Below are positions 1 through 39,365 of a DNA stretch of 39,365 nucleotides, one piece after another. The notes below the pieces were generated by a model. It did no database searches. It saw nothing but the letters and a program-made list of their open reading frames with translations, and was not told where the DNA came from. How positions within the stretch are numbered: position 1 is the first letter of the stretch; each line of letters opens with the position of its first letter. Source of the DNA: an uncultured Saprospiraceae bacterium (lineage in GTDB: Bacteria > Bacteroidota > Bacteroidia > Chitinophagales > Saprospiraceae); the NCBI GenBank assembly GCA_937872405.1, contig CALMSP010000317.1, forward strand, positions 1 to 39,365, read 5' to 3'. The position numbers were made by a program, and so were the translations under genes.

Positions 1-62
1 CCATCATCGGCAAGATACCAGAAATTACAGGTGTGGTAGCCATAAATGGTATTGCATTATAA
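1..62 (+). CDS. C-terminal end of an unidentified protein (partial)
   Basis: The frame starting at base 3 reads IIGKIPEITGVVAINGIAL and stops at TAA 60-62. The hydrophobic, codon-like composition makes it plausible that this is the tail of a gene that begins before the window. Only about 19 residues are visible, too few to recognise a family. It is convergent with cutA, which ends about 100 bp downstream on the other strand. Confidence 0.3.
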   Translation, partial: IIGKIPEITGVVAINGIAL

Positions 63-160
63 GTCATTTACCACTTATTACTTTCATTTCATAGCCTATT
101 GAAAATGAGCCTCTTGTAAAATTATAAGACATTTCATTATAGCATAAGCATGTAACTTTA

Positions 161-478
161 TCAACGTTTATCGCTTACCATATCTTCAATCCATTGTACG
201 TATGCGGCGTTCGCCTGCACTTCCAATTGTATAATACAAGGCGTATCATAAGGATGTATTCGTTCTGCTTCTGCTGCAGCAGCAGCCGCGCGCTGCCGAC
301 TGGTTTTCAAGATGGATACCCATTCGGCATCTTGCTGAATAGCCTCCTGCCACCAATAGGCACTTTGGATAGGAAATATATTCGCACAGGCGATTAGCCG
401 ATCTGATAGTAAATGATGCACGATGCGCTGTGCCTCTAATTCATTGCTATGCGTGATGTAGAGCAGGGTAAATGTCAT
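161..478 (-). CDS. cutA: CutA family divalent-cation tolerance protein
   Basis: This 105-aa protein has the usual CutA length and signatures: an early IACANIFP segment followed by SAYWW, a central KTSRQR segment, and HPYDTP near residue 75. CutA proteins are cytosolic trimers with a ferredoxin-like fold. They are linked to copper tolerance, but their biochemical activity is poorly defined. The helix after KTSRQR holds a run of six alanines encoded by a CTG/CAG-type triplet tract. The ATG at 476-478 is the natural start. The gene is divergent from the envelope-protein gene starting at 520/550, with only about 41 bp between them, so the promoters must overlap. Confidence 0.9.
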   Translation of the reverse strand: MTFTLLYITHSNELEAQRIVHHLLSDRLIACANIFPIQSAYWWQEAIQQDAEWVSILKTSRQRAAAAAAEAERIHPYDTPCIIQLEVQANAAYVQWIEDMVSDKR

Positions 479-549
479 TATTTGAATTCGATTAAAATAT
501 TTTAGAAATATGCAATACTATGCTACAAAGCCCTAACGTTTTGTGGAGC

Positions 550-1107
550 ATGAAAAATACACAACTACTCCTATTTTTATTGTGCTTGGCTGCTGTCCGC
601 ACGTCAGCGCAATCTTACAATACGGCCTTGGGTATGCGCTTGGGTACAGACTGGGGCGTTACGTTACAACAGCGTATTGCCAACCGGACCACGCTCGAAG
701 TGCTCCTACAGTCGAGCCTCCAACGCGAAGAGGTGCTCCTAACTGTAATGGGGGAGCAACACTTGCCAGTTATATCGCGGCGATTCAATATTTACTACGG
801 CGGCGGCTTACATAAAGGCTGGATTAATGAAACCGACCGTAATGATGAGCCTTATGCCAATCCTTTTGGCGTCACTTTTATTGGTGGTATTGAGATGTCG
901 TTGGCTCGACTAAATATTTCTTATGATTTTAAACCTGCGATTAATATTACGGGTGGCCAGCATAACTTTTATACTCAAACCGGTATCTCTTTGCGATACA
1001 TTATTGATAAACGTGAATGGAAACCATTTAGTGGTAGCAAAAATAATAAAAAGAAGAATCGGCGCAAAAGTGGCGGCATCAACTGGCGATTTTGGGAAAA
1101 TTTTTAA
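550..1107 (+). CDS. Small exported protein, probably outer-membrane beta-strand-rich
   Basis: The protein is about 185 aa from the ATG at 550. An in-frame ATG at 520 would add ten residues before the signal peptide, so 550 is preferred. It starts MKNTQLLLFLLCLAAV and has a likely cleavage site after TSAQ. The mature part has alternating hydrophobic strands rich in Gly and aromatic residues (NIYYGGGLHKG, GVTFIGGIEMS, TGISLRYII), like a small outer-membrane barrel or a fragment of one. The tail after residue 155 is strongly basic (NNKKKNRRK) and ends in WRFWENF, where a terminal Phe is typical of outer-membrane proteins. I do not recognise a named family. It is divergent from cutA. Confidence 0.65.
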   Translation: MKNTQLLLFLLCLAAVRTSAQSYNTALGMRLGTDWGVTLQQRIANRTTLEVLLQSSLQREEVLLTVMGEQHLPVISRRFNIYYGGGLHKGWINETDRNDEPYANPFGVTFIGGIEMSLARLNISYDFKPAINITGGQHNFYTQTGISLRYIIDKREWKPFSGSKNNKKKNRRKSGGINWRFWENF

Positions 1108-1204
1108 CCCAACACGACCCACCTTATTATAAAATTATGCTATTTTAGCATGTTGTACGCATTGGTAAAATCATCCCTTAACCAACGATTGAATTATCCA
1201 TAAT

Positions 1205-1304
1205 ACCCTTTTCAATTGAAAATGACGCATTTGTTTATTCTCAAAGCCTTGTTTTTCAATACTTTACAAAATATAAAATCGGACCTCTAAAATCGTAAAT
1301 GGTA
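1205..1304 (+). repeat. Dispersed AT-rich repeat, copy A
   Basis: This stretch aligns without gaps to 32632-32731 at about 78 of 100 positions. Its last 53 bases also match the reverse complement of 26722-26774 at about 80%. Shared blocks are CCTTTTCAATT, CTTGTTTTTCA, ATCGGAC and AAATCGTAAAT. This copy ends on the A of the ATG of the sugar-kinase gene, so the repeat forms that gene's 5' leader. No ORF is shared between copies. Confidence 0.7.
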
Positions 1305-2281
1305 TGATTGATCATTTGTCTGCATCCGCACGCAGAGGCCGCCCTTATGATTTACTTGCCGTCGGCGAGTTGTTAATAGATATGATTAGTACGGATTTTG
1401 CAGAATCGCTTGATGAAGTGCATCATTTCAAACGCTTGCAAGGGGGCAGTCCGGCCAATTTGTGCCTAAATATGGCGCGCTTAGGCAATCGGACGGCTTT
1501 GGTGGCTACGATTGGGCAAGACAATATGGGCGATCTGCTTTGGCGGCAAGTGCAACAATTGGGGGTGGATTGCAGTTACCTACGTCGAGTAGCCGAGCCA
1601 ACCACACTAATCTTAGTGACGCGCTCCCGGCAAGTGTCTAATTTTGAGGCTTATCGAATGGCAGATCCGCTGATCACATCCGAACAGTTTCCCGAATCTC
1701 TGTTGGCTAATGCCACCATCTTTCATACCACCTGTTTCGGTCTCAGTCGCGATCCAGCACAAACCGCCATCATGAAAGCCGCAGCCCAAGCCCACCAGCA
1801 AGGCTGCCAACTGAGTATAGATATCAATTACGCCTCGAAAATTTGGCCCGATCGCACGCAAGCGCAGGCACTCGTAGCGCAATACTGTACATGGGGTACG
1901 CTCGTGAAAATCAGCGAAGTGGACTGGGAACGCCTCTATGACATTCCGCTTGATGAACCGCAGCAGGCTACGGCGCATTTTTTAAATTTAGGGGCAAAGC
2001 AGGTATGCGTTACCCTCGGCGACCAGGGTTGTGTAGTAGACGATGGTAGCGGCGCCCAGTTTTTACCAGCAAGACCCATAAGCGTGAAGGACACCACCGG
2101 CGCTGGCGACGCTTTCTGGTCGGGCTACCTAACCGCTTGGTTGGATGGGCACACGCCGTTGGATTGTGCTAAAGCCGGGCGTCGTATGGCGGAAGAAAAA
2201 CTGCAGCATTTTGGCCCTTTATCTGGCAGCTTTTCTGTCGAACTTATCTACGAAGACCTGCACCCATCAAAACCTGATTAA
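1304..2281 (+). CDS. PfkB-family carbohydrate kinase (fructokinase-like)
   Basis: The protein is 325 aa, a normal length for the ribokinase/PfkB superfamily, which phosphorylates sugars or nucleosides with ATP in the cytosol. The N-terminal signature GGSPANLCLNMARLG lies at about residues 48-62. The C-terminal signature DTTGAGDAFWSGY, with the catalytic Asp in GAGD, lies at about 263-275. The opening DLLAVGELLIDM is typical of fructokinase and 2-keto-3-deoxygluconate kinase members, but substrate cannot be settled from sequence. About 14 residues precede this core, so translation from ATG 1304 is slightly longer than usual. The start codon coincides with the end of a dispersed repeat. No sugar transporter or glycosidase lies beside it. 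Confidence 0.88.
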   Translation: MIDHLSASARRGRPYDLLAVGELLIDMISTDFAESLDEVHHFKRLQGGSPANLCLNMARLGNRTALVATIGQDNMGDLLWRQVQQLGVDCSYLRRVAEPTTLILVTRSRQVSNFEAYRMADPLITSEQFPESLLANATIFHTTCFGLSRDPAQTAIMKAAAQAHQQGCQLSIDINYASKIWPDRTQAQALVAQYCTWGTLVKISEVDWERLYDIPLDEPQQATAHFLNLGAKQVCVTLGDQGCVVDDGSGAQFLPARPISVKDTTGAGDAFWSGYLTAWLDGHTPLDCAKAGRRMAEEKLQHFGPLSGSFSVELIYEDLHPSKPD

Positions 2282-2409
2282 CACCATTCACCACGCGCAA
2301 AGCACAAGTCTTCAATTAGTCCATGTTTCACAAAACACCTCCAGTTACGATTCGATAATAACTTGAAAACAGCCGCGCTTAACTACCTTATTTTCAATCG
2401 TAAATAACA

Positions 2410-3504
2410 CTAATCCACCCAGTCGGCGATAAAAATATTGGTATCTCTGGTACCGCCATTAAAGCGGTTAGAAGAAAAAACTAATTTCTTTCCATCAGGT
2501 GAAAACATCGGAAACGAATCAAAAACACTATCGAAAGTAATCTGCTTCAGATCGGTACCATCCACATTAATGGAAAAGATATTGAACTGCCGCCCGCTGG
2601 GACTATGGTGGTTGGATGCGAATAAAATCTTTTTGCCAGAAGGATGAAAAAACGGCGCCCAGCTTGCTCCTCCCAGATTGGTAATCCGGCGCAGATTAGA
2701 GCCATCTACGTTACAGATATAAATATCCATGTTAGTAGGTTGGACTAATCCTTTGGCTAACAGCTCTTTATAAGCAGTAGCAGCCTCCGGCGAGCTTGGG
2801 CGCGAAGCACGAAAGACAATTTGCTTACTATCAGGCGAAAAAAAAGCACCGCCGTCGTAGCCCAAATCAAAGGTGATCTGGCGCACATCGGAGCCGTCAA
2901 TATTCATCGTATATAATTCCAAATCGCCACTGCGTAAAGATGTAAATACAATTTTTTTACCATCAGGCGATACAGTCGCCTCGGCATCATAACCTGGCGT
3001 ATCCGTAAGCTGTTTTACAATATTTCCCTGTAGATCCGCTATAAAAATATCATAACTATCATAAATAGCCCATACATATTTACCGTCTATGATGCGAGGT
3101 GCTTCTGGGCAGTTTTCGCTGGCTAAATGCGTAGAGCCATACAAAATATGTTGATTATCAGGCATAAAATAAGCACAAGTGGTGCGGCCATTGCCTGTGC
3201 TGACCATCGGCGGGCGTTTGCCTTCGTATTTACCAGTGATTGGCATGTAAAATATTTGATCGCAGAGCGTACCCCAAGCGCGGTAGGTGCTTTGAAAACT
3301 AATGTACTGCCCATCCAAGCTGAAGTAGGCTTCCGCATTATCGCCTCCGAAAGTGAGCTGGCGCACATTTCGCAAATTGGTTTCTTGTGCGTGTTTTAAG
3401 GTATCTGATGCGGGTTTGTAGGCATCTACGGGGATGATACTTTTTTTAGAAATGTTACATGCTGTTGATGTAATAATGAAAATTGCAAAAAGTAAAATTC
3501 TCAT
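2410..3504 (-). CDS. TolB-like beta-propeller lipoprotein (PD40 repeats)
   Basis: The 364-aa reading begins MRILLFAIFIITSTACN, a lipoprotein signal peptide with lipobox STAC, so the ATG at 3504 is chosen over the in-frame ATG at 3564. A -7-like element lies between the two. The rest consists of about six WD40-like PD40 repeats, for example VSPDGKKIVFTS, FSPDSKQIVFRAS, FHPSGKKILFASN and FSPDGKKLVFSSN. The repeats form a propeller like the C-terminal half of TolB. Known TolB-type propellers are periplasmic scaffolds for protein or glycan contacts. This one is stand-alone with no Tol-Pal genes nearby, so its partner is unknown. It is convergent with the sugar kinase, with 128 bp between. Confidence 0.82.
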   Translation of the reverse strand: MRILLFAIFIITSTACNISKKSIIPVDAYKPASDTLKHAQETNLRNVRQLTFGGDNAEAYFSLDGQYISFQSTYRAWGTLCDQIFYMPITGKYEGKRPPMVSTGNGRTTCAYFMPDNQHILYGSTHLASENCPEAPRIIDGKYVWAIYDSYDIFIADLQGNIVKQLTDTPGYDAEATVSPDGKKIVFTSLRSGDLELYTMNIDGSDVRQITFDLGYDGGAFFSPDSKQIVFRASRPSSPEAATAYKELLAKGLVQPTNMDIYICNVDGSNLRRITNLGGASWAPFFHPSGKKILFASNHHSPSGRQFNIFSINVDGTDLKQITFDSVFDSFPMFSPDGKKLVFSSNRFNGGTRDTNIFIADWVD

Positions 3505-3525
3505 GTGTTTGATTTTAATTTTTGG

Positions 3526-3533
3526 CAAAAGTA
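3526..3533 (-). promoter_or_regulatory. Possible -7 element for the propeller lipoprotein gene
   Basis: On the minus strand the bases read TACTTTTG, an exact match to the Bacteroidota TAnnTTTG -7 consensus. It would place transcription start about 15 bases before the ATG at 3504. No convincing TTTG box lies 19-21 bp further upstream. Confidence 0.3.
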
Positions 3534-3645
3534 ATTTAAACGGCTTTATCCGTAAGTATTTCATTTTTCATTGTATTGTAAAGTTTTGGGACAGTAGTTA
3601 GGTGTCTTATCACATGCACCAATTGGATTGTCAGAGGATGTTGAC

Positions 3646-4533
3646 TTATTCCGCTTCTACGGCCGCTAAGCTATTGTAAATACGCAAAATGAGCACGCCG
3701 AAGAGTACCCCCGTAATGATAAGCCCCATATCAACAAAATCGGCACTATTAAAGGAAAGACGAATGAGAATTGTAGAGATAATGAAGCCCGAATTGCGAA
3801 TAAGCTGGCTATAACGCTCAGTGTATTTGAAGGATACAATGAGCAGGAAGACATCCACGAGGATCAGGATCGAAAAAAACTCATCGTAAAAGATGTTATT
3901 AATACTCGTAACTTCACCAATAGCTGCTATGCTGGCCGCCTGCACTTGCCCTACCCAATGCACGAAGCTGTAAATGGAAAGCGCTGCCAAAATGATAATG
4001 AGCACCGAGCAAATTAGCTTTTTCCAGAGAATAAACTCATGGATGTCCCTTGGCGGTTCAGGTTTGGGGCGATCTCGTTTTAATTTGTAAAACCAAAAGA
4101 TGAGGTAAAAAAGAATAAGAAAACCTATAATGTCCACCATGAAAACGATGTCGCTACGATGCCGAAACCAGTTTTCGTCTAATTTTAGCTTAGAAATATC
4201 CTTGAAAATAGCACGAATCTTGATCAGGGAAATGATCTCAAATTGTTTGGCAATGGAGGTCGTAAAAGATGCAGGCAAATAATAAACCAAGAGGTACACT
4301 TCGTAAATCAGAATGAAAGAAAAAGGTGTGTAAATAGCCGAAATAGGCGATCCAAGCAATCCGCCGGGCAGTGCGTATAGCTGAATAATGCTGAAATCAT
4401 TGAGTAGGATTAAGCCTAAATGCAGCAGAAAACCCGACGCAGCCAGTATAAGCACGACTTGCTCAAAAACGCTTTTCACTCGGTCGTTGAAGAAAAAGCG
4501 AAAGGCGGCTTCTATCCAGCGAGCTATTTTCAT
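3646..4533 (-). CDS. Polytopic inner-membrane protein of unknown function
   Basis: The 295-aa reading starts from the ATG at 4533; the longer frame begins with TTG and adds only five residues. About seven hydrophobic stretches are visible, among them VVLILAASGFLLHLGLI, IVFMVDIIGFLILFYLIFW, LICSVLIIILAALSIYSFV and FFSILILVDVFLLIVSF. A basic, proline-rich loop (KLKRDRPKPEPPRDIH) near residue 165 is probably cytosolic. No ion-channel selectivity motif, transporter signature or catalytic motif can be seen, so no function is assigned. The gene is divergent from rimM across a 130-bp spacer containing a palindrome. Confidence 0.75.
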   Translation of the reverse strand: MKIARWIEAAFRFFFNDRVKSVFEQVVLILAASGFLLHLGLILLNDFSIIQLYALPGGLLGSPISAIYTPFSFILIYEVYLLVYYLPASFTTSIAKQFEIISLIKIRAIFKDISKLKLDENWFRHRSDIVFMVDIIGFLILFYLIFWFYKLKRDRPKPEPPRDIHEFILWKKLICSVLIIILAALSIYSFVHWVGQVQAASIAAIGEVTSINNIFYDEFFSILILVDVFLLIVSFKYTERYSQLIRNSGFIISTILIRLSFNSADFVDMGLIITGVLFGVLILRIYNSLAAVEAE

Positions 4534-4603
4534 GATTTTACGTTTCAAAACAAACAGTTCAGACAGATTTGTGTTGCAAATGCGCGTTGATTTTCTGTAT
4601 TTC

Positions 4604-4621
4604 GTAGCATCTTAGTGCTAC
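4604..4621. promoter_or_regulatory. Palindrome between the membrane-protein gene and rimM
   Basis: GTAGCA, a six-base spacer, then TGCTAC form a perfect inverted repeat eight bases upstream of a -7-like element for rimM. The position fits an operator site, but no second copy was seen in the window. Confidence 0.3.
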
Positions 4622-4628
4622 AATCGCT

Positions 4629-4636
4629 TATTTTTG
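4629..4636 (+). promoter_or_regulatory. Possible -7 element for rimM
   Basis: TATTTTTG matches TAnnTTTG exactly, 27 bases before the rimM ATG. The upstream TTTG box is not clear. Confidence 0.3.
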
Positions 4637-4663
4637 TAGGACGATAAAAGCAAATGGAGCAAC

Positions 4664-5170
4664 ATGGATAAATTGGTGCGTATTGGTTTTTCTAAAAAAC
4701 CGCATGGTATTAAAGGTGAATTGAAGCTACAAGCAGAGGAACGCTATATGCAAGACTTGCTGGAAGCCGAGGTTATTTTTATAGACATCAAAGGCAAACC
4801 AGCACCATTTTTTGTAGAATCTATTCGAGAAGGCAACGAACTGTTGGTCAAACTTGAGGATGTGGATACCCGCGAGGCAGCGGATGCCTTAGCCAGCAGA
4901 GCGCTCTTTTTGCCAGAAGCCAGCTTACAACCAATAGAAAAAGAAGAAGCTGGTTTGGCACAACTTATTGATTTTCAGATAGAAACTCCCCTATTGGGGC
5001 GCATTGGCATCATTGAGGATGTACTGGAGTACCCGCAGCAACTCTTGGCTGTGGTGGCTTACCAAGGGCGCGAAGTGCTGATACCACTGCACGAAAATTT
5101 GATTACCGCTATTGACCAAGAGCAGCGTATTGTGCATATGGATTTACCGCAGGGATTGATGGAATTATAA
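4664..5170 (+). CDS. rimM: Ribosome maturation factor RimM
   Basis: This 168-aa protein has the RimM two-domain layout. The N-terminal RimM barrel runs to about residue 90, with IGFSKKPHGIKGELKL at residues 7-22 and the region around EDVDTREAADAL. The C-terminal PRC-barrel-like half contains IGIIEDVLEYPQQLLAV and the late EVLIPLHENLI. RimM binds ribosomal protein uS19 and helps 30S head maturation, acting in the cytosol. A GGAG ribosome-binding site sits five bases before the ATG. rpsP and trmD, its common neighbours, are absent. The gene appears monocistronic, with a response regulator starting 164 bp downstream. Confidence 0.93.
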   Translation: MDKLVRIGFSKKPHGIKGELKLQAEERYMQDLLEAEVIFIDIKGKPAPFFVESIREGNELLVKLEDVDTREAADALASRALFLPEASLQPIEKEEAGLAQLIDFQIETPLLGRIGIIEDVLEYPQQLLAVVAYQGREVLIPLHENLITAIDQEQRIVHMDLPQGLMEL

Positions 5171-5314
5171 CCTAATGTACTTTTTTAGTTAAAAATAATA
5201 TACCTAATGCGCTTTAATGTGCTGTTTTTCAACCATTTACATAGTTTTAAATTGAAACATTCACGAAACCTTTTATTAAATTTCATAAATGTTGGCTACT
5301 TTATAAATTATAAA

Positions 5315-5329
5315 TGGTGTAGGACACCA
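5315..5329 (+). promoter_or_regulatory. Hairpin presenting an AGG core before the response-regulator start
   Basis: TGGTGT-AGG-ACACCA is a perfect six-base inverted repeat with AGG in the three-base loop, five bases before the ATG at 5335. It could be a DNA-binding site for the regulator itself or a leader hairpin affecting ribosome access. AGGA as Shine-Dalgarno would sit about ten bases from the start. Confidence 0.3.
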
Positions 5330-5334
5330 CACGC

Positions 5335-6027
5335 ATGAAAATCCGAGTGTTTTATTTAGAAGATGAGCCTTTTCTGGGGCGCATCGTCAAAGAAAGTCTG
5401 GAAAGCCGCCATTTTGAAGTGCGCATGGTCAGCGAAGGGCAACGCGCCCTACCTGTATTCGAGCAATTTTGCCCTGATATTTGTGTGCTGGATGTCATGC
5501 TACCACAAAAGGATGGCTATACCATCGCCCAGGAAATCCGACGGTTGAATCCGGTCATCCCTATTATTTTCCTAACAGCCAAAACCCAAACGGAAGATGT
5601 GCTCAAAGGTTTTCAGTCGGGGGGCAACGACTATGTGCGTAAGCCTTTTAGCATGGAAGAACTAATTGTGCGCATTCAGAATTTATTGCAATTAGCAGGT
5701 AATAATAAACCACCAATTGCTAATAATAAAGAACCGGTAGCCATTGGTAAATACGAATTTGCGCCACTTCGCTACGAGTTGCGCTTGGGCGAGCACGTAC
5801 GCAAACTCTCGCACCGCGAAGCCGAATTGCTTGGTATCCTAATGGCTAACCGAAACGTGGTAGTCAACCGCCGCGATATTCTCCAACAAATTTGGGGCGA
5901 CGATTCCTTTTTCAATTCTCGCAACCTCGACGTGTACGTCACCCGCCTGCGCGATTACCTGCGCGACGACCCCGGGGTAGAAATCCTTACGATCAAGGGT
6001 ATTGGCTACCGTTTTGTGGTCGAATGA
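5335..6027 (+). CDS. OmpR/PhoB-type response regulator
   Basis: This 230-aa protein has a receiver domain (residues 1-120) with acidic residues in YLEDEP, phospho-acceptor Asp in CVLDVMLPQKDGY (about residue 53) and the conserved Lys in VRKPFS. A linker leads to a winged-helix DNA-binding domain (about 135-230) with LSHREAELL, the recognition region FFNSRNLDVYVTRLR and the terminal GIGYRF. It should be a two-component transcription factor working as a dimer. No histidine kinase gene is adjacent, so it is an orphan here. A small palindrome directly before the start may be an autoregulatory site. Confidence 0.92.
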   Translation: MKIRVFYLEDEPFLGRIVKESLESRHFEVRMVSEGQRALPVFEQFCPDICVLDVMLPQKDGYTIAQEIRRLNPVIPIIFLTAKTQTEDVLKGFQSGGNDYVRKPFSMEELIVRIQNLLQLAGNNKPPIANNKEPVAIGKYEFAPLRYELRLGEHVRKLSHREAELLGILMANRNVVVNRRDILQQIWGDDSFFNSRNLDVYVTRLRDYLRDDPGVEILTIKGIGYRFVVE

Positions 6028-6167
6028 GCTTGACCATCCATAGTCGGAATACGACCGTTCATCCGATTTTTTCTACAATTCAACAGAAAAAAAGTACTCA
6101 AAAGCAACGCCAGAGCGCTCTTCATCGTTGTGATAATATTAACCGAGTGTTAACAAATCTATATCAA

Positions 6168-6413
6168 ATGACAACCATGACAACGACCCACGACCAAGTT
6201 ATTCATCTTATTAGCGATATTTGCCGCATACCTTCTACACGCATCCATGCGCTTACCAGTCTGCGCGACGATTTGCATCTCGATACCGTTGATCTGACCT
6301 TACTGATCGCATCCTTAGAAAATAATTTTAAAGTTTATCTGACCGTAGAGGAAGCCAACGCCATCGAAACGGTGCAGGATGTAAGCCATTTTATGCAAAG
6401 ACACGCTGCCTAA
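6168..6413 (+). CDS. Acyl-carrier-protein-like protein with Thr at the modification site
   Basis: This 81-aa ORF starts at ATG 6168, with an alternative ATG at 6177. Its helical pattern matches ACP: DDLHLDTVDLTLLIASLE aligns without gaps to the usual DLGADSLDTVELVMALE block, and a late VSHFMQ matches the last helix. The Ser that carries 4'-phosphopantetheine is replaced by Thr (residue 40, codon ACC at 6285-6287), which is expected to block standard modification. Its stop is three bases before the next ATG, so the two genes are almost certainly co-transcribed and probably functionally linked. No ketosynthase or other fatty-acid or polyketide enzyme is near. Whether it still acts as a carrier or only as a protein-binding module is unknown. 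Confidence 0.7.
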   Translation: MTTMTTTHDQVIHLISDICRIPSTRIHALTSLRDDLHLDTVDLTLLIASLENNFKVYLTVEEANAIETVQDVSHFMQRHAA

Positions 6414-6416
6414 TCC

Positions 6417-7019
6417 ATGCCTCGCATCAGCCGAACAGAACAAATGCAACAAACTGCCTTTGAATTGGGCATGACCTATCAGGCTAAAGATGACTGGGGG
6501 ATACTGAAATTGCTCAAGGATTTTCATCTGTTTCGCCGAGGCGGCCGCAAACGCATCGAACATGTGCTGTATCGCCGTGACGATATGCTGGAAACGGAAG
6601 TGAATATTTTCGACTATGCTTATACCATTAGCAGCGGCAAATCGAGCCAAACCTATCGCCAAACCGTCTTTTTTGTTCAATCCAAAAAACTGGGCTTGCC
6701 GCAGTTCTTGATGAAGCCCGAACACTTTTTTCACAAGGTAGGCGAATGGCTCGGAATGGTAAAAGATATTGATTTTGAGGCGTTTCCGCAATTTTCTGAC
6801 CAATACTGGCTGCGAAGTGAAGACGAGGAATACATGCGCGCTACTGCCCATGAACCTTTCCTGAAGTTTTTTTCGATCGAAAAAAACTGGCACCTCGAAG
6901 GCGTCAACTATTTTCTGATATTGTACCGCGACAATCAACTGCTGACGCCACCACAAATTCGCGATTTTCACAAAAAAGGCATGAAGGTTTGTGAAATGCT
7001 ACACGCTGATCAACTCTAA
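6417..7019 (+). CDS. Conserved 200-aa protein of unknown function
   Basis: This soluble 200-aa protein has no signal peptide or membrane segment. The middle contains QTYRQTVFFVQSKKLGLPQF, then FLMKPEHFFHKVGEWLG, DFEAFPQFSDQYWLRSED and a late LTPPQIRDFHKKG. The pattern FxxxPExxFHKxG...IDFExxPxFSxxYxLRxxxE reminds me of uncharacterised proteins in several bacterial phyla, but I cannot name a domain. It follows the ACP-like ORF by three bases. Its TAA stop at 7017-7019 is also the left target-site copy of the inserted MITE, so the element landed exactly at the gene end. Confidence 0.75.
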   Translation: MPRISRTEQMQQTAFELGMTYQAKDDWGILKLLKDFHLFRRGGRKRIEHVLYRRDDMLETEVNIFDYAYTISSGKSSQTYRQTVFFVQSKKLGLPQFLMKPEHFFHKVGEWLGMVKDIDFEAFPQFSDQYWLRSEDEEYMRATAHEPFLKFFSIEKNWHLEGVNYFLILYRDNQLLTPPQIRDFHKKGMKVCEMLHADQL

Positions 7020-7181
7020 GAGTATGTTTAAAATTCGTTTTTTGAAGTCGAAAATGATCAGATTTGGGTTCTCACGAAGCGTTTTTTGAGCTGCATAGCA
7101 GCGCTACGGAGCGAGAAAAAGGCAAAGTGAGGTTCCATAGATGAACATTTGCAGACCAAAGTATGAAATTTAAACATGCTC
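7020..7181. mobile_element. 162-bp MITE with 16-bp inverted ends and TAA target duplication
   Basis: The left end GAGTATGTTTAAAATT (7020-7035) and the reverse complement of the right end, GAGCATGTTTAAATTT (7166-7181), match at 14 of 16 bases. Similarity continues weakly inward. TAA flanks both sides (7017-7019 and 7182-7184), as expected for a three-base target duplication. The interior has no ORF but holds nested inverted segments (CTCAC...GTGAG, TTTTTTG...GAGAAAAAG), so the transcript could fold as one long imperfect hairpin. GAG-beginning ends and a TNA target resemble the IS1031 branch of the IS5 family, so a non-autonomous derivative of such an element is the best guess. Confidence 0.7.
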
Positions 7182-7223
7182 TAAAACCCTACGCAGGCTA
7201 AGCTGACATCCATTGAGTTTTAT

Positions 7224-7231
7224 TACCTTTA
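7224..7231 (+). promoter_or_regulatory. Possible -7 element for fumarylacetoacetase
   Basis: TACCTTTA differs from TAnnTTTG only in the last base and lies 22 bases before the ATG at 7254. No good upstream box is present at the expected distance. Confidence 0.22.
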
Positions 7232-7253
7232 CTTCAAAATAGTATCTAAGCAT

Positions 7254-8510
7254 ATGATCAAGGCAAATAACCCGAAGCTGCGCTCCTGGGTGTCGGTGCC
7301 CGAAGGCAGTGATTTTCCTATACAGAACCTACCTTTTGGGATTTTCAAAACGCCGGGGCTGTCGCCTCGTATGGGGGTTGCCATTGGCGAGCAAGTAGCT
7401 GATTTGCAAGTACTCGCCGAGCATGGTTTTTTTGATGATTTAAACATAGATCGCAGCATCTTTGCACGCCCGTTTCTCAATGATTTTATCGCTTTGGGCA
7501 AAGCCAAAACCAGCGCCGTGCGCTACCGCATATCTCAAATATTAGACAATGACCTTGAAGCCTGGGACGCCAGCGAGTTGGCGCCGTTTTTTCTGCACCG
7601 CCAAGCGGATGTGCAGATGCTGCTACCTGTAAAAGTAGGTGACTACACCGATTTTTACTCCAGCATAGAGCATGCTTCCAACGTGGGGGCTATGTTCCGC
7701 GACCCAGCTAATCCGCTTTTGCCCAACTGGCGCCACCTGCCGGTAGCATATCATGGTCGGGCTTCCTCTATTGTGGTGTCTCACACACCAATCCGCCGGC
7801 CCCAAGGACAAACCTTGCCTTCTGGCGCTACGCAACCTGTATTTGGGCCCACCCAAGAACTCGATTTTGAATTGGAAGTAGCCTTCATTATTGGCAAACC
7901 CACTAATTTAGGGCAGCAAATCCCTACAGCAGAAGCCGAAGATTATATTTTCGGTTTAGTGCTATTCAATGATTGGTCAGCTCGTGATATCCAACGTTGG
8001 GAATACCAACCGCTTGGGCCTTTCCTTAGTAAAAATTTTGCTTCTACTATTTCTCCCTGGATTGTTACGCTGGAAGCCTTAGAGCCATTCCGAACAGCGC
8101 CCCCTAAGCAAACACTGGGAGTATTGCCCTATTTACAATACGAAGGCAAAAAGAGTTTCGATATACACTTGGAAGTTGCTTTGCAAGGGCAGGTTATTTG
8201 TCGCTCTAATTTCAAACATTTATATTGGAATATGAGCCAACAATTGGCACATCATACCATAACGGGTTGTAATATGAATATCGGCGATATGCTCGCATCA
8301 GGAACTATCAGCGGTACAAAGCCCGATAGCTACGGCTCTATGCTGGAACTAAGCTGGCGCGGCACGAAGCCTATTGCCCTGAGCAATGGCTCTACGCGCT
8401 ATTTTTTGGCAGATCATGATGTGGTGACACTACGTGGTTGGTGTGCGACAAAAGAACGGCGCATTGGCTTTGGAGAAGCAACCGGTGTAATATTGCCCGC
8501 AGAAAACTAA
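7254..8510 (+). CDS. fahA: Fumarylacetoacetase
   Basis: At 418 aa this is the size of class I fumarylacetoacetases, which hydrolyse 4-fumarylacetoacetate to fumarate and acetoacetate in the last step of tyrosine and phenylalanine breakdown. The N-terminal SH3-like part contains LPFGIFKTP. The catalytic FAH fold has DFYSSIEHASNVG with the His-Asp/Glu region, LPVAYHGRASSIVVS, LDFELEVAFIIGK with metal-binding acidic residues, and LFNDWSARDIQRWEYQPLG followed by FLSKNF. Late GDMLASGTISG is also characteristic. Homogentisate dioxygenase and 4-HPPD genes are not adjacent. A GT2 gene starts 59 bp after the stop. Confidence 0.95.
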   Translation: MIKANNPKLRSWVSVPEGSDFPIQNLPFGIFKTPGLSPRMGVAIGEQVADLQVLAEHGFFDDLNIDRSIFARPFLNDFIALGKAKTSAVRYRISQILDNDLEAWDASELAPFFLHRQADVQMLLPVKVGDYTDFYSSIEHASNVGAMFRDPANPLLPNWRHLPVAYHGRASSIVVSHTPIRRPQGQTLPSGATQPVFGPTQELDFELEVAFIIGKPTNLGQQIPTAEAEDYIFGLVLFNDWSARDIQRWEYQPLGPFLSKNFASTISPWIVTLEALEPFRTAPPKQTLGVLPYLQYEGKKSFDIHLEVALQGQVICRSNFKHLYWNMSQQLAHHTITGCNMNIGDMLASGTISGTKPDSYGSMLELSWRGTKPIALSNGSTRYFLADHDVVTLRGWCATKERRIGFGEATGVILPAEN

Positions 8511-8569
8511 ATAAAAATTACAGTTGTTTACTTTTTATCAAAAATTTGCGTAGGATTTTAATAGGCATC

Positions 8570-9517
8570 ATGCAAAAAATAGATATTTCTATCGTCATTC
8601 CATTGTATAATGAAGCAGAATCGCTACCCGAACTCGAGACTTGGATTAGGCAAGTTATGGAGCTGCAGGGGGTTAGCTACGAAATTATTATGATAGACGA
8701 CGGAAGCCGCGACCAATCGTGGCAGGTGCTTGAGCAATTAGCTGCACAAAATCCGAATATACGCGGCATCAAATTTCGTCGTAATTATGGCAAATCTGCC
8801 GCGCTCAACGTCGGTTTCCAGGCGGTCCGGGGCAATGTGGTTATTACAATGGACGCCGATTTGCAAGATAGCCCCGACGAAGTGCCCGAGTTGTATCGTA
8901 TGATTGTGGAGGAAGGGTTCGATCTGGTATCCGGTTGGAAAAAAAAGCGCTACGATCCAGTATTTACTAAGAATTTACCCAGCAAATTTTTCAATTGGAC
9001 GGCACGCCGCATGACCGGCATCAAATTACACGATTTCAACTGCGGCCTCAAAGCCTACAAGAATAGCGTTGTGAAAAGCATTGAAGTGTATGGCGATATG
9101 CACCGCTACATTCCCGTATTGGTGAAATGGGCCGGCTTCAAAAATATTGGCGAAAAAGTCGTGCAACATCAAGAGCGCAAGTACGGCGTTACAAAGTTTG
9201 GCATCGAGCGTTTCATTCGTGGCCCGCTCGATTTGCTCACCGTTATTTTTATTTCCAAATTTGGCAAGCGCCCTATGCACCTCTTTGGTATGCTGGGAGT
9301 TATATCATTTCTCTTGGGCTTTGTTATTTTAGTTTATCTCAGCATTGTTAAGTTAGCTTATCAGACTTACGGCATCACAGATCGCCCGCTGTTCTACCTT
9401 GGAATATTGGCGTTCATCACCGGCACACAGTTGTTTGTCACTGGTTTTTTGGCAGAACTCATCACGCGCAACGCTACGGATCGGAATATGTATCTGATTG
9501 AAAAAGAGTTAAATTGA
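8570..9517 (+). CDS. GT2 glycosyltransferase, dolichyl/undecaprenyl-phosphate mannosyltransferase-like
   Basis: The 315-aa reading starts at ATG 8570; the frame stays open upstream into fahA, but MQKIDISIVIPLYNEAESLP is the standard N-terminus. The GT-A domain (about 1-230) has the nucleotide-sugar DxD in TMDADLQDSPDE and FRRNYGKSAALNVGF. Two C-terminal membrane helices follow, with FGMLGVISFLLGFVILVYLS near residue 240 and LGILAFITGTQLFVTGFLAEL near 280, as in DPM1/GtrB-type enzymes that load a sugar onto a polyprenyl phosphate at the inner membrane. It opens a four-gene cluster, and the next gene begins 59 bases after its stop. Confidence 0.9.
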   Translation: MQKIDISIVIPLYNEAESLPELETWIRQVMELQGVSYEIIMIDDGSRDQSWQVLEQLAAQNPNIRGIKFRRNYGKSAALNVGFQAVRGNVVITMDADLQDSPDEVPELYRMIVEEGFDLVSGWKKKRYDPVFTKNLPSKFFNWTARRMTGIKLHDFNCGLKAYKNSVVKSIEVYGDMHRYIPVLVKWAGFKNIGEKVVQHQERKYGVTKFGIERFIRGPLDLLTVIFISKFGKRPMHLFGMLGVISFLLGFVILVYLSIVKLAYQTYGITDRPLFYLGILAFITGTQLFVTGFLAELITRNATDRNMYLIEKELN

Positions 9518-9576
9518 CCTTCTGGCGCAACCCCTCAGAGCAAAAGCGCATCTGTAAAGGAAAAATCAGCAATATC

Positions 9577-10527
9577 ATGAAAAAAATGCTATTTTGTTCC
9601 ATGCTTTTTTGCAGTGCTGCACTCATTGCGCAAGCGCAGGACTATGCCGAATGGATACAACATGCGGAAAAACATTACCGGGCTAAGGATTACCGGGCCT
9701 CGGCGGAAGCCTATGTCGAAGCCTTTAAAGCCAATGATGGCAAAGGTTTTATTAATGATCGTTATAATGCTGCTTGCTCTTGGGCGCTGGCGGGCAACAC
9801 AGATTCGGCCTTTGTACAATTGATTAAAATTTCTGAAGGCGGTTATTATACAAATTATAACCATTTGATACAAGATGAAGATTTATATGTACTACATAAT
9901 GATCCGCGCTGGCAACAAGTAAAAGACTGGGTGCTAAGCAATAAAGAAAAAGAGGAGGCCAATCTTAACAAACCATTGGCGAATGAACTGAATACCATTT
10001 ATGACGAGGATCAGCTATACCGACGCATGATTGATAGTGTTGATCAACAGTATGGCTGGGAGTCGGAGGAAATGAAGACGCTATGGGCCAAGATAGCCGA
10101 AGTAGATGCCGTGAATCTGCAAAAAGTAAAAGCCATTCTCGACGAATACGGCTGGTTAGGCTCAGATGTGGTAGGCGGCAAAGGCGCTATGGCTTTATTT
10201 TTGGTGATACAACATGCTGATTTAGAGGTGCAAATACATTATTTGCCTATGATGCGCGAAGCGGCCAAGGCTGGCAAAGCACAACCCAACCATCTGGCGA
10301 TGCTCGAAGACCGCGTAGCAATGCGCCAAGGAAATAAACAGATATATGGCAGCCAAGTGACGCGCAATCAGGAAACCGGAAAATGGGAAGTAGCGCCTAT
10401 CAGGGATCCACTGCAAGTGGACGCCCGGCGCGCGGAAGTAGGCCTGGGCCCTTTAGCTGACTATTTGAAACGCTGGGAAATAGAATGGGATTCTGTAGCG
10501 CACGAAAAAGCGCATGGCAATAAATAA
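9577..10527 (+). CDS. Exported DUF6624 protein
   Basis: The 316-aa reading starts at ATG 9577; the frame extends to a TTG overlapping the previous stop, but the signal peptide MKKMLFCSMLFCSAALIAQA fixes the start. Residues 22-110 look like a TPR-type helical region (HYRAKDYRASAEAYVEAF, YNAACSWALAGNTDSAFVQL). The C-terminal half matches DUF6624: GWLGSDVVGGKGAMALFLV, then IQHADLEVQIHYLPMM, LEDRVAMRQGNKQIYGSQ and RRAEVGLGPLADYL. The function of DUF6624 is not known. The stop codon is immediately followed by the ATG of the GT4 gene, so co-expression with glycosyltransferases is likely. Confidence 0.85.
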   Translation: MKKMLFCSMLFCSAALIAQAQDYAEWIQHAEKHYRAKDYRASAEAYVEAFKANDGKGFINDRYNAACSWALAGNTDSAFVQLIKISEGGYYTNYNHLIQDEDLYVLHNDPRWQQVKDWVLSNKEKEEANLNKPLANELNTIYDEDQLYRRMIDSVDQQYGWESEEMKTLWAKIAEVDAVNLQKVKAILDEYGWLGSDVVGGKGAMALFLVIQHADLEVQIHYLPMMREAAKAGKAQPNHLAMLEDRVAMRQGNKQIYGSQVTRNQETGKWEVAPIRDPLQVDARRAEVGLGPLADYLKRWEIEWDSVAHEKAHGNK

Positions 10528-11682
10528 ATGATTAACAGAAAAAAAATTATCCTTCTTTCCCCGGCGCATCCGCTGCGAGGGGGCATTGCTGCATTATCTG
10601 AGCGATTGGCGCAAGAACTTCAACATGCAGATAATGAAGTAACTATATATTCATTCAGTTTACAATATCCATCGTGGTTATTTCCAGGTAAGACCCAATA
10701 CACAGATGATCCGGCGCCAGAAGGTTTGAATATCCGCACCTTGATCCATTCTATTAACCCTATCAACTGGTGGCAAATGGGTGCGTTGATTCATCGCCAA
10801 CGCCCAGATGTACTACTCATCCGCTACTGGCTGCCGTTTATGGCGCCATGCCTCGGTACGATTGCTCGCCTGGCTAAAAAGAATTGCTACACAAAAGTTA
10901 TTACAATCGCGGATAATATACTGCCGCACGAACGCCGCCCTGGTGACCGGCTATTTACACGTTATTTAGTGCGCGCTTCGGATGCTTTCGTGGTGATGTC
11001 GCGTTCGGTAGCAACTGATTTACAGCAATTTACAAATTCAAAGCTTGTAGCATACACCCCTCATCCGATATACGATAATTATGGCGAACCCGTAGAACAG
11101 GAAGCAGCTAAGGCGTTTTTAAAATTATCACAAAACACTAAATATTTACTATTTTTTGGTTTTATACGGCATTATAAAGGGCTGGATTTATTGCTGCAAG
11201 CTATGTCGGACGAGCGCATTCGCCAGCTAAATGTAAAATTATTAGTCGCCGGTGAATTTTATGAAAATGCAGCTACTTATCATCAATTGATCGAAGATTA
11301 TCATTTACGCCAGCAAGTAATTTTGCATACCTATTTTATACCGAATGAGCGCGTAAAATATTATTTTGGCGCGGCGGATTTGGTGGTGCAGCCTTATCGC
11401 TCGGCTACCCAAAGCGGCATTTCACAAATTGCATATCATTTTGAAAAGCCCATGGTCGTGACCAATGTAGGCGGGCTGCCGGAAATAGTGGCGCACGGTA
11501 AATCGGGTTATGTGGTGGAGGTACAAGCAAGCGCTATCGCCGAAGCGATCGTTGATTTTTTTAGCCATGCCAACAGAGCAGATGAACTCCAAGCGGGCGT
11601 GCGCGCAGGCAAAAAGCAATTTGATTGGTCGAATATGATACAAGTTATTTCTGATTTGTATAAAAAACTAAATAATGACTAA
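10528..11682 (+). CDS. GT4-family glycosyltransferase
   Basis: This 384-aa GT-B fold protein opens with KIILLSPAHPLRGGIAALSE, the Gly-rich loop of GT4 enzymes. The C-terminal Rossmann half contains YLLFFGFIRHYKGLDLLLQA near residue 207 and the nucleotide-sugar-binding tail VVTNVGGLPEIVAHGKSGYV with the conserved Glu. Such enzymes add sugars to lipid carriers or polysaccharides on the cytosolic face of the inner membrane. Donor and acceptor are unknown. The ATG directly abuts the previous stop, and the last 8 bases overlap the next gene, which indicates translational coupling. Confidence 0.9.
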   Translation: MINRKKIILLSPAHPLRGGIAALSERLAQELQHADNEVTIYSFSLQYPSWLFPGKTQYTDDPAPEGLNIRTLIHSINPINWWQMGALIHRQRPDVLLIRYWLPFMAPCLGTIARLAKKNCYTKVITIADNILPHERRPGDRLFTRYLVRASDAFVVMSRSVATDLQQFTNSKLVAYTPHPIYDNYGEPVEQEAAKAFLKLSQNTKYLLFFGFIRHYKGLDLLLQAMSDERIRQLNVKLLVAGEFYENAATYHQLIEDYHLRQQVILHTYFIPNERVKYYFGAADLVVQPYRSATQSGISQIAYHFEKPMVVTNVGGLPEIVAHGKSGYVVEVQASAIAEAIVDFFSHANRADELQAGVRAGKKQFDWSNMIQVISDLYKKLNND

Positions 11683-12193
11683 GCGCTCGGAAAAAAACGC
11701 CTCTGTAGAAATACAGATAGACAATGATGTGATGCTCCGGGCGTCTGCTATCGGTGCTGTGCTGATGGGATTATTATTGGCGGCGCTGCACTTGTTATTC
11801 CCTAAACTATTGGGAACCAGTCAATTATCGAAGGCCTTTCAAACCGGATTACAACTGCTGTTGATCTGGCTGGTCATCACCAGTACGATTCGCAGCATTC
11901 ATCATATCCGAGTGTATATACCAAGCTGGAAACTGCTATTAGCAGGCTGCCTTACGGCAGTGGCAGGACCCATCGTCCAAGAACTGGTGCTGCGCATTGC
12001 AAGACAGCTTTTTACGTTGGCAATTCTTACAGAATATAATTCTAAGGGCTTATGGTTTTTTGGCGGATTAGGCTTACTTGCAGCAGCCATCGCTACCATT
12101 CGTTTGCGGATTAAGAATCGCGCGCTTGGCAATATGATGGAACTGGCATTGATTGCACTTGTTGCGTTTTTGTTTTTTTATTATACAAAGTAA
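11675..12193 (+). CDS. Small membrane protein of the glycosyltransferase cluster
   Basis: This 172-aa protein has four predicted helices: AIGAVLMGLLLAALHLLF, TGLQLLLIWLVITSTI, LLLAGCLTAVAGPIVQELVL and a C-terminal pair around LWFFGGLGLLAAAIATI and ELALIALVAFLFFYY. The N-terminal 25 residues are polar and cytosolic-looking. I do not recognise a family. It is not clearly GtrA or a flippase. Its ATG overlaps the GT4 gene end by eight bases, so it belongs to the same transcript and may assist export or anchoring of the glycan enzymes. Confidence 0.75.
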   Translation: MTKRSEKNASVEIQIDNDVMLRASAIGAVLMGLLLAALHLLFPKLLGTSQLSKAFQTGLQLLLIWLVITSTIRSIHHIRVYIPSWKLLLAGCLTAVAGPIVQELVLRIARQLFTLAILTEYNSKGLWFFGGLGLLAAAIATIRLRIKNRALGNMMELALIALVAFLFFYYTK

Positions 12194-12343
12194 ATAAATA
12201 AAGTTCCACTGCTGGTGTGTGAAGAATTGCAAATACTTAGCTAAATTGCTGATAATTAAGCTGTTGAGTTAGAAATAATCATTTTTTTAATTATAAGCTG
12301 TTAATAAAATTTTTATCATCATATTTATCTGTCCACTTATACC

Positions 12344-12922
12344 ATGAATCCTCGTATCCAGGAAATGATCCTTCAAAGTATTGTCACAAAGCAAGCGGTG
12401 CTGAATGACGTCGTATTATTAGAAACGGTGCAGCAGGTGGTGGACACTTGCGTGGCTTGTTTTCAAGGGAGCGGAAAAATATTATTTTGCGGCAACGGTG
12501 GCAGCGCGGCTGATGCCCAGCACTTAGCAGCGGAGTTATCGGGGCGGTTTTATAAAGACCGAGCGCCTTTGTTTGCGGAGGCTTTGCATGTAAATAGCAG
12601 TTTTGTAACGGCCGTGGCCAATGATTACAGCTACGAAGAAGTGTATGCACGCATGATTCGGGCAGCCGGACGCCCCGGTGATGTGTTGTTTGCGCTTTCT
12701 ACATCGGGTAATTCACCAAATATTATTCGGGCAGTAATAGATGCCCAACAAGTTGGAATGATGGTGGTCGGTATGACTGGCGAAACCGGTGGAAAGCTCC
12801 GTCAATACTGCCATTTGCTGCTCCATGTACCCTCTCGCGACACGCCGCGCATACAAGAATGCCATATGATGTTAGGGCATTTGATTTGCGAATTGATTGA
12901 AAGTACTATTTTTCCTTCTTAA
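12344..12922 (+). CDS. gmhA: Sedoheptulose-7-phosphate isomerase (GmhA)
   Basis: This 192-aa single SIS-domain protein has the GmhA length. The sugar-phosphate-binding loops are GKILFCGNGGSAADAQHLA at about residues 44-62 and LFALSTSGNSPNIIRA at about 110-125. VTAVANDYSYEEVY is typical, and the late RIQECHMMLGHLICE supplies the Gln and His metal ligands. It converts sedoheptulose 7-phosphate to D-glycero-D-manno-heptose 7-phosphate, the first step of heptose synthesis for lipopolysaccharide. A likely gmhB lies at the end of the window. It follows the glycosyltransferase cluster after 150 bp of AT-rich spacer without an obvious promoter. Confidence 0.92.
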   Translation: MNPRIQEMILQSIVTKQAVLNDVVLLETVQQVVDTCVACFQGSGKILFCGNGGSAADAQHLAAELSGRFYKDRAPLFAEALHVNSSFVTAVANDYSYEEVYARMIRAAGRPGDVLFALSTSGNSPNIIRAVIDAQQVGMMVVGMTGETGGKLRQYCHLLLHVPSRDTPRIQECHMMLGHLICELIESTIFPS

Positions 12923-12956
12923 TCAACTACTTATATCAAATAAAACCTTTAATATA

Positions 12957-13844
12957 ATGAAAAATATTGCAGTAATTGGTGCCGGTACTATGGGTAATGG
13001 CATTGCGCACCTGTTTGCGATGAAAGGCTTCCAAGTTTCATTAGTGGACGTATCGGAGGCGGCCCTGCAAAAAGGCTTGCAAACCATCGGCGTGAACCTG
13101 GATCGAATGATCAAAAAAGAATTGCTGACGGAAGCAGATAAAACGGCTACATTAGCCCAAATCACTACGTTTAGCGCCATTTCGGAAGGTGTAGCCAGCG
13201 CAAATTTGGTCGTAGAAGCAGCAACAGAACATGTGAATCTGAAGTTGGATATTTTTAGGCAATTGGAACAACACGCGCCCACAGCGGCCGTCTTGGCGAG
13301 CAATACGTCTTCTATTTCTATCACAAAAATTGCTGCCGCAACCCGCCGCCCAGAACAGGTAATTGGGATGCATTTTATGAATCCCGTACCTGTAATGAAG
13401 CTGGTGGAAGTGATTCGTGGTTATTCTACGAGCGACGAGGTAACGCGAACCGTTTTTGACCTTTCCGTGCAGTTGGGCAAAACGCCTGTAGAAGTTAATG
13501 ATTATCCGGGGTTTGTTGCCAATCGCATTTTGATGCCCATGATCAATGAAGCGATTTATGCGCTGTATGAAGGCGTAGCGGAGGTATCGGCGATTGATAC
13601 GGTGATGAAACTTGGTATGGCGCACCCTATGGGGCCGCTACAGCTGGCAGATTTTATAGGGTTGGACGTTTGTTTGTCTATTTTAAATGTATTGTACGAA
13701 GGTTTTGGAAATCCCAAATACGCGCCGTGCCCGCTTTTAGTAAATATGGTGATGGCTGGCAAGCTCGGCGCGAAGTCGGGTGAAGGTTTTTATGAATATG
13801 TACCTGGTTCGAAGGAATTGGTTCCAGCGTCGCGTTTTCGTTAA
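12957..13844 (+). CDS. hbd: 3-hydroxybutyryl-CoA (3-hydroxyacyl-CoA) dehydrogenase
   Basis: The 295-aa reading starts at ATG 12957, because the frame upstream merely overlaps gmhA. The NAD-binding Rossmann start is AVIGAGTMGNGIAHLFA. The substrate region has LASNTSSISITKIAA and MHFMNPVPVMKLVEVIRG with the catalytic His-Glu pair. The C-terminal helical domain contains DYPGFVANRILMPMINEA and HPMGPLQLADFIGLD. It oxidises 3-hydroxyacyl-CoA with NAD or runs in reverse in butyrate-type pathways. It is a single-function enzyme without a fused crotonase. The gene lies 34 bp after gmhA and is convergent with ndh over a hairpin. Confidence 0.93.
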   Translation: MKNIAVIGAGTMGNGIAHLFAMKGFQVSLVDVSEAALQKGLQTIGVNLDRMIKKELLTEADKTATLAQITTFSAISEGVASANLVVEAATEHVNLKLDIFRQLEQHAPTAAVLASNTSSISITKIAAATRRPEQVIGMHFMNPVPVMKLVEVIRGYSTSDEVTRTVFDLSVQLGKTPVEVNDYPGFVANRILMPMINEAIYALYEGVAEVSAIDTVMKLGMAHPMGPLQLADFIGLDVCLSILNVLYEGFGNPKYAPCPLLVNMVMAGKLGAKSGEGFYEYVPGSKELVPASRFR

Positions 13845-13860
13845 AAATAATTGAATATCA

Positions 13861-13884
13861 GTAGTTTATGCATTAAAAAACTAC
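13861..13884. terminator. Hairpin between convergent hbd and ndh genes
   Basis: GTAGTTT and AAACTAC form a seven-base stem around a ten-base loop. The right arm overlaps the ndh stop codon. Neither side has a strong uninterrupted T run, so it would be at best a modest bidirectional terminator. Confidence 0.3.
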
Positions 13885-15197
13885 AAAATTTCCTTCGCGA
13901 GCGGCTGGCCTTCCTGAAGCCCTTTAGGCACTTTCGGGCGAATGATTAATCGTAGGGATTGGTCGTAAGTAGCATAATTCCAAACCCAGTTGATGAACAC
14001 AAACAGTTTGTTTTTTACGCCAAGCAGCGTGAATAGATGCACAAACATCCAAACAAACCAAGCAAAAGCCCCTTGAAATCGGATCAAAGGTAGGTCCACA
14101 ACTGCGAGGTGCCGCCCAATGGTTGCCATAGAGCCTTTGTCTTTATAAAAGAATTGTTTCATTGGCTTGCCCTGTACCAAACGTTTCAAGTTATTAGCGA
14201 GGTGTTGAGCATGCTGAATGGCTACTTGAGCAACTTGGGGCTGTCCTTTGGGCCAGTTTTCTTCCGTCATATAAGCAATGTCGCCAATAGCAAAAATATC
14301 CTGGAGTTTTTCTATCTGATTGTACCGATTTACATACAAACGTTTTCCAGGAGCAAAGACCTCGGCTGGCAGTCCATCTATTGTAGAGCCGATAACGCCG
14401 GCGGCCCAAATCACCTTATTAGCACGGAGTCGTTCGCCATGATTCGTAGTTACCCATTTGCCATCAAAATCTGTAACTAAAGTATTTAATTGCACCTTAA
14501 CATCCAGTGCCATTAGAAATTGGAGTGCTTTTGCGGAGGCTTGTTCTGACATGGTGTTCAGTACACGGGGCGCACCCTCTATGAGGTAAATGTCTATTTC
14601 TTGAATATTCAGTTCGGCAAAATCTTTGGGTAGCACGAAGCGCTTCATTTCGGCTAATGACCCAGCTACCTCTACGCCAGTGGGGCCACCACCTACCACA
14701 ACAATATCCAGCAGCCCCTGCCGTTCGTCATAGTCGGTAGTAGTAAGCGCTTTTTCATAATCATTTAAAATGCGGTTGCGTAAAAAAAGTGCTTCTGACA
14801 CACTTTTCATAGGTATGGCTTGCGCTGCTAATTGTTCATTACCGAAGAAATTGGTATCGGCGCCAATGGCAAGTACCAAATAATCATAGGACAAATCGCC
14901 AAGATTGGTATGAATCTTCTTCTGCAAGGGGTCAACTGTTTGTACTTCCGCCATGCGGATATACACATTGGAACGACGCTGGAATAACTTGCGCAACGGA
15001 AATACAATAGAACTTGGCTCCAGCCCTGACATTGCCACTTGATAAAACAATGGCTGGAACTGATGGTAGTTATTCTTATCAAGCAAAACAACCTGAAAGT
15101 CGGAGGTAGCCAATTGGCGCGCGAGTGTTAGCCCTCCAAAACCACTGCCAACAATCACTACACGCTTATGGTTGGTTTCGGGAATATTAATCGTCAT
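13881..15197 (-). CDS. ndh: Type II NADH:quinone oxidoreductase
   Basis: This 438-aa protein has the FAD-binding VVIVGSGFGGLTLARQLA near the N-terminus and the NADH-binding VVVGGGPTGVEVAGSLAEM near residue 166. IFAIGDIAYM (about 303-312) is the conserved second FAD contact. The C-terminus has hydrophobic/amphipathic segments (FAWFVWMFVHLFTLLG, FVFINWVWNY) that fit monotopic membrane attachment. NDH-2 moves electrons from NADH to quinone without pumping protons. The gene starts a minus-strand series and has its own upstream spacer of about 105 bp after the S4-protein gene. Confidence 0.93.
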   Translation of the reverse strand: MTINIPETNHKRVVIVGSGFGGLTLARQLATSDFQVVLLDKNNYHQFQPLFYQVAMSGLEPSSIVFPLRKLFQRRSNVYIRMAEVQTVDPLQKKIHTNLGDLSYDYLVLAIGADTNFFGNEQLAAQAIPMKSVSEALFLRNRILNDYEKALTTTDYDERQGLLDIVVVGGGPTGVEVAGSLAEMKRFVLPKDFAELNIQEIDIYLIEGAPRVLNTMSEQASAKALQFLMALDVKVQLNTLVTDFDGKWVTTNHGERLRANKVIWAAGVIGSTIDGLPAEVFAPGKRLYVNRYNQIEKLQDIFAIGDIAYMTEENWPKGQPQVAQVAIQHAQHLANNLKRLVQGKPMKQFFYKDKGSMATIGRHLAVVDLPLIRFQGAFAWFVWMFVHLFTLLGVKNKLFVFINWVWNYATYDQSLRLIIRPKVPKGLQEGQPLAKEIL

Positions 15198-15302
15198 GAT
15201 AAAGATTTACATTACATGACAGCATACTAACATAAATAGTTGATCGGAAATGCGATATTTCGACCAGTGTTTTTAATCGGTATGATGAAAGATCAGACTG
15301 CT

Positions 15303-15725
15303 CTAATCTTCCCCCCAATCATCAAAATCAAACCAGTCTTCTTTAAACTGGTCTATTTCTCGGCGTTCTTTTTTGGTGGGGCGGCCGGTGCCTTTATCGC
15401 GTTGTCCGACACTAGGTTTGCCTGCCAGAAACCAAGTTTGGTACTTATTTTTTTCTGCCTCTGGCGTCAGGTCTTCGTAGCAGGTAATAGCGATTGGGGC
15501 CCCCACGCGCTTTTGTATAAGCGCTACTACTTTGAACTGAAAATCGAAGCCGCTTTTGCGCACCGTAACCACTTCGCCTTGTCGCAAAAAATAAGAAGGT
15601 TTGACCGTTTCACCGTTGATGCGCACCTTCCCCCCCTTGCAGGCATCAGCAGCAATGGTACGGCTTTTAAAAATGCGCACACTCCAAAGCCATTTGTCCA
15701 CTCTTACTTTATCTGCTGCATTCAT
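15303..15725 (-). CDS. S4-domain RNA-binding protein, Hsp15-like
   Basis: The 140-aa reading starts at ATG 15725; an in-frame ATG at 15746 adds seven residues. The S4 domain is at the N-terminus: RVDKWLWSVRIFKSRTIAAD followed by GKVRINGETVKPSYFLRQGE. A basic linker and a strongly acidic tail (FKEDWFDFDDWGED) follow. HslR/Hsp15 proteins bind free 50S subunits carrying a stalled nascent chain with peptidyl-tRNA and help to recycle them. That role is likely but not proven here. Another possible translation-rescue protein is the AAA+/PCRF-like gene at 26840. Confidence 0.85.
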   Translation of the reverse strand: MNAADKVRVDKWLWSVRIFKSRTIAADACKGGKVRINGETVKPSYFLRQGEVVTVRKSGFDFQFKVVALIQKRVGAPIAITCYEDLTPEAEKNKYQTWFLAGKPSVGQRDKGTGRPTKKERREIDQFKEDWFDFDDWGED

Positions 15726-15826
15726 AAATGTTTGTTTTACAATCATTTACAATAAAACGACAAAGAGGACGAGATCGAAATCCCATCCTCTCTGTAGTGG
15801 CATGAAAAATAATTATAAGGTGAAAA

Positions 15827-18175
15827 TTATTTGCTTACAACAAACTTCTTCGTACCGATGCCTTCAGCCGTGATCAATTGGATGAAGTACGTACCGGCGC
15901 TCAGGTTGCTAAAATCATACTGGAAGTTTTCCTTTTGCACATTGTCATAAATGCGCTGCTGGATCATGCGACCAGAGATATCAAATACTCTCAGCGTAGC
16001 CTGATTAGCTGCATTTTCCAGATTGAGTTGTACGTTCAACTGACCTGTAGTTGGGTTCGGGAACACCGAGAAGTTATTCGCCAGTACGTTTACGTTTTCT
16101 GTGCTCGTCGGATCCGCACCGATAGTCATACGTACCACTGGTGAATAGTCGAAGCCAAAGCCTACTGGGCCGAAAGGCTCTACGCTCATATCGCCAGCGA
16201 GACCCCACATACCAAAGAAACGTGGCTCGCCCAGACCCGTGGTCAAGAAACGCATGGCACTGTAGTTGATAGCGCGGCTCACAGTAGGCGCAAGAATCAC
16301 ACGGTCTTCTACTAAATATTCTACCATTGCCAAGTAGTATTTGCCAGCTTCCAACTCGATAGCTGGGTCACCTTCAAACGGCATCGGTACGGTGATTAGG
16401 GTAGTAGGAGTTTCCGTGCCTGCAATGGTGTAAACGTTGAAACCAAGTAGTGTACGCTCATCTGGGTCAGCAGCAGCATTACCATTAGCATCATTCCATT
16501 CATAGATAGAAATCAGCAGGTCTCTGCCAGCGATGCCTGTTGCATTCGCATTAGCGATAGCAAAGCTCACACTTTGTACGAACTGCCCGCCATTAGGTAT
16601 GAAATAGCAGTTACCAAAGGAAATAGAGGTTGGCTCGTTGGCACCCGGCCAGTTGCTGGCAGCTGGAGTTACAGCTTGCAATTGTGTACCATATTCCTTG
16701 GCAAACAGATTATCCGTAATAACGAATGCGAATACCTGATCGTTATCGTTGGCATCAAAGTCTTCGGCATCTGCACTGATGGCGTAAACACCAACGAACT
16801 CCCCTTCTTCCGAAGGCGTGTAGAGATTGTCGAATGGAATGTTTTCTATAATTGTATTAGCTGGCACTGTACCATAGTCCAAATCATCGGTGTAAACAAC
16901 GTTGTCATCCTCATCGAAGATGGAGATATTGAGTGTTACGTTTGTTTGATTTACCGCACCGATATTTTCAATATCTGCGAGGAAACCGATAGGCTCTACT
17001 TGGCTCAGTGGCGTCTGTGCGTTGGGTGGCACAGCAAAAAATGCGTTGGTACGCATATTATTAGCTTCCTGCTCGATGATTTTTACATCATCAATAGCCC
17101 AATAGTAGTAGTTGGCGCTATAAATAAACTTCACTTGCAAAGTTTGTGCACCGCCTGTACCGATAAGCGGTACGCGAATCTTGTTACCATTGGTTGCAGC
17201 TGCGTTGGTCACCAGATCCGTGTTAATTTGAGTAGTATCCCAAGTGATACCTTGATCCTTACTCCAAGCTACGCGAAAGCTACTTTGGAATTGGCGCGCC
17301 ATTTGCCAGAAAGTCAAGCTAAAGCCAGCCGCCGAGGAGCCACTCACATCAATAATCGGAGATACCAATTCACCAAACTGGCCAGCCGGGCAAATACCAC
17401 CACCAGCACCGCAGCCTCCGGTACCGCTATCGAGGAAGTCCGTTTCAAAAATAGCAGCGCCATTGCACCGTGTTGGCGAAAGGATAGTATTGCCACCGCA
17501 GCTACCGCGCACTGTGCCAGTGCCGCTCCAAGTCCAAGTAGGAATGGTATCCACGCCATTGCTGCAGCGGCTATTGATTACCGTCCAACCGTTTAAGCCA
17601 CCACTGAAGTCACCCTGACCTGGTTCGTTACCCCATACAACGATATCAGTAGATGTATCTACAGCATCATTGCGAGCGATAGTGACCATTACGCCGTTAG
17701 CGATCTGCGTCTTGATAACTTGGCAGGCAGCCTGCGATACCATAAACGAAGGAACGGTAATTAACTCCGCGTTAGGCCCTGCTCCCATAGTGATAATAGC
17801 TGCCGCAGAGTTGTTGCACACGATCACGGCATTGGCGCCCCGTTGCTGTGCTTCATACACTTTGATGGAAAAGTTGCATACGCCCCTGTCCACTACGGCA
17901 ACTTTGCCACTTAGGTCATTGGTTACAGCTGTGCAGGCTAAGTTACCTCCTTCCGTGTCCACTGCCAGTATCAATTCACCGCTTACACTGGCTACATCGC
18001 AAGTTAACGGGCCAAAAGCTGCAATTTGGGCAGGCGTAGAACCAGCAATACTCGCCGGAGCAGTGACTGTAAGGGTGTGACTGAATTGGGCATTGAGCAG
18101 ATTGCTCCAGCTTAGGCTGATCAACAGCGCAAACAAGAACAAACCCTGCTTTTTCAGACAAGTAAAATTCATCAT
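15827..18175 (-). CDS. Large secreted protein with PA domain and T9SS sorting domain
   Basis: This 782-aa protein has a signal peptide (residues 1-30, ending NLLNAQ). A PA (protease-associated) domain covers about 50-165, with VAVVDRGVCNFSIKVYEAQ and GANAVIVCNN. A MAM/jellyroll-like domain follows, with many Cys and Gly residues at about 200-260 and WAIDDVKIIE near 365. Next comes a CARDB/Ig-like part (FLADIENIGAVNQTNVTLN) and another beta domain. The tail from about 705 is a type A T9SS sorting domain: FSVFPNPTTGQLNVQL, LRVFDISGRMIQQ, LSAGTYFIQLI and terminal KKFVVSK. It should be exported across the outer membrane and anchored or released. No protease catalytic domain is visible, so its activity is unknown. 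Confidence 0.88.
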   Translation of the reverse strand: MMNFTCLKKQGLFLFALLISLSWSNLLNAQFSHTLTVTAPASIAGSTPAQIAAFGPLTCDVASVSGELILAVDTEGGNLACTAVTNDLSGKVAVVDRGVCNFSIKVYEAQQRGANAVIVCNNSAAAIITMGAGPNAELITVPSFMVSQAACQVIKTQIANGVMVTIARNDAVDTSTDIVVWGNEPGQGDFSGGLNGWTVINSRCSNGVDTIPTWTWSGTGTVRGSCGGNTILSPTRCNGAAIFETDFLDSGTGGCGAGGGICPAGQFGELVSPIIDVSGSSAAGFSLTFWQMARQFQSSFRVAWSKDQGITWDTTQINTDLVTNAAATNGNKIRVPLIGTGGAQTLQVKFIYSANYYYWAIDDVKIIEQEANNMRTNAFFAVPPNAQTPLSQVEPIGFLADIENIGAVNQTNVTLNISIFDEDDNVVYTDDLDYGTVPANTIIENIPFDNLYTPSEEGEFVGVYAISADAEDFDANDNDQVFAFVITDNLFAKEYGTQLQAVTPAASNWPGANEPTSISFGNCYFIPNGGQFVQSVSFAIANANATGIAGRDLLISIYEWNDANGNAAADPDERTLLGFNVYTIAGTETPTTLITVPMPFEGDPAIELEAGKYYLAMVEYLVEDRVILAPTVSRAINYSAMRFLTTGLGEPRFFGMWGLAGDMSVEPFGPVGFGFDYSPVVRMTIGADPTSTENVNVLANNFSVFPNPTTGQLNVQLNLENAANQATLRVFDISGRMIQQRIYDNVQKENFQYDFSNLSAGTYFIQLITAEGIGTKKFVVSK

Positions 18176-18228
18176 ATTTTAAACGTGTTTTTAAGTGATT
18201 AAATCAATTTTTGTTACGCTCGCTTCAA

Positions 18229-18236
18229 TAAAGATA
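18229..18236 (-). promoter_or_regulatory. Possible -7 element for the PA-domain protein
   Basis: The minus strand reads TATCTTTA, one base off TAnnTTTG, about 54 bases before the ATG at 18175. A TTTC sequence about 22 bases further upstream could serve as the -33 box. The rest of the 288-bp spacer to the end of smc (18176-18463) shows no credible gene. Confidence 0.3.
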
Positions 18237-18463
18237 CACGCAAATTTACACCTCGTAGGAAATTTTTGCTTATACTTTATGAATTTTCTCAATGTTGTTT
18301 GGCTTTTTAAAGGCAATGTAGGACTTTTGAAGGGAGGCAAATTACGCTTTTTTACTATTTCTACGAGGCTCTTACGCACTTTTTGTTAAAAATGCCAATA
18401 TTTTCCACAATTGTATTGTTATGAACAATAAACAACTGAAGCACTGAGCGTTGCCCTGTCCTT

Positions 18464-21400
18464 TTAAGTACGCATTTCAAACGCGCCGATGTGCTCAAAG
18501 TCCCGTAAATCCACAGGTGCAACCCCCGAAACACCCTGCTCAGCCATGTACACGCCATAGATGGTATCTACCGCTGCCATGGTGAGTTTATTATGCGTGA
18601 CGATGATAAACTGGGAGTCTTTCGAGAATTTTTTAATAATTTTATTGAATTTGCTGATGTTGGTATCATCCAAAGGCGCATCTACTTCATCAAAAATGCA
18701 GAAGGGTGCCGGTTTTAGTAAATACAAGGCAAACAAAAGCGCAGTAGCGGTGAGGGTTTTTTCGCCGCCGGAAAGCTGGGCGATGGTTTGTGGCCGTTTG
18801 CCTTTGGGCTTCGCAACGATTTCGATTTTGGATTCCAATGGATTTTCGGGGTCTAACAAAATCAAATCGCAGTTGTCATCTTCCGTAAACAGGCTACGGA
18901 ATACCTCGATGAAATTGAGCCGCACCCGCTCAAAAGCCCCCAGAAATTGGGCCGTAGCCGTTTCTTCGATTTCTTTAATCGTTTGTAACAACGATTCTTT
19001 GGCTTGTACGACATCGTCGCGCTGTTGGGAAATGTCGTCGTAGCGTTGCTTCATTTCGTTGTAGGCTTCTACTGCCATGGGGTTGATTTCGCCGTAATTA
19101 TCCAACCGATTTTTGAGGCGTTCGACTTTCATTTCCAGCGCTACCTCCGTCATCGGTTCGGTGAAGGAAGGTTCGGCTACGGCGCTCAAATCTACGTTGA
19201 ATTCAATCTGTACGCGCTGCTGGATGGCGTTCATTTTGAATTTTACATCCGTTAGCTTGTCCTTGAGATTATTGATAAGCACTTGCCCATTTTGCACCTG
19301 CTTGGACAGCTGCCGTAGTTTATTCTCTAATTCGTTGATTTCTCCGCGTGATTTGAAATAAAATTGCTCCACTTCACCCAGCGCGGCTTCGCGTTCTTTG
19401 CGTTCGCCATAGGCTTCTACCAAGACTTGTTCCATTTCCAGAATAGCATCAGCGATTTGTGCTGCTTCTAACTCGCTAATTTTCAGCGCCTTATGATTAG
19501 CCTCTAAGTTTTGGGTCAACTCTTCCAATTGGCGTTCGCGGTAGGAACGTTCTCGCTGCAGCGCCGAAACTTTATTTTGCTGTCGGATATACTCAATATT
19601 CTTTTCGTTGAATACGGCCGAAGCCTGGCTGAGTTGCTCCGCCATCTGCTGGAAGATTTTATCATTGCTGGAAATTTTCATCTTTGCCTCCACCAATTGC
19701 AATTGTTTGGCGGCTAATTCCTGTTCGATGGTGGTATTGGCGTCGCGTAGGCGCTGTATCGTTTCCCCCGATTCGGCACGCTTCTGGTCAGCCTCGCGCA
19801 GGAAGGTTTCAAAATTTTCCAGCCGAGTGTAAAACGTGATTTTCTGTTGGGTAACTTTATTTAGGTCGTTGCGGGCTTCCTGCATGTGCGCGGGTACGCG
19901 CTGCGCCTTGAGGGTTTCGATTTTTGATTTGATATTGTAAAATTCAGTGGCTAAGCGGTTGGATTCTTTTTCAAGCTGTTGAATCTGGTGTTCCAGCACT
20001 TCAAGACTCTTCTTGCGCCCAATTCTTTTACCTTCAAATAAGCCCACTGAGCCCCCTGAAACACTGAATTGTCGCTGAATATAACGCCCGCTCTTCGCCA
20101 GCAGCGTTAGGTTATTACCCGATATTTGCGGTATTAGTTCGTCGCGCTCGGTGATGAGCACATTGCCCAGCAAGAAACTGCACAAATTGCGATACACCGG
20201 ATCGGTTTCTACCAAGTCCACTGCGCTTAGGGTATCGGGCAGTAGCGTAATGGGTTCTACGTAGTCTTGAAAAGCCTCGAGGATAAAAAAATTGGCTTTC
20301 CCTTTCTGGCTCTTGCCAAGCAGCTCGATGGCGCGCTGGGCCTCGGCATAAGTCTGCACCACATAGTAGTTAAGGTAAGGCTCTAAGTAATTTTCGATAG
20401 CAACGCGATAGTCCTCCTTCACGTAGATCACGTCGGAGAGCAGTGGCGTATTGCGCCATGCTTTGTTGCTACTCAAAAAACGAATAGATTCTGGAAATCC
20501 CTCCAAGTTTTCGATCATGCTTTGGGTGAGCTTGAATTCGTTGCGGCGGGCGTCGAGTTCGCGATTGATCTTGGAGACTTCTTTGGTAAGCGCTTCTTGG
20601 GCGGCTTCGGCCTGTTGGAGTTGCTGTTGGCGTTGCTCTTCGGCGCGTTCTAAAGCGTTGAGGGTGGCGTGCTTAGCCGTTTCTTCTGCTTCAAGTGCGT
20701 CAATTTTCAGTTGCAATTGGGCTACCTCTTCGCGGCGTTGTTGTGTATCGAAGCTGCTGCGCTCCAATTCAAATAAGGCACTTTGAATCTGGTTGTTATT
20801 AACCGCTTTGCGTTTTTCAAGTTCAAATACGTCGCGCTCCAGCGCTTGTTGGTCTTTGACCACTACGTCCAGATCGGACTTCAGTGCGCCATGGCTTTCG
20901 CGAATTGCTTTGAGTTGGCTTTCTGCTGCTTGTAAGGCTTCCACCAAATGGTGTTCCTGGTGTTGCTCAATTTCTACTTCGCTGCGGTAGCGCTCTATTT
21001 CCAAGTGTAGTTGCTTGATGCGGACTTCAGCGGTTTGAATATCTTCGACAAGTTTGATGCGGTTTTGTTTTACAAATTGCTTTTTCTGTTCTTGCATCCG
21101 CTTGTCGGCTTCAGTAGTTTTGATTTGCCCTACAAGGTGGTTAAGCTCACGCTGGCGTTCGGAAAGGTTTTTTTCCGTATCCAAATTAGTCTTACGCTCG
21201 CGTTCAATTTGAGCTTCGATGTCGCGTATTTGCACTTCCAACTGGCGATAGGCATGCGCTTCTTTTTCTAATTGTTCTTGCAGATCGCGTTGGGTCTGTT
21301 GCAATGCGGCTACTTTGATCCAGCCCAGATCAATGCTCAGATGCTTGTATTCGTCGCGGATTTCAAAATAGCGTTTGGTGCGCTTGGCTTGTTTTTCAAG

Positions 21401-22012
21401 GGCATTGAGGTTGCCTTCAATTTCGAACAACAAATCTTGGATGCGCTCCAAGTCGGCCGAAGTGCTTTCCAGCTTGCTAAGTGTTTCTCGTTTGCGGGCT
21501 TTGTATTTGGAGACGCCGGCGGCCTGTTCAAACATACGGCGGCGCGAGTTGTCTTTATCTGCCAGAATATCGTCCACCATGCCTAGTGCAATAATGGCGT
21601 AGGAATCCGAACCGATGCCGGTATCCAGGAGCAGGGTGGTAATATCTTTGAGGCGACACTGCACGCCATTCAAGCGGTATTCGCTTTCGCCGGTACGGTA
21701 GAGCATGCGCGTGACCGTGACGGTGTTGTATTCGGTGGGTAGTAGGTTTTTGGTGTTTTCAAAGGTAAGCGATACAGAGGCAAGCCCTCCGGGTTTACGA
21801 TTTTTGGCACCATTAAAAATGACACTTGTCATCGTATCTAAGCGCAATTCGCTACTTTTTTGCTCTCCCAGCACCCAGCGGATAGCGTCCACGACATTGG
21901 ATTTGCCGGAGCCATTGGGTCCGACAATGCCTATTACATCTTCGCCAAAATGAATGACCGTTTCGTTGGCAAAGCTCTTGAATCCCTTTATTTCGAGACT
22001 TTTTAACCGCAT
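18464..22012 (-). CDS. smc: Chromosome segregation SMC ATPase
   Basis: The 1182-aa reading starts at ATG 22012; a TTG three codons upstream is in frame but unlikely. The head begins LKSLEIKGFKSFANE with Walker A GPNGSGKS at about 31-38. Two long coiled coils flank a hinge at about 500-660 (GFPESIRFLSSNKAW, ISGNNLTLLAKSGRYI). The C-terminal head has the ABC signature LSGGEKTLTATALLFAL at about 1080 and Walker B FCIFDEVDAPLDD at about 1105. SMC dimers with ScpAB load at origins and organise the nucleoid. No scpA or scpB is adjacent. The polyprenyl synthase gene lies 77 bp upstream on the same strand. Confidence 0.97.
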   Translation of the reverse strand: MRLKSLEIKGFKSFANETVIHFGEDVIGIVGPNGSGKSNVVDAIRWVLGEQKSSELRLDTMTSVIFNGAKNRKPGGLASVSLTFENTKNLLPTEYNTVTVTRMLYRTGESEYRLNGVQCRLKDITTLLLDTGIGSDSYAIIALGMVDDILADKDNSRRRMFEQAAGVSKYKARKRETLSKLESTSADLERIQDLLFEIEGNLNALEKQAKRTKRYFEIRDEYKHLSIDLGWIKVAALQQTQRDLQEQLEKEAHAYRQLEVQIRDIEAQIERERKTNLDTEKNLSERQRELNHLVGQIKTTEADKRMQEQKKQFVKQNRIKLVEDIQTAEVRIKQLHLEIERYRSEVEIEQHQEHHLVEALQAAESQLKAIRESHGALKSDLDVVVKDQQALERDVFELEKRKAVNNNQIQSALFELERSSFDTQQRREEVAQLQLKIDALEAEETAKHATLNALERAEEQRQQQLQQAEAAQEALTKEVSKINRELDARRNEFKLTQSMIENLEGFPESIRFLSSNKAWRNTPLLSDVIYVKEDYRVAIENYLEPYLNYYVVQTYAEAQRAIELLGKSQKGKANFFILEAFQDYVEPITLLPDTLSAVDLVETDPVYRNLCSFLLGNVLITERDELIPQISGNNLTLLAKSGRYIQRQFSVSGGSVGLFEGKRIGRKKSLEVLEHQIQQLEKESNRLATEFYNIKSKIETLKAQRVPAHMQEARNDLNKVTQQKITFYTRLENFETFLREADQKRAESGETIQRLRDANTTIEQELAAKQLQLVEAKMKISSNDKIFQQMAEQLSQASAVFNEKNIEYIRQQNKVSALQRERSYRERQLEELTQNLEANHKALKISELEAAQIADAILEMEQVLVEAYGERKEREAALGEVEQFYFKSRGEINELENKLRQLSKQVQNGQVLINNLKDKLTDVKFKMNAIQQRVQIEFNVDLSAVAEPSFTEPMTEVALEMKVERLKNRLDNYGEINPMAVEAYNEMKQRYDDISQQRDDVVQAKESLLQTIKEIEETATAQFLGAFERVRLNFIEVFRSLFTEDDNCDLILLDPENPLESKIEIVAKPKGKRPQTIAQLSGGEKTLTATALLFALYLLKPAPFCIFDEVDAPLDDTNISKFNKIIKKFSKDSQFIIVTHNKLTMAAVDTIYGVYMAEQGVSGVAPVDLRDFEHIGAFEMRT

Positions 22013-22089
22013 AGCCCGCAAAGATAGGAAATTGGGCGATTTTTCAATTTGGCAATTGGCGAATGATTTTTAAAATGCCCGTTAAATTT

Positions 22090-23067
22090 TTAAAATGCCC
22101 GATTGGCAAGTTTGTCCGCCAGCTCGGCTATGGCCGTTTTTACAGTAGCATCCCCTGGTAGCTGCTCCAATGCATCATAGGCTTGCCGCATGTAATTTGT
22201 TTTGATACTTTCGGCATGTTTTGGAATGTCGAGTTGTTGCAACAGATGAATGACTCGTTCAATCTTTTCAGCTTCTTGGTCGGTCGTAGCCAGCCAATGG
22301 CAAAGTTCTTGACGTGTAGCGTCATCGGCTATTTCTAAAGCCTTGATTATCAGGTATGTTTTCTTATTTTGTGCAATGTCACCACCTTGTTTTTTCCCAA
22401 CTATAGTCGGGTTACCAAAAGCATCCAACCAATCATCTTGCAATTGAAAAGCGATACCCGCATTGCGCCCGAAAGTTGCCAATTGTGCGGCCTGCGGCAA
22501 GGTAGCTCCGCCAATGATGGCCCCTAATTCAAGCGCTCCGCCAATAAGTGCAGCGGTTTTGAGTTCAATCATTTTAAGATAGGCATCAATGGATACCGTT
22601 TCGCGTTGCTCAAAATCCATGTCCATCTGCTGCCCTTCGCACACTTCAATAGCGACCCGATTAAAGCAGTTAAGCAACTGAGGCAGGCAATCGGGCGCAG
22701 CCGTTTTAAGCAGATACGCATAGGCATAGATGAGCATCACGTCGCCACTTAGGATGCCCGCATTCAAGCCAAATCGCTGATGTACAGTGGGTTGACCACG
22801 CCGCAGCGGCGCCTGATCCATGATGTCATCGTGGACTAAGCTAAAATTATGAAAGATTTCAATGGCATAAGCGGCAGGAAGTGCTCGGCTGGCAGGTGCA
22901 CCAAACATCTGGCAGGCCATAAGTGCAAGCGCCGGACGCAGCCGCTTCCCTCCCACCTGCATGATGTAGTTTACGGGTTCGTACAAGGACTGTGGCTCTT
23001 GCCGAAAAATCTGTTCATCCAAATATTGTTGAAATAAAAGTTGTATTTCATCAAAATTTTGCATCAT
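22090..23067 (-). CDS. Polyprenyl diphosphate synthase (trans-isoprenyl type)
   Basis: The 325-aa reading starts at ATG 23067; a TTG at 23097 would add ten residues. The first aspartate-rich motif DDIMD lies in FSLVHDDIMDQAPLRRGQPT and the second, DDWLD, in AFQLQDDWLDAFGNP. VGGKRLRPALALMACQMFG marks the isopentenyl-diphosphate-binding region. The family condenses IPP with allylic diphosphates. Product length (farnesyl, geranylgeranyl or longer) is set by residues before the first motif (AIEIFHNFS). The Phe there and the short spacer suggest C15-C20, though this is inference. The gene is divergent from the response-regulator gene. Confidence 0.92.
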   Translation of the reverse strand: MMQNFDEIQLLFQQYLDEQIFRQEPQSLYEPVNYIMQVGGKRLRPALALMACQMFGAPASRALPAAYAIEIFHNFSLVHDDIMDQAPLRRGQPTVHQRFGLNAGILSGDVMLIYAYAYLLKTAAPDCLPQLLNCFNRVAIEVCEGQQMDMDFEQRETVSIDAYLKMIELKTAALIGGALELGAIIGGATLPQAAQLATFGRNAGIAFQLQDDWLDAFGNPTIVGKKQGGDIAQNKKTYLIIKALEIADDATRQELCHWLATTDQEAEKIERVIHLLQQLDIPKHAESIKTNYMRQAYDALEQLPGDATVKTAIAELADKLANRAF

Positions 23068-23297
23068 TTGTCTATATTTGTTGTACTGTTTTGCCAAAAA
23101 AAATTAAATTTTCAGAGACCACGCTGAATAACACCAAATAGCTTTCTGCTAATGTGTTGACAATCAGTCGTTTTCTCTTTATTAAAAGGAATTCAAGGCA
23201 GCGCTTGTGGGCGCACTTACGCGCTCGTCGCTCAAAAGTAGCCAATTCCTGCATGATTAGGTTGTTGTTTTTTGCCAAATTCTTAAAGTCCTTTTTT

Positions 23298-23729
23298 GTG
23301 GAAAACTACGGAAACCCCGTCAACATTCTACTGGTGGAAGATAATCCTGCCGATGTAGAGTTGACCAGACAAGCATTCAAAGAATGCCGGGGTAATGTGA
23401 GCATTGACGTGGCTTACAATGCTATAGATGCACTGCATTATCTCCGAAGCGGCACCAATCCGCTGCCCATGCTGATTTTGCTCGACCTTAACCTTCCTGG
23501 TTGGGATGGCAAAAATTTACTTCGGGAGATCAAATCGGATAGCAGTTTACGCAAAATTCCGATTATTATACTTACAACATCCAACTCTGGCCGAGATGTA
23601 GCCGAAAGCTACAGTTTGCAAGCGAATTGCTATATCGTAAAACCATTGGATGTGGATGTATTTTTTGAAACAGTGAAAAGAATCGAGCAATTTTGGCTGA
23701 ACACAGCGCTTTTGCCTATAGAGACATAG
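23298..23729 (+). CDS. Single-domain response regulator (Rcp1/CheY-like)
   Basis: A receiver domain only, about 143 aa from GTG 23298. The frame is open up to 23154, and an ATG at 23253 is an alternative, but receiver homology begins at VNILLVEDNPADVELTRQAF. The phospho-acceptor Asp is in LILLDLNLPGWDG, followed by conserved Thr-Thr in IIILTTSNS and Lys in YIVKPLD. There is no output domain, as in phosphotransfer relay proteins that pair with bacteriophytochrome or hybrid kinases. It lies 43 bp before the REC-PAS-REC gene, which suggests a shared phosphorelay or scaffold. Confidence 0.85.
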   Translation: MENYGNPVNILLVEDNPADVELTRQAFKECRGNVSIDVAYNAIDALHYLRSGTNPLPMLILLDLNLPGWDGKNLLREIKSDSSLRKIPIIILTTSNSGRDVAESYSLQANCYIVKPLDVDVFFETVKRIEQFWLNTALLPIET

Positions 23730-23772
23730 TGCTTCAAAGCCTATGTCAGCCACAAAAACGTTTTGCACATTT

Positions 23773-25659
23773 ATGGAATATATCTTACTTATTGAAGACA
23801 ATCCGCCAGATGCAGAGCTTGTCAAATCCTACCTTCGTGATGCTACTTCCGTGTATCACGTCGTTCATTTGTCTTCGCTGTGGAAGGGTATAGAGCATAT
23901 TGCAATGGGTAATCAGGTGGACTTGGTACTACTTGACCTGGCTTTAGATGATAACGCTGGTTTTGGCACGCTCAAAATTTTCATAGAAAAAATACCCACC
24001 GTTCCGGTTGTCGTGATGACAGGCACCATCAACGAAATTGTTGGCATGCAAGCAGTAAGGACAGGTGCGCAGGATTTTCTCATCAAAGGCGAATTTGATA
24101 AAAAACATTTCCTTCGTATGGTGCGGCATTCTATTCAGCGCCATAGAAGCCAATTGGACCGCCAATCAGAGCTACTACAACTCCGCACACAACAGCAACG
24201 CAACAAGCGCTTATCGGAAATGACTAAAACCGGCGACTGGGAGATGAAGCTGCATAACCACGCGATGAGTTGGAGTAATGAAATGTGCCACATCATAAGC
24301 CATAGCGAATCGCAAAATACCCATACTCGATCTGATTATCTGCGGATGGTGTACTCCGAAGATGTAGAACGAGTGGAAGCCTTTTTCGAACAAGCTGTGC
24401 AAATGAATCAGCAGTGCCAGGTGCTGCACCAGTTGGTTGTCAATAATCGCCTGCGACATGTGCTCCTGCAATGCACTTTGGAAGCCGAGGAATCCAGTGG
24501 TAAGCTCCGACTATTGGGCAGCATTCAGGATGTAACAGAACTTCGCCAGCAATTAGATAGCCCTCAAAAGTCATCCAACACTCCAGAAACTTGGATGTCC
24601 CTCTATGCGCTGGTGTGTGCAGCTTACAGCCCCCTACAAGCCATCCATCAAACCTTAAAGCAACTGCCAGCGCCCGGAGAAGCAGAAGAGATGCGCTACC
24701 ACCTTCGGGAGGTGTTTCGATTGGTATTCCAACAGCTTAATGTCTTACTTCCACAAGCAACCATAGAGGTGGTACAAACATCTGCTCCCGATCGGGTACA
24801 ACTTGACGCTTGGTTGGCCACACTCAAGACAATACTTCATACGAATGAATCAGCCCACGATATTACATTTGATAGCGAATATCATCAAGATTTACCAGAA
24901 TCTGCTCGGTTTCATGAAGCATTACTGTCTTTATTCGTATTTAATATTACAGAATACTTATTGCAAAAAAATCATAACCTCCATACCATTCGCTTAAAAG
25001 CGGAAACCATCCAAGACGGTAACGCCCACTGGTATTTGCAGCTGCGCTTCCTCCCGCCGCCTAACAAGGACAGATTATCCGTGTGGATACAAGCAACGAA
25101 GGTCATTCATGCGCAACAATCGGATAATAATTCTAATGGTACAAATCATAAAAACTGGCAAAAGTTACTGACTATACTGGAGGGTAACTGGTGCCTGAAT
25201 GCCAAGCATGAACTGCAAATTGACATTCCGCTATGGGTACCACAAGATGCCGAACCGCTGAAGCCGATAGATGTGCAAGAGCGCGAACTTCGGTTATTAG
25301 TCTTTGAATCTCAGTCTATTATGAAAACTTCTATCCGGCTTTCTTTGCAGGCATATCCTCAAAAAATGCAAATTGATTTTGTGGAACAAGCACAGGAAGG
25401 GCTGGAAAAACTGTCCTCGCATACTTATGATTTGATTATGCTGGACATAGAATTACCCAACCAAGATGGTATGCAACTAATCCAACAGCTACATCACTTA
25501 TATAACATACCCATCATTGCCATGAGTCGAGATATCACCTTGCAAAACCGTCGGGCTTGTTTAGAGGCAGGTGCAAAAACTTTGATGCCCAAGCCACCAT
25601 CTCGAGAAGAACTACACCAGTATATCCTGCATTTATTGACCTATCATACCTTATCGTGA
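23773..25659 (+). CDS. REC-PAS-degenerate histidine kinase-REC protein
   Basis: The 628-aa reading starts at ATG 23773; an ATG at 23743 is also in frame. REC1 (1-115) is complete: YILLIEDN, Asp55 in LVLLDLALDD, Lys105 in FLIKGE. A coiled linker leads to a PAS-like domain (about 145-258; TGDWEMKLHNHAMSWS, LLGSIQDVTELRQ). The next 230 residues run in the order of a kinase core, but where a phospho-His motif would stand the text is AAYSPLQAIHQTLKQL. The ATPase-like part keeps only an N-box-like LLSLFVFNITEYL and has no Gly-rich boxes. REC2 (505-628) has Asp558 and Lys607, but its acidic pair is altered to FES. It is probably a non-catalytic scaffold or phospho-sink. Confidence 0.8.
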   Translation: MEYILLIEDNPPDAELVKSYLRDATSVYHVVHLSSLWKGIEHIAMGNQVDLVLLDLALDDNAGFGTLKIFIEKIPTVPVVVMTGTINEIVGMQAVRTGAQDFLIKGEFDKKHFLRMVRHSIQRHRSQLDRQSELLQLRTQQQRNKRLSEMTKTGDWEMKLHNHAMSWSNEMCHIISHSESQNTHTRSDYLRMVYSEDVERVEAFFEQAVQMNQQCQVLHQLVVNNRLRHVLLQCTLEAEESSGKLRLLGSIQDVTELRQQLDSPQKSSNTPETWMSLYALVCAAYSPLQAIHQTLKQLPAPGEAEEMRYHLREVFRLVFQQLNVLLPQATIEVVQTSAPDRVQLDAWLATLKTILHTNESAHDITFDSEYHQDLPESARFHEALLSLFVFNITEYLLQKNHNLHTIRLKAETIQDGNAHWYLQLRFLPPPNKDRLSVWIQATKVIHAQQSDNNSNGTNHKNWQKLLTILEGNWCLNAKHELQIDIPLWVPQDAEPLKPIDVQERELRLLVFESQSIMKTSIRLSLQAYPQKMQIDFVEQAQEGLEKLSSHTYDLIMLDIELPNQDGMQLIQQLHHLYNIPIIAMSRDITLQNRRACLEAGAKTLMPKPPSREELHQYILHLLTYHTLS

Positions 25660-25698
25660 AAACATCTGGCGGGGCGTCCGTGTTTCTATTCCATTAAA

Positions 25699-26721
25699 AT
25701 GGCAGACAGTCCTTATATCATGGAATATTTAGATCTTATCATCATTGGTGGCGGCCCCACAGGGCTGAACTGTGCGATCTCAGCGGCTGAGGCTGGGCTA
25801 AATTATGTCGTACTGGAAAAAGGCCCTTTAGTCAACTCTATTTACAATTTTCCAGTTAATATGACTTTTTTCTCTACATCGCGGCTATTAGAAATTGGCA
25901 ACACACCTTTCATTTCGCATGGCGACAAGCCTACCCGTCGGGAAGCCTTGGAATATTATCGCCGAATATGGCAAAGCTGGAAACTACGAGTGCATTTGTA
26001 CGAACCCGTGCTGGAAATGCAGCCTGCCAACGCAGGAGACTATTATATCATACAATCGAACAAAGCAATATATTATACCCGTGCGGTTATTATTGCAACT
26101 GGTTTTTATGATACGCCGCGTATGCTACATGTACCAGGAGAACATTTACCAAAAGTAAAACATTATTATGATGATGCGCATATTTATGCTGGGCAGCGCG
26201 TGCTGGTAGTGGGTGCCGCTAATTCTGCCTGCGATGTAGCGCTGGAAACGCATTATAAAGGGGCGGAAGTAACCATGGCAATCCGAGAAAGCGAAATTTA
26301 TCCGAAAGTGAAATATTGGATTCGTCCGAACATCGAAAATCGAATCAAGGAAGGCAGTATTCGCGCTTTTTTCAATACCACTGTAAAAGCGATTGACACG
26401 GACACCGTTACGCTACAAACACCTGAATATGAGCGAGTTATACCTAATGATTTTGTATTGGCTATGACAGGCTACCAGCCCAACTACGCTTTTCTGGAAA
26501 CGCTGGGCATTGCCATTCCTGATGTACCACCACGCATACCCATGCACAATTCTGATACGTTGGAAACTTCTCTGCCCAGAGTGTATCTGGCTGGCGTACT
26601 GTGCGCTGGGCTTGAAACGAACAGGCTTTTCATTGAAAATACACGCGACCATGGAACCCGTATTCTGCGTGATTTATTACCAAAATTAAAAGCAGTGGCT
26701 TATAATGAGTACGAAGTATAA
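25699..26721 (+). CDS. ypdA: YpdA-like FAD/NAD(P)H oxidoreductase (bacillithiol-disulfide reductase family)
   Basis: This 340-aa protein contains DLIIIGGGPTGLNCAISAAE for FAD and a second dinucleotide motif VLVVGAANSACDVALE (about residue 168). The stretch NMTFFSTSRLLEIGNTPF followed by KPTRREALEYYR is characteristic of the YpdA/Bdr family. In Firmicutes YpdA reduces bacillithiol disulfide with NADPH. Like that family it lacks a CxxC redox pair. No bshA, bshB or bshC gene is in this window. An in-frame ATG at 25720 (MEYLDLIIIGGG) would give a more typical N-terminus. The downstream spacer carries a dispersed repeat. Confidence 0.88.
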   Translation: MADSPYIMEYLDLIIIGGGPTGLNCAISAAEAGLNYVVLEKGPLVNSIYNFPVNMTFFSTSRLLEIGNTPFISHGDKPTRREALEYYRRIWQSWKLRVHLYEPVLEMQPANAGDYYIIQSNKAIYYTRAVIIATGFYDTPRMLHVPGEHLPKVKHYYDDAHIYAGQRVLVVGAANSACDVALETHYKGAEVTMAIRESEIYPKVKYWIRPNIENRIKEGSIRAFFNTTVKAIDTDTVTLQTPEYERVIPNDFVLAMTGYQPNYAFLETLGIAIPDVPPRIPMHNSDTLETSLPRVYLAGVLCAGLETNRLFIENTRDHGTRILRDLLPKLKAVAYNEYEV

Positions 26722-26774
26722 TATCATTTACGATTTTAGAAATCCGCTTTTATATTTCATAAAACACTGAAAAC
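26722..26774 (-). repeat. Dispersed AT-rich repeat, copy C (short)
   Basis: Read on the minus strand, this 53-base stretch matches the last half of copy A (1252-1304) at about 43 of 53 positions, ending CTAAAATCGTAAATGATA. It lies between the convergent ypdA-like and AAA+ genes. The remaining part of the longer repeat unit is not recognisable here. Confidence 0.55.
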
Positions 26775-26839
26775 AGCGTCTTAAAAACATTACACGCACC
26801 GCATTTTTACTAAAACAGTGTAACAATCTGATAAATATA

Positions 26840-29800
26840 TTAAGCAATAGCCTCAGCGAGATAAGTAATAAAACGCTCCTCTAATATTTGCTGAATGATG
26901 CTGGCCACGGCTTGGCGCTCGCAATCTTTACTAATACCGTACTCCGTATCGCGTAGTGTAGGCGGGGCAACTACTCGTCGCGTAAGCCGATTTTTATAAA
27001 AATCCTGCCTATGGATATGCTTTGGCGTTTCGAGTGGTTGGTTCTGCACAACAACCCAAAACGGATGCATCTGCTCGTCATCAAGCATCCAGCGTTGTAG
27101 TCCACTTTCCATTTTCAATAAAGGATACACACCGGGATGGGTTAAACTAAATTCTATGCCGCACAATTTGTCGTTCGGCTGTTGCGGCGTCAAGTTGGTC
27201 GAAGATTGGTCAGCATTATCAAAAGGCATTTTAATGTAACTCATGCGCTGTTGGGGTGCTGCTGCTTCATTCGCAGGCACGGCTTCATAGTAGTAGGCTT
27301 CTCGGAACCATACAGCTTCACCGGCCCATAGTATGCCAATATTCTGAAAAATAGCAATATATACATTAGCTAAATACTCAATAGGCATACCATAGATACC
27401 CATGAAGCAAATATTATCTTCTGGGTGCATGATGCTGTACAAATTGATTTTGTATTGCCGGCAATCGGATTCGAGCTTTTTTAAATGGTCGTAAGTATGC
27501 GGCGTGTATGGTTGCAAGTGCATGGTACTCAGGGCCAAGCTGATTTCGGTAGCTTCGATTTCCTGTTGCAAGGACTTCATGCCGTTGTGCATTTTTAACA
27601 GATCCGTGTAGCGATTACTTTTAATCGGCGATTTCCAAAATGCCGGATGTTTTTTCTCTTCCTCAAGTTCCTCTAATTCCTGTTCCATTCGCATGAAGAT
27701 ATGATTCTCTTGGAGGCTATTCATTTCCCGTCGCAGCATACCTGCATGATTAGCCTGATTGATTTTGTCAAGCTCTTCTAAAAGCAATTCTAAGCCCAAG
27801 GGATCATCTTTGGCGTTTATGTTGAGGCTATTGGCATTTGGATTGTAACTAATCTGTACCTGTAGATGATCATCAGAATCGAATGCATTGAGTTTTTTGG
27901 CTAAGGGAGTAAGTAAATATTCACGGATAACACGCTGCAAGTAGCGCGCACCATACTGCGGGTGATACCCCTGTTTGCCCAGAAAGTCAAGCACTTGCGG
28001 TTCCATGTGCAGGTCAAGTCGGCGATATTTTATACCTTCGCGTTCGCGCAACTGTGCAATCTCCCGTTCTACAATAAACCGAATGGTCGTGCTATCTAAT
28101 GCCGCAAACGGCACTACTTTTTCAATGCGATTGAATAGCTCCGGTCGGAAATATTGCTCTACCGCTTGTACAAATAATTGATCTGTATTATCCGACAAGG
28201 TGCTGGGCCGCCAGCTGATGGGTGGATGGCGCAGGATACCCGCGCCAATGTTGGAAGTCATAATGATAATGCTACTGCAAAAATTGACCACCTGCCCTTG
28301 ACTATCGGTCAGCCGCCCGGCATCCAATATTTGTAATAGGAGATCATAAAAACTGGCATGCGCTTTTTCAATTTCATCAAACAATAAAACACTGAAGGGG
28401 TTCTGCCGGAGGGCTGCCGTTAGCAACCCATCCGAAGTGTAATCCGTTCCGACCAAGCGCATAACAGATACAGGATCCGCGAATTCGCTCATATCAAAGC
28501 GTACCATCTGCCGGTAATCGCCAAAAAGGAATTGCGCAATTACCTTTGCCAGTTCTGTTTTGCCGACGCCAGTAGGCCCCACAAACAGAAAGGACGAAAT
28601 TGGTTTGCCGCTGCGGTTGAGGGCAGTTTTGATAATTGGCAGCATATCCACGATAAGATTCACTGCCTGCTCTTGCCCGAATACATTGGAATGAAAAAGT
28701 CGTCGCAATGCTGGCACATCCATGAATACATTCGGATCCACCATAAATATAGGCATCCCGGATTCTACACAAAAATGTCGCGTCACGACCGAGCGATCTA
28801 TGGTTTGCCCAACGGGATTGTTGAGGATGACGGTTTCCAAAAAGCGAATAGCCTTACCGGGCATACCGGCATAAGGTGAAAAGCGCCGCAACAGACGGAT
28901 AACTTCTGTGATGGCGGATGTATGGATGCGTACCTGCCGATGTGTTGCAATGTCCTGTACTTTTTGCAGGATAATAGCTTCCATATCACGGGTTGGCTCC
29001 TGAATTTTAATCACTTGAAATGTCGCCACGAAATTCGGACTTCTTAGTTCAATGGCTGCCAACTCTTCTGGGGTACATTCGGTAATCATCACCACTTCGC
29101 CCCGGTTGATGTAGTTACGCATCATATCTGCCAGACTTACGTTGCTGCCTTCGTACTGCCCTACACTAAAAAGTTCTTTCAAATTGCGCACAAAAAGCAG
29201 GTTATCAGAGCCTGTTAGTTCCTTACATAGCAAAGCCATGTTTTGCTGCCAACTGCCGCTATCCGCTGTTAGTTCTTTGACCAAAGTGGAAGCTGTCGTT
29301 TCCCATATTTGCTTCGGGTTGCCTGCCTGTTGGTGTTGGCGTGCCAGTTCCCATACGATGGTGGACTTCCCCACCCCGGAGGAACCTACCAGCAACACAC
29401 TACGGTTGAATTGATTCGCCAGTGCTTTGCGCAATTGTGCCAATTCTGCTTCCATGCCGTACAAAACTTGCTTCGGAATATCCAGGCGTTGAGCGACCTT
29501 GGGTAACAATTTTTCGGTGTTGTTTTTTTCAAGCGCATCTACCTCTGCTGGGGAGCGTACCTCTAAGGTGATGGGTTGTTGCACCACCTGCACTGTATCG
29601 AACCAAATTGTAGAAATGATGTCCTGCACAGCGCCCAGGCGCAGTTCCCGATTGAAGGTTACACGAATGGTTTCTTCCAAGCGCGGCACGAGTTCTGCTT
29701 CGGTTTCAGCAAAAGCCTCTACCCCATTCAATACAGGCACAATGCCTCTAAACCCTGTGTGGGTAGGAATGATAAAATAATCAAACTTGAGTTCAAAAGC

Positions 29801-30070
29801 TGGAAAACTAAAACCATCTTTGGCGGCCGGAAAATGGATAGAAAGCTGCTGCTTACCTTGAGGGCTATCGGTCCATTCTTTGAGCAAATCCTGTAGCAAT
29901 CCTTTGTTAAGTAGCTCATTTTGAATAACTTCCGCATATTTTTGCGCCAAGCTATCTATTGATTGGCCCACTCTAACCACACTTTTATCCGATAGGGAAA
30001 AGAGGAACGCCTCGCCATTGTAGTCTCGAATTTGAAAAGCGGTAAACGGAATGGTAATTTGAAATGACAT
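26840..30070 (-). CDS. Clp/ClpB-like double AAA+ ATPase with release-factor-like C-terminus
   Basis: Residues 1-190 are a beta-rich N-terminal region unlike the ClpB N-domain. AAA ring 1 (about 200-430) has Walker A GSSGVGKST (229-237), but Walker B reads LLFVRNLKEL without Asp-Glu. Ring 2 (about 455-740) is ClpB-like: Walker A GPTGVGKT (498-505), Walker B VLLFDEIEKAH, sensor MTSN, Arg finger in RPELFNR, sensor-2 GAR. The aromatic pore loop is shortened to GTDYTSDG. A coiled coil follows (about 755-850) with HPAFWKSP, then PCRF-like blocks: GIYGMPIEYLANVYIAIF (891-908) and VYPLLKMESGLQRW (981-994). The GGQ motif is absent. It may be a remodeller of translation complexes (inference). No ClpP gene is adjacent. 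Confidence 0.85.
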   Translation of the reverse strand: MSFQITIPFTAFQIRDYNGEAFLFSLSDKSVVRVGQSIDSLAQKYAEVIQNELLNKGLLQDLLKEWTDSPQGKQQLSIHFPAAKDGFSFPAFELKFDYFIIPTHTGFRGIVPVLNGVEAFAETEAELVPRLEETIRVTFNRELRLGAVQDIISTIWFDTVQVVQQPITLEVRSPAEVDALEKNNTEKLLPKVAQRLDIPKQVLYGMEAELAQLRKALANQFNRSVLLVGSSGVGKSTIVWELARQHQQAGNPKQIWETTASTLVKELTADSGSWQQNMALLCKELTGSDNLLFVRNLKELFSVGQYEGSNVSLADMMRNYINRGEVVMITECTPEELAAIELRSPNFVATFQVIKIQEPTRDMEAIILQKVQDIATHRQVRIHTSAITEVIRLLRRFSPYAGMPGKAIRFLETVILNNPVGQTIDRSVVTRHFCVESGMPIFMVDPNVFMDVPALRRLFHSNVFGQEQAVNLIVDMLPIIKTALNRSGKPISSFLFVGPTGVGKTELAKVIAQFLFGDYRQMVRFDMSEFADPVSVMRLVGTDYTSDGLLTAALRQNPFSVLLFDEIEKAHASFYDLLLQILDAGRLTDSQGQVVNFCSSIIIMTSNIGAGILRHPPISWRPSTLSDNTDQLFVQAVEQYFRPELFNRIEKVVPFAALDSTTIRFIVEREIAQLREREGIKYRRLDLHMEPQVLDFLGKQGYHPQYGARYLQRVIREYLLTPLAKKLNAFDSDDHLQVQISYNPNANSLNINAKDDPLGLELLLEELDKINQANHAGMLRREMNSLQENHIFMRMEQELEELEEEKKHPAFWKSPIKSNRYTDLLKMHNGMKSLQQEIEATEISLALSTMHLQPYTPHTYDHLKKLESDCRQYKINLYSIMHPEDNICFMGIYGMPIEYLANVYIAIFQNIGILWAGEAVWFREAYYYEAVPANEAAAPQQRMSYIKMPFDNADQSSTNLTPQQPNDKLCGIEFSLTHPGVYPLLKMESGLQRWMLDDEQMHPFWVVVQNQPLETPKHIHRQDFYKNRLTRRVVAPPTLRDTEYGISKDCERQAVASIIQQILEERFITYLAEAIA

Positions 30071-30114
30071 GGGTGGTTTATTTTTGGGTCAACCGAAAAC
30101 AGCTCCAAAATACC

Positions 30115-30146
30115 GAAAGATAAGAATATGAATGCTTTGGATGCAA
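30115..30146 (-). promoter_or_regulatory. Candidate promoter for the AAA+ gene
   Basis: On the minus strand TTG (30146-30144), 21 bases, then TATCTTTC (30122-30115) resemble the Bacteroidota TTG-N19/21-TAnnTTTG arrangement with one mismatch in the -7. The ATG lies 45 bases downstream of the -7 box. The remainder of the 300-bp spacer 30071-30370 shows no credible gene and no clear promoter for the rightward GNAT gene. Confidence 0.35.
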
Positions 30147-30370
30147 TATAATGTCTTCGTTTTTACTTGTCTTATTTTTATTTCTTCTAAACGACAGTAA
30201 TTTAAGCACACACATGACTTCAATTTGACAATTTTTCATCAAATTTGCCCCTGAACAACGTGTGTAGCATACTATGGCAAGGATGGTTAGTAAATTGATG
30301 TCCAATTGCAATGCTTCATAATATGTTGCATTCGTAGCTTATATAATTCCATAACATAGCTTGTGAAGGT

Positions 30371-30823
30371 ATGATAAACCCGCAATTTTATGCAGCAGAA
30401 GCAGATGATATCGGCGTCATCTTGTCTATGCAAAAAGATTTTTACACGATTGACAATTATGATTTTCAGGAAGAAACAGCCCGGGAAGCGCTGCGCATTT
30501 TTTTGAACGAACCCTTGTACGGTAAGTTATGGCTCATTGTTGCCAAAGGTAACACCATCGGTTATATGGCGCTTACACTGGGTTATAGTTTTGAATTCAA
30601 GGGGCGCGACGCGTTTTTGGATGAGTTGTACATTTTACCGGAGTTTCGTGGACATAGTATCGGCTCTCGCGCCGTAGATTTTATCGCCGAGCAAGCCAAA
30701 ACCATGGGGGTAAAGGCTATTCATCTTGAAGTAGAACTACACAACGAAGCCGGCCTCTCGCTCTATCGGCGCTATGGTTTTAAGGAGCACAACCGGATGT
30801 TGATGACCCGTTGGGTAGAATAA
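30371..30823 (+). CDS. GNAT-family N-acetyltransferase
   Basis: This 150-aa protein has a complete GNAT fold. Motif A is in FLDELYILPEFRGHSIGSRA (about residues 85-104), where RGHSIGS is the pyrophosphate-binding loop of acetyl-CoA. The C-terminal LEVELHNEAGLSLYRRYGF is motif B with the usual Asn and Tyr. IGYMALTLGYSFEFKGRD precedes the core. Substrate cannot be predicted. The downstream DUF486 gene begins 46 bp later and may be co-transcribed. Confidence 0.88.
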   Translation: MINPQFYAAEADDIGVILSMQKDFYTIDNYDFQEETAREALRIFLNEPLYGKLWLIVAKGNTIGYMALTLGYSFEFKGRDAFLDELYILPEFRGHSIGSRAVDFIAEQAKTMGVKAIHLEVELHNEAGLSLYRRYGFKEHNRMLMTRWVE

Positions 30824-30869
30824 ATTGGTGGTTTTTACGAACCGATAAGTAAATAAAAGCGATGGTATC

Positions 30870-31241
30870 ATGAAAGCCATGCTAATCACCATTATACTGC
30901 TGCTATTATCGAATGCTTTTATGACCCTGGCGTGGTACGGGCACTTGAAATTCCGAGAGATGGAATGGAGCAAAAACCTGGGGTTATTTACTATTATTTT
31001 GATCAGCTGGGGGATCGCCTTTTTTGAATATTGCTTGCAAGTACCTGCCAACCGGATTGGTTATAAAATGTACGGCGGCCCTTTCAATCTTATGCAGCTA
31101 AAAGTGCTGCAAGAAGTGATCACCCTGGTGGTGTTTGTCATTTTTTCATTGGTAGTATTCAAAAACGAAACCTTCCGATGGAACCATCTTGCGGCAATGT
31201 TGTGCATCACACTGGCCGTGTATTTCATCTTCAAAAAATAA
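30870..31241 (+). CDS. DUF486-family small membrane protein (DMT-like)
   Basis: This 123-aa protein has four transmembrane helices and DUF486 landmarks: SNAFMTLAWYGHLKF near residue 13, ISWGIAFFEYCLQVPANRIG (about 45-64), then FNLMQLKVLQEVITLVVFVI and a basic end. The family is distantly like small multidrug/DMT transporters; its transport role is not established. It is followed after 13 bp by another small membrane protein, which suggests one transcript. Confidence 0.9.
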   Translation: MKAMLITIILLLLSNAFMTLAWYGHLKFREMEWSKNLGLFTIILISWGIAFFEYCLQVPANRIGYKMYGGPFNLMQLKVLQEVITLVVFVIFSLVVFKNETFRWNHLAAMLCITLAVYFIFKK

Positions 31242-31254
31242 AGCGAACCCTGCC

Positions 31255-31551
31255 ATGAATCGCAATAAAATATGGATTGGCTTATTGATCGGCGCAGCAC
31301 TTCCCTTTGTAGGCTATGCAATACTACTCATGGTGTACGACCAATTGGATGCCATCGGATGGACAAGCCGCACTGGGCTTTCCGATAATTTTCGCCAGCG
31401 TACCTTGGGCGTTATAGCTATTTGTCTTAACTTGATTCCACTCAATTATTTCCAGCGCCGCCGCAACTTCGAATCGGTGCGTGGCATCGCCATCATGACG
31501 GTGCTATATGCCATTGGCTGGGTGCTCTATTTCGGTAAAACGATTTTTTAA
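31255..31551 (+). CDS. Small membrane protein, three helices
   Basis: The 98-aa reading starts at ATG 31255. Hydrophobic helices are WIGLLIGAALPFVGYAILLM (7-26), RTLGVIAICLNLIPLNYF (about 50-67) and GIAIMTVLYAIGWVLYFG (about 77-94), with a basic QRRRNFESV between the last two. It looks like a conserved small inner-membrane protein of Bacteroidota, but I cannot name a domain. It starts 13 bases after the DUF486 stop and probably shares its transcript. Confidence 0.75.
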   Translation: MNRNKIWIGLLIGAALPFVGYAILLMVYDQLDAIGWTSRTGLSDNFRQRTLGVIAICLNLIPLNYFQRRRNFESVRGIAIMTVLYAIGWVLYFGKTIF

Positions 31552-31972
31552 GGCCTCCCAACAAAGGTGATTGTAGTCGCTATTTGCTTAAAAACGCACT
31601 TTTTCGACGAAAATGCCTGTTCAATGCAAGCATATTGATCCATTCTTCAATAGCCATGCGTACTCCCCAAGGCACCAATTGCTTTTACCGATTCCGAACT
31701 TTTTACAGAAAAGTAAGCCTTTTAGGATGCTGAATTTTGAGCAAAATAAGTCGAACAAAATAATATTTCGACATCACCCATACACAATTAACCAAAACTC
31801 AGAAAACAAACCCCGTTTGAGTTAAAAAAACATCAGTATCAGTCAATACGATAGTAGCCCGCCGTAGCCATACCACCTAACTTTGTCCTCGAAAATATTT
31901 ATACCGACTACAAGGGCAAAGCCCCGTATCACCTTGACAATGTATTTTTAAACTTTTAAACCTGTTGTTATT
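31552..31972. other. 421-bp AT-rich spacer without a convincing gene
   Basis: No ORF here has gene-like composition; a 70-codon plus-strand frame at 31613-31825 and a 25-codon minus-strand frame near 31670 look accidental. The right end carries a good -7 element for the downstream secreted protein and a small GGGC/GCCC hairpin in its leader (near 31913-31924). Confidence 0.5.
31878..31885 (+). promoter_or_regulatory. Likely -7 element for the secreted beta-sandwich protein
   Basis: TAACTTTG matches the Bacteroidota TAnnTTTG consensus exactly. It would give a leader of about 80 bases before the ATG at 31973, containing a GGGC-AAA-GCCC hairpin. No clear TTTG lies at the -33 distance. Confidence 0.4.
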
Positions 31973-32563
31973 ATGAAAGCTATTCAAAAAATTTTCCTGA
32001 CTATGCTGCTGTTCAGTGGCATTACTGTAGCTGCCGGAGCCGCGCCGGTAGTTAAAATTGAAAAAAGCGGTTATGAGAAAAAGATCAGTGTAATTATTGA
32101 GGAACTGAAAAGTTCGGCTACCGTGCAGATTGTAACGGCTACAGGCACCGTATTGGCAGAAGAAAAAGTAACCAAAGGTGCATTTGCCAAAATATTTAAT
32201 CTGCAAAATTTGCCCACTGGCAAGTACCGCCTACTGGTACAAATGGAGTACAGCGAAGTGGTGCAGCCTTTCCAACTTACACGCGATGATTTGCTACTGA
32301 ATACCGCTAATCGGGAAGAATATTTTCCGCCGGTACTCAATTTGCAAAACAACGCGCTTGATCTGACGCTGCTCAACACCCGCTTGGTGAATGTGACCGT
32401 AAGCATCCTTGATGAGGAAGGCAACCAAGTATTTGAAGACAACTTGCGCAACGTATTTAAAGTGGAACGTCGCTACCACCTTGCCGATCTGGGCAAAGGG
32501 CGCTACACCGTGCAAGTCACAACGCCTTACCGCTCTTACTACCGCAACATTGAAGTTAAGTAA
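31973..32563 (+). CDS. Secreted tandem beta-sandwich protein
   Basis: This 196-aa protein has a signal peptide (MKAIQKIFLTMLLFSGITVA, cleavage near AGA-APV). The mature part looks like two Ig-like or sorting-domain-like beta repeats. Repeat 1 (about 26-105) has VQIVTATGTVLAEEK and LPTGKYRLLVQ. Repeat 2 (about 118-196) has VTVSILDEEGNQVFEDN and LGKGRYTVQVTTPYRSYYRN. The LPxGxYxL ending resembles T9SS sorting domains and DUF3244-type proteins, but the PNP motif is missing, so it is probably a periplasmic or surface beta protein rather than a T9SS cargo. It has its own promoter-like element and a downstream terminator. Confidence 0.7.
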   Translation: MKAIQKIFLTMLLFSGITVAAGAAPVVKIEKSGYEKKISVIIEELKSSATVQIVTATGTVLAEEKVTKGAFAKIFNLQNLPTGKYRLLVQMEYSEVVQPFQLTRDDLLLNTANREEYFPPVLNLQNNALDLTLLNTRLVNVTVSILDEEGNQVFEDNLRNVFKVERRYHLADLGKGRYTVQVTTPYRSYYRNIEVK

Positions 32564-32582
32564 AAAACAGTTTTTTCATAAG

Positions 32583-32625
32583 TGCCGCCCGATATACCCG
32601 CCGGTTATTGGGCGGCATCGTTTTA
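32583..32625 (+). terminator. Rho-independent terminator after the secreted protein
   Basis: TGCCGCCC (32583-32590) pairs with GGGCGGCA (32610-32617), eight GC-rich pairs around a 19-base loop, followed by TCGTTTTA. It lies 20 bases after the stop at 32563. Confidence 0.6.
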
Positions 32626-32631
32626 TGTTAT

Positions 32632-32731
32632 ATCCTTTTCAATTATATATGACGTACTTGTTTATACTCAAAAGTTTGTTTTTCAGAACTTTATAAAATT
32701 GTGAATCGGACTTTCCAAATCGTAAATAGTA
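32632..32731 (+). repeat. Dispersed AT-rich repeat, copy B
   Basis: This aligns without gaps to copy A (1205-1304) with about 22 mismatches in 100 bases. It lies between the terminator of the secreted-protein gene and the 3' end of the convergent GGCT-like gene. Confidence 0.7.
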
Positions 32732-32736
32732 TTGTT

Positions 32737-33138
32737 TTACTGGAAAATCCACTTCAAATAATCCCCTAACGGAATAACGCGCAACCCTGATGTGGGAAGC
32801 TGATACAAATATACCCAACTCATCTGTGGCTCCCCACGATGCAGCACTGGTATCCGTTTCCGAATATATTCATCCTGCGGCGTCGGATTTGTTGGGTCAA
32901 TACCTTCATACACATCTAAACGCTCTAACATCCACTCGCTACGATGCAGCCGAAACAAATCACCACGCACCTGCGTCGCTGCTTCCGGCACATACACTGC
33001 CCCCGGGTAAGCGCCCAAATCATACAACACACCCGATAGCGCAGCCGCTCCTAACCAATCGCTCTGCGATCGCAAAAAGCACGCCATAGCCATATCTGAA
33101 TCATACCGCAACGTACCATATACAAAAAGTAATGCCAT
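32737..33138 (-). CDS. Gamma-glutamylcyclotransferase-like (GGCT/AIG2) protein
   Basis: The 133-aa protein begins LLFVYGTLRYDSDMA, the YGTLR substrate loop of the GGCT fold. The catalytic Glu is in ERLDVYEGIDPTNP (about residue 78). A late YIRKRIPVLH and WVYLYQLP are also family-typical. Members cyclise gamma-glutamyl amines or peptides to pyroglutamate. The exact substrate is unknown. It is convergent with the secreted beta-sandwich gene and divergent from the YkuK-like gene. Confidence 0.88.
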   Translation of the reverse strand: MALLFVYGTLRYDSDMAMACFLRSQSDWLGAAALSGVLYDLGAYPGAVYVPEAATQVRGDLFRLHRSEWMLERLDVYEGIDPTNPTPQDEYIRKRIPVLHRGEPQMSWVYLYQLPTSGLRVIPLGDYLKWIFQ

Positions 33139-33281
33139 TATTGCTTAACGCTTATTCCGTCCGTTTGGCAAATATCGAAAAAAGCGCATATAAAATTTTG
33201 CGAAGGGAACTTATTTCGCCTGCTCCTTTGTTTATCAAATTGTTAATTACAAATTAATTTTGGTTTAATTTTTTGAAAAAT

Positions 33282-33314
33282 TTTGAAAAATATGGTCTGT
33301 ACACACTAACTTTA
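33282..33314 (+). promoter_or_regulatory. Candidate promoter for the YkuK-like gene
   Basis: TTTG (33282-33285), 21 bases, then TAACTTTA (33307-33314) fit the Bacteroidota promoter pattern with one mismatch. The ATG lies 23 bases downstream. Confidence 0.4.
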
Positions 33315-33337
33315 GCACCAAACAAATTTTTTACATC

Positions 33338-33808
33338 ATGGCTTGGAGAAGACTCAATGGACAGAAAATTGAATTGCCAATAAAGGATGCAGTAGAAGAA
33401 ACCCTGATCCGTGAAAAAGCTGCCGGGCACAAGCTCAAGGTTTGTATTGGCTCGGATTCTCAAGTGCGCGGTGGTGTGGTAGAATACGCCACCGTTATTG
33501 TTTTCCTTCGGGAGAAAAAGGGCGGATTTATGTTTATTCACAATTCGCGCTCAATGAAACAGATCAGCCTGCGCGAGCGCATGATCACGGAAGTAGCCAA
33601 GTCAGTAGAAGTGGCTTACGCCCTGTGCGATCTCTTGGATGCACATGATATTGCGCTGGAAGTACATGCCGACATCAATACCGACCCGCATTTCCAGTCT
33701 AACACTGCCCTCAAAGAAGCGATGGGCTACATCCTCGGTATGGGCTTCGTATTCAAAGCGAAGCCAGAGGCATTTGCCAGTTCCTACTGTGCGGATAAGG
33801 TAGTGTGA
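33338..33808 (+). CDS. YkuK/DUF458-type RNase H-fold protein
   Basis: This 156-aa protein carries the DUF458 pattern. VCIGSDSQVRGGVVEYATVI (about residues 35-54) has an Asp on the first strand of an RNase H-like fold. GGFMFIHNSRSMK and the Glu-rich LRERMITEVAKSVEVAYAL helix follow, then LEVHADINTDPHFQSN (about 106-121) with further acidic residues, and LGMGFVFKAKPEAFASS. Family members are associated with sporulation or stress in Firmicutes, but no activity is settled. The conserved acidic residues make a nuclease activity possible. It has its own promoter-like element and, 85 bp after the stop, a strong terminator. Confidence 0.88.
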   Translation: MAWRRLNGQKIELPIKDAVEETLIREKAAGHKLKVCIGSDSQVRGGVVEYATVIVFLREKKGGFMFIHNSRSMKQISLRERMITEVAKSVEVAYALCDLLDAHDIALEVHADINTDPHFQSNTALKEAMGYILGMGFVFKAKPEAFASSYCADKVV

Positions 33809-33893
33809 TACATTTTTAGCTAAAATGATGTAAGCTCGTAAAAACCGGGCAATTTTTATTACATAGATAATCATCTCTTTTCAGATGATACCT

Positions 33894-33937
33894 ATCGAAG
33901 CTGCCTCGCACCAAGCAAAGCAGCTTCGATTTTTTTT
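33894..33937 (+). terminator. Strong Rho-independent terminator
   Basis: ATCGAAGCTGC (33894-33904) pairs perfectly with GCAGCTTCGAT (33920-33930) and is followed by a run of T (33931-33937). A second hairpin, ATCATCT/AGATGAT (33870-33889), stands just before it. The preceding gene ends at 33808, so the transcript has a structured tail of about 125 bases. No gene is seen between 33938 and 34097. Confidence 0.8.
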
Positions 33938-34051
33938 GTAAATGCACATATTTATAGCATTGAATGAACAGTAAACCCACTTTATTCGTTCAAAAATGGA
34001 AGTTTGTCCAAATAATTCTGGCGTTCAGGAGTGGATATAGAACTTCGCCAA

Positions 34052-34059
34052 TATCTTTA
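34052..34059 (+). promoter_or_regulatory. Possible -7 element for the M16 operon
   Basis: TATCTTTA, one mismatch from TAnnTTTG, lies 38 bases before the ATG at 34098. The upstream box is poor. Confidence 0.25.
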
Positions 34060-34097
34060 TTACATTTTTAAAATTTTAAATAAAAATACGACGCTTT

Positions 34098-35522
34098 ATG
34101 AAACTGAAATGGTTATTACTATCTTTATGTCTGTTGATAGCTGGAGCAGCAGTGGCGCAGAAAAAACCCGCCCCAGCTAAGAAAACCACACCCGCTACCA
34201 AAAAGGAGATTCCCGCCAAGGCCAAAGCCGCACCTGTTGAAAAAGAACCCGAACAACCTGCCAGTAAAATTGAATTTACGGAATACACGCTCGATAACGG
34301 CTTGCATGTCATCTTACATCAAGACAGAAGCACGCCTATTGTGGCCGTCACTATCATGTACCATGTAGGCTCTAAAAATGAAAAACCGGATCGCACCGGA
34401 TTTGCCCATTTTTTTGAGCATTTGCTCTTCGAAGGCTCGGAAAATATAGCACGCAGCGAATTTGACAAGTACATCCAACGCGCTGGTGGCGAATTGAATG
34501 CCAATACCTCTTGGGATCGCACCTTTTATCATGAAGTATTACCATCCAATCAATTAGAACTGGGACTTTGGCTCGAATCCGAACGCCTGTTGCACGCTAA
34601 AGTGGATCAAAAAGGCATTGAAACACAGCGCGAAGTGGTGAAAGAAGAACGTCGCCAGCGCGTGGACAACCAGCCTTATGGCTCCCTGCTGGAAGAAATG
34701 TTCAAGCGTGCCTACCAACAGCACCCATATCGCTGGCCCATTATCGGTTACATGGAACACTTAGATGCAGCACAGGAAGCTGATTATGTCAATTTTTACA
34801 AAGATTTCTACGTGCCGGAAAATGCAATCCTCTCCATCGCTGGCGACATCAATATGGAGCAGACGAAGCAACTCATTCAAAAATATTTTGGCTCCATTCC
34901 GAAAGGGAAAAAACCAGTTTACCGCCCCAATATTGTAGAGCCACCGCTGGAAAAAGAAATCCGTGATACCGTCTATGATAATGTACAACTAACTGCCGTA
35001 GTGCAGGGCTACCGCATCCCAGCGCAAGGCACAGAAGATTTCTATGCTGTGAGTATGCTGGGCACGTTGTTGTCAGGTGGTGAAAGTTCGCGCCTCTATC
35101 GTGCATTGGTGGATGAGCAACAGAAAGCCCTATTTGTTGGCAATTTTCCATTGGACATGGAAGACCCCGGTCTATCCCTCGTTTTTGGTATTTCCAATAT
35201 TGGCATTGATCCAAAAGACATGGAAAACAGTATAGATGCTGAGATTGAAAAAGTGCAGCAAGCACTTGTTGGCGAAGCAGAATTTCAAAAACTGCGCAAC
35301 CAAATGGAAAGCCAGTTCATCACGCGCAACTCCTCCATGCTGGGTATTGCCGAAAATTTAGCGAACTACAAAATGTATTACGGCGATGCCAATTTGATTA
35401 ATACCGAACTCGACCGCTACATGCGCGTGACGCGCGAAGATATTCAGCGGGTGGCGAAAAAATATTTCCACAAGGATAATCGCGTGGTGCTGTATTACTT
35501 GCCAAAATCGGCGCAACCTTAA
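34098..35522 (+). CDS. Exported M16 zinc metallopeptidase, catalytic subunit
   Basis: This 474-aa protein has a signal peptide (1-20, ending GAAVAQ) followed by a Lys/Pro/Ala-rich linker to about residue 55. The M16 domain carries the inverted zinc motif HFFEH (104-108) and the distal Glu in VVKEERRQRVDNQPYG (Glu183/184). ANTSWDRTFYHEVLPS is also typical. The C-terminal non-catalytic M16 half extends to about 470. It should act in the periplasm on peptides or unfolded chains. The inactive partner begins 40 bp downstream, the common arrangement for heterodimeric M16B proteases. Confidence 0.93.
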   Translation: MKLKWLLLSLCLLIAGAAVAQKKPAPAKKTTPATKKEIPAKAKAAPVEKEPEQPASKIEFTEYTLDNGLHVILHQDRSTPIVAVTIMYHVGSKNEKPDRTGFAHFFEHLLFEGSENIARSEFDKYIQRAGGELNANTSWDRTFYHEVLPSNQLELGLWLESERLLHAKVDQKGIETQREVVKEERRQRVDNQPYGSLLEEMFKRAYQQHPYRWPIIGYMEHLDAAQEADYVNFYKDFYVPENAILSIAGDINMEQTKQLIQKYFGSIPKGKKPVYRPNIVEPPLEKEIRDTVYDNVQLTAVVQGYRIPAQGTEDFYAVSMLGTLLSGGESSRLYRALVDEQQKALFVGNFPLDMEDPGLSLVFGISNIGIDPKDMENSIDAEIEKVQQALVGEAEFQKLRNQMESQFITRNSSMLGIAENLANYKMYYGDANLINTELDRYMRVTREDIQRVAKKYFHKDNRVVLYYLPKSAQP

Positions 35523-35562
35523 AAAGGGGTTGATTATTACATAAAATTAAAATTTTGACATA

Positions 35563-37647
35563 ATGAAAAAAATATTTTCTATCATATCACTGTTTTTATT
35601 GCTCTGTGTGTCAATGCAAGCGCAAGAAGATTTTCGGAAGCAAGCACCCGCACCCGGCCCAGCGCCTAAAATTCAAATGGGCGATTATGAGCAGTTTCAA
35701 CTACCTAATGGGCTGAAAATCATTGTAGTAGAAAACAGAAAACTACCGCGCGTATCCTTTGAATTGTTTGTGGATGTGCCACCAATGAAAGAAGGCGATA
35801 TTGCTGGCGCTGCCGACATGGCAGGTCAACTACTAAAAACGGGTACAACAATCAAAACGAAAGCACAAATTGACGAAGCCATAGATTTTATTGGCGCATC
35901 ATTGAGCACCAGCGCTAATGGCATGCGTGGCACCGCACTTACGCGCCATCGCGATAAGCTCTTAGAAATCATGGCGGATATTTTATATAATCCGGCGTTC
36001 CCGCAAGATGAATTCGAAAAGCTTAAAAAACAAACGCTATCGGGGCTGGCCAGCAACAAGGATAACCCCAACGCCATTGCTAACAACGTAGCGCGCGTCA
36101 TGCGTTATGGCAAAAACCACCCTTATGGCGAACTGACTACAGAGGCTACCGTGGAAAATATCAAGCTGGAAGATTGCAAAAAATATTATCAAACGTATTT
36201 CAAGCCAAACATTAGTTATTTAGTTATCGTAGGCGATATTACACCCGCCAATGCAAAAGCGCTCGCGGAAAAATACTTTGGTAAATGGCAACGTGGCGAC
36301 GTGAAAAGCGAAACCTTCGAAAAGCCAAGCAAACCTGGCATAGCAAAAGTTGATTTTGTCAATAAAACGGGCGCCGTGCAGTCGGTCATTAATATCACCT
36401 ACCCAGTAGATATGCGTCCTGGTGCACCCGATGTCATCAAAGCCAGTGTGGCCAATACGCTGTTGGGCGGATTTTTTAGTAGCCGCCTCAATGCCAACAT
36501 CCGCGAGGATAAAGGCTACTCTTATGGCGTGTACGCTCAGCTCTCACCTGATCGGGAAATTGGCTTTTTCAATGCTGGGGGCAGCGTGCGCCACGAAGTA
36601 ACCGACAGCGCACTCATCGAATTTTTGTATGAAATGAAACGCCTCGGCGAACAGCGCGTACCCGATTCGGAAATGGGCTTGGTGAAAAGCGTAATGACTG
36701 GCAACTTTGCCCGCAGCCTCGAACAGCCAGCTACCGTAGCCCGCTATGCGCTCAACACTGCTCGATACAATTTGCCGGAGGATTATTACCCGACTTACTT
36801 AGAGCGCCTCAGTAAAGTTAGTGCTGATGATGTAATGGAAATGGCAAAAAAATACATCACACCGGATAATGCGCACATCGTAATTGTTGGTAATAAAGAT
36901 GCAACTGCTGATAAGCTGACACGCTTTGCCACTAGCAATAAGGTTGATTTCTACGATTATTATGGTAATAAAATTGAAATCAGCAGCGCTACAGTGCCCG
37001 TAGGCCTTACTGCTGAGCAGGTTATTGAAAATTACCTTGCAGCCATTGGCGGGCGCGACAAACTTGCTGCCGTGCAGGATATCAAAATCAAAATGAGCAC
37101 CTTAGTGCAAGGCATGTCACTCGAAAGCATCATGCAACAAAAAGCGCCTAATAAGCTATCCATGAGCGTAATGATGGGCGGCATGGCTATGCAAGAACAA
37201 AAATATGATGGTAAAAAAGGCTTGATTTCGCAAATGGGACAGAAGCAAGTATTGGAAGGCAAAGACCTCGAAAGCATGAAAGAAGAAGCCCTACTCTTTC
37301 CAGAAAGTCATTTCAAAAAAATGGGCTACAAACTGACACTCAAAGGTTTGGATCAGGTGGAGGGCAAAAAAGCCTATCAGGTAGAAGCCGAATCGCCAGC
37401 GGGCATTAAGAAAACGCATTATTTTGATGTTGAAACTGGCCTAAAAATTCGTTCCATCAGTGTACTGGAAGCTGCTGGCAACAGTACCAGCATAATGAAT
37501 GACTACGCGGACTATAAGGAAGTGGATGGTATTAAAATACCTTACACCGTCACCGTCATAGGTGCTGCTCCGTTCCCGCTCAAATCGGAAGTGACCAGCG
37601 TTGAAATCAATAAAGGCATTCAGGACACTATATTCGCGGTAGAATAA
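35563..37647 (+). CDS. Non-catalytic M16 partner with C-terminal lipoprotein-sorting-like domain
   Basis: This 694-aa protein has a signal peptide (1-20, ending SMQAQ). The M16 fold spans about 35-460 and lacks HxxEH: the corresponding stretch reads GAADMAGQLLKTGT. It keeps the Arg/Tyr substrate-binding region in NIREDKGYSYGVYAQ near residue 315, as expected for the inactive half of an M16B heterodimer. From about 480, IENYLAAIGGRDKLAAVQDI starts an extra beta-rich domain of about 210 residues (KKAYQVEAESPAGIKKTHYF, then TGLKIRSISVLE) resembling LolA/outer-membrane lipoprotein-sorting folds. It probably dimerises with the preceding catalytic subunit. Confidence 0.9.
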   Translation: MKKIFSIISLFLLLCVSMQAQEDFRKQAPAPGPAPKIQMGDYEQFQLPNGLKIIVVENRKLPRVSFELFVDVPPMKEGDIAGAADMAGQLLKTGTTIKTKAQIDEAIDFIGASLSTSANGMRGTALTRHRDKLLEIMADILYNPAFPQDEFEKLKKQTLSGLASNKDNPNAIANNVARVMRYGKNHPYGELTTEATVENIKLEDCKKYYQTYFKPNISYLVIVGDITPANAKALAEKYFGKWQRGDVKSETFEKPSKPGIAKVDFVNKTGAVQSVINITYPVDMRPGAPDVIKASVANTLLGGFFSSRLNANIREDKGYSYGVYAQLSPDREIGFFNAGGSVRHEVTDSALIEFLYEMKRLGEQRVPDSEMGLVKSVMTGNFARSLEQPATVARYALNTARYNLPEDYYPTYLERLSKVSADDVMEMAKKYITPDNAHIVIVGNKDATADKLTRFATSNKVDFYDYYGNKIEISSATVPVGLTAEQVIENYLAAIGGRDKLAAVQDIKIKMSTLVQGMSLESIMQQKAPNKLSMSVMMGGMAMQEQKYDGKKGLISQMGQKQVLEGKDLESMKEEALLFPESHFKKMGYKLTLKGLDQVEGKKAYQVEAESPAGIKKTHYFDVETGLKIRSISVLEAAGNSTSIMNDYADYKEVDGIKIPYTVTVIGAAPFPLKSEVTSVEINKGIQDTIFAVE

Positions 37648-37674
37648 GCCAACTCAAGATATTACATTTTCAGG

Positions 37675-37718
37675 CAAGCGGTTTGGAACGTTCGTTCTCC
37701 AAACCGCTTGTTATTTTT
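37675..37718 (+). terminator. Strong Rho-independent terminator of the M16 operon
   Basis: CAAGCGGTTTGG (37675-37686) pairs perfectly with CCAAACCGCTTG (37699-37710), twelve base pairs around a 12-base loop, followed by TTATTTTT. It lies 28 bases after the stop at 37647. Confidence 0.9.
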
Positions 37719-37805
37719 GGTATTTACAATTTATTTAATTTTTTTTAATATCAAAAAGAACGAAAATTGCCCTTGTCATCGTTTGTGTTTTCAAAATTAC
37801 AAACT

Positions 37806-38609
37806 ATGCAAAAAGTAGCTGCCCTTGTCTTGTTTATTAGTATCGTACTATTCCAAGTACCTGCCCAAGCCCAAGAACCCCGTTATGCTAAAGGCACTTT
37901 GGGAATTACCGATGCCAATCTTATTGACCAATTGATGCTTACGGTGGATGGTATCGGCGGCAATGCCCGCGATCTATTGCAACAGCAAAGCGTAAAACCA
38001 TACATGATGCCCGTACGCAAGCTGGGCACACGCGGCGCCGATTGGAGCTACGCACTGGCTTCCTGCCTGGAGTTTTATGTGAATCTCGACCAGAACTACA
38101 AACTCAACCTCAGCCCGGATTATATTGCTCTCAATCTGGAAAATGCCAATCGAACGGTTAGCTTGGTGGAAGCCTTTCGCTTTCTGGTAGAGCAGGGCAC
38201 GGTCAATGCTGCCATTGTACCTTATGATGCGCGTACCCTAACCGACGCTGTGTATTCCACCCAAAAATTTAGAATTAATAACTATCTGCATATTTTTCGT
38301 GAAGAAACACCTGGGCGCCAGCGCGTGTATGAAGCCCGCAAAGCACTTATGAAAGGTAATCCGGTGCTGATAGAGCTTCGCGCACCCGAAACGATCAAAA
38401 ATTTTAATGGTAAAACCTGGAGCAGTAATGAAACTGGTACCGTGCAGGTGTCGCTTGTGATTGTCAGCTATAATGAAATAGAACGTGCCTTTGAGGTGAT
38501 GAGCTGTTGGGGTAGAACTTGGGGTACGAATGGTTATGCTTGGATTGATTATGATACATTTGGTAAATATGCTGCAAATGGTTATGTCATTTTACCAGAG
38601 CGACCATGA
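37806..38609 (+). CDS. Exported papain-fold protein lacking the catalytic triad
   Basis: The 267-aa reading starts at ATG 37806 with signal peptide VAALVLFISIVLFQVPAQAQ; an upstream TTG at 37767 would put 13 residues before it. The layout is that of C1 peptidases: GTRGADWSYALASCLEF (75-90) corresponds to the QGxCGSCWAFS region, LVEAFRFLVEQGTV to the central domain, and VSLVIVSYNE plus MSCWGRTWGTNGYAWI (232-247) to the His and Asn regions. The active Cys is Asp79, His becomes Val215 and Asn becomes Ser233. It should not be a cysteine protease and may bind peptides or glycans. It ends seven bases from the convergent gmhB gene. Confidence 0.8.
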   Translation: MQKVAALVLFISIVLFQVPAQAQEPRYAKGTLGITDANLIDQLMLTVDGIGGNARDLLQQQSVKPYMMPVRKLGTRGADWSYALASCLEFYVNLDQNYKLNLSPDYIALNLENANRTVSLVEAFRFLVEQGTVNAAIVPYDARTLTDAVYSTQKFRINNYLHIFREETPGRQRVYEARKALMKGNPVLIELRAPETIKNFNGKTWSSNETGTVQVSLVIVSYNEIERAFEVMSCWGRTWGTNGYAWIDYDTFGKYAANGYVILPERP

Positions 38610-38616
38610 TGTCTAA

Positions 38617-39147
38617 TCATAGTTGTAATAAATAATCTGCAAAATGCGCCAGCGAATCAAATCGCCAATCGGTGTGCGGTGGCACATTCAACTCCTTGGA
38701 TATGAATACTTTACGCATACCAATCCGATGACCAAACTCCATATCTGAAGGCATATCGCCTACGATAATGGAATGAGAGAAATTAATTTCTGGAAAATCA
38801 GACTGTGCCTGCAAGGCCATACCAATACTCGGCTTCCGGCAGTTGCAATGATCGCTACGCAAGTGCGGACAGTGATACACGCGGTCAATTCGGCCACCTG
38901 CTAGTATCATTTCCTGCACCATCAAATAGTGTATGTTTTGTAAATCCGCTTCCGACATGAGACCTTTTCCAATACCCTGTTGGTTCGTGACCACTATTAT
39001 TCTATCAAAATGGTTGGCACAATGTGCAATAGCCTCCAAAACACCGAGTTCAAACTGAAATGCCGACCAGTTCCGGACATAATCATCCGACAATCGCCGA
39101 TTAATAACTCCGTCGCGATCTAAAAAAAGTGTCCAATTTTTGTTCAT
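38617..39147 (-). CDS. gmhB: D-glycero-D-manno-heptose-1,7-bisphosphate 7-phosphatase (GmhB)
   Basis: The 176-aa reading starts at ATG 39147; a TTG at 39159 is in frame. It is an HAD-superfamily enzyme of the HisB-N/GmhB group: nucleophile loop WTLFLDRDGVINRR with DxD, IIVVTNQQGIGKG (Thr-Asn of motif II), and the zinc-binding YHCPHLRSDHCNCRKP. The terminal acidic motif is in SIIVGDMPSDMEFG. GmhB removes the 7-phosphate in ADP-heptose synthesis. Together with gmhA at 12344 this indicates a heptose pathway, though the nucleotidyltransferase HldE is not in the window. It lies 26 bp downstream of a membrane-protein gene on the same strand. Confidence 0.88.
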   Translation of the reverse strand: MNKNWTLFLDRDGVINRRLSDDYVRNWSAFQFELGVLEAIAHCANHFDRIIVVTNQQGIGKGLMSEADLQNIHYLMVQEMILAGGRIDRVYHCPHLRSDHCNCRKPSIGMALQAQSDFPEINFSHSIIVGDMPSDMEFGHRIGMRKVFISKELNVPPHTDWRFDSLAHFADYLLQL

Positions 39148-39173
39148 AATAATACCCAAAAGACGAAATTATA

Positions 39174-39365
39174 TTATAACAACTTACGCCAAATATTTAG
39201 TAACAATATCGTACCAACCAACGCTACAACGGTAGCTATGATAGCTGCTAAAATATTGTTATAAATCCAAAAACCGGTACTAAATAAAGCGGCATACACT
39301 GTGATGCAGGCAATGAGCATACAGGCAATTTCGAGCGGCAGCTTACCTGCTTGTATTTCAGTGGG
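39174..39365 (-). CDS. C-terminal end of a membrane protein (partial), possibly a transporter
   Basis: The minus strand is open from the window edge to the TAA at 39174-39176, giving 63 residues. They contain two hydrophobic helices: CMLIACITVYAALFSTGFWI and AAIIATVVALVGTILLLNIW, with a basic end (WRKLL). The pattern resembles the tail of sodium/solute symporters, which often end in a Trp-containing helix, but too little is visible to be sure. The gmhB start lies 26 bases downstream, so the two may be co-transcribed. Confidence 0.5.
   Translation of the reverse strand, partial: PTEIQAGKLPLEIACMLIACITVYAALFSTGFWIYNNILAAIIATVVALVGTILLLNIWRKLL

Follow-up and report, generated by a model that had tools for sequence, protein, structure and literature searches.

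A Clp-type AAA+ protein of Saprospiraceae with a GGQ-less tail related in sequence to release factor 2, and its two paralogues

The gene for protein A and the ancestry of its tail

The window analysed here (the whole stretch of 39,365 nucleotides from an uncultured Saprospiraceae bacterium) encodes on its minus strand a large protein, hereafter A, which the initial annotation read as a Clp-type AAA+ ATPase fused to a release-factor (PCRF) module. The question raised by the locus is whether the C-terminal part of A really descends from a release factor and, if it does, what such a module might be doing on an ATPase of this kind. The gene and its parts are arranged as follows.

26840–30070, minus strand: gene for protein A (1076 aa, ATG start), with an N-terminal domain, two AAA+ modules and a release-factor-like tail
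29516–30070, minus strand: N-terminal domain of A (residues 1–185), without Pfam match
28751–29464, minus strand: D1, the first AAA+ module (residues ~203–440), Walker A kept (VGSSGVGKS)
27884–28606, minus strand: D2, the second AAA+ module (residues 489–729), retaining Walker A, the FDE of Walker B and the arginine finger
28202–28258, minus strand: loop where the ClpP-docking tripeptide would lie, reading ISW in the window protein
27431–27763, minus strand: helical region resembling release-factor domain 1, with the FW motif (residues ~770–880)
27086–27418, minus strand: region resembling release-factor domain 2, with the E-x-G block (residues ~885–995) and no GGQ domain after it
26843–27085, minus strand: C-terminal 81 residues beyond the E-x-G block, at the position that release-factor domain 4 would take after excision of the GGQ domain

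Positions 27808–26843 of the minus strand correspond exactly to residues 755–1076. The two AAA+ modules recognised in the initial annotation are both present, with the first P-loop at residues 225–237 and Pfam matches to AAA_2 (489–651) and ClpB_D2-small (658–729). The motifs that it quoted from the tail also lie where it had placed them: PAFWKSP at residues 809–815 (27626–27646), GIYGMPIEYLANVYIAIF at 891–908 (27347–27400), GVYPLLKMESGLQRW at 980–994 (27089–27133) and RRVVAPPTLRD at 1031–1041 (26948–26980).

The convergent neighbour of A (25699–26721, plus strand) encodes a pyridine nucleotide-disulphide oxidoreductase (Pyr_redox_3), by its look a YpdA-type reductase, for which no functional link is obvious; a protein of the RNaseH_like family (PF04308) is encoded at 33338–33808 on the same strand. 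In a genome of the same genus (G189), A is followed just downstream by two tandem genes (L095:11229–12455 and 12923–14152), the products of which are identical over their first 60 residues.

When the tail of the window protein (its last 326 residues) was searched singly, it matched Pfam PCRF (PF03462) with an E-value of 0.0067 and NCBIfam prfB with one of 0.0061, both matches falling below the cut-offs. When whole genomes were scanned with Pfam PCRF, the match of the window protein (E=0.56) stood amid random coils, so that single-sequence searches alone could not settle the question. Profile-to-profile comparison of 32 A-type tails with eight RF2 sequences gave a score of 52.6 over 149 columns (90.2%, P=1.6e-6), with the FW motif (contained in PAFWKSP), the GGTEA-type helix and the E-x-G block in register, as the initial annotation had supposed. 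Reversed profiles scored 12.7–17.5, and the maximum of 120 column shuffles was 21.8.

The single-sequence Pfam match lies mainly over the coiled coil, which might suggest that the whole resemblance is a coiled-coil artefact. This explanation is refuted by the controls and retains virtually no probability: the part of the A tails that follows the coiled coil scores 43.0 against RF2 by itself (best shuffle 22.1), so that the coil cannot be its source, and reversed and shuffled profiles fail. Moreover, the only matches below E=3 in the PDB profile search described next are to RF2, and the top Foldseek matches of the structural models are all release factors.

Addition of members from Bradymonadia and Planctomycetes strengthened the comparison. 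With 43 A tails against RF1 and RF2, hhalign returned 96.0% (P=4.1e-9). A 13-member tail profile searched against 177,635 PDB sequences retrieved 21 RF2 chains with E-values from 1.7e-12 to 3.3e-7, ahead of one unrelated chain with E=3. An earlier HMMER profile built from the first ten A tails had found nothing relevant in the PDB; the search succeeded once further Bradymonadia members had joined the profile. Nine of the 13 members matched NCBIfam prfB (best 4.6e-10) and six matched Pfam PCRF (best 2.8e-4); the two other NCBIfam families listed for the tails were each matched by a single member, with E-values of at least 0.098. Homology between the tails of Saprospiraceae and those of Bradymonadia is clear as well (99.8%, P=3e-29).

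AlphaFold models of the tails, built from a four-sequence alignment, are of low confidence (mean pLDDT 58.7 for the window tail and 60.4 for a Bradymonadia homologue at L016). In Foldseek searches of the PDB, RF2 and RF1 nevertheless took the first 20 places with the window model (best E=1.6e-5) and the first 24 with the L016 model (best E=3.5e-7). In a VIA comparison the L016 model aligned with RF2 over 180–186 residues, across both domains (Z about 12); generic helical bundles tied with RF2, but covered only the helical part. For the window model it is the helical domain that most RF2 matches cover. Because of this tie and of the mostly helical matches, the predicted structures support the profile evidence but are insufficient by themselves.

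Taken at the level of sequence, the homology of A residues ~770–995 to domains 1 and 2 of bacterial RF2 is demonstrated. The initial annotation would have been refuted by a predicted fold unrelated to release factors or by a profile search in which another family scored clearly; neither outcome was obtained.

Paralogues B and C and their distribution

Searches with the full protein revealed that genomes with an intact A carry two related genes, B (about 1100 aa) and C (about 770 aa). Paralogue C ends after the D2-small domain and is devoid of a release-factor tail. In the window genome the two genes are located as follows.

L094:10401–13682 (contig C260): paralogue B, tail with E-x-G-x-H and IRIYD...LTDLR blocks
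L102:5022–7301 (contig C237): paralogue C, followed by a gene for a DUF819 membrane protein (L102:7366–8505)

Comparison of profiles establishes that B, too, carries at its end a module of class I release-factor ancestry, which lacks the GGQ domain and extends through domain 4. The E-x-G-x-H block and the R-x-Y...D-x-R stretch are each present in all 34 B tails; in true release factors both lie near the decoding centre. B tails from Saprospiraceae and Planctomycetes matched RF1 and RF2 at 82%, and deletion of the GGQ domain from the release-factor profile raised the score to 65.2 (95.2%, P=2.6e-8), the N-terminal part alone scoring 47.9. Such a rise is expected of a release factor from which an inserted GGQ domain has been cut out, and the GGQ domain is described as an insertion in the codon-recognition domain in a study of release-factor evolution (PMC6514570). 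The alignment to the GGQ-deleted profile reaches domain 4, where R-x-Y...D-[LVI]-R of B corresponds to RTYNYPQNRVTDHR of RF1; the C-terminal part of B alone scores 28.5 (shuffle maximum 19.5). The domain-4 match is thus significant in paralogue B and undetectable by sequence in A.

A likeness of RRVVAPPTLRD in A to the C-terminal stretch of RF2, claimed in the initial annotation, finds no support: the C-terminal part of A matches release-factor profiles, whether GGQ-deleted or reduced to the C-terminal part, with scores of 12.7–16.2, at the level of the shuffles (maxima 15.0–16.7). The domain-4 resemblance is convincing only in B. The annotation was right about the identity of the domain, but had overlooked the three linked paralogues and the GGQ-less fusion in B.

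Among 398 Saprospiraceae genomes, A was found in 133, B in 128 and C in 119; 110 have all three and 258 have none. Each pairwise co-occurrence is supported by Fisher p <1e-73, a value that is not corrected for phylogeny and is inflated by shared ancestry; the near-complete joint presence or absence of the three genes holds over 112 genera. Of 199 genomes of the window's order, eight had the tail, which in all but one of them, a remnant, formed part of a long fused frame. A profile of ten A tails was used for the family and phylum searches, and in a 395-genome sample of the phylum it matched only the window's own genome. More distant members of A turned up in the class to which a Lujinxingiaceae MAG belongs (Bradymonadia; 11 of 57 genomes) and in one class of Planctomycetes (6 of 108 genomes). 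Intact tails are always fused to the AAA+ part in frames of about 1000–1240 aa, and the shorter frames are incomplete or come from broken copies; the co-occurrence of the two parts, which had been proposed as a check of the fusion, is therefore met by a single gene wherever the tail is intact.

In Planctomycetes and Bradymonadia the genes are found together, as A-B-C operons (L135 of genome G936, L248, L252, L253, L254 and L256) or as A-B pairs (L016, L244, L245, L247 and L257). No other constant neighbour was seen at those loci. In Saprospiraceae the three are scattered as single genes. One genome (G106:C125:5658–6782, L101) retains A only as separated N- and C-terminal fragments and has neither B nor C, a case of joint loss of the system.

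Several further observations concern individual loci. In three small genomes of genus g333 (G648, G726 and G776; 3.2–3.4 Mb), the A and B tails are very divergent and C was not detected. Two genomes have frames of 887–897 aa with weak matches to the B tail (G634:C124, E=3e-7; G716:C123, E=2e-5), which are perhaps a further relative. The B gene of the window genome is flanked by genes for a KdsC-like HAD protein (judged from the sequence, without a Pfam hit) and a UbiA prenyltransferase, and both recur as neighbours at L145 and L148. Proteins that look DUF819-like adjoin C at L137, L139 and L142. At L138 and L139, which belong to one genus, C adjoins a gene with PUA_3 and SAM methyltransferase domains, of the type of the 23S rRNA methyltransferase RlmI, so that a link to translation is possible.

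The N-terminal domains of A and C are distantly related (hhalign 84.9%, P=6.4e-6; score 42.5 forward against 11.9 for the reversed control). The C domain had no match in the PDB, and comparison of the B domain with those of A and C gave nothing significant. In a quick tree of D2 modules the A, B and C clades are separate from ClpA, ClpB and ClpC; C of Bradymonadia falls near B, with weak support.

Elements missing from the tails and from the ATPase modules

The absence of the GGQ domain from A, noted in the initial annotation, is confirmed: a GGQ-domain profile scores at shuffle level against both A and B tails. The string GGQ occurs in 6 of the 43 A tails, never in a GAGGQ context, and in none of the 34 B tails. 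The stop-codon recognition string SPF is found in 1/43 A and 0/34 B tails, and P-x-T in 8/43 A tails by a rough string count only. In the alignments the loop that leads from the E-x-G block to the next strand is also shortened. The loss of the SPF and GGQ elements argues against a role in termination itself, and since ordinary RF1 and RF2 genes are present elsewhere in the window genome, the termination factor of that genome is not A. The GGQ motif is kept in PrfH/RFH and in other rescue factors of bacteria. The average net charge is −13 for A tails and −7 for B tails, so that neither is an obvious rRNA binder, although RF2 itself is acidic.

The ATPase modules have undergone losses of their own. 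In all lineages compared, Walker A, the DE of Walker B and the arginine finger are retained in D2 of A, B and C. Walker A of D1 is kept in nearly all of them, but the D-E pair of the ClpB Walker B is found in none: the site reads hhhRN or hGR in A, mostly DN or DD in B, and is variable in C. The window protein has LLFVRN here and has also lost the pore-loop aromatic of D1; only C retains a D1 pore loop with an aromatic residue (KYLGEW). In D2, the GYVG threading loop has been deleted from every A, B and C compared (LVGTDYTSDGLLT in the window protein). This loss speaks against processive threading and, hence, against classical feeding of ClpP. At the position of the ClpP-docking loop, [LIVM]G[FLY] occurs in 27 of 34 distinct B loops, 15 of 20 C loops and 11 of 40 A loops and is absent from the ClpB compared; the A loop reads IGW or IGL in many relatives, with IGW in many Saprospiraceae, and IGF in Bradymonadia. 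The pattern of the D1 and D2 ATPase motifs in A, B and C is constant across the three lineages.

Possible functions and relation to known systems

We consider it plausible, though a little short of probable, that A, B and C constitute a three-subunit AAA+ machine of double-ring Clp/Hsp100 origin directed at ribosomes. Judging only from their co-occurrence and operons, the three would assemble as a mixed hexamer, in which D1 would have a structural role, binding ATP without hydrolysing it, and hydrolysis is inferred to take place in D2. The release-factor modules may serve as inert mimics and anchor the machine to the ribosome, in the A-site or factor-binding region, without stop-codon reading or peptide release; ribosome binding itself is inferred. 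Strokes of D2 might next remodel or take apart whatever is bound, be it a ribosome, a factor or a nascent-chain complex. Pulling, if any, would presumably proceed via the D1 loops of C, and substrates may be handed over to ClpP with the help of the [LIVM]G[FLY] loops in B and C. Recognition or dismantling of stalled ribosomes by A, as suggested in the initial annotation, remains an inference. No experiment or genetic linkage connects the complex to ribosomes, and the Saprospiraceae genes are scattered. The acidity of the tails, the loss of the decoding elements, after which the module may have acquired another use, the missing D2 pore loop and the low confidence of domain 2 in the models also count against the proposal.

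Some of the same observations would suit a function away from the ribosome, with the release-factor-derived modules now serving in subunit assembly or as substrate adaptors within an ATPase that remodels proteins in general. This remains a real, if tentative, possibility: the conserved tail positions (F-W, E, Y and E-x-G) belong mostly to the structural core, SPF and GGQ are gone, the acidic tails of A and B are very divergent between phyla, and translation genes are not among the gene neighbours at the loci read. Such a role is harder to reconcile with the retention of the fold in two different subunits and with the invariance of E-x-G-x-H and R-x-Y...D-x-R in B. Rather unlikely in our judgement, and overlapping with the ribosome-directed model, is a ClpP-associated protease, the release-factor modules of which would be substrate-selecting arms for the degradation of stalled nascent chains or release-factor partners. 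ClpP is encoded in 10 of 10 genomes tested, and the docking-type tripeptide of most B and C loops and the D1 pore loop of C would fit; the deletion of GYVG from D2 in all three proteins of every lineage and the ISW of the window protein would not, and in an unsystematic look clpP was not seen beside A, B or C in the stretches read.

The patchy occurrence of the genes within the family (about a third of the genomes) could also point to a conflict system, one that would sense damaged or captured ribosomes in defence against phages or in competition between bacteria. However, PADLOC matches were confined to generic AAA+ segments (DolB, PDC-M37B) without any full-length match, neither toxin-like genes nor a mobile-element context was seen at the loci read, and dispersed genes, as in Saprospiraceae, are unusual for defence islands; we regard this explanation as very improbable.

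Should the ribosome-directed machine exist, its most specific form can be put forward only tentatively: a hetero-oligomer of the Clp-derived A, B and C would capture ribosomes at the factor-binding site through GGQ-less mimics, with subsequent ATP-driven dismantling or transfer of the nascent chain to ClpP. This would be an undescribed bacterial ribosome machine, parallel to Vms1-Cdc48 but made of unrelated parts. No AAA+/release-factor fusion was found in the searched text of Burroughs and Aravind (2019) on release-factor evolution (PMC6514570) or in that of Kaur et al. (2020) on NTP-dependent conflict systems (PMC7159879). Nor was a published description of a three-gene AAA+/release-factor system found in the open-access literature, subscription journals and preprints being outside the scope of the search. 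If docking on the ribosome is true, bacteria would possess an AAA+ remodeller devoted to ribosomes and brought to them by a release-factor mimic, an added class of rescue or quality control beside tmRNA, ArfA/B, RqcH, MutS2 and HflX. Even without such docking, GGQ-excised release-factor domains in two subunits illustrate the conversion of release factors into docking modules, and Clp paralogues with a dead D1 and without a pore loop would put to the test whether threading is indispensable for the work of Hsp100 rings.

Protein A meets neither the criteria of a release factor (GGQ, SPF) nor those of a classical Clp unfoldase (D1 Walker B, D2 pore loop). A, B and C are best described as a variant of the Clp/Hsp100 kind, the status of which as a ribosome machine depends on experiments. 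With ClpA, ClpB and ClpC they share the tandem AAA+ modules, the D2 Walker A and B motifs, the arginine finger and the ClpB_D2-small domain, and most B and C loops carry a tripeptide that may correspond to the docking loop of the ClpC/ClpA type; they differ in the loss of the D1 Walker-B glutamate and of the D2 GYVG loop, in an unrelated N-terminal domain, in the release-factor tails and in the organisation as three paralogues. RF2 (prfB; PCRF, PF03462) resembles A in the FW-motif helices of domain 1 and in the GGTEA-type helix and E-x-G block of domain 2, and B in addition in the R-x-Y...D-x-R stretch of domain 4, whereas A and B have neither the GGQ domain nor the SPF recognition loop and are fused to AAA+ modules. 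PrfH/RFH and other bacterial rescue factors are likewise release-factor paralogues re-used outside normal termination, for which no fusion to a Clp ATPase is mentioned in the searched text of PMC6514570. In eukaryotic ribosome quality control, a release-factor-type domain is likewise linked to an AAA+ remodeller, in the form of Vms1/ANKZF1 and Cdc48/p97. According to the same paper (PMC6514570), however, the Vms1/ANKZF1 release factor has a different fold (aeRF-1), is catalytic and is bound to Cdc48 through a motif, whereas A combines a domain of the bacterial release-factor fold, presumably non-catalytic, with the AAA+ modules in one polypeptide.
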